Shown piece after piece: positions 1-53,319 of a stretch of 53,319 nucleotides of DNA. Source of the stretch: a virus. Within the stretch, counting starts at the first letter, position 1. Every line of letters begins with the position of its first letter. The stretch spans positions 1 through 53,319 of the IMG/VR virus record IMGVR_UViG_3300013212_000038; one strand, written 5' to 3'. Under the pieces are notes generated by a model. That model was not told where the DNA came from. It made no database searches and saw only the letters and a list, made by a program, of their open reading frames with translations. The position numbers and the translations under genes were made by a program.

Positions 1-51
1 CGCTACATGAACTTTAATGAAATCCCTGAGTATGTTGATTCCATTGCATAA
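1..51 (+). CDS. C-terminal end of an unidentified protein (partial)
   Basis: The first 17 codons of the window read in frame 1 to a TAA, giving a tail that ends EIPEYVDSIA. The segment is strikingly AT-rich beside the phage DNA that follows, and a perfect terminator lies about 45 bases downstream. I infer that this is the 3' end of a gene outside the phage late region, either host DNA at a prophage junction or another module. It is too short to assign, and it could be a chance open frame. Confidence 0.3.
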   Translation, partial: RYMNFNEIPEYVDSIA

Positions 52-94
52 ATCGGCGTTGACTGTCTAAGAATCGGCGCGAGATAAATGCCAG

Positions 95-125
95 AAAAGC
101 CCCGTCGTTATTGATGGGGCTTTTT
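95..125. terminator. Bidirectional Rho-independent terminator
   Basis: The arms AAAAGCCCC and GGGGCTTTT are perfect, and the stem extends inward through G.T, T-A and C-G pairs to a six-base loop. There is a T run on the plus side and TTTT on the minus side. It would end the partial gene at the left edge and could also stop leftward late transcription after the last phage genes. Confidence 0.85.
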
Positions 126-169
126 ACTTTTAGACAGGAAAACACCCCGATCTGGCGGGCTGAAACACC

Positions 170-496
170 ATGGAATGCGAGGTCTGGCAACTGCGCCGCG
201 ACGGCCTGAAGCTGCCGCAAGATGCACTCGACGGGCCGCACCGCGGCTGGCTACGGTTGGCGCGGTACAACATCGCAGGCGCGGTCACACTACACGCCGA
301 CCTGCGCCTCGGCGCCGGCCAAGGCGCACCATCGGCGCTACTTGGTCTCACCTCGGTCGAGGTCCGCCGCCTGGATGACCGCGGCATCCTGCTGTACGGG
401 CTCCAGGCCGAGCCGTGGGCCGGGCCGGCGGCCGTGCGGCATCGACAGGCCTGGTTCTGCCGGCCGATCAGGCCGGAGACAGCGCCGGAGCGCTGA
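170..496 (+). CDS. Hypothetical protein, 108 aa
   Basis: This rightward ORF lies at the left end, just after the terminator, and runs convergently into the acyltransferase gene with a 29-base antisense overlap. The translation has normal amino-acid composition (LRLARYNIAGAVTLHADLRL, then LTSVEVRRLDDRGILLYGLQ), suggesting beta-rich structure like small DUF proteins in Burkholderiales prophages. I cannot name a family. The ATG at 170 has only a weak ribosome site. It may be a lysogenic-conversion gene or a host gene at the junction. The competing minus-strand frame is arginine-rich shadow. Confidence 0.5.
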   Translation: MECEVWQLRRDGLKLPQDALDGPHRGWLRLARYNIAGAVTLHADLRLGAGQGAPSALLGLTSVEVRRLDDRGILLYGLQAEPWAGPAAVRHRQAWFCRPIRPETAPER

Positions 497-1490
497 GCCG
501 CCGGCCCAGCTTGATCATCGGCCGCTCGATCGCCGCCTCGGTGGCCAGCGCAACCAAGTAGCTCAGTAGGATGGTGAGGCCGATGCCCAGCACCGCCGAC
601 ACCGCTCGGCCACCAAGGCCGCCCACCAGCCACGGAGCAACGAAGAAGGCCGGGATGAAGTGCACGACGTACATGCTGAAGGACACCTGACCGACCCGGC
701 ACAACCAAGCCGGCGCGTCGCCGAGCTGCCTCAGCACGCGCAGCACCAGGGCCGCCACCAGCCCGAGCATGAGCGGGTTGCCGCTGCGCAGCTTCCAGAT
801 CAGGGCCCAGCAGGCCGCGACCAGCACCACAGCGACAAGATCCTGGCGCCAGCGCAGCGCGGGCCGCAGATAGACCCAGAAGCCCATGAGGAACACGGGG
901 AGCTGCAGAGCCAGGCTGTGATATCGAAAGCTCGCCTGGGCCTCGGTCCACGGCCAAGCCCAGCCGATGAAGGCAGCCCAGGCGCAGGCAAGCGCCGGCA
1001 GCGCCCAGTCCGCCGACCGGCCAAGCCTGAGCAGCGGCCCCACAACGAAGGGGAATACGCAATAGAACAGCACCTCGGTGCCGATGGACCACCCGCCCGG
1101 CACGACCGAGTTGTGAGCGTCATGGATGAGCCCGTGCACCAGGGCCGCATTCGAGACCAGATTTCCAGGCGTGTAGAGCTCAGCCTCGCCCCGCATAGAG
1201 AACCAGCCCCAGTAGAGCAGGATGCCGATGTAGTACATCGGCGCGATGCGGAAGAGCCGGCGCACCCAGAAGGCGCTGAGCCGGCTGTCGCGGTCCCAGG
1301 CCATGCACAGGGTCAGCGCTGAGGCGGCGAAGAAGAGCTGCACGCCGTACTGGCCCAGCATCGCGATGTCGGTCCAGGTGCGCCCGATCTCAACCCGGAA
1401 GGGCTGCGCGGCATGGCAGATGACCACCAGCAGGATGGCAACTCCGCGCGCCGCGTCGATGTAGTGGACTTTGTCGGCCTCTCTCCCCAT
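468..1490 (-). CDS. Acyltransferase 3 family membrane protein (probable O-antigen/exopolysaccharide O-acetyltransferase)
   Basis: This is a 340-residue polytopic membrane protein of the acyltransferase-3 (OafA/YrhL) family. The N-terminus carries the typical YIDAARGVAILLVVICHA stretch with its conserved Arg and His, followed by about ten hydrophobic segments; later motifs include FRIAPMYYIGILLYW and GWSIGTEVLFYCVFPF. The family transfers acetyl groups to cell-surface polysaccharides from the inner membrane. It sits at the extreme end of the late/lysis region, a usual place for lysogenic-conversion genes, so the likely role is seroconversion that blocks superinfection by related phages. The family call is firm; the substrate is unknown. 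Confidence 0.9.
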   Translation of the reverse strand: MGREADKVHYIDAARGVAILLVVICHAAQPFRVEIGRTWTDIAMLGQYGVQLFFAASALTLCMAWDRDSRLSAFWVRRLFRIAPMYYIGILLYWGWFSMRGEAELYTPGNLVSNAALVHGLIHDAHNSVVPGGWSIGTEVLFYCVFPFVVGPLLRLGRSADWALPALACAWAAFIGWAWPWTEAQASFRYHSLALQLPVFLMGFWVYLRPALRWRQDLVAVVLVAACWALIWKLRSGNPLMLGLVAALVLRVLRQLGDAPAWLCRVGQVSFSMYVVHFIPAFFVAPWLVGGLGGRAVSAVLGIGLTILLSYLVALATEAAIERPMIKLGRRLSAPALSPA

Positions 1491-1508
1491 GGCGGGAGGC
1501 TAACCGAT

Positions 1509-1841
1509 CTAGTCGGAGCCGTGTGCCGCCTGATCACGGGTCATGGCCACCGTGTCAGCGAAGTCGCCCAGCTTGGTACGGCCGTGGAAGAGCGGTGGAG
1601 GCAGCACCTTGACTTTCGGCCGCACCGGAACGAAGTGGACGATTCGCAACCGCTCGCCCCGGCGCTCCGCATAGAGCATGTGGGGCAGCCAGGAGCCCAG
1701 CCGGCTCGCGCGGATGAGGATGTGCCTGGCACCTGACCGCCACAAGACGAAGTAGCGCTCCCCGTCTACGGTGATGCGCCGCGATTCCCGCCCCCGTCGC
1801 CAGTACAGCCGCAACGCGAACAGGATGCAGTTTGATCGCAC
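1509..1841 (-). CDS. Hypothetical protein, 110 aa
   Basis: This small basic protein begins with GTG (MRSNCILFALRLYWRRG). Its central part (ITVDGERYFVLWRSGARHIL, ASRLGSWLPHMLYAERRGER) has regular alternation suggestive of a beta-rich fold. It lies seven bases after the spanin gene and before the acyltransferase, all on the minus strand, so it is probably co-transcribed with the lysis cassette. No family recognised. Confidence 0.6.
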   Translation of the reverse strand: MRSNCILFALRLYWRRGRESRRITVDGERYFVLWRSGARHILIRASRLGSWLPHMLYAERRGERLRIVHFVPVRPKVKVLPPPLFHGRTKLGDFADTVAMTRDQAAHGSD

Positions 1842-1848
1842 GGCAGCC

Positions 1849-2394
1849 TCACGGCGGCGTCAGCGCATCGTAGGCCCGCTCGCAGAGCTGGCCGGCCCGG
1901 CGGGCGGTGTCAGCCGCAACCGCTGCTTGCTCCGCAAAGTCGTCAAGCGCCCCGACCACGTCGGCGAGGATGCGGACTCGCTCGGCTGCCGGGCAGCTGC
2001 CGGCAGCGGCGGGATCTCGGCTTTGATCACCGAGGGAGGTGGCGAGGTCGGTGGCGTAGCGCTGCAGCTGGCCATGAGAGCTGCGTAGGCGAGCAGCTTC
2101 AGCTTCAGCAGCTTGGCGGGCAATGAATTCAGCATCGGCGGCCTCCTGGCGTTTGAGGGCGGTTCGAGCAGCGTCACGCTGCTGGGTTTCGAGCGCTTGG
2201 CGGGCCTGGCGCTCTTGGGTCTCGCGGTACTCGGCGAACTTCTGGCGCACGGCCGATGTCTCAGCCTTGGCGGTGGCCACCTCGGCCCGGGCTTCCTGCA
2301 GTCGCATGGTCTGGGTGCCGAGGGCCAGCAGCAGGGCCACGATGACCCATGCCCAGACGGGCACAGCGCGGAGGAGGCTGAGGGCTTCTTTCAT
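1849..2394 (-). CDS. Rz: Rz-like inner-membrane spanin (i-spanin)
   Basis: The predicted 181-residue type II membrane protein has one N-terminal transmembrane helix (VWAWVIVALLLALGTQT) followed by a long alanine/glutamine/arginine coiled coil and a Cys-containing C-terminus (AGQLCERAYDAL), as in DUF2514/Rz-type spanins. It spans the periplasm and, with an outer-membrane lipoprotein partner, fuses the two membranes at the last step of lysis. I place the start at the ATG at 2394 (MKEALSLL), which overlaps the endolysin stop as ATGA, rather than the ATG seven codons earlier. An Rz1 candidate lies inside it in another frame. Confidence 0.85.
   Translation of the reverse strand: MKEALSLLRAVPVWAWVIVALLLALGTQTMRLQEARAEVATAKAETSAVRQKFAEYRETQERQARQALETQQRDAARTALKRQEAADAEFIARQAAEAEAARLRSSHGQLQRYATDLATSLGDQSRDPAAAGSCPAAERVRILADVVGALDDFAEQAAVAADTARRAGQLCERAYDALTPP
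1860..2135 (-). CDS. Rz1: Embedded Rz1-like outer-membrane spanin lipoprotein (o-spanin)
   Basis: This frame lies wholly inside the i-spanin gene in another reading frame. From the ATG at 2135 it encodes a short basic start, a hydrophobic stretch KLKLLAYAALMAS and then a Cys that fits a lipobox (LMASC), followed by the proline-rich SATPPTSPPPSVIKAEIPPL. Lipobox plus Pro-rich mature part is the hallmark of Rz1 proteins, and nesting inside Rz is the lambda arrangement. About 91 residues is longer than lambda Rz1. The exact start is uncertain. Confidence 0.75.
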   Translation of the reverse strand: MLNSLPAKLLKLKLLAYAALMASCSATPPTSPPPSVIKAEIPPLPAAARQPSESASSPTWSGRLTTLRSKQRLRLTPPAGPASSASGPTMR

Positions 2395-2942
2395 GGCTTG
2401 TCGGGCGTCAGGCACAGCTTCGTCTCGTCAAGTCGGCGAGCGTGCAGGCCGCGGTAGAACGTCGGGCCCACGTTGGACCAGTTCGGCGATCCGTCGGGCC
2501 GGGTGCTGATGGCCCGGCATCCGGCCTCAAGCTGGCCGGCGTTGATCAGCTTCACGGCCGTGCTGCCGCAGGTGGCGCCCACCCCGAAGTTGTGCGCGTG
2601 CGAGGTGAGCGCGTCGAACGCGTTCTGGGTGACCCGGCCGGTGATGCACTTGGCCAGGCCCTGCTGGGTCTGCGTGACGACGTACTCCTGGGCCGCGTCA
2701 CACTTCTCCTGGCTCCAGACCTCGCCCACCACCACCGGGTATGGGCTGACGGCCGCCGTGATGCCGTAGCAGGCCGTTGGCAGCCCGCCGGCGAGCGTGT
2801 CGGCGTAGACGACGTGCTGGGTCTTGCCACCGTCCTCCCACTTGTGCAGGAAGCCCGTCAGGGCCGCGCTGACCAGCACCACGGCGGCCCCGCCCTTGGT
2901 GAAGGCGCGCCGGCGCAAGGTGGGCTGCTGCTGGGCGTTCAT
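2391..2942 (-). CDS. SAR-type endolysin (GH24 lysozyme)
   Basis: This 183-residue lysozyme hydrolyses the glycan strands of murein. After a basic N-terminus (LRRRAFTKGG) comes a Gly/Ala/Ser/Val-rich helix (AAVVLVSAALTGF), typical of a signal-anchor-release segment. It is followed directly by the catalytic region KWEDGGK...VYADTLAGG...CYGIT, with the E-D-T arrangement of T4/P21-type lysozymes. Several cysteines could control activation in the periplasm. It overlaps the holin-like gene upstream (ATGA at 2939-2942) and the spanin downstream. Confidence 0.88.
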   Translation of the reverse strand: MNAQQQPTLRRRAFTKGGAAVVLVSAALTGFLHKWEDGGKTQHVVYADTLAGGLPTACYGITAAVSPYPVVVGEVWSQEKCDAAQEYVVTQTQQGLAKCITGRVTQNAFDALTSHAHNFGVGATCGSTAVKLINAGQLEAGCRAISTRPDGSPNWSNVGPTFYRGLHARRLDETKLCLTPDKP

Positions 2943-3160
2943 CGGCGGGCCTTCGGTTGCGCCACGATCCGGGCCACGGCCGCGCCCATGCTGATGGCGA
3001 AGGCGGCACCAGCGAACCGGCCCCGGCCGATGAACTCGGCCACACCGTCAGGGATCAGCGGCAGCGCGAACTCCGCAGCAGAGAGAAGCGCGGACAGCAG
3101 CGACAGCCGCACGGACCAGAAGCGAAGCCAGAGGCGGCGGGCGTCTTCGATCAGCTGCAT
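2939..3160 (-). CDS. Holin-like small membrane protein, 73 aa
   Basis: The protein has an amphipathic N-terminus (MQLIEDARRLWLRFWSVRLS), one or two hydrophobic stretches (LLSALLSAAEFALPLI; FAGAAFAISMGAAVARIV) and a charged tail (QPKARR). It lies immediately before, and overlaps by ATGA, the SAR endolysin gene, which is where holins sit. With a SAR endolysin this would be a pinholin-type function. One of three small membrane proteins here, so the exact holin is not settled. Confidence 0.65.
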   Translation of the reverse strand: MQLIEDARRLWLRFWSVRLSLLSALLSAAEFALPLIPDGVAEFIGRGRFAGAAFAISMGAAVARIVAQPKARR

Positions 3161-3167
3161 AGCGCGC

Positions 3168-3377
3168 TCACTTGAAGAAGCTGGAGTGGCTTGCCACCCA
3201 TGACACGAAGGCGCCGGCCGTGCTGGCGATCGTCATGCCCATCCAGAAGCCGCCCTTGCTTCGGTTCGCCAGCTCGAGAAGCTGCTTCACGTCGGTGCCG
3301 AGCTCGCTCACGCGCGCTTCCAGCACCTGGACCTGAGCGGCCATGCGGCCGAACTCGACGGGGTCGATCTCGCTCAT
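3168..3377 (-). CDS. XhlA-like coiled-coil/transmembrane lysis protein, 69 aa
   Basis: An N-terminal coiled coil (MAAQVQVLEARVSELGTDVK) leads to a single C-terminal transmembrane helix (FWMGMTIASTAGAFVSWVAS). This architecture resembles haemolysin XhlA and antiholin-like proteins of phage lysis cassettes. It overlaps the upstream membrane-protein gene by ATGA and sits seven bases before the holin-like gene. It probably modulates holin timing or pore assembly. Confidence 0.65.
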   Translation of the reverse strand: MSEIDPVEFGRMAAQVQVLEARVSELGTDVKQLLELANRSKGGFWMGMTIASTAGAFVSWVASHSSFFK

Positions 3378-3661
3378 GCCGAGGCAGCCCAGAGGCCCGC
3401 GATGACCGGCAGCGCGCCGGATGCAGTCGCGACGAAGTCGCCCACGCTCGGGTCACCCTTGCCGGTCTGCTTGTCCCAGACCTCCTTGAGGGCGCCGGCC
3501 GCCACAGCACCGATGGCTGCGCCGGCGCGCGGGTCCAGCAGGTAGCCCAGGTAGGCCAGCAGCAGCGGCCCCGCCACGGCGCCGATCACTGCGGCGATTT
3601 CGCCGTAGATGTGGTGGTTGGCCTTGTCTTGGGCCAGCTGGGGAAGGGTCTCCAAGTTCAT
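3374..3661 (-). CDS. Putative holin / small membrane protein, 95 aa
   Basis: The protein contains the stretch KANHHIYGEIAAVIGAV, two transmembrane segments (IGAVAGPLLLAYLGYLL; AAIGAVAAGALKEVW) and a third weak hydrophobic end (ASGALPVIAGLWAAS). Short proteins of this pattern, with a conserved H-x-x-x-G start and an A-L-K-E-x-W-D motif, are annotated as putative holins in several phages. It is the first gene of the lysis cassette, nine bases after the tailspike-like gene. Confidence 0.65.
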   Translation of the reverse strand: MNLETLPQLAQDKANHHIYGEIAAVIGAVAGPLLLAYLGYLLDPRAGAAIGAVAAGALKEVWDKQTGKGDPSVGDFVATASGALPVIAGLWAASA

Positions 3662-3670
3662 GAGTTCTCC

Positions 3671-5095
3671 TTAGCCCAAGCGAGACCAGTAGCCCTGGCG
3701 CTCGCAGATGTAGGTGGCCACCTGGCCACTGGTCAGCGCGGGGTTTGCGCCGAGGATGACGTCGGCCACGGCGTTGTAGGTGCCTGGGCCGACCAGCACC
3801 GTGCCGACACCCGTGGTGATGTTGTTCACCCGCACGCGGTTGCCAGTGAAAGCCGGCGGCAGAGTGACCGGCTGATTCGCAGTCGCGCCCGGGTCGCACG
3901 GCAAGCTGTCGAACGGGAACACCTTCGTGCCGCCAAAGACCCCGTATCGCGTGCGCGGGATGAACTCGCGCTCGAACGACGGCCGCGGCGCCCACTCGCA
4001 AGGGTCCCAGCTGATGCCGTTCCAGCGCTTGGGCGTGGGGGCCAGCGGCGCGGCCCGGATGCACGTCTTGGACTCACGGTCGTTGCCGGCGGACCAGAAG
4101 CACCACCAAGAGTCCTTGAAGCGAACGACGAATGGGTCACCCACGCCGTTCATCTCATGAGCGGGGTGCTGGCAAGTCCAGATGGGGAACCCGCCAAAGT
4201 CGATGTCCCACGTCAGACCGCCGTCATAGCTGAAGGCCCGGTAGAAGTGCGAGATGAACGACTCGCCGCCGCCGCTCTGTGGGCCGGCGTGATAGATCAT
4301 CACGGCACGGTCACGGCCATAGCCATCCTTCTCCACGTAGATCGGACCGTTGGAGCACCAGTCGGCATATCCCTCGGCGAACGACGTGATCGCGGGCGAG
4401 TTGCCGAAGCTGTCATCTGCCGGATTCGTCCGCAAGGCGGGACTGGGATACAGGCCAGGCAGGACGGATGTTTCGAGGGTCCAGGGGCCAGTCGGCGATG
4501 GCGCGCTGTAGGTGCAGCTCTGCCAGCTCTGGCTGGCACCGTAGAGCGCTTCCACCAGCATGCGGTACTGACCTTGCCACTTGAAAACCGCCGGATTGCC
4601 CCACTGGCCCGCACTGAGCGGGCGGCCGGAGGCGTTCGGCAGGATCTGGCCCACCAGCGTCCAGCCTAGGGCGGGCGTGGGGCCTGCCAGGTTGGCCAGC
4701 GTGGTCCACGCGCAGCGGTACTGGGTCGTGGTTACCTGCGGCGCGTAGTAGAGGTAGAGCTTCCCGTCCTCGATGTAGATGCCAGCGTGCGCTGCAAACT
4801 CGGCCTCACCACCGTTGCCGCTGCCCAGCACATAGCCGCGATTTGTCCACGGCCCGTAGGGATCGTCAGCCACGAACAACTGCTGGCCCGACGTCAGCAT
4901 GTAGTAGCGGCCGTCGTACTCCCAAACATTGGGCTCGCTCTGCGTGTTGGGCTTGTTGGCAGCCACCAGGATCGACTGGCCGGCGCTGGCCGGGAACCGG
5001 GCATCCGCCAGAGCGGTCGACCACCAGATCACGCTGGGGCTGAGATCAGCTGGGGGGGTATCGCCGATGTAGGTCTGGGCGAGCTTGGTATCCAT
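3671..5095 (-). CDS. Five-bladed beta-propeller (GH43-like) tailspike/fibre-associated protein
   Basis: This 474-residue protein shows repeated sheet motifs of GH43/GH32-type glycoside hydrolase propellers: PNVWEYDGRYYMLTSGQ, YGPWTNRGYVLG, IYIEDGKLYLYYAPQ, NPAVFKWQGQYRMLVEAL, GPWTLETSVLPG, GDPFVVRFKDSWWCFWSAG. The C-terminus (TTGVGTVLVGPGTYNAV) may be a separate capping module. Late position next to a LamG-type fibre protein suggests a virion depolymerase or receptor-binding protein acting on a host surface polysaccharide. Catalytic carboxylates cannot be assigned safely, so it could be a non-catalytic binding propeller. Confidence 0.7.
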   Translation of the reverse strand: MDTKLAQTYIGDTPPADLSPSVIWWSTALADARFPASAGQSILVAANKPNTQSEPNVWEYDGRYYMLTSGQQLFVADDPYGPWTNRGYVLGSGNGGEAEFAAHAGIYIEDGKLYLYYAPQVTTTQYRCAWTTLANLAGPTPALGWTLVGQILPNASGRPLSAGQWGNPAVFKWQGQYRMLVEALYGASQSWQSCTYSAPSPTGPWTLETSVLPGLYPSPALRTNPADDSFGNSPAITSFAEGYADWCSNGPIYVEKDGYGRDRAVMIYHAGPQSGGGESFISHFYRAFSYDGGLTWDIDFGGFPIWTCQHPAHEMNGVGDPFVVRFKDSWWCFWSAGNDRESKTCIRAAPLAPTPKRWNGISWDPCEWAPRPSFEREFIPRTRYGVFGGTKVFPFDSLPCDPGATANQPVTLPPAFTGNRVRVNNITTGVGTVLVGPGTYNAVADVILGANPALTSGQVATYICERQGYWSRLG

Positions 5096-5107
5096 CAGAG
5101 ACTCCAG

Positions 5108-6283
5108 TTAGGCGACGGTGGCCTGTTGTGGCAGCGCACCCTTGGCGTACTTCGCGGCCAGGTAGGACTCCACCGCCCAGCGCTGAGCGTCGGTGAGCAC
5201 GCTGTTGAAGACGATCACCTCAGCGATGGAGCCGCTGAAGGCTTGGTTCGCATCGCCGGGAACACTGCCCAGGCAGATGCCCTGCGAGCGCGGCGTGGCA
5301 GCGCCGATCGTTCCGCTGCCGGCGGTCGCATTCGCGGCGATCACGCCATCCAGGAAGAGCTGGCGCCCGTGGACCGCAGTAACGACGTAGGGGGTGTTGA
5401 TCACCGGGCCTCCGGCGGCCGTCGTGCTCTGGCGGGCCTCCGCGCGGACCTTGACGCAGCTGTTGCCGCCACCGCCCGGGCCGCTGTCCGACGTGCCGAC
5501 GTACCAGCCGCCGTCATAGCGCACGGTCTCGTTGGTGAGGATGCGCATGTCCCGGGCGCCTGGGCCATTCGTGAGCGCGGTGAAGGCAGCCACAACGAAG
5601 ATCGTGGCTCGGCCGCCCATGCGCCGCGTGGTCAGGAGAGACACAAGGCAATCGTCGGCACCATCGAACTTGATGGCTGGCTTGCCCGTGCCGCCGCCGC
5701 CCCAGTTGGCAGCCGTTGCATAGGTTGGGCGAAGACCAGCCGTCGCCTGGGAAGCGCTGAAGCCGTTACCGGACCAGTCGGTGATGCTTGCCACCGCAGT
5801 CCCGTTGGCGACTACCGGCTCTTGGCTGGCGTCGTACCAGCAGAGCAGCGACCGAGGCGCCGCCAGGGCGGCGGGCAATGCGGCTGGCGTGATGGTCGAC
5901 AGCGAAGCGGAGAGCGTGGAACTGCCGTCGATGCCTCTCGCGCGAACGGTAAGCGTGGCAGGGACACCAGGCGGCAGGCCCGCGCACGCAATGGGCGAGG
6001 TGGCTCCAGAGCCCACAACGTTTGCGCCGGCCAGCACTTCATACAAGACTGCACCAGGCACCGGATCGAAGGCCACCAGCACACCGCTGCCCATGGCCTG
6101 CGCCCAGGCATTGCGCACCCGTCCCGCCAGCGGCGTTCTGCCCCCTGATCCGTAGTCCATCCACGCCTGACCATTGCTGTAGAGCATGGTCTTGGTGTCG
6201 GCCCGCCAGACCCATTTCCCCTCCCATTGCTGGGCGGGCGGAAGGTTCGCCGCGGTGAACGTCGGAAAGTCGGGGCTCGGCAT
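5108..6283 (-). CDS. Tail fibre / receptor-binding protein with fibronectin-like and LamG (concanavalin-like) domains
   Basis: The 391-residue product begins with a fibre-attachment-like segment (AQQWEGKWVWRADTKTMLYS). A fibronectin-III-like stretch follows (VLVAFDPVPGAVLYEVLAGA ... PATLTVRARG), then a LamG/concanavalin-like lectin domain (LLCWYDASQE, ITDWSGNGFSASQA, PAIKFDGADDCLVS, IAEVIVFNSVLTDAQRWAVE). The last motif is typical of LamG proteins. It probably binds a surface glycan, working with the propeller protein encoded next. Its start codon is abutted by a strong hairpin, listed separately. Confidence 0.75.
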   Translation of the reverse strand: MPSPDFPTFTAANLPPAQQWEGKWVWRADTKTMLYSNGQAWMDYGSGGRTPLAGRVRNAWAQAMGSGVLVAFDPVPGAVLYEVLAGANVVGSGATSPIACAGLPPGVPATLTVRARGIDGSSTLSASLSTITPAALPAALAAPRSLLCWYDASQEPVVANGTAVASITDWSGNGFSASQATAGLRPTYATAANWGGGGTGKPAIKFDGADDCLVSLLTTRRMGGRATIFVVAAFTALTNGPGARDMRILTNETVRYDGGWYVGTSDSGPGGGGNSCVKVRAEARQSTTAAGGPVINTPYVVTAVHGRQLFLDGVIAANATAGSGTIGAATPRSQGICLGSVPGDANQAFSGSIAEVIVFNSVLTDAQRWAVESYLAAKYAKGALPQQATVA

Positions 6284-6325
6284 GGCTTGAGGTCCTGCTG
6301 ATCAGTCAGCAGGCATCCTCAAGCC
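6284..6325 (-). promoter_or_regulatory. Hairpin sequestering the ribosome-binding site of the tail-fibre gene
   Basis: On the minus transcript GGCTTGAGG (6317-6325) pairs perfectly with CCTCAAGCC (6284-6292). Inside it CCTGCTGA (6306-6313) pairs perfectly with TCAGCAGG (6294-6301) around a four-base loop. The 3' arm holds the only purine-rich ribosome site (CAGGA) and ends directly before the ATG at 6283. It has no T run, so it is more likely translational control than a terminator. Confidence 0.7.
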
Positions 6326-6331
6326 GGTGCC

Positions 6332-6351
6332 GTGGGCGCTGTGTGGGCGCG
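6332..6351 (-). repeat. Recurrent intergenic element CGCCCACAC (copy 1, tandem)
   Basis: The minus strand reads CGCGCCCACACAGCGCCCAC, that is one full and one partial tandem unit. It starts about 15 bases after the stop codon of the 6365-6991 gene. See the finding on this motif for all copies. Confidence 0.6.
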
Positions 6352-6364
6352 TGCGCTCGTCCGG

Positions 6365-6991
6365 TCAGACCGCAGTACAGAGCCTTGACACCCAAGGTAT
6401 CTCGAGGCGCACGGGCTCTAACTCTTGGAGGTCACCCGGCGGCACGAATACAAACCGATATTCTTCTTCAGAGTGATTGTTGGTCGTGCCTGCAAAGTAC
6501 TCGTTCGGCGCTGTGCGCCCGTTCGATTCGCGACCATACGGCACCCAACCATGTGCGCCGGTAACGCCGTCGCCATATCTCCGATGCAACTCAGTGAAGA
6601 CTAGGTTTGCAAAGAGCTGCGGGTTTTGAATCCGAACGCAATGGTCACCGAACTGCTTTAGCTTCGCGTTTCTTGATGTGCAGAACACGAACCCCTCCGC
6701 TGTGGTGATCACATTGCAGTCGGTGAGGGTGATGACGCCATCAAAGTCGTCCCCCATGTCCATGAAGTTGGTGCGCTTGAGCTCTTTCAGCAGCAAGCGC
6801 CGATCCTCTTCAGAATCTTCTTTCAGGAGGCTCGGTGGGGACCATTGAGCAGTCCCCTCGCGCGGGTCCGAACGGGGATGCTCAGGATCTCGAATACTCT
6901 TGAAGGTTGGCAGCCAGACAACTCCCTTCAATAAGTCGCTTGCCCACTGCTTTTCCTTGAATCTGCGATACACGGATTTTGGGACCTTCAC
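6365..6991 (-). CDS. Hypothetical protein, 208 aa, AT-richer moron
   Basis: I choose the GTG at 6991 because CAAGGGGG lies eight bases before it and the upstream open frame only overlaps the genes before it. The base composition is clearly lower in GC than both neighbours. The sequence (LKGVVWLPTFKSIRDPEHPR, DPREGTAQW, VITLTDCNVITTAEGFVFCT, ANLVFTELHRRYGDG) has the 'D..EG' and 'WLPTF' features of poorly characterised proteins found in mobile elements, but I cannot name a family. The foreign composition and insertion between the giant late gene and the tail fibre mark it as a moron. A role in exclusion or defence is only a guess. Confidence 0.65.
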   Translation of the reverse strand: MKVPKSVYRRFKEKQWASDLLKGVVWLPTFKSIRDPEHPRSDPREGTAQWSPPSLLKEDSEEDRRLLLKELKRTNFMDMGDDFDGVITLTDCNVITTAEGFVFCTSRNAKLKQFGDHCVRIQNPQLFANLVFTELHRRYGDGVTGAHGWVPYGRESNGRTAPNEYFAGTTNNHSEEEYRFVFVPPGDLQELEPVRLEIPWVSRLCTAV

Positions 6992-7029
6992 GCTTCGATA
7001 CCCCCTTGCGTAAAGAATACCAAGCTCGT

Positions 7030-7155
7030 CTATCTGCGCGGCCCGAACAGGAACAGGTGTCCGATGTGTAGCGCAGCCGCCAGCAGGCCCCAGCCGCCAA
7101 ACATGGCGACGATGACGACGTAGCCGACGGCCACCATGACCATGGCGAACTTCAT
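7030..7155 (-). CDS. Small transmembrane protein, 41 aa
   Basis: The ORF starts at an ATG that overlaps the stop of the giant gene as ATGA (7152-7155), so it is translationally coupled. It encodes almost only one or two membrane helices (MVAVGYVVIVAMFGGWGLLA, then HIGHLFLFGPRR). Small coupled membrane proteins in late operons may be virion or membrane-targeting peptides. No family recognised. Confidence 0.6.
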   Translation of the reverse strand: MKFAMVMVAVGYVVIVAMFGGWGLLAAALHIGHLFLFGPRR

Positions 7156-10100
7156 CGCAGGGCCTCGGAGACGGAGCCGCGCATCTCCTTGGGCGCGGTG
7201 CGCGTGAAGCGGTCGGCCTTGTCGGTCTGCATCTCCTTGAGCCGGCGCTTGACCTGGGAGCTGTTGATGGCGATGCGGCTCTCCGGGTTGGTGGCGTTCC
7301 AGTCCGCCAGCTGCTGGCGGGCCTCGTTGACCATGTCCACATCGCGCTCGCGCAGGCCCTGCGCCCACTGGTCGGCAATGCTGGACTCCACCACGCGCGC
7401 CAGCTTTATGCGCTTGTCCTGCTCGCTGATCTTGGCGTTCTCCCGCGCGAGCTCGGCCGGCTGGAAGCCGATCAGCTTCATGACGGCGTCGATCTCGTCC
7501 GTGGCCATGACCCGGCGGCCCTTGCCGTCGCGCGCCTCGCCGTCGATCCACATCGTGGCGGCCTTGCCGACGTTCTGCAGGGCGCCTGGCAGCATGCCCA
7601 GTGCCGCGTCGCCGAGGTTGCCGTCCAGCGCCTTGCGGCCGGCGTCCTTGTATTGCTTCACCATCGCGCCGACCGGCCCGGCAAGCTCGAGCACGTCGCC
7701 GCTCACGTCGGTGTTGGACTTCATGAGCATGCCGGTACCCGGCAGCAGGTTGCCCATGCCCATGCGCATCGACACGTCCAGCGGGATGCCTGGCAGCGCC
7801 GACAGGCCGCGCATGACGACGTCGGCGCCGGTGTCGCCCATGCCCAGCGTGCGGCCCAGGAACTCGCGCTTCCAGCCCTTGGCCGAGGTATCGAAACCCA
7901 GGGCCTGCATGACGGTGTCGGCCAGGTCGTTGACATCCTCCGCGAACGGCAGGCCTTCGGAGCCGCCGGCCATGAAGAGCAGTGCCATGGCGAAGAGCAC
8001 CGCCTTTCGGCCCTCGGTGCGCTCGCGGCTGCCGGGCTCGCCAGCGTTCCACATGCGCTTGATCCACTCCAGGTAGTGGATGCTGTACTGCTTGAAGGTC
8101 AGCGCCGTGGCGCCGATGGGGTTGCGGGCCCAGTTGGGCGCATTGCCCTTGTTGTAGAGGCCCTGGGTCTCGACAACAGCCTCATGCGCGAACGCGAAGG
8201 GGTCGGCCATGCCCTCGGCCTTGGCGGTCGCATAGGCGGCCAGGAAGGTCACGCGGCGGTTGAACTGCTCGGCCACGGAGAACGGCGCACCCCACAGGAA
8301 GGCGGCACGCTTGAGCACGGGGTTCTTGCCCCAGCTGGCCATGGCCTCCGCCGTGAGGTGGTGGATCTCCTGCGGGCTCACGATGCCATCCTTCTCGGCG
8401 CGCTTCAGCGCCTCGGCCGTTTCGGTGTCGGTGATCTTCCCACCGGCCGCCTGGCGGGCGCTGGCCATCAATCGGGCCGCGGCCTTGACCGGGCCGCCCC
8501 ACTGGCTGAGCCAGGGCAGCGTCATCATCACCGGCTGCGTGACGTTGACCAGCGCCGAGGCCACCGAGCCGCCGATGAAGTGCGCGAACATCAGCCCGCG
8601 CACGACGCCCGCGGTGTCGGTCGGGTTCTGCACGGCCTCGATGAGCTTGACGCCCTCGTCCTTGATGTCGCCAGCGCGGATCTGCTCGGCGGCCTCCTTG
8701 GCCTGCGGCATGTTCATGGCGCCGGCGGCCAGGCGGGCGTTGCTGGTCACGAATGACGCCAGCACGCGGGTGACCTCGGAGCTGAAACCCTCGGTGCCCT
8801 TGCGCTTGATCAGGCGCTTGAGCGCGCTGCGGTTGTTCTTCGTCAGCCGCAGCCACTCCTGGTAGACGGCCGACTGCTCGGCGCCGATGGCATCGGCGAA
8901 CATCTCCAGCGACTCCACGGGGATGCCGCTGAAGAGCTTGAAGGCCTCCTGCGACATCGTGCCCTGCTCCACCCGGCCGGCGAACTGATCATCGGCGCCC
9001 AGGTCACGCGCCATGCGGTTCGCCTCGGCCCGGGTCTCGTAGAGGCCGAAGAACTCCTGCTGCCCCTCGGCACCCTTGACCGAGACGAAGTACTTGCCGA
9101 AGCGCATCAGCGGCGCGTACCCCCTGCCCTTCAGCTGGTCGACGCGGTCGAACTTCTCGACGATGTCGGCCAGGGTGCTCTGAAGCTGCTCGCGCTTGTT
9201 GGCGTCGTCCTCGGCCTTGATGCGGTCCTGCAGGTGCGCTTCCACGGCGGCCCGGAAGCCGGCGCGGTTGCCCATCGCCGCCGCGCGGATCTCCGGCGTC
9301 GCTTCGCCGAGCAGGCGCAGCGCGTCAGCCGAAGCCACCTGGTCAAGCGACTCGTTCACGGCGGCCCGGAACTGCTGGTAGACGCCCACCTGGGCCTCAT
9401 TCAGCCCGAACAGCTGCTGGAGTTCGGCCGGGCTGAACACCACGCCGGGCTGCAGGTACTCCTGGGCGTAGCGGTTGCGGATGGCGCCCTCGTAGATGTC
9501 CAGCGGCGTGGCCTTCCAGCGCTTCAGCTCGGTCTCGGTGACCTTGCCGTCCCGGAACAACACCCGCTCCTTCTCCGCCGTGCTCATCTGCTCGGCCTGG
9601 GCCTGCAGGTCGTCGAACTTCACCAGCTTGCCGCCCTGGCGCGACCAATTCAGCGTGCCCTCGAAGATCGGCGCGGCCACGGCCTTCTGGTCGGCGGTGC
9701 TGAGCCCGCGCTTGGCAGCCGCGAACACGTCGCGCACGCTCTCCAGCTTGGGCAGGATGTCCGGCGCCTGGTCGGCGGCCTCGTTGGCCAGCATCGACGT
9801 GTCCTCGATGTACTGCTGGACGTGGCGGAACACCTTGCCGTACTCGGGGTGGGCCTTGGCCTTGTCGTACTGGGTGCCCAGCGTCTTCTGCCACCAGTTC
9901 ACCTGCTCGCCCGCGGACTTGAAGCGGTCGGCCAGCGCATCGCGAATGGCCTGCTGGTTGATACCGGCCAGCGGGCTCGTGCGGCTGAACTGCGGCTCGG
10001 CCCGGGAGGCCGCGGCCAGGTCCACCCCGGTGGTCACCTGCGGCACATCCAGGCCGTCGGCCTCACCCTGGGCCGCTGGGTCCGTGTTGATGCCAGCCCG

Positions 10101-13100
10101 CGCCACGCCAGCGACGAAGGTCTCGATCTGGGCGTCCGTGAACTGCATCTGCAGGCCCAGGGCCTGGGCCATGGACCGCAGCCAGTTGCGGATCATGCTG
10201 GCCAGCCGCTTCCAGCCGCGCAGGCTCTGCGCCTTGCCTTCGCCAGCCATGTCGGCCAGCGCTTCCTCGATGGCCTCGTCTCGGCTGATCTTGAGCTCGC
10301 GCGCCACCAGGTCGGCGCGCTCGCGCAGGCGCTGGTTCGATGCGTACATCTGGCGCAGCAGCTGACGGCTCTGGTCGCCGAACATCGCCCCGAGGCCGCG
10401 GTGGAAGGCCTCGTGCATCACCACGAAGTGCAGTTCGTCGGGCGAGGTGATGTTGTCGGTGAAGACGTAGATTTGGTCCGTGCTCGGGAAGTAGGCCCCG
10501 CGCACGTCGTCGCCGAAGCCGCTGAGCTTGGCCCGCAGCTGCGCCGGCAGGTCGTCGAAGTTGCGGGCCACGTTGACCCGGTGCAGGCCTGCGGCCTCGT
10601 ACTGGCGCGCCGCGATCTCGGCCAGGCGGATGGGGTAGCCCTTGCCGCTGGAGCCGCGCAGCAGCTCCACCAGGCGGTTGGCCTTCGGGCCTACTTCGCT
10701 TTCTTGGCCGCTGCCAGGTTCGCCTTCTGCCGCGCGTCCGGCTTCCAGTTCTCCAGCAGGTGCCGATCGCGCGCCCGCACTTCCTCGCGCGTCAGCCCCT
10801 TGCGCTGCTCGGTAGCTTTCCCAGTCGGTTGTTGCGTTGCCATAAGTGTCCTTGTAGCCGGCGCCCATCTTCTGCCAGAAGGCATCGGACTGGTCCAGGA
10901 TGTCGATGATTCTCACCGGGCCGTCGGCGTTCGCCAAGATGGCGGCCATGACCTTGCGGCCGGCGCCGGCGCGCTTGTCGGTCATCTCGATGTCGTGCAC
11001 TGCGTCGATCTGCCCGTCTGGGTTCACTTCCAGGTAGGCCTCGCCCAGCACGCCGCCGTCGTTGTCGGTGATCAGGAACTTGTGCGCGGTGTTGCCCTCG
11101 CGGACATGCACCGTGTGGCCCAGCGGCAGCGAGTTCTCAGCGAACTCGTCCTGGGTGTCCATCTTGAGCAGCGAGATCAGCGACACGTCACGGCCGTAGT
11201 ACTCGGGGCCCTCGGTGTTCTGCTCGGTGTTCACCCAGCGCAAGGCGGCGCGGTCAGCGTCAGCGCGACGGCTGAAGATGGCCACGCCGCGTTCGGTATC
11301 GCGCGTCTGGATGGCGTCGACCAGTTGCTGGAAGGCCTGCTGCATCTGCAGGCGCTCTTCGCCGGCGGGGAACGGAATGGACTTGCCGGTCTCCTCGCTC
11401 CACTTGCGCCAGCCCTCGCTGTCGACAAGGCCACTCAGGTACAGGCTTTCACGCTGGCGGTCGCGCAGCGCATCCATGGCGAAGGTCTCGAACGCGCGGG
11501 CGAACTTCTCCCACGGTGTGGACCAGTAGCCGTCGCCAGACTGCTTCTTGGCGTCCATGGCGTCGGACGCCCGGGCATAGTTCGTCGGCACCTGGGGGAT
11601 GTGCGAGGCCATGAACCGCGCTTCGTCGGCAAGGTCAGCCAGCCGGTAGGCGATGGTGAAGGCCTGGGCGCCGATGGCATTGCCCGGCGTCAAGTTGGCC
11701 GCGCGCATCATCTCGGCCAAGTTTGTCTCGACGTCGGTGTCCTGGGGCTCGCCGAGGTCTCCACGCTTGAGCTTTTCAGCCACGGCATCCAGGGCCGCCT
11801 TGTCGGCGCCGCGGTTGCCCTTGAACTCCTCGATCCAGCGGTCCAGCCGGCGCTGGTTCAGCGCGCGCTGATCGGCGATGTATTGCTTCGCCTCAGCCTC
11901 GGTCATCGGTCGCGTGTTGATCGTCTTCATGACAGCACGCATGGCCGCCATGAGATCGGGGCGCACGCCGCCAGCGTTTCCGATGCTCTCGGCCACGGCC
12001 GACAGGTACGGCCGCTTGCTCATAGACGCGGCCTGACCGTGCTGGGTGGCGAGGTAGTGGTCCAGCGCGTGGCCGAACTCGTGCGCCAGCGCGCCTGCGC
12101 CGGAATCGCGGGTGATGTTGATCTCGTTCACGCCCGGCACGAAGTGCGCCAGCGCCTTGCCTGAGCCCTGCGCACCAATGGCCACCCCCAGCGTACCGTC
12201 AAGACTCATCGCCTTCGGCGGCACGCCGAGAACGTCGGCCAGGTCGTTGAAGGCGTCGAAGACGTGGTTCAGGTGCAACTGCGCCACGTTCTGCTTGGCC
12301 TTGACGTACTCGCCAAGGTTCACACCGCGAAAGCCGAAGTGCTGCATCACTTCTTCAGCAGTCACGTCACGGCCGTTGCGCCAGTCTGGGCCGGTTCGCG
12401 TCGCAGCGCCGAGCTCAAGGCCGCGGCTCGGCGGCAGAGTCTCACGCTTGCGCACGACAAGCGATCGCGCGAAGGCCTCGGCAAGTTCCTGAGACGCATA
12501 GCCACCATCCTGGCCGCCCTTGGCGAGCCGCCAGCGCGAGCCCTTCTCGTAGACATAGAAGCGCTGCTGCGGCTCACCGGTGCGCTCGGCCTCTGGGATA
12601 TCGTTGTCTCGTGTCTCAGCCGCCCGGACCTCGTAGGACTTCTGCCACGCCTCTTGCTTCGCGGGGAAGCCATCGGCCAGCAGGTCCTTCACCTTCATCA
12701 GCTCGCGAGAACTGAACTGCAGGGCCTGCACCAGCGAATTGCCGCCAGCCATCATGGCGCGGCGGTTGTTCTCCTTGCCCTGCTCGCTTCCACGGTCGAA
12801 TGGGCTCGGGCGGCCGTACACCGCGCGTGCATCGACAGGCACCGGGAAGACCTTGCCGAAGACGTTCTCTGACCTGAGCATCTTCCATAGATCGCCTGAG
12901 CCGCCCAGCTTCTCCACGCGATCAAGTTCCGCGGTCAGGGCTTCGCGCACCTTGTTGACCGTCTCGATATAGGCCTGCAGGTCTGCATCGGTCGGCACGC
13001 TGCGGGTAACGGGAGCGACGGCGATCTTGTCGTAGACCACCTTCAGCATCGCCGCTTTCCAGGCGGGCGCACCGTCCGCGACCATCTTGGCGTAGTCGGG

Positions 13101-16043
13101 GCGCGGCCAGACGTTCGTCTTCACGACCTGCGCCACCTTGAGCGTGTCGTTCATGCCGGACACGTCATCCCAGGCAAGGCCCTTGAGCTTGCCGCGGCGG
13201 TTGCGGATCAGCTCCTCGCCAGCATCCGTGAGCCGGTCGCTCTTCTTGGACTGCGAGGTCTCCTTCGCAAGGGGCGTGCCGGTCTGCTTCGGATCTTTAA
13301 CCCAGGCCTTGAACTCCTCCACTGGCATGGCCGTGATGGACTTCAGTCCCTTCCAGCCCTTGGCATAGTTCGCCGCGTAGGCGTCTCGGGCCTCCTGCTC
13401 GTTGTCGAAGCCGATCAGCGCCTTGTGCTCGTCGAACTTGCCCGTGGACGGGTCCACCTGGTCAACCACGAACACCGGCCCGCCAAAGTCCTCCGGCGTG
13501 CCCGGCTTCACGAAGACGTCGACATGGTCCTTGTCCGCGCCCACCGTGCCTCGGATGTAGCCGTAGTGGTGCTGCAGGGTGTTCTGCCAGGCCTTTCCGT
13601 CGCGGTCGATGCCACTGCGCGTGCTGCCCCGAGGGTTCTCGATGCTGATGTCCAGACCGGCCACGCGGATGCGGCCCACCTTGTAATTGCCGGCCTCCTT
13701 CTGGGCCTGGGTCGGCTCAGGCAGCTCGTTGGCCGGACTGGTGGCGGCCTCATTCGCTGCCTGGTCAATCAATGCACCGTCGCTTCCGGGTCCATCGTTG
13801 CGAGATGCCAGGCGTTGCTCATCACCTGGTGCAGGTGCGGCGGCAGCGTCACGAAGTCCGCCGACCGGAACCACGCGGGCAGCTCCTCGGCCTGCTCCCA
13901 CGTCAGCAGCCCCTCGTCCTCCAGATCCTGCAGCGTCACGCTCTCCACCGCTCACCTCCTCCACGGTGAAACCGCCCTCCACGGGCACGACCTTGCCGCC
14001 GACCTTGTTGGCCTCCACCGTCGCCTTGGTGCGGCTGCGGTAGACCGTCGGCACTTCGAGCCCACCAGCAGCGGGCACGGGCGCCTGAGCGGCGGCATCG
14101 GCCAGTCGCTGCTCGGGGGACAGTGGGTCCTGGCCCTGCGACTGCATCACGCGGATGACGTCGCGACGGGTGATGCGCCCCGCCCTGAAGTCCTGAACGA
14201 AAGCCCGGGCCTGCGGGGTGGCCACCTGTCGCATGCGCTCGACGTAGTCCAGCACCGGGTCGCTGCTCTCCACCGGCACGGGCGCCAGGTCGATCGGGTC
14301 GGTGCGGCGGCGCTCGGGCATCTGCACGGGCGGCGCAGGGCGCTTCGGGCGGCCCTCGCCGTAGACGGCCGAAGCCCGGCGGCCCTGCGGCTCGATCGTG
14401 CTGGCCTCGGCCGCTGCCGCAGCGCGGGCTTCCTGGCCCCGCTGCACCGCTTGGCCGGTGTTGATGGCGTCCAGGCGGGTCTCGGGCGTGACCACGCCGG
14501 TGCGGTCGACGCGCATGGTGCCGGTGCGGCGGGTGTCGGCTTCCAGCTGAGGCACCGCCGGCGCAGGCTGGCCGGTCAGTGCTTCCCGCCCGAAGGCCTG
14601 CGGCGCGATACCAGGCGCTTGCGCCGGGCTGCCGGTGGGCTGCAGCAGCGCGCGGCCCAGGATGGTCTCGGCCAGGGTCACGATGCGCTCGCGCGTGGCC
14701 GCGGGCATGCCGTTGGCACCATCGGGGCGGCCGGCCTGCTGGGTGTAGTAGAGGATGGTGTTCAGCGCGTCATCGCCCAGCCGTGCCCGGACCGTCTCGC
14801 GGACCTCGGGCGTGCGCAGCTGCTCGTTCAGCGTTTCCAGGCGATCCAGGAGCGGCGGCGTGTCAATGAACTGGGCTGAGGCCTGGGCGGCTGGCGCAGT
14901 CGCAGCGGCCGAGCGTTGCACGGGCACGGGCTGAGCGGGACCCGCATCCCGCGGGCCGCCGAACTTGATGCCCTGCTGGTCCGCCTGCATCTGCCGTTCC
15001 ATGGCCGTGAGGGCCCGGTCCTCTTGGTCAGGGGACAGACCGGCAGCCGCGGGCGCGCCGATGTCGAGCGGCGCATTGGCCAGCTCCTGGGCCGAGGCGA
15101 TCATGTCGCCCACGTTGTCGGCCGTGGCGAGCTTGTTCATGGACTCTTCGGCAGTGGGCACCACCGGCGCCGTCGGCCGGCTGCTGTGGCCGAACGGGGC
15201 CGCGCCGGCACCCATCGCGCCACCGGCCAGGGCGCCCATGGCCGCGGCGTTGCCCACGCCTTCATCCCAGGGCTTGCCCAGCGCCACGTTCTGCGCGATC
15301 TGCTCCTGGGCCGACTGGGGCAGCTCTTGCAGCACCCCCTCCGTCGCGAAGCCCTCCATCAGCGCCCGAGCCAGGGACTTCTGAGCCTTGGGCCCGGCCT
15401 GCTGAACGCCGGCCACCAGCTGGTCAATGTCGCCGATGCCCAGACGGTTGGCGATCTTGCCCGCCACGCCGCCGATCAGACCCGTGAGCACGCCAGAAGC
15501 GCCCGCCAGCGCGGACTGCTGGCCCGTCAGCAGGCCGTTGGCTGTCTCCTGGCGCACCTGCTCGGCGGTCTGGCCGGCCGACACCGCGCCCTCACCGATG
15601 CCCGCAGCCACGGCACCACCAATGCGCGGCAGCAGGGTAAGCGCGCCGCGCGCCACGGCGCCGGCCGGGAGCAGCGAAGGCGCCGACTCCACCGCCGACT
15701 GCAGGATGGTGGACGGGTTGCGCACCGCGGCCACCGTGGTGTCCACGAACCCTTGCGCCTGCTGCACCTCGCGGTTGGCAGCCTGCTGCTCGGGAGAGTA
15801 GAGCTCGTCCAGCGACGCCTTGGCGTCCTTGGGTCGGAAGCCGAGGCTCTCCGCGGCCTTGCCGACATAGCCGCCTGTCGGGATGTCGGCCAGGCCCACC
15901 AGCGCCTCGGGAACGCCAATGACGCCCTTCATGAGCGATACACCGGTGTCGCCCAGCGCCCGCCGCGCGAGACCGGTCTTCTGAGGCGGCGCGGGTGCGT
16001 CGCTGGCCAGGTCGATGCCGTGAAGGTCGAAGAGAGTGGGCAT
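7152..16043 (-). CDS. Giant polyvalent virion/ejection protein, 2963 aa (InPase-like, zincin-like, GNAT-like and LPD38-like regions)
   Basis: This one continuous frame takes a sixth of the window. An Ala/Gly-rich hydrophobic N-terminal region (~30-230) is followed by Pro/Ala/Arg-rich linkers. At ~785-915 there is an inorganic-pyrophosphatase-like module of large polyvalent proteins (AGNYKVGRIRVAGLDISIEN, KDHVDVFVKPG, VFVVDQVDPSTGKFDEHKAL). At ~1320 lies a zincin motif ALAHEFGHALDHYL within an LPD1-like region. At ~1670-1705 there is a GNAT-like R-x-G-x-G (DKRAGAGRKVMAAIL). A second zincin-like HEAFH sits at ~1876 with EEALADMAG after it. The C-terminal ~800 residues resemble LPD38. Such proteins are packaged and injected with the DNA to act early in infection. 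Two small genes are nested in it. Confidence 0.85.
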   Translation of the reverse strand: MPTLFDLHGIDLASDAPAPPQKTGLARRALGDTGVSLMKGVIGVPEALVGLADIPTGGYVGKAAESLGFRPKDAKASLDELYSPEQQAANREVQQAQGFVDTTVAAVRNPSTILQSAVESAPSLLPAGAVARGALTLLPRIGGAVAAGIGEGAVSAGQTAEQVRQETANGLLTGQQSALAGASGVLTGLIGGVAGKIANRLGIGDIDQLVAGVQQAGPKAQKSLARALMEGFATEGVLQELPQSAQEQIAQNVALGKPWDEGVGNAAAMGALAGGAMGAGAAPFGHSSRPTAPVVPTAEESMNKLATADNVGDMIASAQELANAPLDIGAPAAAGLSPDQEDRALTAMERQMQADQQGIKFGGPRDAGPAQPVPVQRSAAATAPAAQASAQFIDTPPLLDRLETLNEQLRTPEVRETVRARLGDDALNTILYYTQQAGRPDGANGMPAATRERIVTLAETILGRALLQPTGSPAQAPGIAPQAFGREALTGQPAPAVPQLEADTRRTGTMRVDRTGVVTPETRLDAINTGQAVQRGQEARAAAAAEASTIEPQGRRASAVYGEGRPKRPAPPVQMPERRRTDPIDLAPVPVESSDPVLDYVERMRQVATPQARAFVQDFRAGRITRRDVIRVMQSQGQDPLSPEQRLADAAAQAPVPAAGGLEVPTVYRSRTKATVEANKVGGKVVPVEGGFTVEEVSGGERDAAGSGGRGAADVGAGRGAARVVPVGGLRDAAAAPAPGDEQRLASRNDGPGSDGALIDQAANEAATSPANELPEPTQAQKEAGNYKVGRIRVAGLDISIENPRGSTRSGIDRDGKAWQNTLQHHYGYIRGTVGADKDHVDVFVKPGTPEDFGGPVFVVDQVDPSTGKFDEHKALIGFDNEQEARDAYAANYAKGWKGLKSITAMPVEEFKAWVKDPKQTGTPLAKETSQSKKSDRLTDAGEELIRNRRGKLKGLAWDDVSGMNDTLKVAQVVKTNVWPRPDYAKMVADGAPAWKAAMLKVVYDKIAVAPVTRSVPTDADLQAYIETVNKVREALTAELDRVEKLGGSGDLWKMLRSENVFGKVFPVPVDARAVYGRPSPFDRGSEQGKENNRRAMMAGGNSLVQALQFSSRELMKVKDLLADGFPAKQEAWQKSYEVRAAETRDNDIPEAERTGEPQQRFYVYEKGSRWRLAKGGQDGGYASQELAEAFARSLVVRKRETLPPSRGLELGAATRTGPDWRNGRDVTAEEVMQHFGFRGVNLGEYVKAKQNVAQLHLNHVFDAFNDLADVLGVPPKAMSLDGTLGVAIGAQGSGKALAHFVPGVNEINITRDSGAGALAHEFGHALDHYLATQHGQAASMSKRPYLSAVAESIGNAGGVRPDLMAAMRAVMKTINTRPMTEAEAKQYIADQRALNQRRLDRWIEEFKGNRGADKAALDAVAEKLKRGDLGEPQDTDVETNLAEMMRAANLTPGNAIGAQAFTIAYRLADLADEARFMASHIPQVPTNYARASDAMDAKKQSGDGYWSTPWEKFARAFETFAMDALRDRQRESLYLSGLVDSEGWRKWSEETGKSIPFPAGEERLQMQQAFQQLVDAIQTRDTERGVAIFSRRADADRAALRWVNTEQNTEGPEYYGRDVSLISLLKMDTQDEFAENSLPLGHTVHVREGNTAHKFLITDNDGGVLGEAYLEVNPDGQIDAVHDIEMTDKRAGAGRKVMAAILANADGPVRIIDILDQSDAFWQKMGAGYKDTYGNATTDWESYRAAQGADARGSAGARSAPAGELEAGRAAEGEPGSGQESEVGPKANRLVELLRGSSGKGYPIRLAEIAARQYEAAGLHRVNVARNFDDLPAQLRAKLSGFGDDVRGAYFPSTDQIYVFTDNITSPDELHFVVMHEAFHRGLGAMFGDQSRQLLRQMYASNQRLRERADLVARELKISRDEAIEEALADMAGEGKAQSLRGWKRLASMIRNWLRSMAQALGLQMQFTDAQIETFVAGVARAGINTDPAAQGEADGLDVPQVTTGVDLAAASRAEPQFSRTSPLAGINQQAIRDALADRFKSAGEQVNWWQKTLGTQYDKAKAHPEYGKVFRHVQQYIEDTSMLANEAADQAPDILPKLESVRDVFAAAKRGLSTADQKAVAAPIFEGTLNWSRQGGKLVKFDDLQAQAEQMSTAEKERVLFRDGKVTETELKRWKATPLDIYEGAIRNRYAQEYLQPGVVFSPAELQQLFGLNEAQVGVYQQFRAAVNESLDQVASADALRLLGEATPEIRAAAMGNRAGFRAAVEAHLQDRIKAEDDANKREQLQSTLADIVEKFDRVDQLKGRGYAPLMRFGKYFVSVKGAEGQQEFFGLYETRAEANRMARDLGADDQFAGRVEQGTMSQEAFKLFSGIPVESLEMFADAIGAEQSAVYQEWLRLTKNNRSALKRLIKRKGTEGFSSEVTRVLASFVTSNARLAAGAMNMPQAKEAAEQIRAGDIKDEGVKLIEAVQNPTDTAGVVRGLMFAHFIGGSVASALVNVTQPVMMTLPWLSQWGGPVKAAARLMASARQAAGGKITDTETAEALKRAEKDGIVSPQEIHHLTAEAMASWGKNPVLKRAAFLWGAPFSVAEQFNRRVTFLAAYATAKAEGMADPFAFAHEAVVETQGLYNKGNAPNWARNPIGATALTFKQYSIHYLEWIKRMWNAGEPGSRERTEGRKAVLFAMALLFMAGGSEGLPFAEDVNDLADTVMQALGFDTSAKGWKREFLGRTLGMGDTGADVVMRGLSALPGIPLDVSMRMGMGNLLPGTGMLMKSNTDVSGDVLELAGPVGAMVKQYKDAGRKALDGNLGDAALGMLPGALQNVGKAATMWIDGEARDGKGRRVMATDEIDAVMKLIGFQPAELARENAKISEQDKRIKLARVVESSIADQWAQGLRERDVDMVNEARQQLADWNATNPESRIAINSSQVKRRLKEMQTDKADRFTRTAPKEMRGSVSEALR
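10691..10843 (-). CDS. Nested small basic protein, 50 aa, inside the giant gene
   Basis: This frame is out of phase with the giant gene and starts at an ATG at 10843 preceded five bases upstream by AAGGA. It encodes a charged, natural-looking peptide (MATQQPTGKATEQRKGLTRE ... LENWKPDARQKANLAAAKKA). In this stretch the giant frame is low-complexity Gly/Glu/Ala/Arg linker, as expected if selection acts mainly on the nested frame. It could alternatively be the relic of a separate gene joined by a frame change. No family recognised. Confidence 0.55.
   Translation of the reverse strand: MATQQPTGKATEQRKGLTREEVRARDRHLLENWKPDARQKANLAAAKKAK
13769..13948 (-). CDS. Nested small acidic protein, 59 aa, inside the giant gene
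   Basis: A GTG at 13948 is preceded by an almost ideal ribosome site (GGAGGAGGTGAGC). The out-of-phase frame reads VESVTLQDLEDEGLLTWEQA, then ELPAWFRSADFVTLPPHLHQ and ends EATVH before TGA. The composition is that of a real folded small protein. The overlapping giant frame here is Gly/Ala/Arg linker (RDAAGSGGRGAADVGAGRGA). It lies between the Pro/Arg-rich linker and the InPase-like module. Function unknown. Confidence 0.6.
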   Translation of the reverse strand: MESVTLQDLEDEGLLTWEQAEELPAWFRSADFVTLPPHLHQVMSNAWHLATMDPEATVH

Positions 16044-16046
16044 GGC

Positions 16047-17324
16047 TTACCGGATGGTCCGTTCGATCTGGTTGAGGCGAGTCAGGCGCGCGGTGTCGAG
16101 CCCAGAGCGAGAGGCTGGGTCGCTGTACTTCCGCACCAGCTCCAGCGCATCCATGGACTTCGCGTCGGCGTCAAACTCGGCGCGGGCCCGCTCGACTCGG
16201 GTCCGGCGATCGTTCTCACGCGAGGCGGCCTCATCGCGCAGCTGCTGCTGGCGCGCCTCCCACTTCGCCTGCGGAGATCCTGGCGGCGCCGACTGCTGGG
16301 TGCGGCGCTGCTCCACGAGGTTCTGCGAAGACCCGGACCCGCCGCCCGAGGCCTGCGCCTCCGGCAGCTTGGCGTTCCCATAGGCCGCACGGGTGCCGTT
16401 GATGTCGACGATGAAGTCCTTGGTGCCAGTGCGCTCCGCATCCTGCTGAATGGCCTCAGCCTTTGACGGCCGCCCTGACGGCGCGCGCAGCGCTGCCGCG
16501 AAGTCAGCGGCGTAGCTGCCACCGATCAGCTGGGCCTGCTTCAGCGAGGTCTGAATGTCTGCCAGCGTCGCGCCGGCCGCGAGCAGGTTGGCGGCGTCAT
16601 CGGCGCCGGAGATCAGGCCTTCACGGGCGAACACCCGCATCTTCTGCACCTGCAGCGCCTGCTTCTGCCGCGTGAAGTGCTGCCAGGCCGGGTCGTTCGG
16701 GTCCTGCTTGAGCGTGCCGCCGGCCACGCCGTCGTTGATGGCCTTCTGCAGGGCCTCGTCCTGCTTGTTGATGTCCTGGAGCTGGAGCTTGCCGGCCTCG
16801 GACATCTTCGCGCCCTTGCCACCGTTGGCCGTCTTGTCGAGCCGGTCGTCGTACTCGGCCCGGGCTCGCCACTGCGCTTCCGAGATCGCACCGGCCCGCT
16901 CGGCCTCGAGCGGGGTCATGACCTTGGTGCGGATGCGCTCGGCATCCAGCTTGGCGCCGGCCGTACCCGCGGTGATGGCGTTCTGGGACTCGATCTCAGC
17001 CGGCGTGGTGCCTTGCAGGTACTGCACGCGGTCGTCGATCCGGGCTTGACGCAGCTCGGGGCTGCTGGCCTCGGCCACCCTGCCCGCTAGGTTCTCCTGG
17101 TTGCGCATCTGCAGCAGGTTGCGCTCGTTGCCGAGGCGGCGTTCCTGCACCGGCGCCGACTGCTGGTACTCCTCGGCCCGCACCATGCTGTTGTGCTGGA
17201 TGTCCGCCAGGGCCTGGGCGCGGTTGCGCTGGATCTCGTCGTCGATGTACTTGCCGCTCAGACTGGCGCCCGACGCACCGACCCCTTGGACTGCACCAGC
17301 AAGGAAGTTGCCCAGGCCGCTCAT
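16047..17324 (-). CDS. Probable internal virion (ejection) protein, 425 aa
   Basis: The N-terminus is Gly/Ala-rich (MSGLGNFLAGAVQGVGASGA) and the rest is long, polar, Gln/Arg/Ala helical sequence with few aromatic residues (e.g. EEYQQSAPVQERRLGNERNL; RVERARAEFDADAKSMDALE). It lies directly before the giant protein (stop to start three bases) and overlaps the preceding gene. Position and composition match internal ejection proteins of short-tailed phages. No enzymatic motif seen. Confidence 0.65.
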   Translation of the reverse strand: MSGLGNFLAGAVQGVGASGASLSGKYIDDEIQRNRAQALADIQHNSMVRAEEYQQSAPVQERRLGNERNLLQMRNQENLAGRVAEASSPELRQARIDDRVQYLQGTTPAEIESQNAITAGTAGAKLDAERIRTKVMTPLEAERAGAISEAQWRARAEYDDRLDKTANGGKGAKMSEAGKLQLQDINKQDEALQKAINDGVAGGTLKQDPNDPAWQHFTRQKQALQVQKMRVFAREGLISGADDAANLLAAGATLADIQTSLKQAQLIGGSYAADFAAALRAPSGRPSKAEAIQQDAERTGTKDFIVDINGTRAAYGNAKLPEAQASGGGSGSSQNLVEQRRTQQSAPPGSPQAKWEARQQQLRDEAASRENDRRTRVERARAEFDADAKSMDALELVRKYSDPASRSGLDTARLTRLNQIERTIR

Positions 17325-17956
17325 TGCTGCATCCCCCGCGCCATGGCTTCCTCTTCGGTCTCAGGCGGCTCGCCCTCGGCCTGGTCCTCGGTGGCGTCGG
17401 CTGGGGTGCCTTCCGGCTGCTCGCCCGGCTCGCCGACGTCCTCGGCCTCAGGCTGCTGGCCAGGCTGAGAAGCGCCACCCATGGCCTGCTGAACGCCCTG
17501 CATGATCTGGTCGTCCGTGCCGCCCAGCTTCTTGCCCATGACGACGTACATGCGCACCGCGGCGTCGTTGAAGTCCTGCTGAGTAACCTGGATGCCGGCG
17601 GCGCTGAGCACGTTCGCAGCTTCTTCAAGCAGGCCCAGGCCCGCAGGGAAGAGCGCAGCCACCGGCAGGCCGCCCTGGGACTTCTGGTCGAGCGTGAGCA
17701 TGAGGCCCACCACGTTGTCGGCCAGCTTCTGGTCCACCGGCGTGTTGGCGTTCACCGCTTGGTTCAGTTCATCGCGCATCTCGGGCGAGTACATGAGCTT
17801 CGCGCCCGCAGCCACGATGCGCTCGACGGCATCCTGAAGCTCTGGCGGCGTGACGGCTCGCCAGTCGGGCGCGTTGGCCTCCGCGCCGCCCTGGCCGCCC
17901 TGCTGCTCCGGCTGCTCCGCACGCTGATCGCGCGCCTGTTGCATGAGGTTCGCCAT
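17321..17956 (-). CDS. Probable internal virion protein with acidic tail, 211 aa
   Basis: A helical central part (TPPELQDAVERIVAAGAKLM, GLGLLEEAANVLSAAGI, FNDAAVRMYVVMGKKLGG) is followed by an acidic, Pro/Glu-rich, disordered C-terminus (EAEDVGEPGEQPEGTPADAT). It overlaps the next gene by ATGA and follows the 301-aa Ala/Gly-rich protein by one base, so the three are one translational unit. It is probably a virion or assembly protein. Confidence 0.6.
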   Translation of the reverse strand: MANLMQQARDQRAEQPEQQGGQGGAEANAPDWRAVTPPELQDAVERIVAAGAKLMYSPEMRDELNQAVNANTPVDQKLADNVVGLMLTLDQKSQGGLPVAALFPAGLGLLEEAANVLSAAGIQVTQQDFNDAAVRMYVVMGKKLGGTDDQIMQGVQQAMGGASQPGQQPEAEDVGEPGEQPEGTPADATEDQAEGEPPETEEEAMARGMQQ

Positions 17957-17957
17957 G

Positions 17958-18863
17958 TCAGCCTCCCGGGGTGATGTTGGTCAGCTGCGGCCGGTTGCCG
18001 AGCACGACGGGGTTGTTGAGGCGGGCGCGGCGCTGGGCAAGCAGGTTCATCTGCGCATCGAACTGCTGGCCCTGCTGGTACGCCTGTCCGCCGGCCAGCA
18101 ATAGGTTGGAACCAGCGTTGACCAGTTCCTTGTTTTCCTTGACCCACTGCCCGGCACCCTTGAGCTTGTCCAGCAAGGAGTTGAGCGTGTTGGCGTCCTT
18201 GATCTGAGAGCCGGCTTCAGCGATCTTGCCCAGCGCTGTCGCTTGGCGCGTGTCAGTGAACACCGAGGCGCTGTTGAGCCCGCGAGCCGTGAGGCCGTAG
18301 TCCGATCCGTTGGTGATCATGCCGCCGGCCGGCGTCTGCTCAAACACGGTGGGCGTGGCGTTACGCGCCAGAGTGCCGTAGTCCGAGCCGTCCACCAGCC
18401 CGGCGCGGTACTGATCCATGAGGTTGGTCGACGGCGCATCCAGCGTGAGCGCGGCGCCACCCGACGACGGGGCCGCCTGAGCGGCATCGCCCGCCACCTT
18501 GCCCAGGCCTTCACCCAGGCTGTTGCTCGCGAGCTCGTTCTTCAGGGCATCGGTGGCGCTGCTCACGGATTCACCAGCTGCACCGCTGGCGGCCTCACCG
18601 GCAGACCCGGCTGAGCTGGCGGCTTCTGCAGCGCCAGAGCCCAGCGACGACGCAAGGCCAGTGACAGCCCCGGCCAGGCCCAGGATGCCGCCGACCTTGG
18701 TCAGCGTCTTGCTCCCGGTCACCATCCCCACGGCCGACATGATCCCGCCGGCCACTCCGGCAAAGGCGGCGAAGCCAGAGGCGCCAGCGAGCGCTGCACC
18801 CACACCGGCGATCGTTCCGCCACCGGCAAGGAAGGCGCCCGCGAGTGGTAACGCGACTGCCAT
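17958..18863 (-). CDS. Ala/Gly-rich hydrophobic virion protein, 301 aa
   Basis: The start is the ATG at 18863 with AAGGAG six bases upstream; the frame before it is not coding. The first ~100 residues are extremely rich in Ala, Gly and small hydrophobics (ALPLAGAFLAGGGTIAGVGA), a membrane-active pattern seen in podovirus ejection proteins. The C-terminal part is Gln/Asn-rich helical (GGQAYQQGQQFDAQMNLLAQ). It likely helps DNA cross the host envelope. Confidence 0.6.
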   Translation of the reverse strand: MAVALPLAGAFLAGGGTIAGVGAALAGASGFAAFAGVAGGIMSAVGMVTGSKTLTKVGGILGLAGAVTGLASSLGSGAAEAASSAGSAGEAASGAAGESVSSATDALKNELASNSLGEGLGKVAGDAAQAAPSSGGAALTLDAPSTNLMDQYRAGLVDGSDYGTLARNATPTVFEQTPAGGMITNGSDYGLTARGLNSASVFTDTRQATALGKIAEAGSQIKDANTLNSLLDKLKGAGQWVKENKELVNAGSNLLLAGGQAYQQGQQFDAQMNLLAQRRARLNNPVVLGNRPQLTNITPGG

Positions 18864-18873
18864 TGGTTTCTCC

Positions 18874-19650
18874 TTATGCGCCAGCCAAAAGGGCCGGCAG
18901 TTGGTCGCGCGAGAGCACGGCGTAGGTCTTTGCCTTTCGCGCTCTGCACACGGTTGAAACGCTGAGACCCAAGCGCCGCGCAATGGCAGCCCCGGTTTCA
19001 GAGCTCTCTCTGATCTGCTGCACCAGGTCCGCAGTCAGCTTCGCGCTGTGATGCCAGGTGCTGGCGATCCGCGTTCCGTGCCGGTACTGGTCGTGCATGT
19101 TGTCGAGCTTGCTACCCCACTCCAGATTGCTGAGTCGGTTGTTCTCGCGGCTGCCGTCCTGGTGCCGCACCTCGGCACCCTCAGGCCTTGGCGGCAAGAA
19201 CGCGGTGGCTACCAGCTCGTGCACGCTGACGTGCTGAACCTGCCCCGTTGTTGCATCTCGCAAACAGACGCACCGGTACCCGGTCGAAGCCAGTCTCGGC
19301 TTCAGTAGCTTGGCGGGGTAGATCCGCACCGATCCATTCGCCTGAGCCACAGCCCTTGATCTGGAGCGGACGCGGCCGTCGTCGCTGACCTCGTAAGCGC
19401 CGGAGAAGCCGTCCACCACCTTCCAGCCAGGCTCTTGCGCGCCGAAGGCCTCACCGCCAACAGGCATTTCTCCGTGTTGGACTAGGAAGCGGATGTGTTC
19501 AAGCGAGTAGCGCTTGCCGTCAATGCCCACCTTGGGAGCAGCTCGCTGACCGGCCTTCACTCGGATGCTGGTCGGGTTTTTCCACAGCACAGTGCCGGTG
19601 GATAGGTCAACGTCAAACAGTTCCAGCACTCGCTCGCGTGTCAGCATCAT
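18874..19650 (-). CDS. HNH homing endonuclease (NUMOD4 + HNH + C-terminal HTH)
   Basis: From the ATG at 19650 the product is 258 residues. It carries a NUMOD4-like segment (GWKVVDGFSGAYEVSDDGRV), an HNH_3 nuclease core (ELVATAFLPP ... VRHQDGSRENNRLSNLEWGS) and a C-terminal helix-turn-helix (GAAIARRLGLSVSTVCRARK) that would read the target. These enzymes spread their own gene by cutting uninfected alleles. It sits between virion genes, two bases after the GNAT gene. The longer frame upstream only overlaps that gene. Confidence 0.88.
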   Translation of the reverse strand: MMLTRERVLELFDVDLSTGTVLWKNPTSIRVKAGQRAAPKVGIDGKRYSLEHIRFLVQHGEMPVGGEAFGAQEPGWKVVDGFSGAYEVSDDGRVRSRSRAVAQANGSVRIYPAKLLKPRLASTGYRCVCLRDATTGQVQHVSVHELVATAFLPPRPEGAEVRHQDGSRENNRLSNLEWGSKLDNMHDQYRHGTRIASTWHHSAKLTADLVQQIRESSETGAAIARRLGLSVSTVCRARKAKTYAVLSRDQLPALLAGA

Positions 19651-19652
19651 GC

Positions 19653-20096
19653 TCAGCCCTTGCAGAAGATGAAGGTCTGGCCTGCCGGCTCGAAGCCAGC
19701 GGACCGGATGAGGCGGGCATAGCCGCGCCGAGCCCCGGCATCCACGGGGAACTGCACGCGCCTGACCCGGAAGTCGTCGCGCGCCCAGGCCATGAGCCGG
19801 CCGATCAGCTCGCGCCCGACGCCCGGCGTACCGCGGGCCTGGCACATCACCACCGTGGCCTCGCACCGCTCGAAGAACAGCATCTCGGTGACGCACGCGG
19901 CGATCGCGCCCACCACCCGGCCGGCTTCGAACGCCACCAGGTGGAAGTCGGATGGGGTGCGCGCGAAGTGCTCCACCACGCCCCTGACCTTCACAGGCGA
20001 GGGGCGCAGCCCGGGCGCCGCCATCGGCATGCCCTCGGCCGCGAAGGATGCGACGGCGTCGATGTCAGCCGCCTGGAGCGTGCGATAGGTGATCAC
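19653..20096 (-). CDS. GNAT family N-acetyltransferase
   Basis: The 147-residue product begins with GTG (ITYRTLQAADIDAVASFAAE) and shows the GNAT fold: FHLVAFEAGRVVGAIAACV, then ATVVMCQARGTPGVGRELIG with an acetyl-CoA P-loop of R-G-x-x-G-x-G type, and a C-terminal Y..L...GFEPAG signature. GNAT proteins acetylate small molecules or protein amines. Its place in the virion gene block may reflect modification of a virion or host protein, or moron status. Substrate unknown. Confidence 0.85.
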   Translation of the reverse strand: MITYRTLQAADIDAVASFAAEGMPMAAPGLRPSPVKVRGVVEHFARTPSDFHLVAFEAGRVVGAIAACVTEMLFFERCEATVVMCQARGTPGVGRELIGRLMAWARDDFRVRRVQFPVDAGARRGYARLIRSAGFEPAGQTFIFCKG

Positions 20097-20128
20097 CGGG
20101 CCATTCTTCGGCCCGGCTCAGTGGCCCC

Positions 20129-20139
20129 GTGTGGGCGGA
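20129..20139 (-). repeat. Recurrent intergenic element CGCCCACAC (copy 2)
   Basis: The minus strand reads TCCGCCCACACGG two bases after the TGA of the 20141-21157 gene. A GGCC...GGCC hairpin with the sequence AAGAATGG in it follows before the GNAT start. Confidence 0.55.
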
Positions 20140-20140
20140 A

Positions 20141-21157
20141 TCAGCCGCCGCCGCCGTCCTGGCTGGTGTCGCGGCCGGTGCCACGGCCGCCAGTGCTGCT
20201 GCCGCTGCTGGAGCCGGTGCTGGTCCCCGTGCCGCCGCCGGTGGGGCCGAAGTTGAGCAGGTCCGAGATGTCGGCCTTGGAGCCCGAGACCTTGTTCCAA
20301 AAGTTCGCGAACGACTGGAAGGAGGCCTGCGTGTTGTTGATCAGCGTCGTCTTGGCCGCCTGGTCCAGGTCCGGGTTGTTCTGGATCTGGTTGATGGAGT
20401 CCATCATCGTGCCCCAGGCCCGGGAGATGTTCTCGTTGCCCGCGATGTCGGTCTTGTACTTGGCCTCTGCCTCGATGAGCTTCTGGCGGCTGTCCGCGTC
20501 CATCTGGGCGAGCGTGATCTTGCTCTGCTGGTCCCGCGCGAACTGCGACTCCTGCTGCTGCAGCTTGGTCTGGTCCAGCCCGAACTGCTGCTGGAACTGC
20601 TCGCGCTGAGCGGCGAGGCTGTCCTTCTGCAGTTGCAGGTTCTGGCCGAACTGCTGGTCGCCCTGGGCCAGCGAGGCATCGAACTGGCGGCGCTGCTCCA
20701 GCAGGTTGGTCCCGAACTGGCGCGAGTTCTCACCCAGCTGAAGGCCAGCCATGCCGGTCTGAGCCTTGATGTTGGCGTTCGTGAGGTTCGCCTGGTTCAG
20801 CGCGTTCTGGTTGGCCAGCTGCTGATTCTGGTACAGCTGGGCGTCACCGCTGGCGATGGGCGTCGCGGTCTCGATGACAGCCTGCTCCCCGGCCTGTGCC
20901 GCAGTGGAGCTGTTGGACAGGCCCAGCTTGGCAGAGTTCTGCTTCGCGCGGGTGCGCGCAGCCGTCATGAGCGGGCTGCCGTAGTCGGTGAGCTGCTGCA
21001 CGCGGCCGGCGATGCCCTTGGACTCGTCGAAGGAGCCAGTGACGGCCTCGGCCTTCGAGGCGTCGGCCAGCTTCATCGCCTGCGCGAAGTAGTCCGGCGT
21101 TTGCGGGGTCGACGTGCTGCCCAGAGGAGAAGAGAACGGATCGTTGGTGGTGCCCAT
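20141..21157 (-). CDS. Gln-rich coiled-coil probable internal virion protein, 338 aa
   Basis: A long polar helical protein rich in Gln, Asn and Ala (YQNQQLANQNALNQANLTNA; EQRRQFDASLAQGDQQFGQN), ending in a low-complexity Gly/Ser/Thr tail (TGGGTGTSTGSSSGSSTGGR). Such Q-rich coiled coils next to tail genes occur in podovirus ejection complexes. It overlaps by one base the end of the 66-aa gene upstream (TGATG). Confidence 0.6.
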   Translation of the reverse strand: MGTTNDPFSSPLGSTSTPQTPDYFAQAMKLADASKAEAVTGSFDESKGIAGRVQQLTDYGSPLMTAARTRAKQNSAKLGLSNSSTAAQAGEQAVIETATPIASGDAQLYQNQQLANQNALNQANLTNANIKAQTGMAGLQLGENSRQFGTNLLEQRRQFDASLAQGDQQFGQNLQLQKDSLAAQREQFQQQFGLDQTKLQQQESQFARDQQSKITLAQMDADSRQKLIEAEAKYKTDIAGNENISRAWGTMMDSINQIQNNPDLDQAAKTTLINNTQASFQSFANFWNKVSGSKADISDLLNFGPTGGGTGTSTGSSSGSSTGGRGTGRDTSQDGGGG

Positions 21158-21357
21158 CAGCTGCCCCCTTGTTGGCGCGCGGCCAGGTAGGCCGCCAGCT
21201 CGGGCGAGCCAGCCCGGAAGTAGCGGCCGTCGATGAAGAAGTCACCCGGCCCGAAAGGCCCCGTGACCTCGTGCCAGTCGCCCAGCACCTGCGGCTCGCT
21301 GGGCTGCTCCACGACGTTGACGATCTGCTCGCCAGAGATCAGTGCCCAGCGCCTCAT
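21157..21357 (-). CDS. Small conserved-type late protein, 66 aa
   Basis: The sequence MRRWALISGEQIVNVVEQPS...FGPGDFFIDGRYFRAGSPEL resembles short proteins found among tail-fibre genes, which begin with a W-A-L-I-x-x-x-x-V-x-N-V strand motif. It overlaps both neighbours (ATGA-type joints). It may be a fibre-associated or chaperone-like protein. No function assigned. Confidence 0.6.
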   Translation of the reverse strand: MRRWALISGEQIVNVVEQPSEPQVLGDWHEVTGPFGPGDFFIDGRYFRAGSPELAAYLAARQQGGS

Positions 21358-22106
21358 GGTCCAAGTTCCTCCACGATGATGTAGCCGCCCGAGCCGTTGC
21401 CACCGTTGCCGCTGTTGCCCGAGGTGGAGCCACCGCCGCCGCCGCCGCCAGCACCGTAGCCGGCACCATCCGCACCGGTTGAACCCGCGGCAGCCGTCGT
21501 GCTGCCCAGGCCGCCGTCACCGCCTCGTCCGTAAGGGGAGCAGCCACCGCCCCCGCCACCGTTGGCCGTACCGCCACCAGCTGTGATTGCAGGCTGATCG
21601 GCGTCACCGGCGGTGAAGACAGCGGTGGGGAAGCCTGGGGCCCTACCGCCCAGCGCCACGCCGCCAGCGTTCTTACCCCCGCCACCGCCAGCGATGAACG
21701 GCCCGGCGGCATAGGTCAGGACGCCCTCGCGGTTCGCGTAGCCGCCGGTGCCATCCGACTTGCCACCCAGCACGCCGAGCATGCCGAAGAGCGTGTTGCT
21801 GCCGGAGGTACCAAGCGAGTTGGCAACGGTCGCACCGAGGCCGCCGGCACCCACGGCGTAGCTCACGGGGCCGGGCAGCTGGATCGTCACCGTCAACGAT
21901 TGGCCAGCGCCACCGCCCTGACCACCGCCACCAGAGGCGTTCGCCGAGCGCCCACCACCAGCACCACCGCCGACCAAGGTCACGCGCACCCAGGAGTTGG
22001 CCATCAAGGGCCGGAACGTGCCCGCGCCGGACTTGATCTTGACCGTGCGCAGCGGCTTGCCGGAGTTGACCGGCGCTCCGAAACCCCGAAGCGTGCCGCG
22101 GTTCAT
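21354..22106 (-). CDS. Glycine-rich tail protein (adhesin-like), 250 aa
   Basis: After a short N-terminal region (TVKIKSGAGTFRPLMANSWV), nearly the whole protein is made of Gly-rich runs (GGGGGKNAGGVALGGRAPGF; GTANGGGGGGCSPYGRGGDG) and ends in a strand (GYIIVEELGP). This is the pattern of polyglycine-sandwich proteins such as gp38-type phage adhesins and of Gly-rich fibre tips. It is probably a receptor-binding or fibre-tip component. Confidence 0.6.
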   Translation of the reverse strand: MNRGTLRGFGAPVNSGKPLRTVKIKSGAGTFRPLMANSWVRVTLVGGGAGGGRSANASGGGGQGGGAGQSLTVTIQLPGPVSYAVGAGGLGATVANSLGTSGSNTLFGMLGVLGGKSDGTGGYANREGVLTYAAGPFIAGGGGGKNAGGVALGGRAPGFPTAVFTAGDADQPAITAGGGTANGGGGGGCSPYGRGGDGGLGSTTAAAGSTGADGAGYGAGGGGGGGSTSGNSGNGGNGSGGYIIVEELGP

Positions 22107-22489
22107 CAGAAGTCCCCGCCCATGACGTGCACGGTGAAGGCCTCGGCGTTGTGGGTCGCGAAGCCCAGTTGCACGCCGGTCTTCAGGACCTCGCCGATGT
22201 CGTCGTCACGCACCGTGAACGTGGCCGTGCTGGCCGAGGGCGTGATTGCGTCCACCGGGTACTCGCGCCACAGCTTCCAGGCGCCGGCGCCGTCCTTGAG
22301 GAATGCCCGCAGCATGCCGGCTGTCGTGGTGCCAACCGCCTTGAACTCCAGGCGATCCACGCGGCTGCCGCTGGCGCCTGACGTGAAGCCCGACACGATC
22401 GTGCCGGTGCCGTCGCGGTTGGTGTTGGCCACTGAGATGTCGACGATCTCGCGCCGCGGCGTCGCAGCAAAGTTTGCAGTCTGTCCCAT
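22106..22489 (-). CDS. Late structural protein, 127 aa (fibre-associated)
   Basis: I start it at the ATG at 22489 (MGQTANFAATPRREIVDISV), which overlaps the TAA of the upstream gene (TAATG). The longer frame is shadow. Beta-rich sequence (VDRLEFKAVGTTTAGMLRAF; SASTATFTVRDDDIGEVLKT; GFATHNAEAFTVHVMGGDF) suggests a tail/fibre baseplate-like protein. The stop abuts the Gly-rich protein start. Confidence 0.6.
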   Translation of the reverse strand: MGQTANFAATPRREIVDISVANTNRDGTGTIVSGFTSGASGSRVDRLEFKAVGTTTAGMLRAFLKDGAGAWKLWREYPVDAITPSASTATFTVRDDDIGEVLKTGVQLGFATHNAEAFTVHVMGGDF

Positions 22490-22872
22490 TACCGGATTCC
22501 TTGTGCCAGCATCAGCTGCTGGATGTAGCTCTTGGAGTTCGTGACTGAGGCCGAGGCGGCCGTAGCCGTGGCGGCAGCGGTTGCGGCAGTGCCGGCGGCC
22601 GTGATGGCAGCCTGCATCTCCGTACTGGTCGCCGATACCGTGGCCTGCCAGTTCCCGTCTGCATCCCACACCGCGGCCTTGTTGCGGCGGTCGGCCAGCG
22701 CCGGCAGCGCGCCCAGGGTCTCGCCAACAGGTGCCAGGGCGACGCGAGCGAAGAAGCCAGCGACCTTGTCAAAGCCGGTGCCGATGGCAGCGAACTCGTT
22801 CTCCACCGGCCGGCTCCGGTTCGTCGAGCCTGGCGCGACGTCGAAGGACCAGGTGTAGAACAAATTGCTCAT
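22489..22872 (-). CDS. Tail-fibre-like protein, 127 aa
   Basis: The N-terminus (MSNLFYTWSFDVAPGSTNRS) is a probable virion-attachment segment. The C-terminal half has heptad-like Ala/Thr repeats (TEMQAAITAAGTAATAAATA) as in trimeric fibre shafts. It overlaps the nozzle gene upstream (22869-22872, ATGA) and the 127-aa gene downstream. It may be a short fibre or adaptor that carries the following proteins. Confidence 0.6.
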   Translation of the reverse strand: MSNLFYTWSFDVAPGSTNRSRPVENEFAAIGTGFDKVAGFFARVALAPVGETLGALPALADRRNKAAVWDADGNWQATVSATSTEMQAAITAAGTAATAAATATAASASVTNSKSYIQQLMLAQGIR

Positions 22873-24884
22873 CGAGCTCTCCGCAGCTTTCGGTGCCAGA
22901 TGACGACCGAGTTCAGTTCATGGGGCAGCTCGACGCCCGACTCCCCGAAGAAGGTCGTCGACACGTTCTCTCCGGCCCAGCGAAGCCTGAACTTCGTCGT
23001 CTGGCCGGCCTGCCCGTCCCACACGCCCTCGTCCCAGTTGCCGATGTCCCACAGCGACGCCGGAGGCGGGATGTCCGCGCGCTCCACCTGGCTCTCCAGG
23101 CGGTCCGGGCTGCCGTAGTCCACCTCCACCGTGGCCTTGAGCGTGCCGAAGGATGCGCCCGCCACCTCGGCCGTTATGTGGGCGCCCTTCTTCTTCCAGC
23201 CCGGCTGCTTCAGCACGCTGTACGGCAGCTTGATCCAGTACTCCAGCGCCTCGCCGTCCAGCGATCGCCCGGCGTCCATCTCGCGCACGTAGCCGTCATC
23301 GCAGCCGATGAACACCCGCGACACGCCGTCAATCTCGCCCTCGAAGGCCACATTGACCTTCCACGGCAGCGTGCTGAACATCCACGACCAGCGCTTGCCC
23401 GGCGTGCCGGTGAGCATGCGACCGTCGTCCAGGAACAGGCGGTAGCGCCCCGTGGCCTTGCTGAGCACGCTGGCCCGGGCCGTGAGGCCCTTCATCTTGC
23501 GGCGCAGGTGGTCGGTGATGGTCTGGCTCTTGAAGTTGCCGAAGGCCTGCGTGGGCGTGAAGTCGCGCATGCCGGCGGTGTCCAGCGCCACCACCTTGCC
23601 GATCTCCTGCAGCGTGTAGGGCGCGGCGCCGACCTCGGTGGACAGCTCGCCCATGCGGTAGCCCGTGGCGTCACCGTAGATGGCGGAGCTCTTGTCCTTG
23701 GCTGTCACGATCAGCGCGGCCTGGGTCTCCGAGCCCGCGACCGACTTCATGCCGGTGAGGGTGTCGCCGATCCCGAGCTCGGCGCCGCCGGACAGCACCG
23801 TGAACTGGTACGGGTCCTGAATGCCGCTGCGCTGCACGCTGGTCTCGAACGCGGCCCACAGCCGCTGCTGGTGCAGTTCCACAAAGCGCGGCTTCGCGGT
23901 CATGCCGTCCACTGGGATGGGCACCAGCACCTCGCCGTCGAACTCGATCAGGTCATTGACGCCATCGGCGCCATAGAGCCGCATCGTGAGGCCGCCGAAG
24001 AAGTTGTACGGCTTGAGGTCCCAGCGACCGCCGGGCTTGAGGGTGATCTGCTCTTGTGTCCCGGCCAGGTCCAGCGTGCCGCCGGCGGTCAGCGCGCCGG
24101 CAGTGAAGGCGCCCGAGGCGCCAGAGATGATGATCCAGCCGCTCGCCTTGTTGCCCGCGCTCCAGTCGCCCTTCTGGGTCACGACGCGCCGCACGGTGGC
24201 GGTCACCGCGCCCTTGGTGATGACCGCTCCCTCAGCTGGCTCCAGCGCGCCGTTGATGAAGGCAACGCGCTGCAGCAGCGGCACCTCGACCCAGCCGGCG
24301 GCCGTGGCCTTGTAGACCTTCTGCGTGAGTGCGTCGACGTCCCTGAAGGCATAGACCTTGCCGTAGAGCACGGCACCGCCGCGCACGGGGCTGTTGGCCA
24401 GGCCCGGCACGGTGCCGATGAACTGGCGCTGCCAGTCGGCCGCTGCGGCGTACATGGCGTTGGTCTGGGCCGGCATGACGCTGGGCTCCAGCCGCGCAAC
24501 GCCACGGTAGGCGGTGGCCACCGTCAGGGTGTCGCCCGTGATGAAGGCGCCGGTGACGCTCACCAGGGCCGCAAAGCCGTCGGCCGCCCACGCCACCTTG
24601 CCTTGAGCACCGCTCGGCGCGCCCACCAGCACGTCGCCGACGTTGAGCGTGCCGGTCAGGCCGTCCACGGCGATGACCAGCACATCGACGTCCGACGGCC
24701 TGGTACGGCCGTCGAATCGCTCGATGCCGCCCAGGCGCGCATAGCCGCCCTCCACCTTGGGCTCGTACAGGTCCGAGCCGAGCACACCGCCGGGCAGCAA
24801 CTGGCGCACCGGGGTCTCGGTGTCCAGCCCGCCGGACAGGGCGAACTCGAACGGTTCGTCGGTGGCGGCCGGGATGTCGATCAC
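22869..24884 (-). CDS. Tail nozzle / tubular protein B-like, 671 aa
   Basis: A large beta-rich late protein with propeller-like repeats (PVRGGAVLYGKVYAFRDVDA; KPRFVELHQQRLWAAFETSV; VSRVFIGCDDGYVREMDAGR; LWDIGNWDEGVWDGQ). It follows the adaptor gene with an ATGA overlap. Size, position and composition match podovirus tail nozzle proteins of the T7 gp12 / P22 gp10 kind, which form the tail tube end. Confidence 0.7.
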   Translation of the reverse strand: MIDIPAATDEPFEFALSGGLDTETPVRQLLPGGVLGSDLYEPKVEGGYARLGGIERFDGRTRPSDVDVLVIAVDGLTGTLNVGDVLVGAPSGAQGKVAWAADGFAALVSVTGAFITGDTLTVATAYRGVARLEPSVMPAQTNAMYAAAADWQRQFIGTVPGLANSPVRGGAVLYGKVYAFRDVDALTQKVYKATAAGWVEVPLLQRVAFINGALEPAEGAVITKGAVTATVRRVVTQKGDWSAGNKASGWIIISGASGAFTAGALTAGGTLDLAGTQEQITLKPGGRWDLKPYNFFGGLTMRLYGADGVNDLIEFDGEVLVPIPVDGMTAKPRFVELHQQRLWAAFETSVQRSGIQDPYQFTVLSGGAELGIGDTLTGMKSVAGSETQAALIVTAKDKSSAIYGDATGYRMGELSTEVGAAPYTLQEIGKVVALDTAGMRDFTPTQAFGNFKSQTITDHLRRKMKGLTARASVLSKATGRYRLFLDDGRMLTGTPGKRWSWMFSTLPWKVNVAFEGEIDGVSRVFIGCDDGYVREMDAGRSLDGEALEYWIKLPYSVLKQPGWKKKGAHITAEVAGASFGTLKATVEVDYGSPDRLESQVERADIPPPASLWDIGNWDEGVWDGQAGQTTKFRLRWAGENVSTTFFGESGVELPHELNSVVIWHRKLRRAR

Positions 24885-25510
24885 GCCAGCGCTTCCCCGG
24901 GCTGCAGGAGCGGCAGGTCACCCGAGGCGAGGCGCTTCATCTGCGCGTACTCGGCGGCGGCGCGCTTGTAGACGATGCCGGCCTCGTCGAAGCCCGCGTA
25001 GAGCATCAGCCCCCGCCACACGATCATCATGTGGTGCTCGCTGAACAGCGCCGGCTCGTCGACGTCCTTGGTGAAGCGGCCCGGCATGCGGAAGCGCTCC
25101 ACCATCAGCACCGTGTCGGCGGTCACCTGGGCATTGACGGCGATCGAGCGGTCGGGCCGCACCGTCCACTGGGTGATGCTGCCGCCCGCCTCCACGCTCG
25201 GGTAGGACAGCCGGAACTCGTCCCAGGGCAGGTAGTACAGGCGTCCACCACCGGCCAGGCGCATGGAGTCCTTCACGTAGCGCTTGTGTCCGAGCGAGCC
25301 CGTGACCGTGGAGTTGCCCGCGGTGACGGTGACCTGGGCATCCTCCCAGAGGCTTGGCCAGTTGGCGAGGCCCTGGATCTCCAGCCAGGCGTCATCCACC
25401 CAGTTGACGAAGTTCAGGGCGTCGCCCTTCTGGTTTGCCGTGCTGCCAAGCGCGAGCCCGGAAGAACCGGACTCGGCAATCAGCCGGTTGACCAGGTCAA
25501 GACGGTTCAC
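24881..25510 (-). CDS. Head-to-tail adaptor (gp4/gp11-like), 209 aa
   Basis: The product begins with GTG (MNRLDLVNRLIAESGSSGLA) and contains NFVNWVDDAWLEIQGLANWP, WDEFRLSYPSVEAGGSITQW and a C-terminal helix (YKRAAAEYAQMKRLASGD). This helical start with W-x-x-I-Q and a beta core is typical of adaptor/tubular A proteins that join the portal to the tail. It is placed between the capsid genes and the nozzle, as expected. Confidence 0.7.
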   Translation of the reverse strand: MNRLDLVNRLIAESGSSGLALGSTANQKGDALNFVNWVDDAWLEIQGLANWPSLWEDAQVTVTAGNSTVTGSLGHKRYVKDSMRLAGGGRLYYLPWDEFRLSYPSVEAGGSITQWTVRPDRSIAVNAQVTADTVLMVERFRMPGRFTKDVDEPALFSEHHMMIVWRGLMLYAGFDEAGIVYKRAAAEYAQMKRLASGDLPLLQPGEALA

Positions 25511-25513
25511 GGA

Positions 25514-26038
25514 TCAGCAGCCTTCGCGGCGCATGCGGGCGGCCCAGATGGTGCCCTGAGGGTGTTCGTCGCGCAGGATCTGGATGTGATACGCCGGGCG
25601 GTTCTGGCTCTTGACGCGCTGGCCCTCGTCCAGGGTCGGGTCTTGCAGGGTCTGCACCGAGTGGTCGGTCTGGGTGGCGCGCAGCAGGCGCTCCAGGTGC
25701 CAGCGCTTCACCATGATGGGCACCTCGCGCGGCAACCACTTCTGGTCACCGTTGCAGCCGATGGGCACCACGGGGGACTCGCGCTCGTGCTGGGTGCCGC
25801 CGATCAGGATGCCGACGGGCATGGCCATGAAGGCCTCGTACTCGGCCACATTCTTGAACTCGCGGCTCATGTCGGCCACCTCGATCGCTCGAGCGCCAGG
25901 CGCTTCCGCAGTCATGTCGAGGAAGCCTTCCCAGTCGGCGTGCTGGAAGTCGTCGGTGTCGGCCATCACGCGGGGATTGGCGCGGACGACATCGGGCACG
26001 CGCTGGGGGATGGCCTTGCGGCTTTGGGCTGTTGCCAT
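25514..26038 (-). CDS. Probable structural protein, 174 aa
   Basis: A mixed alpha/beta protein (DDFQHADWEGFLDMTAEAPG; PVVPIGCNGDQKWLPREVPI; WHLERLLRATQTDHSVQTLQ) located between the decoration-like gene and the head-tail adaptor, three bases before the latter. Similar-sized proteins next to N4-gp56 capsid genes in other phages are annotated only as structural. No clear domain. Confidence 0.55.
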   Translation of the reverse strand: MATAQSRKAIPQRVPDVVRANPRVMADTDDFQHADWEGFLDMTAEAPGARAIEVADMSREFKNVAEYEAFMAMPVGILIGGTQHERESPVVPIGCNGDQKWLPREVPIMVKRWHLERLLRATQTDHSVQTLQDPTLDEGQRVKSQNRPAYHIQILRDEHPQGTIWAARMRREGC

Positions 26039-26059
26039 GGTTGGCTCCTTCAGGGGTCA

Positions 26060-26088
26060 GAAGAAAGAGCCGGGCCGAAGCCCGGCCC
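26060..26088 (-). terminator. Rho-independent terminator with TTCG loop
   Basis: On the minus transcript GGGCCGGGC-TTCG-GCCCGGCTC (26067-26088; one G.T pair) is followed by TTTCTTC. It lies just after the 26094-26540 gene and would lower expression of the tail genes relative to head genes. Confidence 0.75.
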
Positions 26089-26093
26089 TGGGA

Positions 26094-26540
26094 TCACAGC
26101 GGCAGCGAACTGCTGTAGTCGCCCGCGAAGTTGTAGCGGACGTAGGTCACGCCGGCAGCGCTCAGGTCGGTCGCGTTCGGGGTGAACACGCCGGCTGCAC
26201 CGGTCGTCACGACCAGAGCGCCCATCACCGCACGATCGCTCGGGTTCGGGATCTCGGCCGCGTCGCGCTGATCACCGGCCGGGCTGGGCGTGACGATCTT
26301 GCTCTGCAGGGTCGTGACGTTGCCGGCGGCGTCCACGCAGAAGAAGAAGGCGCAACGCTGGTTGTTGCCCAGCGCGGTATGGCCAGCCGAGAACGGCAGG
26401 TTGTCCGTGGCCGCCTTGAGATAGCCGAGGCCGTTGATGGTGTAGTTGCAGGGGTTGCTCGTCTTGATGGTGTTGACGTTGGTCCCCTCGTCGCAGCCGG
26501 CGACGGTCGTGGTGTAGTTGTCGCGATACGCGGTTTGCAT
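26094..26540 (-). CDS. Probable capsid decoration/head protein, 148 aa
   Basis: A polar, Thr/Asn/Ala-rich protein (CDEGTNVNTIKTSNPCNYTI; NNQRCAFFFCVDAAGNVTTL; SDRAVMGALVVTTGAAGVFT). It stands alone between two TTCG-loop hairpins, directly after the major capsid gene in transcription order. That separate, highly expressed setting suits a decoration or head-fibre protein. The assignment rests on context. Confidence 0.55.
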   Translation of the reverse strand: MQTAYRDNYTTTVAGCDEGTNVNTIKTSNPCNYTINGLGYLKAATDNLPFSAGHTALGNNQRCAFFFCVDAAGNVTTLQSKIVTPSPAGDQRDAAEIPNPSDRAVMGALVVTTGAAGVFTPNATDLSAAGVTYVRYNFAGDYSSSLPL

Positions 26541-26564
26541 ATTGGCTCCTGTTGAATGGTGGGA

Positions 26565-26586
26565 GGGAGGAGCCGAAGCCCCTCCC
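26565..26586 (-). terminator. TTCG-loop hairpin after the major capsid gene
   Basis: On the minus transcript GGGAGGGGC-TTCG-GCTCCTCCC (one G.T pair) forms a very stable stem, seven bases after the capsid stop codon. It lacks a T run, so it may be an mRNA 3' end stabiliser or attenuator rather than a full terminator. Confidence 0.55.
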
Positions 26587-26592
26587 GTGTCA

Positions 26593-27657
26593 TCAGCCGA
26601 TCAGGGCCGAGCAAGCCACCTCAGCAACCGCCATGTGGAAGTTGTTGAGGATCACGGCAGCGCTGTAGCACTTCATGCCCAGCACGCCCTTCTGCGCCAG
26701 GATGTCGTCCTTGGTCGCCTCGGTCGCGGGCTTGTAGTTCACCTGCATCGAGTTGGCGCCGCGGAATCCCACGGACCCGAGGGCCTCCTGCGCCATTACG
26801 ACGATCGGATACACGTCGCAGTTGCCCGCGCCACCAGCGTTCGGCACACCGTTGGTCAGGCGGGTGTTGGCCGCGGCGGTGGTGCCAGCCTGCAGGTACG
26901 GCGTGAAGTGCGGCGACTGGATGAAGCGCACCTTGCCGAGCGAGCCGATCTCATCCGGGTCGATCAGGTCGGCCGAGCCACCCGGGTAGTCCTTGGCCTT
27001 CACGAAGCCCGGCAGGGCCTCCAGGTCGTAGCGCATGTCCGGGTGGGTCATGCCCACGTAGCAGGAGTCAATGGCGCGGGTCTCGTAGCCGGTCGAGGCT
27101 TTGAGCGAGCTGGTCACCAGCTCGGCCATGTTGTTCTCCAGGCCGCGGACGATGTTGGCGATCAGCGTCGCCGACACCAGGCCGTTGACCAGCGAACGCG
27201 AGGCCACGCCGGCGGCGTAGTAGACGTTCGTGCAGGCCTTGGCCTTGCCCCACTTGATCATCTCCAGCAGGAGGCCCGCGCGCTGGCCGGCGATCTTCTT
27301 CGTCTGCGCGGGGACGTCGTCCTCGTGCAGGTCTTCCACGCGGTCGGACCAGCGGTAGATGAACGCGTACTGGTCCAGCACCACGGGGATGTCCTGCGGC
27401 GTGATGCTGTCGGCCGTCGGGGTCTCGCCTTCGTTGATGCGGTGCGCACCGACCTGGACGTCCCACTTGTTCGGCGAGTTGACCGTAGCGCCCTTGGGCA
27501 GCCAGCGGCGGAAGATCATCTGCGTGCCAGCGTTGGCAGGCATCGGCTTGTTCATGCAGAACTTGCCGATCTTCTCCTTGGGGATGACGTGCTTGAGGAT
27601 GGCACCCTTGACGATGCCAACCCGTTGCGAGGTGTTGCTGAGGTTGTTGTCAGCCAT
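26593..27657 (-). CDS. Major capsid protein, N4-gp56 family
   Basis: The 354-residue protein has the layout of the N4-gp56 capsid family: an N-terminal KGAILKHVIPKEKIGKFCMN segment, RRWLPKGATVN, VVLDQYAFIYRWSDRVEDLH, the G-x-T-H-P-D-M motif (YVGMTHPDMRYDLEALPGFV), and KVRFIQSPHFTPYLQAG near the C-terminus. HK97-fold subunits of this type form the icosahedral head. It lies after the scaffold and portal genes and is flanked downstream by a strong hairpin. Confidence 0.88.
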   Translation of the reverse strand: MADNNLSNTSQRVGIVKGAILKHVIPKEKIGKFCMNKPMPANAGTQMIFRRWLPKGATVNSPNKWDVQVGAHRINEGETPTADSITPQDIPVVLDQYAFIYRWSDRVEDLHEDDVPAQTKKIAGQRAGLLLEMIKWGKAKACTNVYYAAGVASRSLVNGLVSATLIANIVRGLENNMAELVTSSLKASTGYETRAIDSCYVGMTHPDMRYDLEALPGFVKAKDYPGGSADLIDPDEIGSLGKVRFIQSPHFTPYLQAGTTAAANTRLTNGVPNAGGAGNCDVYPIVVMAQEALGSVGFRGANSMQVNYKPATEATKDDILAQKGVLGMKCYSAAVILNNFHMAVAEVACSALIG

Positions 27658-27701
27658 GTGAGGCTCCTGTGTTGTGCAGGGCCTCAGGTGGCTGTCTCAG
27701 C

Positions 27702-28565
27702 TCACCCTTTGTCGAAGCCCACGCGCATCGCCTCTTCCTCGGTCATCACGCGCTTGCCCGTCGGCGCTCGCGCGTTGCCCGTGGGGACGACTGCGGCGGC
27801 GATGCGGCTATGGCGCACGGCGGCGTGGGAAGTGGCGGTTTGAAGTCCCTGGCGGTACTTGTCGAAGGCGCCGATCACCTTGAGCACGTCGCCGGCTGTC
27901 TCAGAGCGGTGGTAGGCCGCTTGGAGATCAGCGTCTTGGGTGGTGAGCCACAGCTTCAGGTCGGGGCTCTCCATGGTTTCGAACCAGTCCGGGCGGACTT
28001 GGTCGAGTGCGACCATGTGAGGGCTGACCTCCTGCTGCATCGGTGCCTGGGCCGGGGCCTGGGCGGGTGCAGCGGGAGCGGCTGGGGCGGCCACCGCGGG
28101 CGGTGCGCTCTGGATGGGCGGCAGCAACGCTGCAAGTTCCTCCAGTGCGTCCACTACCTCGGGCATGTCGGCGCCAAGGGTTTCCCTGGCGTGCTGCAGC
28201 TTGTCCAGCTTCGGCGCGGGCGCCGGTGCTTCGTTCAGCTTGTCAAATCGGCCTTGGAGCTGGCGGACCTGACCCTCAGCGCGGCGGGCACGTTCTTCCG
28301 TGGCGGCCAGCTGGGATTGAAGCGATGGGACTTCTGCGAGCAGCTTCCGAGCTGCCTCGGGGAGACCCGCGAAGGGATCGGTGACGGGCTGGTCGCTCGG
28401 ACTCGACGACGTGGTCTCCTGCGGGTCGGTCTCCTGCTGGCCGGCAGGAGGCGTCACCGTGGTGGCCGCCGTGGACGACGAACCCGTGGCGGATTGGTCG
28501 TCCTCAGTCGAATCGAAGCCGGCCTGCATTGCCGCGTCTTCGTCGTTCGGGGTGTTGGGGTCCAT
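27702..28565 (-). CDS. Scaffolding protein, 287 aa
   Basis: The start is the ATG at 28565 with AGGAG eight bases upstream. The N-terminus is acidic and disordered (MDPNTPNDEDAAMQAGFDST), followed by coiled coil (LQSQLAATEERARRAEGQVR), an Ala/Pro/Gln linker and a C-terminal basic region (NARAPTGKRVMTEEEAMRVG). This composition and position, between portal and capsid genes, is that of a phage scaffolding protein directing procapsid assembly. Confidence 0.72.
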   Translation of the reverse strand: MDPNTPNDEDAAMQAGFDSTEDDQSATGSSSTAATTVTPPAGQQETDPQETTSSSPSDQPVTDPFAGLPEAARKLLAEVPSLQSQLAATEERARRAEGQVRQLQGRFDKLNEAPAPAPKLDKLQHARETLGADMPEVVDALEELAALLPPIQSAPPAVAAPAAPAAPAQAPAQAPMQQEVSPHMVALDQVRPDWFETMESPDLKLWLTTQDADLQAAYHRSETAGDVLKVIGAFDKYRQGLQTATSHAAVRHSRIAAAVVPTGNARAPTGKRVMTEEEAMRVGFDKG

Positions 28566-28588
28566 TCTTTGCGCTCCTGTCAAGGGGT

Positions 28589-28600
28589 TGTGTGGGCGGG
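28589..28600 (-). repeat. Recurrent intergenic element CGCCCACAC (copy 3)
   Basis: The minus strand reads TCCCGCCCACACAACCCC directly after the TGA of the 28602-28829 gene, upstream of the scaffold gene ribosome site. Confidence 0.5.
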
Positions 28601-28601
28601 A

Positions 28602-28829
28602 TCACGCGCCGTCGAGCTGGTCGGCGGCGGCCTTGCGGGTCGCCTCCGGCAGTTCGAGCAGCGTCTTGAGCAGGCCGATGCGCGCCCTCAGTCGCACGGC
28701 CTGGGTTGGTTTGTCGTCAAGGCCTTGGCCTTCGAGCGTTTGCCGGTCTGCGGCAAGCAGCTCCTCCAGGTGCGCTTCCACGCGGCCCCAGGCGTCGGTG
28801 CTGAAGTCCGACGGGTAGAAGCGGCTCAC
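28602..28829 (-). CDS. Small head-region protein, 75 aa
   Basis: A helical protein (FSTDAWGRVEAHLEELLAAD; VRLRARIGLLKTLLELPEAT) between portal and scaffold, overlapping the portal stop by ATGA. Unknown function; perhaps a head-assembly factor. Its start MSRFYPSDFST lacks a signal or membrane segment. Confidence 0.6.
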   Translation of the reverse strand: MSRFYPSDFSTDAWGRVEAHLEELLAADRQTLEGQGLDDKPTQAVRLRARIGLLKTLLELPEATRKAAADQLDGA

Positions 28830-31078
28830 AGGCCTCTCCCGTGGCCGGCCGACATGGCGAAGTTCATCTCGGCGGCAAAGCGCTCGCGGCCGTCGCGGAT
28901 CTTCATCGCTGCCTCGGCCAGCGTGGCGCGGATCTGCTCGGCGGTGAGGTTGCGGTCGCGGGCCGACTCCAGCACCTGCACCTGCAGGTCGATGTCCTTG
29001 AGCGCCTTGTCCCAGATGGCTTGCTGCTTGGCCATGGCCGCCTTGAACTGCCGCTCCTGCTCCTCGCTCTCGCGGCGGGACTTCTCGCGGTCTGCATCGG
29101 ACTTCGCCTTGATGGTCGCGGCCTGCACGCGCGGGTCCTGCTGGCCCTGCTGCTGCTCGGCCATCTGCTGCTTCTCTTCGTCGGTGAGCTTGACGTCGTC
29201 GGGGTCGATCTCGACCGCGCGCAGCACCTGCTCTGCGGTGCGCTCAGGGCTGAGGCCGAAAGCGGGATTGCCTGCCATGGGCGCGGCGATCTGCTGCAGG
29301 GCCACGGCCTTGCGGTCGCGGTGGATCAGGGTCGTGGCGCCGATGCCCACGCACTTGAAGTCACCCTTGGCGTCCTTGCTGACGTTCGGGTCCTGCATGC
29401 CCCAGTCGTAGAAGTCCGAGACCAGCGGGCCCACCACCTCGTCGTACTCCTTGGCGATGTCCAGCAGCGGGCTCGCGGCGTTGGCCTCCAGCATCTCCAT
29501 GCCGCCCAGGGTGTCGGGGCTGGCGCCGGTGATGCCCTGCATCAGCAGCGGGATGTTGGCGAGCTGGTCAGCCCACTCCTGAGCCATGACGATGATGGCC
29601 GCCAGCTGGGCCTGCACGTTCGGCACCGTGTAGAGCTGAAAGGCCTTGCGCACGTCGTCGATGCCCTGCTCAATCGACGGTGTGAAGGTGAACATGCTGT
29701 CCCGGTTGAGCCGGTACTGCTGGTTCATGGCCTGCACCAGGCCCTCGGCCATGACCGTGATCGAGCCCGCCGACTGGCCGGCGTTCTCCGACATGGCGCG
29801 CACGGCGGCGATGTGCAGCAGCTGGGCCGTGGCAATCTGGATGGGCACGCCCTCGCCCCAGGGCCGGTCCTCGACCTCCGACCACCGGAAGAAGCGGTAG
29901 GGGAAGCCGCCCTTCTCGTTCGGGTTCAGCACCACCTTGACGATGCGGCCGTTGATCATGGTCGCGACGATGGGCACGCTGGCCAGCGTCATCGCCATCT
30001 CGAGCTGTTTCTGGAGCGCCAGCGCCGCCTGGTCAGCCTCCAGGTCGCCGGGCGGCAGGGTCAGCGCCGGCACCTGGTAGCCGCAGCCGATCAGCGTCTT
30101 GGGGGAGATGCTGGCGTAGAGGTAGAAGGTCTCGAAGGTGCTGCGGTCGTGGATGCGCACTTGGCCGGCGCGCTCGTCCTTGTAGCGGTCGTCGAAGCGG
30201 CTCCAGGACTGCGGGCCTTCCTTCAGCACCGTGGCCAGTTCGTCGGGCTCGTAGCCGGGCGAGTTGGCGAGCTCGCGCACCTGGCTCTCACCGAGGTAGT
30301 CGCGCTCGATGAAGAAGCGGCCGTTGTGGATGTTCTCCCCGCAGCTCGGGTCCGGGTAGCAGTTCTTCGCCTTCTTGGCCGAGATCCGCGGCGCCACCTT
30401 GAAGGTGGTGTCGATCACAGCCACGCCGTCGACGATGGACCACTTGCGCACCTCCACGTTGGTGGGGTACGGGCCTTTGATCACGCCGGTGCCGATGCGG
30501 GCGCCGTCCTTGATCATCTTGCGCAGCTCGGCGTAGGCGGTCTTGCCGCGGTAGATCGTGCTGTCGGTCAGCCAGTCGTCGATCTGGTCGGCCATGCGTT
30601 TGGCCTTGTCCTTGAGCATCTGCTTGGCGGCCTTGGCCACCTGGGATGCTTCCACCTGTTCGCCGCTGGCCAGCTTCACCGGCGTCTTGCTGCCGCCGGC
30701 AATGGCCTCATCGAACTCCGGCACCGGCGTAGGCCGGCACTCCCACGGCCGCATGTCGCCGGGCAGCACGCGACGGATGATCTGGCTGGCCGCGATGTTG
30801 GTCTTGGGCTTGGTGATGTTGATCACCAGCTGGCTTTTGCCGGGCTTCGGGGGCTGGCGCTTGACCGGGATGTCCTCGGTGCCCTCCTCCGGGTAGCGGC
30901 CGGCGTAGAGGTCTTCCGCCAGGCGCCACTCTTCCTCGATGCCCGACTGCTCGCGGGCCTGGGTGGCCTCGCGCAGCCAGTCCAGGAACAGGCCTTGGAC
31001 CTGCAGGCGGCCCTGCTCTCGCAGCTTGTCGCGCTCCTGGTCCTCGGTCTGGGTCGGGTCTTGGGTGTCCATGTCCAT
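28826..31078 (-). CDS. Portal protein, 750 aa
   Basis: A long P22/N4-like portal: an N-terminal helical region (QAREQSGIEEEWRLAEDLYA), PVKRQPPKPGKSQLVINITK, RVLPGDMRPWECRPTPVPEF, a beta core with FRWSEVEDRPWGEGVPIQIA, TPSIEQGIDDVRKAFQLY and GITGASPDTLGGMEMLEANA, and a long Gln-rich C-terminal coiled coil (EKQQMAEQQQGQQDPRVQAA; KSRRESEEQERQFKAAMAKQ) as in barrel-bearing portals. Twelve copies form the DNA entry vertex. It starts next to the terminase stop. Confidence 0.85.
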   Translation of the reverse strand: MDMDTQDPTQTEDQERDKLREQGRLQVQGLFLDWLREATQAREQSGIEEEWRLAEDLYAGRYPEEGTEDIPVKRQPPKPGKSQLVINITKPKTNIAASQIIRRVLPGDMRPWECRPTPVPEFDEAIAGGSKTPVKLASGEQVEASQVAKAAKQMLKDKAKRMADQIDDWLTDSTIYRGKTAYAELRKMIKDGARIGTGVIKGPYPTNVEVRKWSIVDGVAVIDTTFKVAPRISAKKAKNCYPDPSCGENIHNGRFFIERDYLGESQVRELANSPGYEPDELATVLKEGPQSWSRFDDRYKDERAGQVRIHDRSTFETFYLYASISPKTLIGCGYQVPALTLPPGDLEADQAALALQKQLEMAMTLASVPIVATMINGRIVKVVLNPNEKGGFPYRFFRWSEVEDRPWGEGVPIQIATAQLLHIAAVRAMSENAGQSAGSITVMAEGLVQAMNQQYRLNRDSMFTFTPSIEQGIDDVRKAFQLYTVPNVQAQLAAIIVMAQEWADQLANIPLLMQGITGASPDTLGGMEMLEANAASPLLDIAKEYDEVVGPLVSDFYDWGMQDPNVSKDAKGDFKCVGIGATTLIHRDRKAVALQQIAAPMAGNPAFGLSPERTAEQVLRAVEIDPDDVKLTDEEKQQMAEQQQGQQDPRVQAATIKAKSDADREKSRRESEEQERQFKAAMAKQQAIWDKALKDIDLQVQVLESARDRNLTAEQIRATLAEAAMKIRDGRERFAAEMNFAMSAGHGRGL

Positions 31079-31079
31079 G

Positions 31080-32618
31080 TCAGAAGCCTGTGTAGTTGTC
31101 GGGTTCGTGGGTGCCGAGCTGAGACAGCGGGATCGGCTTTCTGGGCTTCGGCGGGTTGCCGACCAGGTTCATGCCGCGCACGGCGATGGACAGCACGTCG
31201 ACGGCGTCGTCGTGGGCGCCGGCCGGGAACGCGAGGCACTGGGAGATGACCCGCTCATGCCAGCCTGAGCGCACGGGGAACTTGATCGAGCCCATGCTGG
31301 CCATGGCCTGGGCGCCGCCTGCGCGCACTTCCTTGTCGACCGTGCTGGCCAGCCACTCCATGCGAACCTTGGCGTTGCGTTTGATGGCCCGGGCGGTCAT
31401 GTACGGCTCGACGGCGCGGCGGATGACGCCCGACTCGCCGATCCAGCAAAGCGGCTTGTGCTTGACGATCAGGTCGCACCACTTCTCGATCCAGACATCT
31501 GACGTGGTCTGCCCGTACCACCAGTCCAGCACCCAGAGGCGGTCGTCATCGTCCAGGCCGAAGATGCCGTGCTCGGTGTAGTCGCCACCGTCCGGCGTGA
31601 CGGCGTAGTCGCTGGCGCCGAAGATCCGCAGGCCCGGGATGGTTCGCTCGTAGCGGTAGTCGAACCACTCGCGCTTGAAGAAGGTGCCCTCGTCGTTCGT
31701 CGGCTTCTGCTGGAACAGGGCGTTCCAGGTGCGCTGGTTGGCCTTGAAGCGCTCGAAGTGCCCGGGCTTGAACCACTCCGGCCACAGCGGCTCCCCAATC
31801 TGGCGGCCCAGCGGGTCATCGGGGCGGTCAGCCTCGGCCGGCACGCGCAGGACGAACCAGTCCAGCCCGTCGCGGCCACGCATCCAGCCGCTCTCGCCAT
31901 CCCAGTCAGCGGGCAGGATGCCGCCGGAGAGGTCGTCCTGGTGCCAGCGGGTCTGGATGATGGTGGTCGTGCCGCCCGGCATCAGGCGGGTGGTCAGGTC
32001 GTCCTCGTAGGCCTCGCGGGTCTTCTTGCGGATGGTGGCGCTGTCGGCCTCGTCGCGGCCTGCCATGGGGTCATCGATCAGCAGGTCCGTCGCGCGGTTG
32101 CCGGTCATGCCGGCCAGGATGCCGCCGGCCATGTACTCGCTGCCGTTGTCCAGCGCCCACTCTTCCACCGACTGGTTGCCAGCGACAAGGCCGGTGCCGA
32201 ATATGGGGCGGTACTTGGCGCTGCGGACGATGGCGCGCGTCTTGCGGCTCTGCTTCCAGGCAATGCCCGAGGCGTAGCTGGCCAGGATGATGCGTGAGCC
32301 CTTGCGGCCGCCCATGATGCGGGCCGGGTGCACGACGCTGGTGTACGTGCTCTTGGCGCTGCCCGGCGGCATGAAAACCATCAGCTGCTTGATCTTGCGC
32401 TCGTACACCTGGTCCAGGGCCGCCATCAGCACGCGGTGATGCAGCGCCACCTGGGTCTCGATGGGCTCGAACAACCAGTCGGCCTCGTCCTCGTCCTCAG
32501 CCATGGGCTTGCCCGGGACGTCGATCGCCTGGGTGAAGTTGGCCATGCTGAGCCGCGCCTGCTTGCGGCGCAGGACTTCAGCTGCGGCCTGCTGCGGCGA
32601 TGGCGCGGAGTTCGTCAT
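31080..32618 (-). CDS. Terminase large subunit, 512 aa
   Basis: This ATPase/nuclease packages DNA into the procapsid. The ATPase has an atypical Walker A (MVFMPPGSAKSTYTSVVHPA), an adenine-side region (RIILASYASGIAWKQSRKTR) and Walker B TDLLIDDPMAGRDEADS with a coupling segment (TTTIIQTRWHQDDLSG). The RNase-H-like nuclease has GASDYAVTPDGGDYT and a C-terminal GAHDDAVDVLSIA, giving the metal-binding aspartates. Its start overlaps the small-subunit gene by 41 bases. Confidence 0.92.
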   Translation of the reverse strand: MTNSAPSPQQAAAEVLRRKQARLSMANFTQAIDVPGKPMAEDEDEADWLFEPIETQVALHHRVLMAALDQVYERKIKQLMVFMPPGSAKSTYTSVVHPARIMGGRKGSRIILASYASGIAWKQSRKTRAIVRSAKYRPIFGTGLVAGNQSVEEWALDNGSEYMAGGILAGMTGNRATDLLIDDPMAGRDEADSATIRKKTREAYEDDLTTRLMPGGTTTIIQTRWHQDDLSGGILPADWDGESGWMRGRDGLDWFVLRVPAEADRPDDPLGRQIGEPLWPEWFKPGHFERFKANQRTWNALFQQKPTNDEGTFFKREWFDYRYERTIPGLRIFGASDYAVTPDGGDYTEHGIFGLDDDDRLWVLDWWYGQTTSDVWIEKWCDLIVKHKPLCWIGESGVIRRAVEPYMTARAIKRNAKVRMEWLASTVDKEVRAGGAQAMASMGSIKFPVRSGWHERVISQCLAFPAGAHDDAVDVLSIAVRGMNLVGNPPKPRKPIPLSQLGTHEPDNYTGF

Positions 32619-33339
32619 CCGTCATCTCGTACTTGTTGGCGGGTGCTTCGTCGCCCTTCGGCGGCTTCCCGGACTCGTCGTCGATCCCGAAGGCCAGGCG
32701 CTCGGCCCGGACCAGCTTGTCGATGGCGTCGGCCAGCGTCTTGACGCTGCTGACCTTGGTGTGCACAGAGGTGACCTTGCGGATGGTCCGCAGCATCTCC
32801 TCAGGGTCTTCACCACCGACGATCTCGGCCAACCGCTCAAGATCGCCCTTGGCACTGCCGAGCAGCTTCAGCTCCTCCATCAGGTCTGACGCCAGGGCGA
32901 TGGCGCTGGCGACGTGCTTGCGATGGCCCAGGATCACCTGCTTGTTGACCTCGGCCGCAGCAAGAACGGTCTCTGCTGCGTTCTGCTGCGCATCGCTGCA
33001 TTTCTGCTGGACCTGCGCCTGGATCAGAGCGGCGTTCGTGGCCTGGCGTACGGCGTTGGACAGGTCGGCGCTCCACCCTTCCCGCTTGGCGCGGCGCATG
33101 ATGGTGGTGTTGGGCACGCCGTGCTTCGTCTCCAGCTCGCGGAAGGTGAAGCGCCCGGTACGGAAGTCGCGCTCGATCGCATCCCAGTCGGCGGCCTTGG
33201 CGGCCTGGGTGGGCTTCGGCGGTGGCGTCGGTTTCTTCGGGGCGGCCTTCTTGGCCGGCGGTGCAGCCTTGGCCGCCACCTTGCGCGCCGGCGCCCGCTT
33301 GGGTGCGGGCTTCTTCGGGGTGGGCTTCTTGGTGGCCAT
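32578..33339 (-). CDS. Terminase small subunit with histone-H1-like N-terminal tail, 253 aa
   Basis: I start at the ATG at 33339 (MATKKPTPKKPAPKR). The first ~45 residues are Lys/Pro/Ala repeats like histone H1 tails (KKAAPKKPTPPPKPTQAAKA). A helix-turn-helix follows (TFRELETKHGVPNTTIMRRA), then helical oligomerisation sequence and an acidic end. Position before the large subunit and the HTH support recognition of the packaging site. The basic tail is unusually long. Confidence 0.75.
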   Translation of the reverse strand: MATKKPTPKKPAPKRAPARKVAAKAAPPAKKAAPKKPTPPPKPTQAAKAADWDAIERDFRTGRFTFRELETKHGVPNTTIMRRAKREGWSADLSNAVRQATNAALIQAQVQQKCSDAQQNAAETVLAAAEVNKQVILGHRKHVASAIALASDLMEELKLLGSAKGDLERLAEIVGGEDPEEMLRTIRKVTSVHTKVSSVKTLADAIDKLVRAERLAFGIDDESGKPPKGDEAPANKYEMTDDELRAIAAAGRS

Positions 33340-33341
33340 GG

Positions 33342-33572
33342 TCAGGTGCGCTCGAACACCACCGTCCACGGGCCGTTGTGGCCTTCGCGCTGCTCCACGC
33401 GGCCGATCTCGGGCCGGCGGGCCGCGGCCTCGCGTTCCATCTGCGCCGCGTGTTCGCCCTTGCCCCAGGCGTGGAAGGCCTGCTCACCCGGCTGGTAGCG
33501 GGTGGGGTTGGGGTTGCCCTGGGCCTCGGTGCTGTAGAAGGCTCGGGTCTCGATGTGGACGGGGCCGCTCAC
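33342..33572 (-). CDS. Hypothetical late protein, 76 aa
   Basis: The start is a GTG at 33572 (VSGPVHIETRAFYSTEAQG), overlapping the upstream stop as GTGA, with GGAG nearby; the longer frame upstream is not coding. The sequence ends REGHNGPWTVVFERT. It lies two bases before the terminase small gene. No family recognised. Confidence 0.6.
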   Translation of the reverse strand: MSGPVHIETRAFYSTEAQGNPNPTRYQPGEQAFHAWGKGEHAAQMEREAAARRPEIGRVEQREGHNGPWTVVFERT

Positions 33573-33781
33573 GGCTGCTCTCCGTTGGCGACGCGAAGGG
33601 CCCGCTCGGGCACAAACTCGCCCGACTTGATCTGCACCAGGCAGCCGCCGAGGGCGCCGTACTTGGTGACGCGATCGGGCCAGCGTTGGCTGCATGCCAG
33701 GCTGCCGATCGCCATGTCAACGCCGAGCACCGTGCCGGCCACGGCCAGCAGGAATGCAGCCATGATCAGGAGCGCTCTCAT
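33569..33781 (-). CDS. Small secreted or membrane-anchored protein, 70 aa
   Basis: The N-terminal hydrophobic segment (MRALLIMAAFLLAVAGTVLG) looks like a signal peptide or anchor. A short exported part with two Cys follows (SLACSQRW ... YGALGGCLVQIKSGEFVPER). AAGGAG lies eight bases before the ATG. Proteins with a GGC-x-V-x-x-x-G-x-x-V-P-E ending are common in proteobacterial phages without known role. Confidence 0.65.
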   Translation of the reverse strand: MRALLIMAAFLLAVAGTVLGVDMAIGSLACSQRWPDRVTKYGALGGCLVQIKSGEFVPERALRVANGEQP

Positions 33782-33818
33782 GAGTCGACTCCTTCAATCC
33801 GAATGGGGTGGGACATGC

Positions 33819-33989
33819 TCAGGACTTTCGAAGGGGTGGAACGCGGAAGCAGCCCGCGGCGCCAGTGCCCTGGGCCCGGGCTGGCGGTTGCGCGGTCACC
33901 GGGCGTCGATGGGGGCAGTCAACATGGGCGCACTCACGCCCGGGGCCGTTGACGGCCTTCTCATCGCGCCGGCAGACCGCGCAGGCCAT
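33819..33989 (-). CDS. Small zinc-ribbon-like protein, 56 aa
   Basis: From the ATG at 33989, three bases after the preceding stop, the frame reads MACAVCRRDEKAVNGPGREC then AHVDCPHRRPVTAQPPARAQ. The CxxC and C-x-H-x-D-C spacing suggests a zinc-binding knuckle, with a Pro/Ala/Arg tail. The ribosome site is weak, consistent with coupling. The competing frames here are arginine-rich shadows. Confidence 0.5.
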   Translation of the reverse strand: MACAVCRRDEKAVNGPGRECAHVDCPHRRPVTAQPPARAQGTGAAGCFRVPPLRKS

Positions 33990-33992
33990 GGG

Positions 33993-34973
33993 TCAGGTCG
34001 TGGCCGGCTCTTCGGGGGCCTTGCCGCTATCGCTGGCGGAGCCTTCGGGCGGCAGGCTGGCGACGGCATCGGCCAGCTGCTTGGCGTCGGCAGCGACCTG
34101 CTCGATCGGCGACTGGCCCTCGGTAGTGAGCGCAGCCAGCTCGGCAGGCGACAGCTCGATGTCCTCCCACCCTTCCGAGGCATTGAATGTCCCCGTGCCG
34201 TCGTCTTCAACCGGGCCCAGCACCGACAGCACCACGTCGCGGCCTTCGTGGTTCACGTTCACCAGGTGGATGCGGATAGCCTTGTCCGAGTCGCCGCCGA
34301 ACGGGAACTCGGCTTGAACGTGGTCGGTCGGGACCAGGGTCTCGCCCTGCTCCACCCACTTGCGGTAGGCATTCGGGACCAGCGGGCTGTTGCGCAAGCC
34401 GGGGAGCGTGGAGCTGACATGGGCGGCGAGGGCCGGATCCGGCGCGGCAGCGCGGCCCTTTTCAGCCTCCGCATTGATTGCGGCGCTGGCCGCTTGAACG
34501 GCACCCTCGGGCTGCTCCAAGCCCATGTAGCCATCGGAGATGGTCTTCAGCACCGATGCAGGCAGTTCGCCTGGATCGACGCCGCGCTCGCCCAGGTAGG
34601 TCAGCGTCAAGGCGTCCGCCTCGGCCCGGGTGATCTTCGCTTTGCCACTGGACTCAGCCTCGCCGGTGGTGCCCACGTCGGCCGCCTGCTTGGCCTGGCC
34701 GAGTTGGTACGGCATCCACGCGGCATAGGGGCCTTCGCTGGTGTGCGGCACCGGGTCGTCTTCCTGCAGCAGCTGCACGCTGGTGCGGCGGAACTGCGCG
34801 CCGGCCTGGTCCACGACGGACAGGTTGACCAGGCGATCGCTGAAGACGTAGGCGACCGTGGCGGCGAGAGGCTGGCCTTGGTCGTAGATGGCGATCTGCT
34901 TGGCGTCGATCTCGTGCTGGCTGGGGTAGTACCAGACGACGCGGCCGGGGGTCGGGGGGATCAGCTTGGACAT
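33993..34973 (-). CDS. Conserved-type phage protein, 326 aa
   Basis: I prefer the ATG at 34973 (MSKLIPPTPGRVVWYYPSQ) because AAGGAG is eight bases before it; a GTG three codons earlier overlaps the upstream stop. The N-terminal module (TVAYVFSDRLVNLSVVDQAG, TSVQLLQEDDPVPH, PYAAWMPYQ) matches a recurrent phage hypothetical domain. The remainder contains a possible second module (AIRIHLVNVNHEGRDVVLSV) and an acidic end. Function unknown. Confidence 0.65.
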   Translation of the reverse strand: MSKLIPPTPGRVVWYYPSQHEIDAKQIAIYDQGQPLAATVAYVFSDRLVNLSVVDQAGAQFRRTSVQLLQEDDPVPHTSEGPYAAWMPYQLGQAKQAADVGTTGEAESSGKAKITRAEADALTLTYLGERGVDPGELPASVLKTISDGYMGLEQPEGAVQAASAAINAEAEKGRAAAPDPALAAHVSSTLPGLRNSPLVPNAYRKWVEQGETLVPTDHVQAEFPFGGDSDKAIRIHLVNVNHEGRDVVLSVLGPVEDDGTGTFNASEGWEDIELSPAELAALTTEGQSPIEQVAADAKQLADAVASLPPEGSASDSGKAPEEPATT

Positions 34974-34978
34974 GGTGG

Positions 34979-35182
34979 TCACTCCTTGGGTTGGGCGGGC
35001 TTGCCGGTGAGAAAGCTGTGGAAGGCTTCGGCCTGCGCGACGATGTCGGCGGCCGAGAGCGCGCCTTGCGACTCCGCCGCCTTGACGGCGAAGCTGAGGG
35101 CCTCGCGGCGCTTGTCGTAGGCCAGAGGGTCAGGCGGCAGTTCGAAGCCAGCGGCTGCGAGAGCGGATTGCTCGGTGGACAT
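34979..35182 (-). CDS. Small hypothetical protein, 67 aa
   Basis: First gene of the late transcription unit, with AGGAG before its ATG. Helical sequence (SALAAAGFELPPDPLAYDKR; SAADIVAQAEAFHSFLTGKP). It overlaps the start region of the 326-aa gene. No family recognised. Confidence 0.6.
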   Translation of the reverse strand: MSTEQSALAAAGFELPPDPLAYDKRREALSFAVKAAESQGALSAADIVAQAEAFHSFLTGKPAQPKE

Positions 35183-35487
35183 GGGACTCTCCTGACGGGT
35201 TGACGATGAGGTGCCGAGCCATCGGACTTACCCACGCGGGCTGGCTCAGCGTGTCGGCATGCCGTCGGGTTGATGGCGCCCCGCTGGCTTCCGCTCTGCC
35301 GTTCTCTGCACGTCAGCGACCCAGGCAGCGCTGGGTGAAAGTCCCGCGGCATTTGCCCCTGCCGCGGCCAGACGCTGGTTCTGGTTGCCCGGGGTCACGC
35401 ATCTGGAAAGCGTTCAGGTCGTTGCGGGTCGGGCCGGGCCATTCTTTGGGGCCGTGTGTGGGCGCTGTGTGGGCGCGTGAGGGCAAA
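35183..35487 (-). promoter_or_regulatory. Late-operon control region without a clear gene
   Basis: This is the largest gap in the window. Reading leftward, it begins after the terminator at 35488-35513, holds a tandem CGCCCACAC element (35453-35475) and a GGCC-ATTCTTT-GGGGCC hairpin, and ends at the first late gene. I see no good sigma70 promoter, so late transcription may need an activator or antitermination. A minus frame ending ATGCGTGACCCC...GGTCGC (QMRDPGQPEPASGRGRGKCR) could encode a ~29-residue peptide, but support is weak. Confidence 0.5.
35453..35475 (-). repeat. Recurrent intergenic element CGCCCACAC (copy 4, tandem)
   Basis: Two head-to-tail units on the minus strand, CGCGCCCACACAGCGCCC followed by ACACACGGCC, directly downstream of the early-operon terminator. 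This is the same tandem arrangement as near 6340. Confidence 0.6.
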
Positions 35488-35513
35488 GAAAAAGGCCTCC
35501 GCGTGGGAGGCCT
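35488..35513 (-). terminator. Rho-independent terminator of the leftward early operon
   Basis: On the minus transcript AGGCCTCC-(5 bases)-GGAGGCCT is a perfect 8-bp stem followed by TTTTTCTTT. It stands 20 bases after the stop of the 35533-35820 gene and separates early from late transcription. Confidence 0.88.
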
Positions 35514-35532
35514 CTTCATCGCCGCGCGTCGG

Positions 35533-35820
35533 TCAGACGCTGGGACACATGCGCCAGCTGTCCTCGATGCGCGGGGCTTGGCGCTTCACCTGCCGGCGCT
35601 GGTTCTCACGGTGCACGACGAAGCCGCGAAGGCTGGCGGTGGGCTGCTCGTTCTTGGCAGGAGCCGGGCCGGAGATGACCTTCAGGGCCAGGCCGCCCAG
35701 CCAGTCGCGGGCCGCGCTACAGGTGCTGATGACGACGTCAGCGACAGCATGGAAGGCAGCGCTCGCAGCGGCGAACGCAACGGCGGCCAGCAGGCCGATG
35801 GAGATGCGCTTGGAGATCAT
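35533..35820 (-). CDS. Hypothetical exported protein, 95 aa
   Basis: From the ATG at 35820 (GAGGA five bases before) the N-terminus is a signal-like helix (KRISIGLLAAVAFAAASAAF). A polar region with two Cys (STCSAARDWLGGLALK; DSWRMCPSV) follows. It is the last gene before the early terminator. The longer upstream frame overlaps the 110-aa gene and is not credible. Confidence 0.55.
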   Translation of the reverse strand: MISKRISIGLLAAVAFAAASAAFHAVADVVISTCSAARDWLGGLALKVISGPAPAKNEQPTASLRGFVVHRENQRRQVKRQAPRIEDSWRMCPSV

Positions 35821-35906
35821 GGGTTCCTCGGTTGATGTTGCCGTGGCTGGCGGCACTGCCCCTTGCCATGACGGGGAAAGCGCGCCCAGTCTCACGGTTC
35901 CGTACT

Positions 35907-35922
35907 GGCGCTGTGTGGGCGG
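35907..35922 (-). repeat. Recurrent intergenic element CGCCCACAC (copy 5)
   Basis: The minus strand reads GCCGCCCACACAGCGCC one base after the TGA of the 35924-36256 gene. Confidence 0.55.
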
Positions 35923-35923
35923 C

Positions 35924-36256
35924 TCAGTGCTGCTGCAGCTCATGCAGCGCAGCCTGGGCGGCAGCCTCGCCGACGGCCTGCGGCACCACCGACAGGCGCA
36001 GGCCCTCGGCTGTGTCCTCGCGGTGCAGGGTCTGGCCGAGCACGGCGACTTGGTCAGCCCCGGTCAGCGTCACCGGCCCGCCCAGGCGCAGCAGCAGGGC
36101 CACGTTGAACTGCGTGCTCACCTCCAGCGACTGCATGAGGCCCTTGGTTAGGTCGTCGTTGACGTCGAGCTGGCGCAGCGCGTTGTTGAGGTCGTTGCGG
36201 AGCTTGTCGATCTGCGCCTGCAGGGCGACGATGTGCTTCTGGTTGGCGGTGGCCAT
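35924..36256 (-). CDS. Hypothetical coiled-coil protein, 110 aa
   Basis: A helical protein (KHIVALQAQIDKLRNDLNNA; SLEVSTQFNVALLLRLGGPV) with a good ribosome site (TGGAGAAACCC before ATG). It has no HTH or nuclease motif that I can see. Late-early boundary position would suit a late-gene regulator, but nothing in the sequence shows it. Confidence 0.55.
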   Translation of the reverse strand: MATANQKHIVALQAQIDKLRNDLNNALRQLDVNDDLTKGLMQSLEVSTQFNVALLLRLGGPVTLTGADQVAVLGQTLHREDTAEGLRLSVVPQAVGEAAAQAALHELQQH

Positions 36257-36290
36257 GGGTTTCTCCAGGGTTGAGGGCGGGCGGGAATCG

Positions 36291-36398
36291 TCATCGGCGC
36301 CGCTGGCGGCCGTGTGGGCGGGACAGCAGGTAGGCCAGCAGCAGCCAGCCGCCAGCGACGACCAGCACGGCGATAGCGAGGAGTGCGATCAGGTCCAC
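36291..36398 (-). CDS. Small transmembrane protein, 35 aa
   Basis: A GTG start at 36398 preceded by AAGGAGAGGCT. The peptide is one membrane helix with a basic tail: VDLIALLAIAVLVVAGGWLL, then LAYLLSRPHGRQRRR. The positive C-terminal end and single helix resemble small phage membrane effectors. The 3' part of the gene contains a CGCCCACAC element (36311-36321). Confidence 0.6.
   Translation of the reverse strand: MDLIALLAIAVLVVAGGWLLLAYLLSRPHGRQRRR
36311..36321 (-). repeat. Recurrent CGCCCACAC element (copy 6, inside the 3' end of a small gene)
   Basis: The minus strand reads CCCGCCCACACGGCC, about 20 bases before the TGA of the 35-aa gene, where it encodes Arg-Pro-His-Gly. Confidence 0.4.
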
Positions 36399-36442
36399 AG
36401 CCTCTCCTTGGACAGGCCGGCGCGGATCTCGACTCTGCTCAT
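36389..36442 (-). CDS. Possible 17-aa coupling peptide
   Basis: The ATG at 36442 overlaps the stop of the Ref/HNH-like gene as ATGA and the frame (MSRVEIRAGLSKERLWT) contains the AAGGAG that serves the next 35-aa gene, ending ten bases into it. It may exist only to couple translation. Confidence 0.35.
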   Translation of the reverse strand: MSRVEIRAGLSKERLWT

Positions 36443-36897
36443 TGGGCCCAGTCCGGCACCTTCAGCTCGGCAGGCCAGCGGCCGGCGCTGATGATGAACA
36501 GCACCGTGCGGCGGGCCCATTCCTTCTCGACCTCGCGCCGCACGTCCCGAGGAAAGAGCGCGCCCTGGTCCAGCTGGGAATGGCAGCCGCGCTGCCCGGG
36601 GCGATCGACACAGAGCGGGAAGGAGAACAGGTCGCAGACCTTCAGCGCCATGCCCTTGCCGTTGTTGCCGTGGGCGTGCTGGCTGAAGCCTTCGATCCCG
36701 CAGAGCATGCACGGGAGGCTGGCCACCAGACGCCGGTAAGTCTCGCTGCGCACCGGCGCGGCCTTCGGCACCGGGACGGCTGCCCCGCTCACCGTGGCGG
36801 CCTCGCATGGCCTGGCCAGCCGGTACAGCGGCTGGGGCGGGCGCTCGCGCTCGGGGCGCTTGAAGCCCGACCGCTTCATGGGGGCTGAGCGCTTCAT
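36439..36897 (-). CDS. Ref-like / HNH-superfamily nuclease, 152 aa
   Basis: A basic N-terminus (MKRSAPMKRSGFKRPERER) leads to a metal-binding core: SLPCMLCGIEGFSQHAHGNN, GKGMALKVCDLFSFPLC and GCHSQLDQGALF. The C-x-x-C, A-H-G-N and C-H-x-x-L-D-Q pattern matches phage Ref-type recombination nucleases and related HNH proteins. It follows the NinB-like gene by an ATGA overlap, which fits a recombination function. Confidence 0.72.
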   Translation of the reverse strand: MKRSAPMKRSGFKRPERERPPQPLYRLARPCEAATVSGAAVPVPKAAPVRSETYRRLVASLPCMLCGIEGFSQHAHGNNGKGMALKVCDLFSFPLCVDRPGQRGCHSQLDQGALFPRDVRREVEKEWARRTVLFIISAGRWPAELKVPDWAQ

Positions 36898-37436
36898 GCT
36901 GGCTCTGCCTCGCGCTCGCGCTGATGGGCAGCCTTGCGCTTCGGCGGGTGGTAGCGGACGGCGTCTCGCTCGTCGGTGGTGAATTGGAACTGCACGCCGA
37001 GCTCGGTGACAGCGTAGGCCAGAACTGCGTCGATGAACTCGCTGCGCGCCTTGCTCTTGAGGTCGAGCAGGCTCTTCTGCTTCTTCCGCGGCACCTTGCG
37101 GCGGGCCGGCCGCAGCTCGCCCGTGCCCTTGTCGACCACGAATGGCTGCCAGACCATCTCGAACTCGTCGGGTATGAAGCGATCCTTCAGGTAGCGCTTC
37201 CAGGTGTGGCGGTCGAACTGGCGGCCATTCACGAACACCTGCTCGGCGATCTGACCGAACACGGGGCCATGAAGAAATCTGAGCTGCCGCACGGTGAGGG
37301 TGTCCGCTTCCTCGCTCAGCGCAACGTGCGGGATCTGGCCGGCCTGCAGCATGGCCTCGCCGGCGCGGAAAACAGCGGTCATGCCCTCGCGCCACTGTGA
37401 CGGCGTGCGGGCGGTGCGTTCAAGGAGCGGGTTCAT
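36894..37436 (-). CDS. ninB: NinB-like recombination protein, 180 aa
   Basis: The middle (LRFLHGPVFGQIAEQVFVNG, RHTWKRYLKDRFIPDEFEMV) and the C-terminal part (LLDLKSKARSEFIDAVLAYA, VTELGVQF) match the lambda NinB (Orf) family as I recall it: W-K-x-x-x-x-x-x-F followed by a Ser/Lys-rich helix and A-x-x-x-x-V-x-F. NinB proteins act with SSB and recombinases. The N-terminal ~50 residues are extra. Overlaps both neighbours. Confidence 0.72.
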   Translation of the reverse strand: MNPLLERTARTPSQWREGMTAVFRAGEAMLQAGQIPHVALSEEADTLTVRQLRFLHGPVFGQIAEQVFVNGRQFDRHTWKRYLKDRFIPDEFEMVWQPFVVDKGTGELRPARRKVPRKKQKSLLDLKSKARSEFIDAVLAYAVTELGVQFQFTTDERDAVRYHPPKRKAAHQREREAEPA

Positions 37437-37660
37437 GCCGTGGTCCTTTCATTCGCGGCGGCCTGCACCTGGTCGTGGGTGACGCCGTAGTGCGCGAGCT
37501 GCGCGCGGTACTCCTTGACCTGCTTCCCCTCTGCCCGGCTTCGGTGGAACCACGGGCCGGCGGCGATGTCGCGGGCGCAGCAGGCCTTGCAGGAGCGCTG
37601 GAAGATGTAGTGCGGGCCCTGGGCTGCAGCGTCGCAGTGCGGGCAGATCGGCGCGCTCAC
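37433..37660 (-). CDS. Zinc-ribbon protein, 75 aa
   Basis: The GTG at 37660 overlaps the upstream stop (GTGA). Two Cys pairs form a zinc ribbon (ICPHCDAAAQGPHYIFQRSC, KACCARDIAAGPWF), then a charged helix (GKQVKEYRAQLAHYGVTHDQ). Probably a small DNA- or protein-binding adaptor in the early operon. An upstream TTG start is also in frame. Confidence 0.6.
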   Translation of the reverse strand: MSAPICPHCDAAAQGPHYIFQRSCKACCARDIAAGPWFHRSRAEGKQVKEYRAQLAHYGVTHDQVQAAANERTTA

Positions 37661-38202
37661 AGCTGGCAATCCTCAAAGGCCATGAGCGTGACGCCCTTGC
37701 GGCTTAGCCAGGACTCGCGCAACGCGGCCATCCAGGTCTTTCGCAGGATCACGCCGGGCCGGCGCATCTCGCCGATGAGTTCGTCTACCTGGATCAGCGC
37801 GCTACGGTCGGCGGAATCAAGGCCATACACGCCAGTGGCCTCGAAACGCTCGCGGGCCCGGTAGATGGACCAGCCGGCACGGTTGAAGAAGCGCAGCGCC
37901 GCGCGCAGCGCCTCAGGGTCAAGATGCTGCATCTCCTGGGCATGGTCCAGCGTCTTGCGGATTGCTCGGATGCTGGCCTCTATCAGGGTCATGATCTGCG
38001 TGCAATCGTCATCGGTGGCCCGGTGCTCCAGCAGCGCATCCATTGCGCGCCGCTCGCTGGCGCCCATGACGTTCCTGGCTTCGGAGCTCAGCGCAAAGAG
38101 CGGATTGATGGTCGGCACCTCAGCATGCCGGCGCGTTGGAGCGGCTCGCGCTGCCTTCTCGGCCTGGCGGCGCTGGGCGCGGTTCAGGGTGGCGACCATC
38201 AT
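37657..38202 (-). CDS. Hypothetical protein, 181 aa
   Basis: An ATGATG start overlaps the stop of the HNH gene. A basic N-terminus (LNRAQRRQAEKAARAAPTRR) is followed by helical sequence (AMDALLEHRATDDDCTQIMT; RAALRFFNRAGWSIYRARER). No recognised family; early-operon position suggests a regulatory or host-takeover role. Confidence 0.6.
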   Translation of the reverse strand: MMVATLNRAQRRQAEKAARAAPTRRHAEVPTINPLFALSSEARNVMGASERRAMDALLEHRATDDDCTQIMTLIEASIRAIRKTLDHAQEMQHLDPEALRAALRFFNRAGWSIYRARERFEATGVYGLDSADRSALIQVDELIGEMRRPGVILRKTWMAALRESWLSRKGVTLMAFEDCQL

Positions 38203-38714
38203 GCTGAGGCCCTCGCGACATCGAAGATGCTGGCCGTAGGCATGCGCTCCTTCCAGCTCTCGCCCTTCAGGACAGACGACGCCGTGCGGTGGTCGATGCC
38301 GTACCGATCAGCGATGTGCTGGATGGGCTGGGGCGGAAGCGCGCGAATCTCCCTCACCTTGTTCCAGTCCAGCTTTGTCATGCCGGATCGCTGCGCTTGC
38401 TCCAGGCGCTTGACGTAAGCTGAAGCGCCAGATCTGGCCCCCTTCCGATACGTCTCCTTCAGCACTTGGCCGTAGGTTCTGCACACGATGTGCGCAGGAG
38501 CCACGCACAGTGGATCGCCGCAGATCGAGGTGATGCGAGTGCGTGCGCCGTCCAGCTTCCCCCCGCGAAGCCAGAAGACGTAGCGGCGCACAAGCTGCGG
38601 CTTCCCGTCAAGATTGGCCTGCGGAGCCCCGGCGCTGTTCACGCTCAGCTTCCAGCGCAGGCAGTCACCGCACTCATCGCAGTACATGTGCAGGTTGTCA
38701 AGAGTGATCTTCAT
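38199..38714 (-). CDS. HNH endonuclease-like protein with C-terminal HTH, 171 aa
   Basis: The N-terminal part contains Cys pairs (YCDECGDCLRWKLS), RRYVFWLRGGKLDGART and the HNH-type stretch CGDPLCVAPAHIVCRT, as in endonucleases with a C-x-x-x-x-C...H-x-x core. The C-terminus is a helix-turn-helix (PIQHIADRYGIDHRTASSVL). It is coupled by ATGA overlaps to both neighbours. The canonical second His-Asn is not obvious, so activity is uncertain. Confidence 0.7.
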   Translation of the reverse strand: MKITLDNLHMYCDECGDCLRWKLSVNSAGAPQANLDGKPQLVRRYVFWLRGGKLDGARTRITSICGDPLCVAPAHIVCRTYGQVLKETYRKGARSGASAYVKRLEQAQRSGMTKLDWNKVREIRALPPQPIQHIADRYGIDHRTASSVLKGESWKERMPTASIFDVARASA

Positions 38715-38920
38715 TGCTGAACGCCCTCCTTGGCGCGAACGACGCTCACCGTTTCAAGAAGGCCTTCGCCAGCCAGCGCATGCACAACGGTCGCGGCCTG
38801 CTGGTAGGTGCAGTCGAACTTCTGCTGCATGTCGGCGTAGGTCAGGTACTCGCCGGGGTTGTCGCGATAGAACCTGCGCACGCGTGCCCGCAGGCTGTTG
38901 GGGCGGTACTCGTCGCTCAT
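38711..38920 (-). CDS. Small winged-helix protein, 69 aa
   Basis: The ATG at 38920 (MSDEYRPNSLRARVRRFYRD) overlaps the upstream stop. The rest is a winged-helix pattern (GEYLTYADMQQKFDCTYQQA, VHALAGEGLLETVSVVRA). A probable DNA-binding regulator of the early operon. The longer frame is shadow of the upstream gene. Confidence 0.65.
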   Translation of the reverse strand: MSDEYRPNSLRARVRRFYRDNPGEYLTYADMQQKFDCTYQQAATVVHALAGEGLLETVSVVRAKEGVQQ

Positions 38921-39567
38921 GCTTGGGCCCCTCCCATAGCCATGGGCAGCGCGGCCAGCACAGGCGCCGCCGCCAGCCGCAGCGCAGCGGTGCCGCCGAC
39001 CAGCACCTGAAGGGCCGCCTCGTGGTTGCCAACCAGTCGAGGTGCTGGCGGCTTCATGCCGCGCTTCGCGTACTCGTCCGGGCCGCTGCCAGCGCCAGTC
39101 AGGCGGCTGGGGTACTCGGTCGGTACGCCGCGCGACGCATAGGCCCTGTAGGCCTCGCAGAAGCGGTGCTGCAGGTAGCTTTGCTCGTCGTAGGGCGTGC
39201 GGCAGATCTTGGGCCAGCCACCGAGGTCGGTGACGCACAGGTGGATGAGCGCGTCATCAAACACCACGTCGCTGTAGGCGCCGACGCTGGACATGGCGCC
39301 CGTGACCTTGCCCCAGGCCATCAGTGAGCGATCGGTCTGCGTGCCCTGCAGCGCGCGGACGATGCTGCCGATCTTGGGCACGAACTCGCCAACCTTGGGG
39401 TCTGGGTCGGACGTGAGAGCGTCCACGGCCTTGGTGACCTGCTCCAGCGAGTAGCCCTGCAGGCCACGCCAGTACACCATGATGATGGACGTGGAGACGG
39501 CCTGGCGGTGGTACGCGAACAGGCCGGCGATCAGCTCCGCGAACGCGGGCTTGTCGGTTTCGGTCAT
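38917..39567 (-). CDS. DUF6475-like protein, possible helicase loader, 216 aa
   Basis: The N-terminal helices (AYHRQAVSTSIIMVYWRGLQ, GYSLEQVTKAVDALTSDPDP, GEFVPKIGSIVRALQGTQTD) and middle (RSLMAWGKVTGAMSSVGAYS, VVFDDALIHLCVTDLGGWP) match a family that follows replication initiators in many phages. By position it may load the host helicase, but no Walker motif is seen. Overlaps the replication gene by ATGA-type joint. Confidence 0.7.
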   Translation of the reverse strand: MTETDKPAFAELIAGLFAYHRQAVSTSIIMVYWRGLQGYSLEQVTKAVDALTSDPDPKVGEFVPKIGSIVRALQGTQTDRSLMAWGKVTGAMSSVGAYSDVVFDDALIHLCVTDLGGWPKICRTPYDEQSYLQHRFCEAYRAYASRGVPTEYPSRLTGAGSGPDEYAKRGMKPPAPRLVGNHEAALQVLVGGTAALRLAAAPVLAALPMAMGGAQA

Positions 39568-40433
39568 GTGCTTGCTCCTGCGAACGCCGCGGCGGCGGCG
39601 AGGTTCTGGGCCTCAAGCTGCTCCTGACGGTTGAGGCCTGGGCGCTTGCCTGCAGCGATCTCGCACAGGCTCACCAGGTAGGTGTGTGGCTCCACGGGCG
39701 CCGGATGCACGTCCAGCAACCCGCGAGCGGCGGCCTTGAAGGTGTCAGCCCCGTACTTGGAACTGAGCGCCCCCAGCAGCACGCCAGCATCCTTGACGTC
39801 CTTGGCAGCCTGCCGCTCGACGAAGAGGGTTTTCAGGTCGCGCCATAGCTGGGCGTCAGCCTCCTGCGCAGCGGTCCTAGGCTTCGGTGCGCATGGCGGC
39901 GAAGGCGGCTGGCCGCCCGCTCCGCTAGGAGCGGAAGAATTGCCAGAAGGAGGAGATGGAGATGGAGCACCACGGGGACCTTTGCCCCCATCATTGGCCT
40001 CACCTTTGGGTGGCTTTGGTGCATCCTTTGGTGATGCTCCATTGGCTCCAGCTTCGGCACGTATGGTGCGGACGTATTCGTCCTTCACCATGCGTGTCGA
40101 GTACCAGATCGGGCCAGCTTGTGCGCCTATTAGTGTGACTGGATCCCCATCTTTCCGACCGCTACGGGGCACATAGATGAACGGCTCGCAATCGCCACTG
40201 TCGGCGCCCTTGAGAACGCGCTTATCAACCAGTTCCCGAACGTGCGACATGCTGGCGCCGGCTGCCTGAGCTATCTCCTTCAGGGGCCAACGCAGTACGC
40301 CATACTCGTCCTGATCGTGCATCAGGCACATGACGTCCAGCCAGACGCCACGAGCTGCTGGAGAGCAGCGGCGCAGATTCGCGTTACCCGTCCAATCGTC
40401 CGGGTAGAACTGAAACGATGGACGCTTCGTCAA
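39564..40433 (-). CDS. Replication initiation-like protein, 289 aa (TTG start)
   Basis: The start is a TTG at 40433, with GGAGG six bases upstream. The N-terminal domain (SFQFYPDDWTGNANLRRCSP, ARGVWLDVMCLMHDQDEYGV, EIAQAAGASMSHVRELVDKR) is a winged-helix replisome-organiser fold. A Gly/Pro/Ser linker follows, whose codons are AT-richer. The C-terminal helical domain (LFVERQAAKDVKDAGVLLGA, AARGLLDVHP) resembles helicase-interaction regions. Its ribosome site is in a perfect hairpin. Confidence 0.75.
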   Translation of the reverse strand: MTKRPSFQFYPDDWTGNANLRRCSPAARGVWLDVMCLMHDQDEYGVLRWPLKEIAQAAGASMSHVRELVDKRVLKGADSGDCEPFIYVPRSGRKDGDPVTLIGAQAGPIWYSTRMVKDEYVRTIRAEAGANGASPKDAPKPPKGEANDGGKGPRGAPSPSPPSGNSSAPSGAGGQPPSPPCAPKPRTAAQEADAQLWRDLKTLFVERQAAKDVKDAGVLLGALSSKYGADTFKAAARGLLDVHPAPVEPHTYLVSLCEIAAGKRPGLNRQEQLEAQNLAAAAAFAGAST

Positions 40434-40435
40434 GT

Positions 40436-40458
40436 GCGCCTCCCATCCCGGGAGGCGC
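40436..40458 (-). promoter_or_regulatory. Hairpin sequestering the ribosome-binding site of the replication gene
   Basis: On the minus transcript GCGCCTCCC and GGGAGGCGC form a perfect 9-bp stem with a five-base loop. The 3' arm is the ribosome site itself (GGGAGG) and ends two bases before the TTG start. No T run follows, so translational control is more likely than termination. Confidence 0.7.
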
Positions 40459-40470
40459 CGTTCAGTTCAC

Positions 40471-40707
40471 TTAGAAGTCGCCGCCCTCGGGGCTGCCCGG
40501 CTTCTTTGCTTCGTTGCGAAGGGCTGTGGCAAGTTTCGCAGCGTGCGACTTCGGCAGCACGATGATGCTGTCGTCCCCTCCGAACTGATCCTGCTGACGA
40601 ATGACGATCTCGCCAGCAGTGTTGGTGTAGACAGCCAGTGCAGCAACGGAAGGCACAATCACAGATTCCTTGTTGTCCTGGTCCTGCCACCAGTGAACGT
40701 CGCTCAT
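40471..40707 (-). CDS. Hypothetical early protein, 78 aa
   Basis: Start with GGAGGA five bases before ATG. Sequence MSDVHWWQDQDNKESVIVPS then AGEIVIRQQDQFGGDDSIIV and a Lys/Ala helix (AAKLATALRNEAKK). A compact alpha/beta protein of unknown role, upstream of the replication gene. Confidence 0.65.
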   Translation of the reverse strand: MSDVHWWQDQDNKESVIVPSVAALAVYTNTAGEIVIRQQDQFGGDDSIIVLPKSHAAKLATALRNEAKKPGSPEGGDF

Positions 40708-40749
40708 GGTTCCTCCGAAGAATGATGGGGACGTAAATCGTAGCGGCGC

Positions 40750-41076
40750 TCATGCACGCTCCCAAATTCGACCGCCTGCAGTCCCATTGCCGCGCTTCCG
40801 CAGGCAGAAGCCGATGCAGCGGATGAGGCCGCGGCGCGCTAGCGAGGCGTAGACCGATCCAAGCGCCCGGCCATCCTTGAACGGGATGCCGCAGTCACGG
40901 CAGTAGTCAGTGCAGTCCTCACCGCTGGCCGGGCCAGTCGCGAGCTTGGCCAGGATCGCCGCCTCAGCCCGGGCGCTGAAGTCGGGGCACTCGCGCTCTG
41001 CCTTGTCAAGCGCCAAAGCGGCGCCGCGGTCGCCCAGGCGGCGCGAGAAGTCCAGCACGAGCTGGGCCTGTGTCAC
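40750..41076 (-). CDS. Hypothetical early protein with winged-helix-like C-terminus, 108 aa
   Basis: A GTG start overlaps the upstream stop (GTGA, 41073-41076). It has a helical start (MTQAQLVLDFSRRLGDRGAA), Cys-containing middle (GEDCTDYCRDCGIPF) and a wHTH-like end (ALGSVYASLARRGLIRCIGF). A likely small DNA-binding protein. Confidence 0.6.
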   Translation of the reverse strand: MTQAQLVLDFSRRLGDRGAALALDKAERECPDFSARAEAAILAKLATGPASGEDCTDYCRDCGIPFKDGRALGSVYASLARRGLIRCIGFCLRKRGNGTAGGRIWERA

Positions 41077-41252
41077 GCTGCCTCCAACGCCTGCTGAGCG
41101 GCCTCACGGCCCTGAACGACACCCTCGATGCTGACGGAGGCCAGGCCGGTGATGCCGGCGACGTGCTCGACGGCTGCGATCGGGTCAAGCGATCGGCGCG
41201 CATCGTCGTAGAGGCGCAGGATCTGCGCGCGGGAGTAGATGGGATCAGCCAA
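41073..41252 (-). CDS. Small early protein, 59 aa (TTG start)
   Basis: A TTG at 41252 with AAGGAG seven bases upstream. The frame reads ADPIYSRAQILRLYDDARRS, then PIAAVEHVAGITGLASVSIE and GREAAQQALEAA. Helical, no family recognised. It overlaps the next gene as GTGA, supporting the call. Confidence 0.6.
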   Translation of the reverse strand: MADPIYSRAQILRLYDDARRSLDPIAAVEHVAGITGLASVSIEGVVQGREAAQQALEAA

Positions 41253-41276
41253 CGGGATCTCCTTCAGGGGCGGGTT

Positions 41277-42092
41277 TCAGATGAGCGCGGGCTGCGCTTG
41301 GGGCTTGGGGGTAGAGGCCTCGGCGGCCAGTTCGTCGAACAGGTCAGCCGGGCCGGTGATGCGAAGGCGCACGCCCTCGTTCACGCTGCTGAGCAGGCCC
41401 GAGCAGTTGGCTTTGCCCGGGTAGATCGCGACCCGGCAGCGCAGCGTCACGCGCTGGCCGTCGATCGGGTGCACGACGAAGTTGCTGATGTCGGCGCCAT
41501 GGAAGGCGGCCCGGTTGATCTCGACCGTGGCGTCCTCGATGCGGTGCTCGTAGGCGATGGGCTTCAGTGCCTTGTTGCGCACCACGCGGCCGCCAGGGAT
41601 GTGCTGGTACAAGAACGCCGGCAGCATCGGGTCGAAGTAGGCGCAGACGCCGGCGTCGATGCCCTGCAGCTCCACGTTGAGCACGATGGCAAGGTAGCGC
41701 TTTTCCTCGGGCCCACGCTTGCCGGCGGAGACGATGGAGAAGGTGGCGACGCCCTGCACGTCGAACTGGCTCGCGGCGCGCTTGGGTGCCTCGGGCTTGG
41801 CAGGCTGCTGGCGCGGGGCCGGTGGCCGCACCGGGAAGCAGCGGCCCTCGGCCTGCATGCGCTCCCGGCGGCGCAACTCGCATTCCGCACAGTGGGACTG
41901 CTGGCCCACCGGCAGGACCTTGAACGCCGTCTTGCGATTGCCGGCATGCTTGCCGACATCGGTCCTGCGCACAACCTTGCCACCAGCAGCATGCGAGGCC
42001 ACGAGGAACTCCACCCACTGCTGCTGGGTGTCGAAGCACGCGGGGCGGGCTGGTGCCTCGTCGCGGATAAGTCGGAGAAGGTCAGTGCGCAT
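41277..42092 (-). CDS. Hypothetical early protein, 271 aa
   Basis: I start at the ATG at 42092 (MRTDLLRLIRDEAPARPACF). A zinc-finger-like C-x-x-C-x-x-x-R region (HCAECELRRRERM) and a Pro/Gln linker are followed by a beta-rich domain (FSIVSAGKRGPEEKRYLAIV, CAYFDPMLPAFLYQHIPGGR, GQRVTLRCRVAIYP). It may bind nucleic acid. No named family. Confidence 0.62.
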   Translation of the reverse strand: MRTDLLRLIRDEAPARPACFDTQQQWVEFLVASHAAGGKVVRRTDVGKHAGNRKTAFKVLPVGQQSHCAECELRRRERMQAEGRCFPVRPPAPRQQPAKPEAPKRAASQFDVQGVATFSIVSAGKRGPEEKRYLAIVLNVELQGIDAGVCAYFDPMLPAFLYQHIPGGRVVRNKALKPIAYEHRIEDATVEINRAAFHGADISNFVVHPIDGQRVTLRCRVAIYPGKANCSGLLSSVNEGVRLRITGPADLFDELAAEASTPKPQAQPALI

Positions 42093-42094
42093 GG

Positions 42095-42385
42095 TCAAGC
42101 GGACCTTTTCCTGGCCACGTTCTTGGACAGTGCGGAGATGCGGGCCTCGTGGAGACTGACCAGGAACTCCTCTCCAAAGACAGTGACCATGACCAATTCG
42201 CGCAAGCAATCCGAGACCGACCCGTACCCGTGGTTGCGGGCGAACACCCGCAACGCATCGGCCGTGTCGTCATCCAGAAGCGTCTTCACGACCACATCGA
42301 ACTTGCCGCCGATGGCGGCCGATGTCGGCCTGGAAGGCGTAGCCAGCCCCTTCGTGCGGGACGTGGTCTGCCGGGCCCTGCTCAT
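42095..42385 (-). CDS. Ribbon-helix-helix-like regulator, 96 aa
   Basis: A basic Ser/Thr-rich start, then FDVVVKTLLDDDTADALRVF and ARNHGYGSVSDCLRELVMVT, which fit a beta-strand plus two helices of Arc/MetJ type proteins. GGAGG stands before the ATG. It could regulate the early operon. Confidence 0.6.
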   Translation of the reverse strand: MSRARQTTSRTKGLATPSRPTSAAIGGKFDVVVKTLLDDDTADALRVFARNHGYGSVSDCLRELVMVTVFGEEFLVSLHEARISALSKNVARKRSA

Positions 42386-42586
42386 GGGAGCCTCCGAGCT
42401 GCGGCTGATGGCGCTGTCGCTGGTAGAGAAAGCCCCAGGCCGTGAAGGCCGGGGGTGAAACCCTGCGCGCCGTTCGTGCCCTGGTGTTCAGCGGGGCCGG
42501 TCGCGAGGGAGGGAGGGAGATAGGCGGGAACCCTTCCCTGGGCTACGCTGGCGACACCCCTGTCACCACGCCCAAGGAGGGCTCCC
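42386..42586. other. Noncoding interval between the RHH gene and a divergent plus-strand gene
   Basis: It holds AAGGAGG of the 42587 gene, a purine run GAGGGAGGGAGGGAGAT and a GTGGCGACACC/GGTGTC-like stretch. I see no convincing sigma70 promoter or gene in it. Confidence 0.4.
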
Positions 42587-42790
42587 ATGGCTACTGCGAA
42601 AGACTGCTTCTCAGAGAACCTGCGACTCATCGGCCGTCCTTCAACTGCGGATCTCGCTGCAGCGACGCAATGGAACCTGAATCAAGGGCTGCTCCTGCTT
42701 GCAGAGCAGTTAGAGCAGGTGCAGGCTGTTCAACGCCACCACGAGCAAACGCTGCAAACGCTGCTTCGACACGCTCGCGGGCAACTCTGA
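42587..42790 (+). CDS. Hypothetical protein on the opposite strand of the early operon, 67 aa
   Basis: A strong AAGGAGG lies before the ATG. The product reads MATAKDCFSENLRLIGRPST, TQWNLNQGLLLLAEQLEQVQ and is plausibly folded. It runs antisense within the leftward early operon and overlaps the 89-aa minus gene over 164 bases, which is unusual. It may be lysogen-expressed or regulatory. Confidence 0.5.
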   Translation: MATAKDCFSENLRLIGRPSTADLAAATQWNLNQGLLLLAEQLEQVQAVQRHHEQTLQTLLRHARGQL

Positions 42791-42896
42791 CTGGGACGCC
42801 GCTGGCCGCATCCACCAGGGTGCAGACCTGCGTTGCGGTCAGCCCGTTGGCATGGGCGCGCTCGATGGCGTGGAGTGCGTGGTTCAGTGCGTCCAT
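42627..42896 (-). CDS. Hypothetical early protein, 89 aa
   Basis: Starts one base after the Cro-like gene. The first ~50 residues look natural and helical (MDALNHALHAIERAHANGLT, TQVCTLVDAASGVPVRVARE). The C-terminal part lies antisense to the plus-strand gene and may be only weakly constrained. Probably co-transcribed with cro. Confidence 0.5.
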   Translation of the reverse strand: MDALNHALHAIERAHANGLTATQVCTLVDAASGVPVRVARERVEAAFAAFARGGVEQPAPALTALQAGAALDSGSIASLQRDPQLKDGR

Positions 42897-42897
42897 G

Positions 42898-43104
42898 TCA
42901 GGCCGCCTTGGCGAGCTTGCGGCGCGTCGCCTTCAGGTGGTCGCGGAGCCGAACGAGGGTTGCGTATCCCGGGTTCTCGATCCGGCCATTTGCGAACTTG
43001 GACAGCCACGAGTAGCTGACGCCTGCGCCAGCTGCAACGGCCTGCCAATCTCCCTTGCGCTCCTTCAAGGCTGCAAGGACTTCGGCATCAAGTGAGGTGC
43101 TCAT
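42898..43104 (-). CDS. cro: Cro-like HTH regulator, 68 aa
   Basis: A short helix-turn-helix protein (DWQAVAAGAGVSYSWLSKFA, NGRIENPGYATLVRLRDHLK) of the lambda Cro/repressor superfamily, divergent from the CI-like gene. It is the first gene of the leftward early operon, so by analogy it represses the lysogeny promoter by binding the operators just upstream. Confidence 0.8.
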   Translation of the reverse strand: MSTSLDAEVLAALKERKGDWQAVAAGAGVSYSWLSKFANGRIENPGYATLVRLRDHLKATRRKLAKAA

Positions 43105-43111
43105 GCCCGGC

Positions 43112-43140
43112 AGCTTAGCAATAGATTGCTATTCCGGCAA
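43112..43140 (-). promoter_or_regulatory. Leftward early promoter (PR-like)
   Basis: TTGCCG (minus, 43140-43135), 17 bases, TAAGCT (43117-43112). The match is modest, but the geometry relative to the two operators is the same as in the better 45329-45357 promoter. Confidence 0.5.
43116..43131. promoter_or_regulatory. Phage operator, TAGCAA-N4-TTGCTA
   Basis: Perfect inverted repeat TAGCAATAGATTGCTA between the cro-like and cI-like starts. Centre is 23 bp from the next operator. Confidence 0.85.
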
Positions 43141-43154
43141 GCAACACTTTGCTA
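43139..43154. promoter_or_regulatory. Phage operator, imperfect copy
   Basis: AAGCAACACTTTGCTA matches the operator consensus at all arm positions but the first. Confidence 0.8.
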
Positions 43155-43177
43155 GCTCGTCTTGGGACATTCCCGAG

Positions 43178-43594
43178 ATGAGCGACCTAGATATCAATGA
43201 AGTGCTGGCCCGGAACCTTCGGGCGACCATGAAGGGGAAGGGCGTCACGCAGACGGCACTGGGCGCCAAGAGCGGCGTCAAGCAGAACACGATCAGCCTC
43301 TACATGGCTCCAGAGAAGCGCAAGCAAGGGGCCTCGGGCAAGGCGCCGAGCGGAAAGCTCACCGAGGTGGCACTGATGGCCAAGGCACTAGACATGGAGG
43401 CTTGGCAGCTCCTGCTCCCAGAAGGTGCGACACCCCCACCCATGGATTACCGGGCAGCTGCTGAAGAGGTGGCCAGGAAGGTGCCTGACCCCACCAACCG
43501 CGACCTCTTCCTGAACTTCCTGAAGGCCGTGGATGGCTACATTGAGGAGCGCCAACGGATTGCAGTGTCAATAGCCGACACGCTGATTCGGTGA
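43178..43594 (+). CDS. CI-like lysogeny repressor, 138 aa
   Basis: From the ATG at 43178 (MSDLDINEVLARNLRATMKG) the protein has an XRE-type HTH (VTQTALGAKSGVKQNTISLY) and a long helical C-terminus (EEVARKVPDPTNRDLFLNFL). It lacks the Ser/Lys autoprotease domain of lambda CI, so induction may differ from RecA-driven cleavage. It faces the Cro-like gene over two operators and probably binds the same sites at 45.3 kb. Confidence 0.78.
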   Translation: MSDLDINEVLARNLRATMKGKGVTQTALGAKSGVKQNTISLYMAPEKRKQGASGKAPSGKLTEVALMAKALDMEAWQLLLPEGATPPPMDYRAAAEEVARKVPDPTNRDLFLNFLKAVDGYIEERQRIAVSIADTLIR

Positions 43595-43650
43595 ATGTTC
43601 ACACTGGCCGATCCTGCGACTGAACGATCATTTCTGACCGGGTGCAAGAA

Positions 43651-43676
43651 TTGATACACGTAAACGTTTGTATCAA
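43651..43676. promoter_or_regulatory. 26-bp palindrome before the moron cassette
   Basis: Perfect 8-base arms TTGATACA and TGTATCAA around ten bases (CGTAAACGTT), ending two bases before the ATG at 43679. It is unrelated to the TAGCAA operators. It could be an operator of another regulator, or an mRNA hairpin. The gene has no separate ribosome site, so leaderless translation is possible. Confidence 0.6.
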
Positions 43677-43678
43677 TC

Positions 43679-43969
43679 ATGCAGGAACTGCACGGGCAGA
43701 ACGTCCACGTCGGCAGCATCCACGGACCGGTCTTGATTGCAGTCACGGACGACCTGGTGGATGTCCCAGAGGACAAAGCCAGGGACTGCCCGCAGTGCGG
43801 GGCGCGCACATGGGCCGGAAGCCGGTTCTGCCGGGCCTGCCACTGGGACTTCGACAGGGCAGCGCTCAAGCGGTTTCACGCTGTCAAACTGCTAGCTCTG
43901 TCGGCGTCGCTCAACGTGGTGTCCGCTGCGCTCCTTCTTTGGCAGGTAGCGCCATCATTTCTCCGCTAA
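43679..43969 (+). CDS. Zinc-ribbon membrane protein, 96 aa
   Basis: A beta-like N-terminus (NVHVGSIHGPVLIAVTDDLV), a zinc ribbon (CPQCGARTWAGSRFCRAC) and one transmembrane helix near the end (LLALSASLNVVSAALLLWQV). First gene of a three-gene rightward cassette after the repressor. It shares the motif HGPVL-x-x-VT with the next gene. Role unknown; lysogen expression is inferred. Confidence 0.6.
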   Translation: MQELHGQNVHVGSIHGPVLIAVTDDLVDVPEDKARDCPQCGARTWAGSRFCRACHWDFDRAALKRFHAVKLLALSASLNVVSAALLLWQVAPSFLR

Positions 43970-44040
43970 GGCCGAAAGGGTTATCCCTGAATCACCTCGT
44001 TCTAGGGGCTGTCAGGCTCACGCCCTCAGAGGAGGTTTGC

Positions 44041-44241
44041 ATGAAGGAATTCGAGCGGCGGCCAGACTTGGCAGCCCTGTGGAAGCACATCTCAACACCG
44101 GTCGATGAGCCGGAGGTGCAGAAGTCGCCGGCCGTCTCCATCAACGCCGTGCACGGCCCAGTGCTGTCCATCGTCACCAACCAGCCGGTCCAGATAGCGG
44201 AGCTGTGGGCCCAGGCATGTGCGCAGGGGAAGCGGCCATGA
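44041..44241 (+). CDS. Small protein sharing an HGPVL motif with its neighbour, 66 aa
   Basis: GAGGAGG precedes the ATG at 44041. The helical start (MKEFERRPDLAALWKHISTP) is followed by VSINAVHGPVLSIVTNQPVQ, which closely matches the N-terminus of the preceding protein. It overlaps the lipoprotein gene as ATGA. The shared element suggests a common binding function. Confidence 0.58.
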   Translation: MKEFERRPDLAALWKHISTPVDEPEVQKSPAVSINAVHGPVLSIVTNQPVQIAELWAQACAQGKRP

Positions 44242-45242
44242 GGGCCACTGCTGCGATAGCGTTGTTGCTCGCCGCCGGCGGCTGTGCCAACGTTGGCAAT
44301 GGCGGCCACATGGAAGCGGGCTCTTTCACGCCGCGGAACATCGCGGCACATCCGATGCCTGAAAGGCTGACCATCGTCATCACGCGCGAGCAGACCGTTT
44401 TCTCACGCATTTCGCATGTTCCCTGGGATGCCTATCCCCTGGCGCTCAACGGGAAGATGGTCGCCTTCCTGCCAGTTGGATCGCACATAGTCCTTGTGGT
44501 GGAACCAGGGACGCACATACTCAAGTGGTCTCGAAAGGCCAACGGCATCCTCGTCGGGAAAGATGAAGAGTACGCCGTTGCTGGCCCGGCAGGAGCAATC
44601 CGGTACGTGGCTTTGAAGGCGAAGATCACCGACGTGGAGATGACGGCTGTACCGGAAGATGCTGGTCGTTCTGCCCTGGCTTCAACGGCTCCGGCGCGCC
44701 TGCTGCACAACGGTACGACATGGGACATATTCAAAGGTCGCTCGAAGGCGGCAAACACTGCCGCATGGGACGCGCTGCGGGCGGCCATGCCAGATGGTGA
44801 AACGGTCAATTCGGCGCTTGAGGCTGTGGGGGCAATAGCACTCATTGGGCTGCACGTCGCGGCAGCAACTCAGTCCAACACGCCATCGCTTGCATCTGTA
44901 CGGCCGAGTGGCAGCGGAACAACTCGAGAGCAAACGTCCTCGGCGCTTCGCATGGACACCCTCACCAGCCCTCAGCGGACCAACCCCTTCAGTTACGGCA
45001 AGAGCGAGACGAGCGAACGGCTCAAGAGCGCCAACGCGGCCTGGGTCCGCGACTATCGAACTGGCACGACGTACACGATTGAAGACGATTCCGTGCGGGG
45101 ATCAGACGGATCACGCTTCAAGATTGTCGGCAACTCCCTGATCTCGGAGACGGGCGTGCGCTACCAGATCACAGGGAACTCCCTCCGCGCTCCCGATGGT
45201 CGCACTTGCAGGCGCGTGTTGGACACCGTGCACTGCGACTAG
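44238..45242 (+). CDS. Lipoprotein, 334 aa (DUF2846-like region)
   Basis: I start at the ATG at 44238 (MRATAAIALLLAAGGCANVG), which gives a clear signal peptide and lipobox ending AGGC. A domain like DUF2846 follows (ALNGKMVAFLPVGSHIVLVV, EPGTHILKWSRKANGILVGK). The remainder contains a hydrophobic helix (NSALEAVGAIALIGLHVAAA) and a C-terminal repeat-like region (SRFKIVGNSLISETGVRYQI). Likely attached to the envelope in lysogens; superinfection exclusion is possible but not shown. Confidence 0.7.
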   Translation: MRATAAIALLLAAGGCANVGNGGHMEAGSFTPRNIAAHPMPERLTIVITREQTVFSRISHVPWDAYPLALNGKMVAFLPVGSHIVLVVEPGTHILKWSRKANGILVGKDEEYAVAGPAGAIRYVALKAKITDVEMTAVPEDAGRSALASTAPARLLHNGTTWDIFKGRSKAANTAAWDALRAAMPDGETVNSALEAVGAIALIGLHVAAATQSNTPSLASVRPSGSGTTREQTSSALRMDTLTSPQRTNPFSYGKSETSERLKSANAAWVRDYRTGTTYTIEDDSVRGSDGSRFKIVGNSLISETGVRYQITGNSLRAPDGRTCRRVLDTVHCD

Positions 45243-45261
45243 GCGCAAAGCGCAAGAACCC

Positions 45262-45286
45262 AAGCCCGCCGCGCGCGGGCTTTTTC
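45262..45286 (+). terminator. Rho-independent terminator of the cassette
   Basis: AAGCCCGC and GCGGGCTT form a perfect 8-bp stem with a five-base loop, followed by TTTTT. Closes the lysogeny/moron unit 20 bases after the lipoprotein stop. Confidence 0.88.
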
Positions 45287-45314
45287 TCGACCGCGTATAG
45301 GTGCAAACGCGACT

Positions 45315-45330
45315 TAGCAATCTTTTGCTT
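45315..45330. promoter_or_regulatory. Phage operator copy 3
   Basis: TAGCAATCTTTTGCTT, consensus TAGCAA-N4-TTGCTT. Overlaps the -35 box of the rightward early promoter. Confidence 0.82.
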
Positions 45331-45357
45331 GGCAGATTAGCAATGTGTTGCTAGAGT
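45329..45357 (+). promoter_or_regulatory. Rightward early promoter (PL-like)
   Basis: TTGGCA (45329-45334), 17 bases, TAGAGT (45352-45357). Operators overlap both boxes, so the repressor should shut it. It faces the 45392 gene with a GGAGAG ribosome site. Confidence 0.75.
45338..45353. promoter_or_regulatory. Phage operator copy 4
   Basis: TAGCAATGTGTTGCTA, perfect arms, centre 23 bp from copy 3, the same spacing as in the immunity region. Overlaps the -10 box. Confidence 0.85.
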
Positions 45358-45391
45358 CTCTCCGTCGCCCAACACAGCACGGAGAGAAGCG

Positions 45392-45751
45392 ATGCAGACC
45401 CTGACACCCAGCGCGCGAGCGCTGCTTGAACTGGACCGCCAGGAGGTGGAGCGCCAGATCAGCCTCACGCTGCACCAGCGCGTCGAGTACGACGGCCAGG
45501 CGGTGGTGTGCCGCGCCGAGGCTGCTGCGCTGGCAGCTGAAGGCAAGCACCAGCAGGCCCAGGGCTGGATGGCCGGCGCCATCCGCTATCGGTCGCGCGT
45601 CATTGCGCTGGACGTTGAGCTGTCCGGCCTGCGTGCGCGGCGCGATGCGCTGATGGCGCGACTCAATGGCGTGGAGCCCGAGGCAGCGCCGGTGGTGCTG
45701 GGCCGCGAGCAGGTCGCAGCGATGGACGAGACGGCAGGGGCACATGCATGA
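45392..45751 (+). CDS. Hypothetical first gene of the rightward early operon, 119 aa
   Basis: A long helical coiled-coil protein (SARALLELDRQEVERQISLT; VIALDVELSGLRARRDALMA). As the first gene after the repressor-controlled promoter it is expressed at once after infection. No antiterminator N-like arginine motif is obvious. Overlaps the next gene by ATGA. Confidence 0.65.
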   Translation: MQTLTPSARALLELDRQEVERQISLTLHQRVEYDGQAVVCRAEAAALAAEGKHQQAQGWMAGAIRYRSRVIALDVELSGLRARRDALMARLNGVEPEAAPVVLGREQVAAMDETAGAHA

Positions 45752-46008
45752 GCGGCCTGAGGCACAACGCCGCGGATCACGACGCCATGGTCCACGAGCA
45801 CAGCCAGTTCACGGACACGGTTGGCGATGCGGTCATTCGCATCCAGGACGAGGCTTACCGGCTCGGCCACGCACGCGCCAAGGCCGAGTCCGCCGAGCTG
45901 ATTGCCGTAGCGCAGGAGGTCCTGGCCAGCTTCGCCGTCACCTTTCGCGATCAGGCGCTGCGCGCCCGGCTGCAGGCTGCGGTGAACGATGTGCGAGGTG
46001 CAGCATGA
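45748..46008 (+). CDS. Hypothetical helical protein, 86 aa
   Basis: Sequence MSGLRHNAADHDAMVHEHSQ then DEAYRLGHARAKAESAELIA and RARLQAAVNDVRGAA. Histidine-rich start, helical rest. Coupled to both neighbours by ATGA overlaps. Unknown function. Confidence 0.6.
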   Translation: MSGLRHNAADHDAMVHEHSQFTDTVGDAVIRIQDEAYRLGHARAKAESAELIAVAQEVLASFAVTFRDQALRARLQAAVNDVRGAA

Positions 46009-46283
46009 GCGCCCGCCCTTTCATTCCCTTGGGCCGCGACCAGCAGGGCCGCATGACGCCCACCGCGCTGCTGCGCTACGAGGATGCCATCGGCACCTGC
46101 AACACCTGCCCTGGCGTGTTGGAGCCGGCCGATGCGCTGCAGAAAGACCCGCCGCCGCCTGCGCCTCCGGCCTATCCGTGGCGCGAGCTGGGCGCCGGCC
46201 TGGCCGTGGTGTTCGCCGTCATGCTCTGCGTGCACCTCGCTGTGCCGCTGTTCGCGACCGTTGTTCAGGTGGCTGCGCGATGA
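46005..46283 (+). CDS. Membrane protein, 92 aa
   Basis: The N-terminal half has a C-x-x-C (IGTCNTCPGVLEP) and a Pro run, then one transmembrane helix (ELGAGLAVVFAVMLCVHLAV). ATG at 46005 overlaps the upstream stop; the longer frame is shadow. Possibly a small host-envelope effector. Confidence 0.6.
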   Translation: MSARPFIPLGRDQQGRMTPTALLRYEDAIGTCNTCPGVLEPADALQKDPPPPAPPAYPWRELGAGLAVVFAVMLCVHLAVPLFATVVQVAAR

Positions 46284-46507
46284 AGGAGATCAGCGAGAAG
46301 GACGCCCAGCGCTATCTGCGCGTCCTGCAAACCTACCTCAGTCGGAAGCGTGACATGAAGGCCGCCGGGCAGGAACTGATGTCGATCCTCATTCAAGAGT
46401 TCGGCGTCCCTGTACAGCGCGCCCAACGCATGGAGCCATCGTCCTTCATCGCTGGCGTGCTCACGGCTGCTGGCGTGGCTACTCCAGAACAGGACGACGC
46501 CTCGTGA
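46280..46507 (+). CDS. Hypothetical protein, 75 aa
   Basis: ATG at 46280 overlaps the stop before it. Helical (AQRYLRVLQTYLSRKRDMKA; QELMSILIQEFGVPVQRAQR). No recognised family; part of the coupled early cluster. Confidence 0.6.
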   Translation: MKEISEKDAQRYLRVLQTYLSRKRDMKAAGQELMSILIQEFGVPVQRAQRMEPSSFIAGVLTAAGVATPEQDDAS

Positions 46508-46614
46508 ACGACGACACCTTCGAAGAGGCCCTGAGCCTCATCACCGCCGGCGGCGCGCTGCTGGCCTCCTTCTTCCTGGTCGGCGCGCTGGCGCTGCCTT
46601 TCATCCTGAACTGA
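46504..46614 (+). CDS. Small transmembrane protein, 36 aa
   Basis: GTG at 46504 overlaps the upstream stop as GTGA. The frame reads VNDDTFEEALSLITAGGALL then ASFFLVGALALPFILN, one strongly hydrophobic helix with an acidic N-terminus. It ends seven bases before the annealing-protein gene. Confidence 0.6.
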   Translation: MNDDTFEEALSLITAGGALLASFFLVGALALPFILN

Positions 46615-46621
46615 GGAGCCC

Positions 46622-47479
46622 ATGAACGCCATTGTCGAGATGCCGAATCGCGGCATCGTCCAATCCGCCGGCCGTCTCTCCGCGCAGGAGGTCGTGCAGC
46701 ACGCCGTAATCGTGCAAGAGGTCATGCGCGCCGTCATGAAGAAGGATGTGCACTACGGGACCATCCCCGGCACTCCGAAGCCGACGCTTTACCAGCCCGG
46801 CGCCGACGTGCTCTGCATGACGTTCCGCATCGCACCCGAGTTCGAGGTCGAGGACCTGAGCACCGCTGATGTAGTGCGCTACCGCGTCACATGCAAGGGC
46901 GTCCACCAGACGACAGGCGTAGTGCTCGGCGAAGGCCTGGGTGAATGCAGCGTCGGCGAGGAGAAGTACAAGTGGCGCAAGGCCATCTGCGAGGCCGAGT
47001 TTGAAGAGACGCCGGCCCATCTGCGCCGCGTGAAGTGGGCCCGCGGAAAGGGCGGCAGCGTCTACAAGCAGCAGCAGGTTCGCACTGAGCCGGCAGACCT
47101 GGCCAACACCGTGCTGAAGATGGCCAACAAGCGGGCCAAGATCGCCATGGTGCTGGCCGTGACGGCTGCGTCCGACATGTTCGGCCAGGACCTGGAAGAC
47201 CTGGACGCCACGCTGCAAGAGCACTTTGCCGACGCCGATCCGGCACAGGGCGAGCAGGCCCAGCCGCAAGCGCCCGCAGTCTGGCCAGCCGACAAGTTCG
47301 CCGAGCAGTTCACCCGCTGGAACAAGGCAGTCAGCGCCGGCCTCAAGACTGCGGCCGACATCCTGGCCCTCGCCAAGTCGAAGGGCGATCTCACCGCAGA
47401 ACAGGAAGCCGCCATCACCGCACTGAAGGCGCCGGCTCCGGCAATTGACGAGGCGCAAGGGGCCGGAAATGACGCCTGA
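46622..47479 (+). CDS. Putative single-strand annealing-type recombination protein, 285 aa
   Basis: Conserved features of a phage family are visible: VVQHAVIVQEVMRAVMKKDV, HYGTIPGTPKPTLYQPGADV, a beta core (VRYRVTCKGVHQTTGVVLGE) and LANTVLKMANKRAKIAMVLA with TAASDMFGQDLED. These motifs occur in proteins beside phage exonucleases, and a Rad52/RecT-like annealing role is plausible. Here the YqaJ exonuclease follows after an HNH gene, so the pair would form a Red-like system. Family name uncertain. Confidence 0.6.
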   Translation: MNAIVEMPNRGIVQSAGRLSAQEVVQHAVIVQEVMRAVMKKDVHYGTIPGTPKPTLYQPGADVLCMTFRIAPEFEVEDLSTADVVRYRVTCKGVHQTTGVVLGEGLGECSVGEEKYKWRKAICEAEFEETPAHLRRVKWARGKGGSVYKQQQVRTEPADLANTVLKMANKRAKIAMVLAVTAASDMFGQDLEDLDATLQEHFADADPAQGEQAQPQAPAVWPADKFAEQFTRWNKAVSAGLKTAADILALAKSKGDLTAEQEAAITALKAPAPAIDEAQGAGNDA

Positions 47480-47945
47480 GGATGCTCGCAAGCACTTCAT
47501 CTATGACCCGGAGACCGGCGTCATAGAGAGGCGCGATAGCAGCCGCAAGCGTCGCCTTCACACCGGCACGCTGAATGGCCGCAAAGACACGGCCTATGTC
47601 GTGCTGTGCGTTGACGGAAAGAAGTTCTACGGCCATCGCATCGCTTGGCTGATCTCCTTCGGTGCTATTCCGGACGGAATGGTCGTCGACCACATCGACG
47701 GCGATGGCACGAACAACCGACTGTCCAACCTCCGGGCTGTCAGCAAGTCAGCCAATCAGCGCAACCGTCGCCGCCCTCACAGCGGCTCGGTGACTGGCGT
47801 CGCGGGCGTGACGCCGCACCGCGGCGGTTTTTCTGTCTACGTCGCGGGCCGCTATGTCGGCTGGACGAAGGACTTCTTTGAGGCGTGCTGCATCCGCAAG
47901 GGTGGAGAGCAGCGCCATGGCTACACCAACAGGACAACGCAATGA
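47469..47945 (+). CDS. HNH homing endonuclease (HNH_3 with AP2-like C-terminus), 158 aa
   Basis: From the ATG at 47469 (inside the last codons of the upstream gene), the protein has IYDPETGVIERRDSSRKRR, a core of GHRIAWLISFGAIPDGMVVD and HIDGDGTNNRLSNLRAVSKS with the His-Asn-Asn-Arg signature, and an AP2-like end (HRGGFSVYVAGRYVGWTKDF). It splits the annealing protein from the exonuclease and overlaps both, a typical mobile insertion. Confidence 0.88.
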   Translation: MTPEDARKHFIYDPETGVIERRDSSRKRRLHTGTLNGRKDTAYVVLCVDGKKFYGHRIAWLISFGAIPDGMVVDHIDGDGTNNRLSNLRAVSKSANQRNRRRPHSGSVTGVAGVTPHRGGFSVYVAGRYVGWTKDFFEACCIRKGGEQRHGYTNRTTQ

Positions 47946-49738
47946 AGATCAAGGCAACCATCATTGACCACGCGCAAGGGTCGCCCGCCTGGCTGGCGCA
48001 TCGCGCACGCAGCCTCAACGCGAGCGACCTAGCTGCGGCCATGGGCCTCTCAAAGTACAAGACCCGCGTCCAGCTGCTCGCCGAGAAGGCGACGGGCATA
48101 GCGCCTGAGGTGGACGCAGACACTCAGCGGCGTTTTGACAAGGGCCACGAGTACGAAGCAGCAGCCCGGCCGCTGGCCGAAGAGGAAACCGGCGAGGCGC
48201 TGTACCCCTGCGTCCTTGCCGCCGACGTGGAAGGCCTACCGCTGTCTGCGTCGCTGGATGGCATGGACCTGATGCAGGAAATCACTTGGGAGCACAAAAC
48301 AGCTTCTGCTGCACTGGTCGCCAGCCTGGAGGCCGGCGTCATCCCCGAGGAATACCACCCGCAGATGGAGCAGGGCCTGATGCTGTCGGGCGCCTCGCGC
48401 TGCCTGTTCTCCGCGTCAAAGGGCGACCGCGAGACGATGCGCAGCGTCTGGTACGAGTCGAACCCGGAACTGCGCGCCAAGATCATCCCGACGTGGCGTC
48501 AGTTCATGGCTGACGTAGCCGCCTACCAGCCGGGAGAGGTCGTGCCCACGGTCGTGGCCGAACCGGTTGAGGCCCTGCCCGCTGTGCTGGTCAAGGTCAG
48601 CGGCGAGATTGCCATCACCGCCAACTTCGCCACTTTCGAGGCCAAGCTGCGCGACTTCCTGGACAACCGCCTGATCCGCAAGCCCAAGACCGACCAGGAC
48701 TTCGCCGACCTGGATCTGCAGATCAAGGCCATGAAGGGCGCAGAGGCCGCGCTGGAGTCGGCCGAGGCCCAGATGCTGGCGCAGATCGCCAGCGTTGACA
48801 CGGCCAAGCGCACGAAGGACATGCTGCACAAGCTGGTCCGCGACAACCGCCTGATGGCAGAGAAGCTGCTGGCCAGCGAGAAGGAGCGCCGCAAGGCGGA
48901 GATCGTCGGCGCCGGCCAGACCAAGCTGCGCGAGCACATTGCTGCCCTCTCCAAGCGCCTGGGCTTCGCCATGCCGCCGATCGTTGCTGACATCGCCGGC
49001 TCCATCAAAGGCAAGAAGTCCCTGGCCAGCATGGAGGACGCGATCAGCACCGAGCTGGCCCGGGCCAAGATCGAGGCCAACCGCATCGCGGACCTGATCG
49101 ACGCCAACCGGCGCGCGATGGACGAGGCCCAGGCCGAGCACCTGTTCCCCGACTTCCACCAGGTGTGCACCAAGCCGGCCGACGACTTTGCCAACCTGAT
49201 CACCAGCCGCCGAGCGATCGCGGCCCAGCGCCTGGAGCAGGAGCGCGAGCGCATTCGCGCCGAAGAGGCGGCCAAGCTGGAGCGTGAAGCCGCTGCCAAG
49301 CGCGCCGCCGAGGAGCGTGAGCAGCGCGAGGCCCAGGCTCGCGCAGAAGCTCAGGCGCGCGCCCAGCGTGAGGCCGAAGAGGCTGCCACCAGGCAGGCCG
49401 AGGTGGAGCGCCAGCGCGTGGAGGCACAGCGCCAGCGCGACGCTGAAGCAGCCGCGGAGCGCGATCGCCAAGCCCGCACCCAGGCCGCGGCGCCAGCGCC
49501 CGAGGTCGTGCCGCTGCGCGCGGCCCCGGCCGCGAACGAAGCCCCAACCCTGAGCCTGGGCGAGATCAACCAGCGCATCGCGCCGCTGACCATCAACGCC
49601 GCTGGGCTCGCCTCGCTGGGCTTCCAGGCGACGAAGGTCAAGGCCTCGTGCATGTACCGCGAGACCGACTGGCCCGTGATTCACCGGGCGCTGGTCACCA
49701 AGCTCAACGAGTCGGCACCGCAGCGCCGGGCCGCCTGA
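47942..49738 (+). CDS. YqaJ/lambda-exonuclease family protein fused to a long coiled-coil region, 598 aa
   Basis: The N-terminal ~200 residues are a YqaJ nuclease: SPAWLAHRARSLNASDLAAA, KGHEYEAAARPLAEEETG, SLDGMDLMQEITWEHKTASA (catalytic D and E-x-K) and YHPQMEQGLMLSGA. It would chew 5' ends to give strands for annealing. Residues ~210-560 are long helical coil ending in Ala/Glu/Arg repeats. A C-terminal domain (LSLGEINQRIAPLTINAAGL, YRETDWPVIHRALVTKL) resembles modules found in separate phage proteins. Usual family length is ~200-330. Confidence 0.85.
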   Translation: MKIKATIIDHAQGSPAWLAHRARSLNASDLAAAMGLSKYKTRVQLLAEKATGIAPEVDADTQRRFDKGHEYEAAARPLAEEETGEALYPCVLAADVEGLPLSASLDGMDLMQEITWEHKTASAALVASLEAGVIPEEYHPQMEQGLMLSGASRCLFSASKGDRETMRSVWYESNPELRAKIIPTWRQFMADVAAYQPGEVVPTVVAEPVEALPAVLVKVSGEIAITANFATFEAKLRDFLDNRLIRKPKTDQDFADLDLQIKAMKGAEAALESAEAQMLAQIASVDTAKRTKDMLHKLVRDNRLMAEKLLASEKERRKAEIVGAGQTKLREHIAALSKRLGFAMPPIVADIAGSIKGKKSLASMEDAISTELARAKIEANRIADLIDANRRAMDEAQAEHLFPDFHQVCTKPADDFANLITSRRAIAAQRLEQERERIRAEEAAKLEREAAAKRAAEEREQREAQARAEAQARAQREAEEAATRQAEVERQRVEAQRQRDAEAAAERDRQARTQAAAPAPEVVPLRAAPAANEAPTLSLGEINQRIAPLTINAAGLASLGFQATKVKASCMYRETDWPVIHRALVTKLNESAPQRRAA

Positions 49739-49830
49739 TCAACGAGGCGGCCCAAGCCGGAGAAACGCGATCCATCGCGCGCCTTAGATGGCCGCAGGCC
49801 GCCTCACCACTTCACCACCAGGAGAGAACC

Positions 49831-50163
49831 ATGTCCAAGGAATGGAAGGCACCGCAGGCCTTTGAAGAGGGCGATGCGCCCGAGATCCCCATGGCCCAGG
49901 TCAAGAGCAGCCAGGTCGCGGCCATCGGGTACGACCCGGCCACCAAGACGCTAGCCTGCCAGTTCACCCGCGGCCCAGGCCACATCTACCACTACCCCAA
50001 CGTCGAGCCGGAGACACACGCCGCCTTCATGGCCGGCGACCTCGGCCCGGACGTTGAGCCGTCCATTGGCACGTTCTTCGGCCGGCACATCAAGCCGCTG
50101 CCGTTCAAGAAGTACCGCGCGCCGGCCGGCGATGGCCTGACGAAGCAGCCCGAGGCTGCCTGA
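49831..50163 (+). CDS. KTSC domain protein, 110 aa
   Basis: The core (QVKSSQVAAIGYDPATKTLA, CQFTRGPGHIYHYPNVEPET, GTFFGRHIKPLPFKKY) is the KTSC fold, found in phage and toxin-linked proteins of unclear role. The ATG at 49831 has GGAGAG upstream and a C/A-rich leader. The longer frame overlaps the exonuclease and is not used. Confidence 0.82.
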   Translation: MSKEWKAPQAFEEGDAPEIPMAQVKSSQVAAIGYDPATKTLACQFTRGPGHIYHYPNVEPETHAAFMAGDLGPDVEPSIGTFFGRHIKPLPFKKYRAPAGDGLTKQPEAA

Positions 50164-50320
50164 TCAACGGGGGTGAAGGCGAAAACCTGACGGAGTTCCT
50201 GCCCAAGCCGCCTCGCGCGGCTGACCGAAGCGGGCGCGAGTAGTCGCATGCGATGAAGGCCCTGGCAGCGCGGCAGGCACCCCCACCAACTTCCACCACC
50301 ACTCCATAGGAGTCGCTTTC

Positions 50321-50689
50321 ATGTCCACCCAAGACCCGGGCAAGAGCCCCGCAGCCGCCACTGACATCTCGGAGTTCATGACCGACCTGGACGGCGGCCA
50401 GTTCGAGCGCATGTTGTCGGTCGCCCTGTCCCAGTCGGCAGCTGCCGCTGTCGACAAGCAGAAGGTCGCCGAGATCAGCATCAAGTTCAAGCTGCGCCCC
50501 ATCGGCGGATCGCACATGGTTCACGTCGACCACGCGCTGACCTTCAAGAAACCCACCGAGGCTGGCGAGACCAGCGAGAAGGCGCAGCGCACCACGACGC
50601 TGCACGTCGGCAAGTTCGGGAAGCTGACGCTGGTCCCGGAGTCGCAGACCTCCTTCCTGGACAAGGCATCGGGCCAAGTCAAGGCCTGA
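50321..50689 (+). CDS. Conserved-type early phage protein, 122 aa
   Basis: Sequence DISEFMTDLDGGQFERMLSV, VAEISIKFKLRPIGGSHMVH and GKFGKLTLVPESQTSFLD. Proteins with this 'DLDGG-x-F-E' start precede DUF2303 genes in many phages. TAGGAG lies before the ATG. Function unknown. Confidence 0.7.
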   Translation: MSTQDPGKSPAAATDISEFMTDLDGGQFERMLSVALSQSAAAAVDKQKVAEISIKFKLRPIGGSHMVHVDHALTFKKPTEAGETSEKAQRTTTLHVGKFGKLTLVPESQTSFLDKASGQVKA

Positions 50690-50729
50690 AGCGCCACCCC
50701 ACCACCACCGTAACGACCGGAGCCAAGCA

Positions 50730-51557
50730 ATGCTCAACGCTGACGCCATCACGGCGCTCTCCAAGGCCGAAGCCACCACGGCCGCCAACACCGCAATCGA
50801 CACCGCCCAAGACAGCATCACCCACGTCCTGGCGCTGCCCGAGGACTTCAAGGTCCACGACCTGGAGCCCTACCTTCCCGGACGCCGCCGTGCTCGCGGC
50901 GCCATGACCACCAGCGTGCTGGCCGACTTCGCCACCTACGTGACCGCCCACGCAGAGGACGGCGCCTCGGTGTTCGTCGACAAGGACCGCATGAAGGCCA
51001 CGGCCGTGCTGAACCTTGGCAACTCCGACGCACCCGGCCATGCCGACAACCTCGCCATCATCGCCCTTGAGAAGTCGTCGGCCTACGCCGCTGTCCTGGC
51101 TATCGCCAACGGCCAGCCGCGCAAGCAAACGGACGTCGCTGAGTTCCTGGAAGACTGGGCGCCCTGCATCGCCTGCCGCAACACCGCCGACGTCATCCCA
51201 ACGGGCCAGGCCGCCGCCGCGGTGCGCACCATCACCATCGAGGCCGCGAAGAAGGTGACCAGCGCCGAGCAGCAGCTGGGCGCCGAGAAGAGCACTTTCG
51301 AATCGGTGCAGGCCAGCAGCGGCGACAACCTCCCGACTCAGATCGAGTTCCATTGCGAGGCGCCGTACTTCGGACTCTCTCCGCGGACGCTGACTCTTCG
51401 CCTGTCCGTCCTGGCGGCAGATAAGCCCATGGTCGTGCTGCGCGTCGTGAAGCTCGAAGAGCACCAGGAGGGCATGGCCGCCGAATTCGCGGAGAAGGTG
51501 CGGGCCCAGCTGAATGGCAGCCTGCCGGTGGGCATCGGCACCTACGCGCGGGCCTGA
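50730..51557 (+). CDS. DUF2303 (YfdQ-like) protein, 275 aa
   Basis: Contains VLALPEDFKVHDLEPYLPGR, RARGAMTTSVLADFATYVTA, VFVDKDRMKATAVLNLGNSD, HADNLAIIALEKSSAYAAVL and DVAEFLEDWAPCI, a clear match to the DUF2303 family of phage early proteins. These lie in recombination regions but have no settled activity. Length is usual for the family. Confidence 0.85.
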   Translation: MLNADAITALSKAEATTAANTAIDTAQDSITHVLALPEDFKVHDLEPYLPGRRRARGAMTTSVLADFATYVTAHAEDGASVFVDKDRMKATAVLNLGNSDAPGHADNLAIIALEKSSAYAAVLAIANGQPRKQTDVAEFLEDWAPCIACRNTADVIPTGQAAAAVRTITIEAAKKVTSAEQQLGAEKSTFESVQASSGDNLPTQIEFHCEAPYFGLSPRTLTLRLSVLAADKPMVVLRVVKLEEHQEGMAAEFAEKVRAQLNGSLPVGIGTYARA

Positions 51558-51559
51558 TC

Positions 51560-51721
51560 GTGGCGAGCCGCCGTAGCCGTGAGCGCCAGGCGGCTCGCCC
51601 CTGGCAGCACGCACAAGAGCCCTCCCCCATCGACTGGGCCGCCCTCGCTGCCGAGCGCGCAAGGCGCGAGCAGCAGCAGGCCCCTACGAAGCCCATCCCC
51701 TCCGCGAGCACATCGACATGA
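51560..51721 (+). CDS. Small Arg/Ala-rich protein, 53 aa
   Basis: GTG at 51560, two bases after the DUF2303 stop. The frame reads VASRRSRERQAARPWQHAQE, PSPIDWAALAAERARREQQQ and overlaps the next start as ATGA. Basic, perhaps nucleic-acid binding. Confidence 0.5.
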   Translation: MASRRSRERQAARPWQHAQEPSPIDWAALAAERARREQQQAPTKPIPSASTST

Positions 51722-52104
51722 GCGACTTGCAAAACCTCCCCGGCCTGCTGAGCTGGCTTGCCAATGGCCGGCGCGGCACCAGCAGCAACAGCATCGTTCA
51801 GCACCTCACCGGCATCCAGACCTTGAGGGGCGACTACCTCGACATCCCGCACGATCCAGACGACCTGGACCGCTGCTTGCAGCTGCTGGAAGCCGTGCCG
51901 CTTCTGCGCCCGCTGCTGCCGCAGATGGCGACCGCATCGCCGCTGTGGGCCGCACTCATTGAGCGCTGGGACGAGATCGAAGCCAGCCACCTGGACGAAG
52001 TCGGGCTGCGCTGGACGAAGGCGCGCAGCGCTCCGAAAACCTACGACCTGATGCGCTCCGTCATCGACCAGGCGCGTGCAATGCAAGAAGGAGGCGCGGC
52101 ATGA
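51718..52104 (+). CDS. Hypothetical early protein, 128 aa
   Basis: Helical (LPGLLSWLANGRRGTSSNSI; DDLDRCLQLLEAVPLLRPLL; RWDEIEASHLDEVGLRWTKA). Coupled by ATGA joints. Similar proteins are common near phage replication genes; no function. Confidence 0.62.
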   Translation: MSDLQNLPGLLSWLANGRRGTSSNSIVQHLTGIQTLRGDYLDIPHDPDDLDRCLQLLEAVPLLRPLLPQMATASPLWAALIERWDEIEASHLDEVGLRWTKARSAPKTYDLMRSVIDQARAMQEGGAA

Positions 52105-52460
52105 CCACGCAAGAAATCCAAGGTGCCCAGCCTGCACACACGCCCGGCCCGTGGGAAGTCACGCACAGCGGCAACAAGGACGACTTCCGTGGGCAATGGA
52201 CCTGGATCAACGCGGAAGGTGGGACGGTCGCGCAAGTCTTCCCGTGCGGCAACCCGCAACGCGCCTTCAAGAGCCCCGAGCTGAGCGACCTGCCTGAGCC
52301 GTCGAACGGCCGGATTGGGCAGGCCAACGCCCGCCTGATCGCCGCCGCGCCGGAGCTGCTGGAGGCGCTGGAGGACTGCTGCAAGGCGCTGCCCACCAAG
52401 GCACCCGAATACAAGCGCGCGATGGAGGCCATCGCCAAAGCCACCGGAGCCCAAGCATGA
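52101..52460 (+). CDS. Conserved-type phage protein, 119 aa
   Basis: The pattern AHTPGPWEVTHSGN ... NARLIAAAPELLEALEDCCK is a common small phage family with an H-T-P-G-P-W start and an N-A-x-L-I-A-A-A-P-E-L-L end. Role unknown. Confidence 0.72.
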   Translation: MTTQEIQGAQPAHTPGPWEVTHSGNKDDFRGQWTWINAEGGTVAQVFPCGNPQRAFKSPELSDLPEPSNGRIGQANARLIAAAPELLEALEDCCKALPTKAPEYKRAMEAIAKATGAQA

Positions 52461-52900
52461 GCAAAACCCAAGCCCCTGATCCTGCACGCGAGTTGCTGGA
52501 GGCATTCCCGGGCTGCGGCGACATGCGCGGCATGGAGAGCTGGTGCGCCCAGGTTCGCGCTTTCCTGCGTACCCCAATCCCAGCCCCTGAGGGTGCAGAT
52601 GAGCCCGAGCCGGCCGCGTGGCTGGTGACGTGGAAGGGCGGCGAGCACTTGTACTGCCACGCTCACGCATCGGAGCTGCCGGCCGTCGATCAGGCGCGAA
52701 TCATGGGCGGCAAGTGCGAACCGCTGTACCGCGTCGCCCTGGCCGCACCAGCACCCAAGGCGCCTGTGGCCCTGACGGATGAGCAGTTGACGCAGATCCT
52801 GGCATCCCATGCCGGGCCGACCATCACGCCGTATCAGATCGCCCGCGCTGTCGAAGCCGCCCACGGCATCCCCGCACCGCAGACCAAGGAGCAGCCGTGA
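52457..52900 (+). CDS. Hypothetical early protein, 147 aa
   Basis: Sequence AWLVTWKGGEHLYCHAHASE, IMGGKCEPLYRVALAAPAPK and ITPYQIARAVEAAHGIPAP. The middle resembles phage domains ending in 'EPLY' near H-T-P-G-P-W proteins. Coupled to both neighbours. Confidence 0.62.
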   Translation: MSKTQAPDPARELLEAFPGCGDMRGMESWCAQVRAFLRTPIPAPEGADEPEPAAWLVTWKGGEHLYCHAHASELPAVDQARIMGGKCEPLYRVALAAPAPKAPVALTDEQLTQILASHAGPTITPYQIARAVEAAHGIPAPQTKEQP

Positions 52901-53073
52901 GCGCCGACAAGCTGGCCGCCGAACTGGCGCGCGCCCTCAAGATCATCGGCCCGGATTGGGAAGACGCCCAGGGCCGCCCTCTCAAGGCATGGCACGCACG
53001 AGCCTCAAAGCTGGTCGCAGCTCACCGTGCTCAGACCAAGAAGCAAACCAAGGAGCCCACCAATGACCGCTGA
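52897..53073 (+). CDS. Small basic protein, 58 aa
   Basis: GTG at 52897 overlaps the upstream stop. The frame reads VSADKLAAELARALKIIGPD, RPLKAWHARASKLVAAHRAQ and ends in a Lys-rich tail. No family recognised. Confidence 0.55.
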   Translation: MSADKLAAELARALKIIGPDWEDAQGRPLKAWHARASKLVAAHRAQTKKQTKEPTNDR

Positions 53074-53319
53074 CCTGTTGCCCTGCCCGTTCTGCGGCGC
53101 ACAGCCCGAGGACGCCGACATCGGAGCCCATTCTGTGCAGTGCCCGTCATGCGCAGTCGAAGGCCCAGCCGGCTCCAACTATGACCGAGCTGGCGCAATC
53201 AAGGCTTGGAATGACCGCTCCCAAGCCCCAGCAGAGGGGGATGCGACTCGCCGCGGCCTTCTGCCGTGCCCATTCTGCGGCCGCCGGCCCGTCCTGACCG
53301 TGCGACCCGACAACGCCGA
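53063..53319 (+). CDS. Lar-like restriction-alleviation protein with tandem zinc ribbons (partial)
   Basis: AAGGAG precedes the ATG. The first unit (DLLPCPFCGAQPEDADIGAH, SVQCPSCAVEG, AGAIKAWNDRS) has the Lar-type C-P-F-C-G / C-x-x-C / W-N-x-R pattern. After a short linker a second LLPCPFCG begins and runs off the window. Lar proteins moderate type I restriction; tandem units are uncommon. Confidence 0.75.
   Translation, partial: MTADLLPCPFCGAQPEDADIGAHSVQCPSCAVEGPAGSNYDRAGAIKAWNDRSQAPAEGDATRRGLLPCPFCGRRPVLTVRPDNA

What the first reader, a model, noticed from the sequence alone, without database searches (positions are those of the whole stretch)
43651..45286. Self-contained lysogen cassette with its own palindrome and terminator
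Between repressor and early promoter lie a 26-bp palindrome (arms TTGATACA/TGTATCAA), a zinc-ribbon membrane protein, a 66-aa protein, a large lipoprotein and a perfect terminator. The operator-like palindrome is unlike the phage operators. Envelope-targeted products expressed beside the repressor suggest an exclusion or conversion system that I cannot match to a known one.
Basis: partly seen in the sequence, partly recalled or inferred. Interest (0 to 1): 0.62.

Follow-up and report, generated by a model that had tools for sequence, protein, structure and literature searches.

The report
Prophage rex-locus zinc-ribbon–lipoprotein cassette
A dormant virus, probably of a soil or water bacterium, carries next to the gene that keeps it dormant a small set of genes for cell-envelope proteins that recurs in related viruses and most likely lets the infected cell shut out competing viruses; the location is famous from phage lambda, but this gene set is undescribed in the libraries searched.

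Summary
Between a phage repressor (43178-43594) and the early operon lie a 28-bp palindrome, a zinc-ribbon/one-TM protein (ORF1), a 66-aa protein (ORF2), a 334-aa lipoprotein (ORF3) and a strong terminator. Inverted copies of the phage operator flank repressor plus cassette: the layout of lambda's OR-cI-rexAB-OL region.

The cassette recurs. ORF1 has relatives directly downstream of a prophage repressor in five other elements (L002, L101, L103, Mu-like L093 and L102). The window, L101 and L103 keep the set ZnR-TM, ~68 aa, lipoprotein (L101's lipoprotein gene is inverted). L002 swaps the third gene. L093 adds a TIR protein of defence candidate PDC-S35. Among 12 related phages with duplicated operators the slot is empty in two and carries an exported or membrane protein in ten.

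Best explanation: a lysogeny-expressed exclusion cassette that works like rexAB or an exclusion lipoprotein (inferred, untested). The palindrome is better read as an RNA hairpin over ORF1's start than as an operator. Most novel lead: in three of six operons ORF1 shares a short motif with another protein of the same operon, and the motif differs between operons, suggesting matched docking.

New variant of a known kind.

The parts
42898..43104 (-). Cro-like HTH gene, divergent from the repressor
   Evidence: PHROG transcriptional repressor 5e-11; homologues in L017 and L057
43116..43154 (.). Operator region OR (TAGCAATAGATTGCTA; AAGCAACACTTTGCTA)
   Evidence: Sequence; inverted near-copy at 45338
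43178..43594 (+). Repressor (HTH N-terminus, conserved C-terminal domain)
   Evidence: PHROG transcriptional repressor 1.2e-5; C-terminal half conserved in L002 while the HTH half differs
43650..43677 (+). Palindrome / RNA hairpin ending 1 nt before the ORF1 start codon
   Evidence: 42-nt fold -12.5 kcal/mol, z -4.3; hairpin in the same place in L002
43679..43969 (+). ORF1: 96-aa zinc-ribbon, single-TM protein with N-terminal V-x-V-x-x-I-x-G-P-V-L motif
   Evidence: homologues L002, L092/L093, L101, L102, L103
44041..44241 (+). ORF2: 66-aa protein; predicted N-terminal helix, linker, motif shared with ORF1
   Evidence: 55% identical in L002; motif shared with ORF1, z about 10; size and position analogues in L101 and L103
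44238..45242 (+). ORF3: 334-aa predicted lipoprotein (C16-Ala, so likely outer membrane)
   Evidence: Lipobox and ATGA overlap; no homologue found; unrelated lipoproteins sit in the same place in relatives
45262..45287 (+). Intrinsic terminator closing the repressor-cassette unit
   Evidence: near-identical terminators in L002 and L103
45315..45353 (.). Operator region OL (TAGCAATCTTTTGCT; TAGCAATGTGTTGCTA)
45329..45357 (+). Early promoter-like site inside OL
   Evidence: TTGGCA-17-TAGAGT with extended -10
45392..45751 (+). First gene of the early operon (right boundary of the slot)
   Evidence: L005 has a similar gene right after its OL

Best explanation
This is an accessory cassette in the repressor-to-early-operon slot of a lambda-type immunity region, transcribed with the repressor in lysogens and stopped by its own terminator before the early promoter. 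Shown by sequence: the slot lies between inverted copies of the operator; ORF1 (zinc-ribbon membrane protein) sits at the same place behind unrelated repressors in six elements; ORF2 follows it in four; the third position is a variable, usually lipidated, exported protein. Inferred: the products protect the lysogen from competing phages at the envelope. ORF3, as an outer-membrane lipoprotein, would block adsorption or DNA entry. ORF1, anchored in the inner membrane with its zinc ribbon in the cytoplasm, together with ORF2 would form an inner-membrane complex that supports or triggers exclusion. The hairpin over the ORF1 start would set the level of ORF1 relative to repressor (inferred).
For: Position and operators. 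Terminator before OL in window, L002, L017 and L103. Recurrence of ORF1 directly downstream of a repressor: L002, L092/L093, L101, L102, L103; the three best-scoring of seven hits are all repressor-adjacent. Conserved order with lipoprotein: window, L103 (same 4-nt ATGA overlap), L101 (lipoprotein gene on the other strand). Purifying selection on ORF1 and ORF2. Variable third gene (L002 versus window). A TIR protein of defence candidate PDC-S35 (E 2e-115) in the same operon of L093. Slot survey: empty in L005 and L023, exported or membrane product in the ten occupied slots; by an automated gene count 11/21 slot genes versus 11/50 early genes are exported, one-sided p 0.013. Precedents at this locus: rexAB and bstA (PMC8585504); exclusion lipoproteins in lysogeny modules: Ltp (PMC3952083).
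Against: No phenotype, expression or localisation data. ORF3 has no relative, so its function rests on a lipobox and neighbours. The slot also tolerates general lysogenic-conversion genes, so exclusion is not the only option. Only one of six operons holds a recognised defence family. The L092 and L102 ORF1 relatives are remote, and L102 lacks a clear TM segment. Gene calling in the survey was heuristic.
Confidence: 0.55

Rival explanations
1. ORF1 and ORF2 are accessories of the repressor (membrane tether, induction sensor or anti-repressor partner), not exclusion factors; the lipoprotein is an unrelated passenger.
For: ORF1 is always adjacent to the repressor, translationally overlapping it in L092 and L103, and stays when the lipoprotein is replaced (L002). 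In L102 the repressor's C-terminal tail and the ORF1 N-terminus share a motif (z 6.5-9).
Against: No motif shared between repressor and ORF1 in the window, L002, L101 or L103. Most phages with this layout have repressors without ORF1.
Confidence: 0.2
2. General lysogenic conversion: envelope proteins that change host surface traits such as stress survival, predation or biofilm, with no role in phage exclusion.
For: Lipoproteins of several unrelated kinds occupy the slot; the phage also carries an acyltransferase of a conversion type at 468-1490.
Against: The tight link to the repressor, the PDC-S35 neighbour and the known occupants of this locus (rexAB, bstA) favour phage competition.
Confidence: 0.2
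3. The palindrome is a DNA element: either an operator for a cassette-specific regulator or a self-immunity site like aba of BstA, which overlaps the start of bstA.
For: Perfect AT-rich dyad unlike the phage operators, placed at the ORF1 start; aba precedent (PMC8585504).
Against: In L002 the dyad keeps complementarity through a paired change (C-G to G-C) but the arms are 14 instead of 12 nt apart and enclose a GAAA-capped stem; two hairpins there fold at -39.8 kcal/mol, z -5.7. aba carries direct, not inverted, repeats. No regulator gene lies in the cassette.
Confidence: 0.2

Closest known systems
Lambda rexAB (between cI and OL/N)
   Same: Same locus between repressor and early operator, same orientation as the repressor, terminator before the early promoter, multi-gene with a membrane component.
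   Different: No sequence relation found: no Rex family among Pfam, PHROG, NCBIfam or PADLOC hits. Products here are a zinc-ribbon TM protein, a 66-aa protein and a lipoprotein.
BstA with aba self-immunity element (PMC8585504)
   Same: Downstream of the repressor in diverse Gram-negative prophages; a special DNA/RNA element overlaps the start of the first gene.
   Different: BstA is a single cytoplasmic abortive-infection protein; none here. aba has direct CCCGCC repeats, here an AT-rich hairpin.
Ltp of phage TP-J34 and related exclusion lipoproteins (PMC3952083)
   Same: Lipoprotein encoded in the lysogeny module and transcribed in the prophage state.
   Different: Ltp is Gram-positive and plasma-membrane anchored; ORF3 has no detectable relation and is predicted to sit in the outer membrane.
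Outer-membrane exclusion lipoproteins Cor (phi80-type) and Llp (T5)
   Same: Small phage lipoproteins of the outer membrane that block receptor use (own knowledge; not tested).
   Different: No similarity search hit; ORF3 is several times larger.

Membership tests
Rex-type exclusion (lambda rexAB) | Location between repressor and early operator, co-directional with repressor, ended by terminator | tested here: met
Rex-type exclusion (lambda rexAB) | Sequence homology to RexA or RexB | tested here: not met
   No Rex family hit in Pfam, PHROGs, NCBIfam or PADLOC
Rex-type exclusion (lambda rexAB) | Exclusion phenotype against superinfecting phages | not testable with these tools
   Needs plating assays
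BstA/aba defence | BstA protein homologue | tested here: not met
   No BstA or KilA-N hit among the ORFs
BstA/aba defence | Self-immunity element overlapping the start of the gene | tested here: inconclusive
   Palindrome abuts the ORF1 start but fits an RNA hairpin better
Phage exclusion lipoprotein | Lipobox signal peptide | tested here: met
   MRATAAIALLLAAGGC; read from sequence, simple pattern; no SignalP run
Phage exclusion lipoprotein | Homology to Ltp, Cor, Llp or another characterised exclusion lipoprotein | tested here: not met
   No family hit above cut-off (PHROG 890 'lipoprotein' only E 0.096); no tblastn hit in 50,697 phages
ABC-3C middle component 6 | Pfam MC6 match | tested here: not met
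   ORF2 E 0.19, below cut-off; homologue L002 does not match

The most novel reading that the evidence does not exclude
ORF1-type zinc-ribbon proteins are hubs of prophage exclusion operons that recognise their own partner through an operon-specific homotypic motif, comparable in logic to paired amyloid-signalling motifs: the same short segment is found in ORF1 and in another protein of the same operon (ORF2 in the window, the ORF6C-like protein in L093, the repressor tail in L102), while the segment itself differs between operons. Infection would be sensed by the small protein or the repressor and passed to the membrane protein by this contact.
Probability: 0.15. Interest if true: 0.8.

Novelty: new variant of a known kind. 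Interest (0 to 1): 0.5.

Why it matters
The interval between repressor and early operator is where prophages keep genes they want on in the lysogen. Lambda's rexAB sits there and its mechanism is still unsettled. A second, unrelated gene set that recurs at this spot in probable Burkholderiales phages of both lambda-type and Mu-type gives a fresh, testable handle on what this locus is for. It also shows that slot occupants in such phages are mostly exported proteins and flags several unannotated lipoproteins as exclusion candidates.

Tried and rejected
ORF3: no relatives by tblastn in phages, back-translated scans of IMG/VR and GTDB genomes or PDB; single-sequence fold unusable (pLDDT 37), so no fold search was run. 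A DUF2846-like N-terminal domain was considered from resemblance to the L018 slot lipoprotein, but the match is weak (z 2.9, p 0.02; BLAST E 1.5) and not claimed. ORF2 as ABC-3C MC6 or DUF6931: below cut-offs and not reproduced in L002. Palindrome as sigma-70 promoter: 9/12 match with the -10 on the start codon, rejected. Palindrome as phage operator: no relation to TAGCAAT boxes, rejected. Palindrome as dif/att core (11-6-11 layout): considered, no support, not pursued. A hairpin after the repressor is not general: most relatives have no gap between repressor and first slot gene. Generic zinc-ribbon hits (L086, L088-L091, L104-L106) were inspected or judged by open-frame size and set aside. 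ORF1-ORF2 motif sharing is not seen in L002 (z 0.4), L101 or L103. In one search the L101 and L103 repressors were read out of frame; one search repeats those six pairs correctly with no change in outcome.

Full report
What is there. The window is a 53,319-base IMG/VR virus record. ORF1 has a four-cysteine zinc ribbon (Pfam DZR 6.7e-4, below cut-off) and one C-terminal membrane helix. ORF3 begins MRATAAIALLLAAGGC, a lipobox; Ala at +2 predicts the outer membrane by the usual Lol rule (own knowledge). No product matches a curated family in Pfam, PHROGs, NCBIfam or PADLOC above threshold.

Layout. A Cro-like gene (42898-43104, minus) and the repressor (43178-43594, plus) diverge across TAGCAAT...TTGCTA boxes; an inverted near-copy of the same boxes lies at 45315-45353, in front of the early operon. 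Repressor plus cassette are therefore bracketed by OR and OL, as lambda cI-rexA-rexB is. The terminator just before OL closes the unit. Local GC drops to 58-64% against 67-70% in the following early genes, as expected of an acquired accessory block.

Relatives of the cassette. In IMG/VR one contig, L002, encodes ORF1 (58% identity) and ORF2 (55%) in the same order after a repressor whose DNA-binding half and operators (ACCGCTAGCGGTA) are different, while the repressor's C-terminal half is conserved. Its third gene is not a lipoprotein but another zinc-ribbon protein with a hydrophobic segment. dN/dS between window and L002 is 0.24 (ORF1) and 0.27 (ORF2), so both are translated and constrained. 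A profile search of 399 genomes of the order of a Variovorax genome (Burkholderiales) gave L092, and of 401 genomes of its family gave L101, L102 and L103; the three best-scoring of the seven hits sit directly behind a prophage repressor with a divergent small HTH gene. L103 reproduces the window's anatomy: OR, repressor, 78-aa ZnR-TM (ATGA overlap with the repressor), 68-aa protein, lipoprotein (again a 4-nt ATGA overlap), terminator, OL. L101 has ZnR-TM, a 69-aa protein and then a lipoprotein on the opposite strand before OL. L092/L093 and L102/L109 are Mu-like transposable prophages (transposase genes), each with repressor, ZnR protein and lipoprotein; L093 also encodes a TIR protein that PADLOC calls PDC-S35 (E 2e-115). 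hhalign of the L092 protein against the window/L002 pair gives probability 94 and E 9e-8. A six-member profile on 399 genomes found no further clear cases, so the family is uncommon in the sample.

The slot in general. From 82 loci sharing a downstream early gene I identified repressors by similarity and looked for operator copies. Twelve phages, counting the window and L002, have inverted or near-identical operator copies on both sides of repressor plus slot. The slot is empty in L005 and L023 and holds an exported or membrane protein in the other ten. Lipoproteins are commonest there and in loci whose operators were not resolved: window, L012, L014, L018, L019, L029, L076, probably L032. They are of several unrelated kinds; L014 and L076 resemble each other by eye, and the Mu-like L102 shares its lipoprotein with lambda-type L029 (E 1e-18). 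With one automated rule, 11 of 21 slot genes against 11 of 50 early genes are exported (one-sided p 0.013). That rule missed several clear cases, gene calls were heuristic, and the test is small; the per-phage statement is by manual reading.

The palindrome. It abuts the ORF1 start and folds at -12.5 kcal/mol over 42 nt (z -4.3), with the start codon at the base of the stem. At the same place L002 has TGATAG/CTATCA around a GAAA-capped inner stem, ending next to its start codon, preceded by a second strong hairpin (106 nt, -39.8 kcal/mol, z -5.7). The arm keeps complementarity through a paired change and the spacer differs by 2 nt. Two sequences are weak evidence, but RNA pairing explains this better than a dimeric operator. 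L017 also has a perfect hairpin after its repressor; other relatives have no room for one. Neither ORF1 has a Shine-Dalgarno. The hairpin may tune ORF1 translation or protect the upstream repressor message (inference).

Operon-matched motifs. Window ORF1 residues 9-39 and ORF2 residues 32-62 align at 42% identity (two-sequence E 4e-6; z about 10). In L093 ORF1 and the next gene begin with QEFKGPVDNVAGRDI and QEFKGTVDNVAGRDI; 10 of the 14 identical residues use different codons, so the match is maintained by selection and not by recent copying. In L102 the repressor's C-terminal tail and the ORF1 N-terminus share YGxVGQ...HG..I (z 6.5-9). Among 33 within-operon pairs three reach z of 6 or more; among 170 cross-operon control pairs one does, and that one is a zinc ribbon against a zinc ribbon (Fisher p 0.014; 0.004 without zinc-ribbon pairs). 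L002, L101 and L103 do not show it. This is a lead. Short motifs shared between products of neighbouring genes are known for bacterial amyloid-signalling pairs (PMC8086366); whether these segments form amyloid or any contact is untested.

Interpretation. The cI-N interval of lambdoid phages is an acknowledged hotspot that hosts rexAB and bstA (PMC8585504), and lysogeny modules elsewhere carry exclusion lipoproteins (PMC3952083). Position, recurrence, exchangeable third gene, envelope targeting and one defence-gene neighbour make superinfection exclusion the most likely role (0.55). Rivals are repressor accessory and general conversion. None is shown experimentally. The cassette works, by anatomy, like a rex-locus exclusion module; it is not a member of the RexAB, BstA or known exclusion-lipoprotein families, since homology was tested and not found.

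Limits. The host is unknown; Burkholderiales is inferred from relatives. No integrase was recognised among the genes tested, though not all were. Genome sampling was about 1,150 distinct genomes. Lipoprotein and TM calls are simple-rule predictions.

Noticed in passing
window 468-1490 (-): Membrane O-acyltransferase (Acyl_transf_3 7.5e-27; PHROG O-acetyltransferase 4e-32) near the lysozyme gene: a likely second, surface-modifying conversion gene.
   Followed up: partly
L093 7951-8802: TIR-domain protein, PADLOC PDC-S35 (E 2e-115), at the end of the repressor operon of a Mu-like prophage in a Burkholderiales genome, behind an ORF1 relative and a lipoprotein.
   Followed up: partly
L005 5054-5150; L023 3875-4061: Empty slots: repressor followed directly by operator and early operon, natural controls for an optional cassette.
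   Followed up: partly
L102 1647-2321 and L029 4282-4971: Homologous slot lipoproteins (BLAST E 1e-18) shared between a Mu-like prophage and a lambda-type phage.
   Followed up: partly
L014 2574-3017 and L076 3261-3701: Another shared slot lipoprotein type (SSERTYRxxL...CFPI...IESNYxPEA), in a metagenomic phage and in Variovorax ginsengisoli; no hit in annotated phages.
   Followed up: partly
L018 1994-2404: Slot ORF with a signal-peptide-like start and a WQVDHIDPLKC segment resembling an HNH nuclease, in Rhodoferax sp. TH121: possibly a periplasmic nuclease beside the repressor.
   Followed up: no
L107 1225-1683 (-): A second ORF1-like zinc-ribbon protein with its own N-terminal motif (EFIGRVGAVF...) about 10 kb from L102, next to a GemA-like small gene.
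   Followed up: no
window 7152-16043 (-): 2,963-aa open reading frame in the structural region, not annotated here.
   Followed up: no
L017 1375-1405: Perfect 12-bp hairpin directly after the repressor (GTCACCTGTCAGAGTTGACAGGTGAC) before a different slot cassette (79-aa protein plus secreted 105-aa protein).
   Followed up: partly
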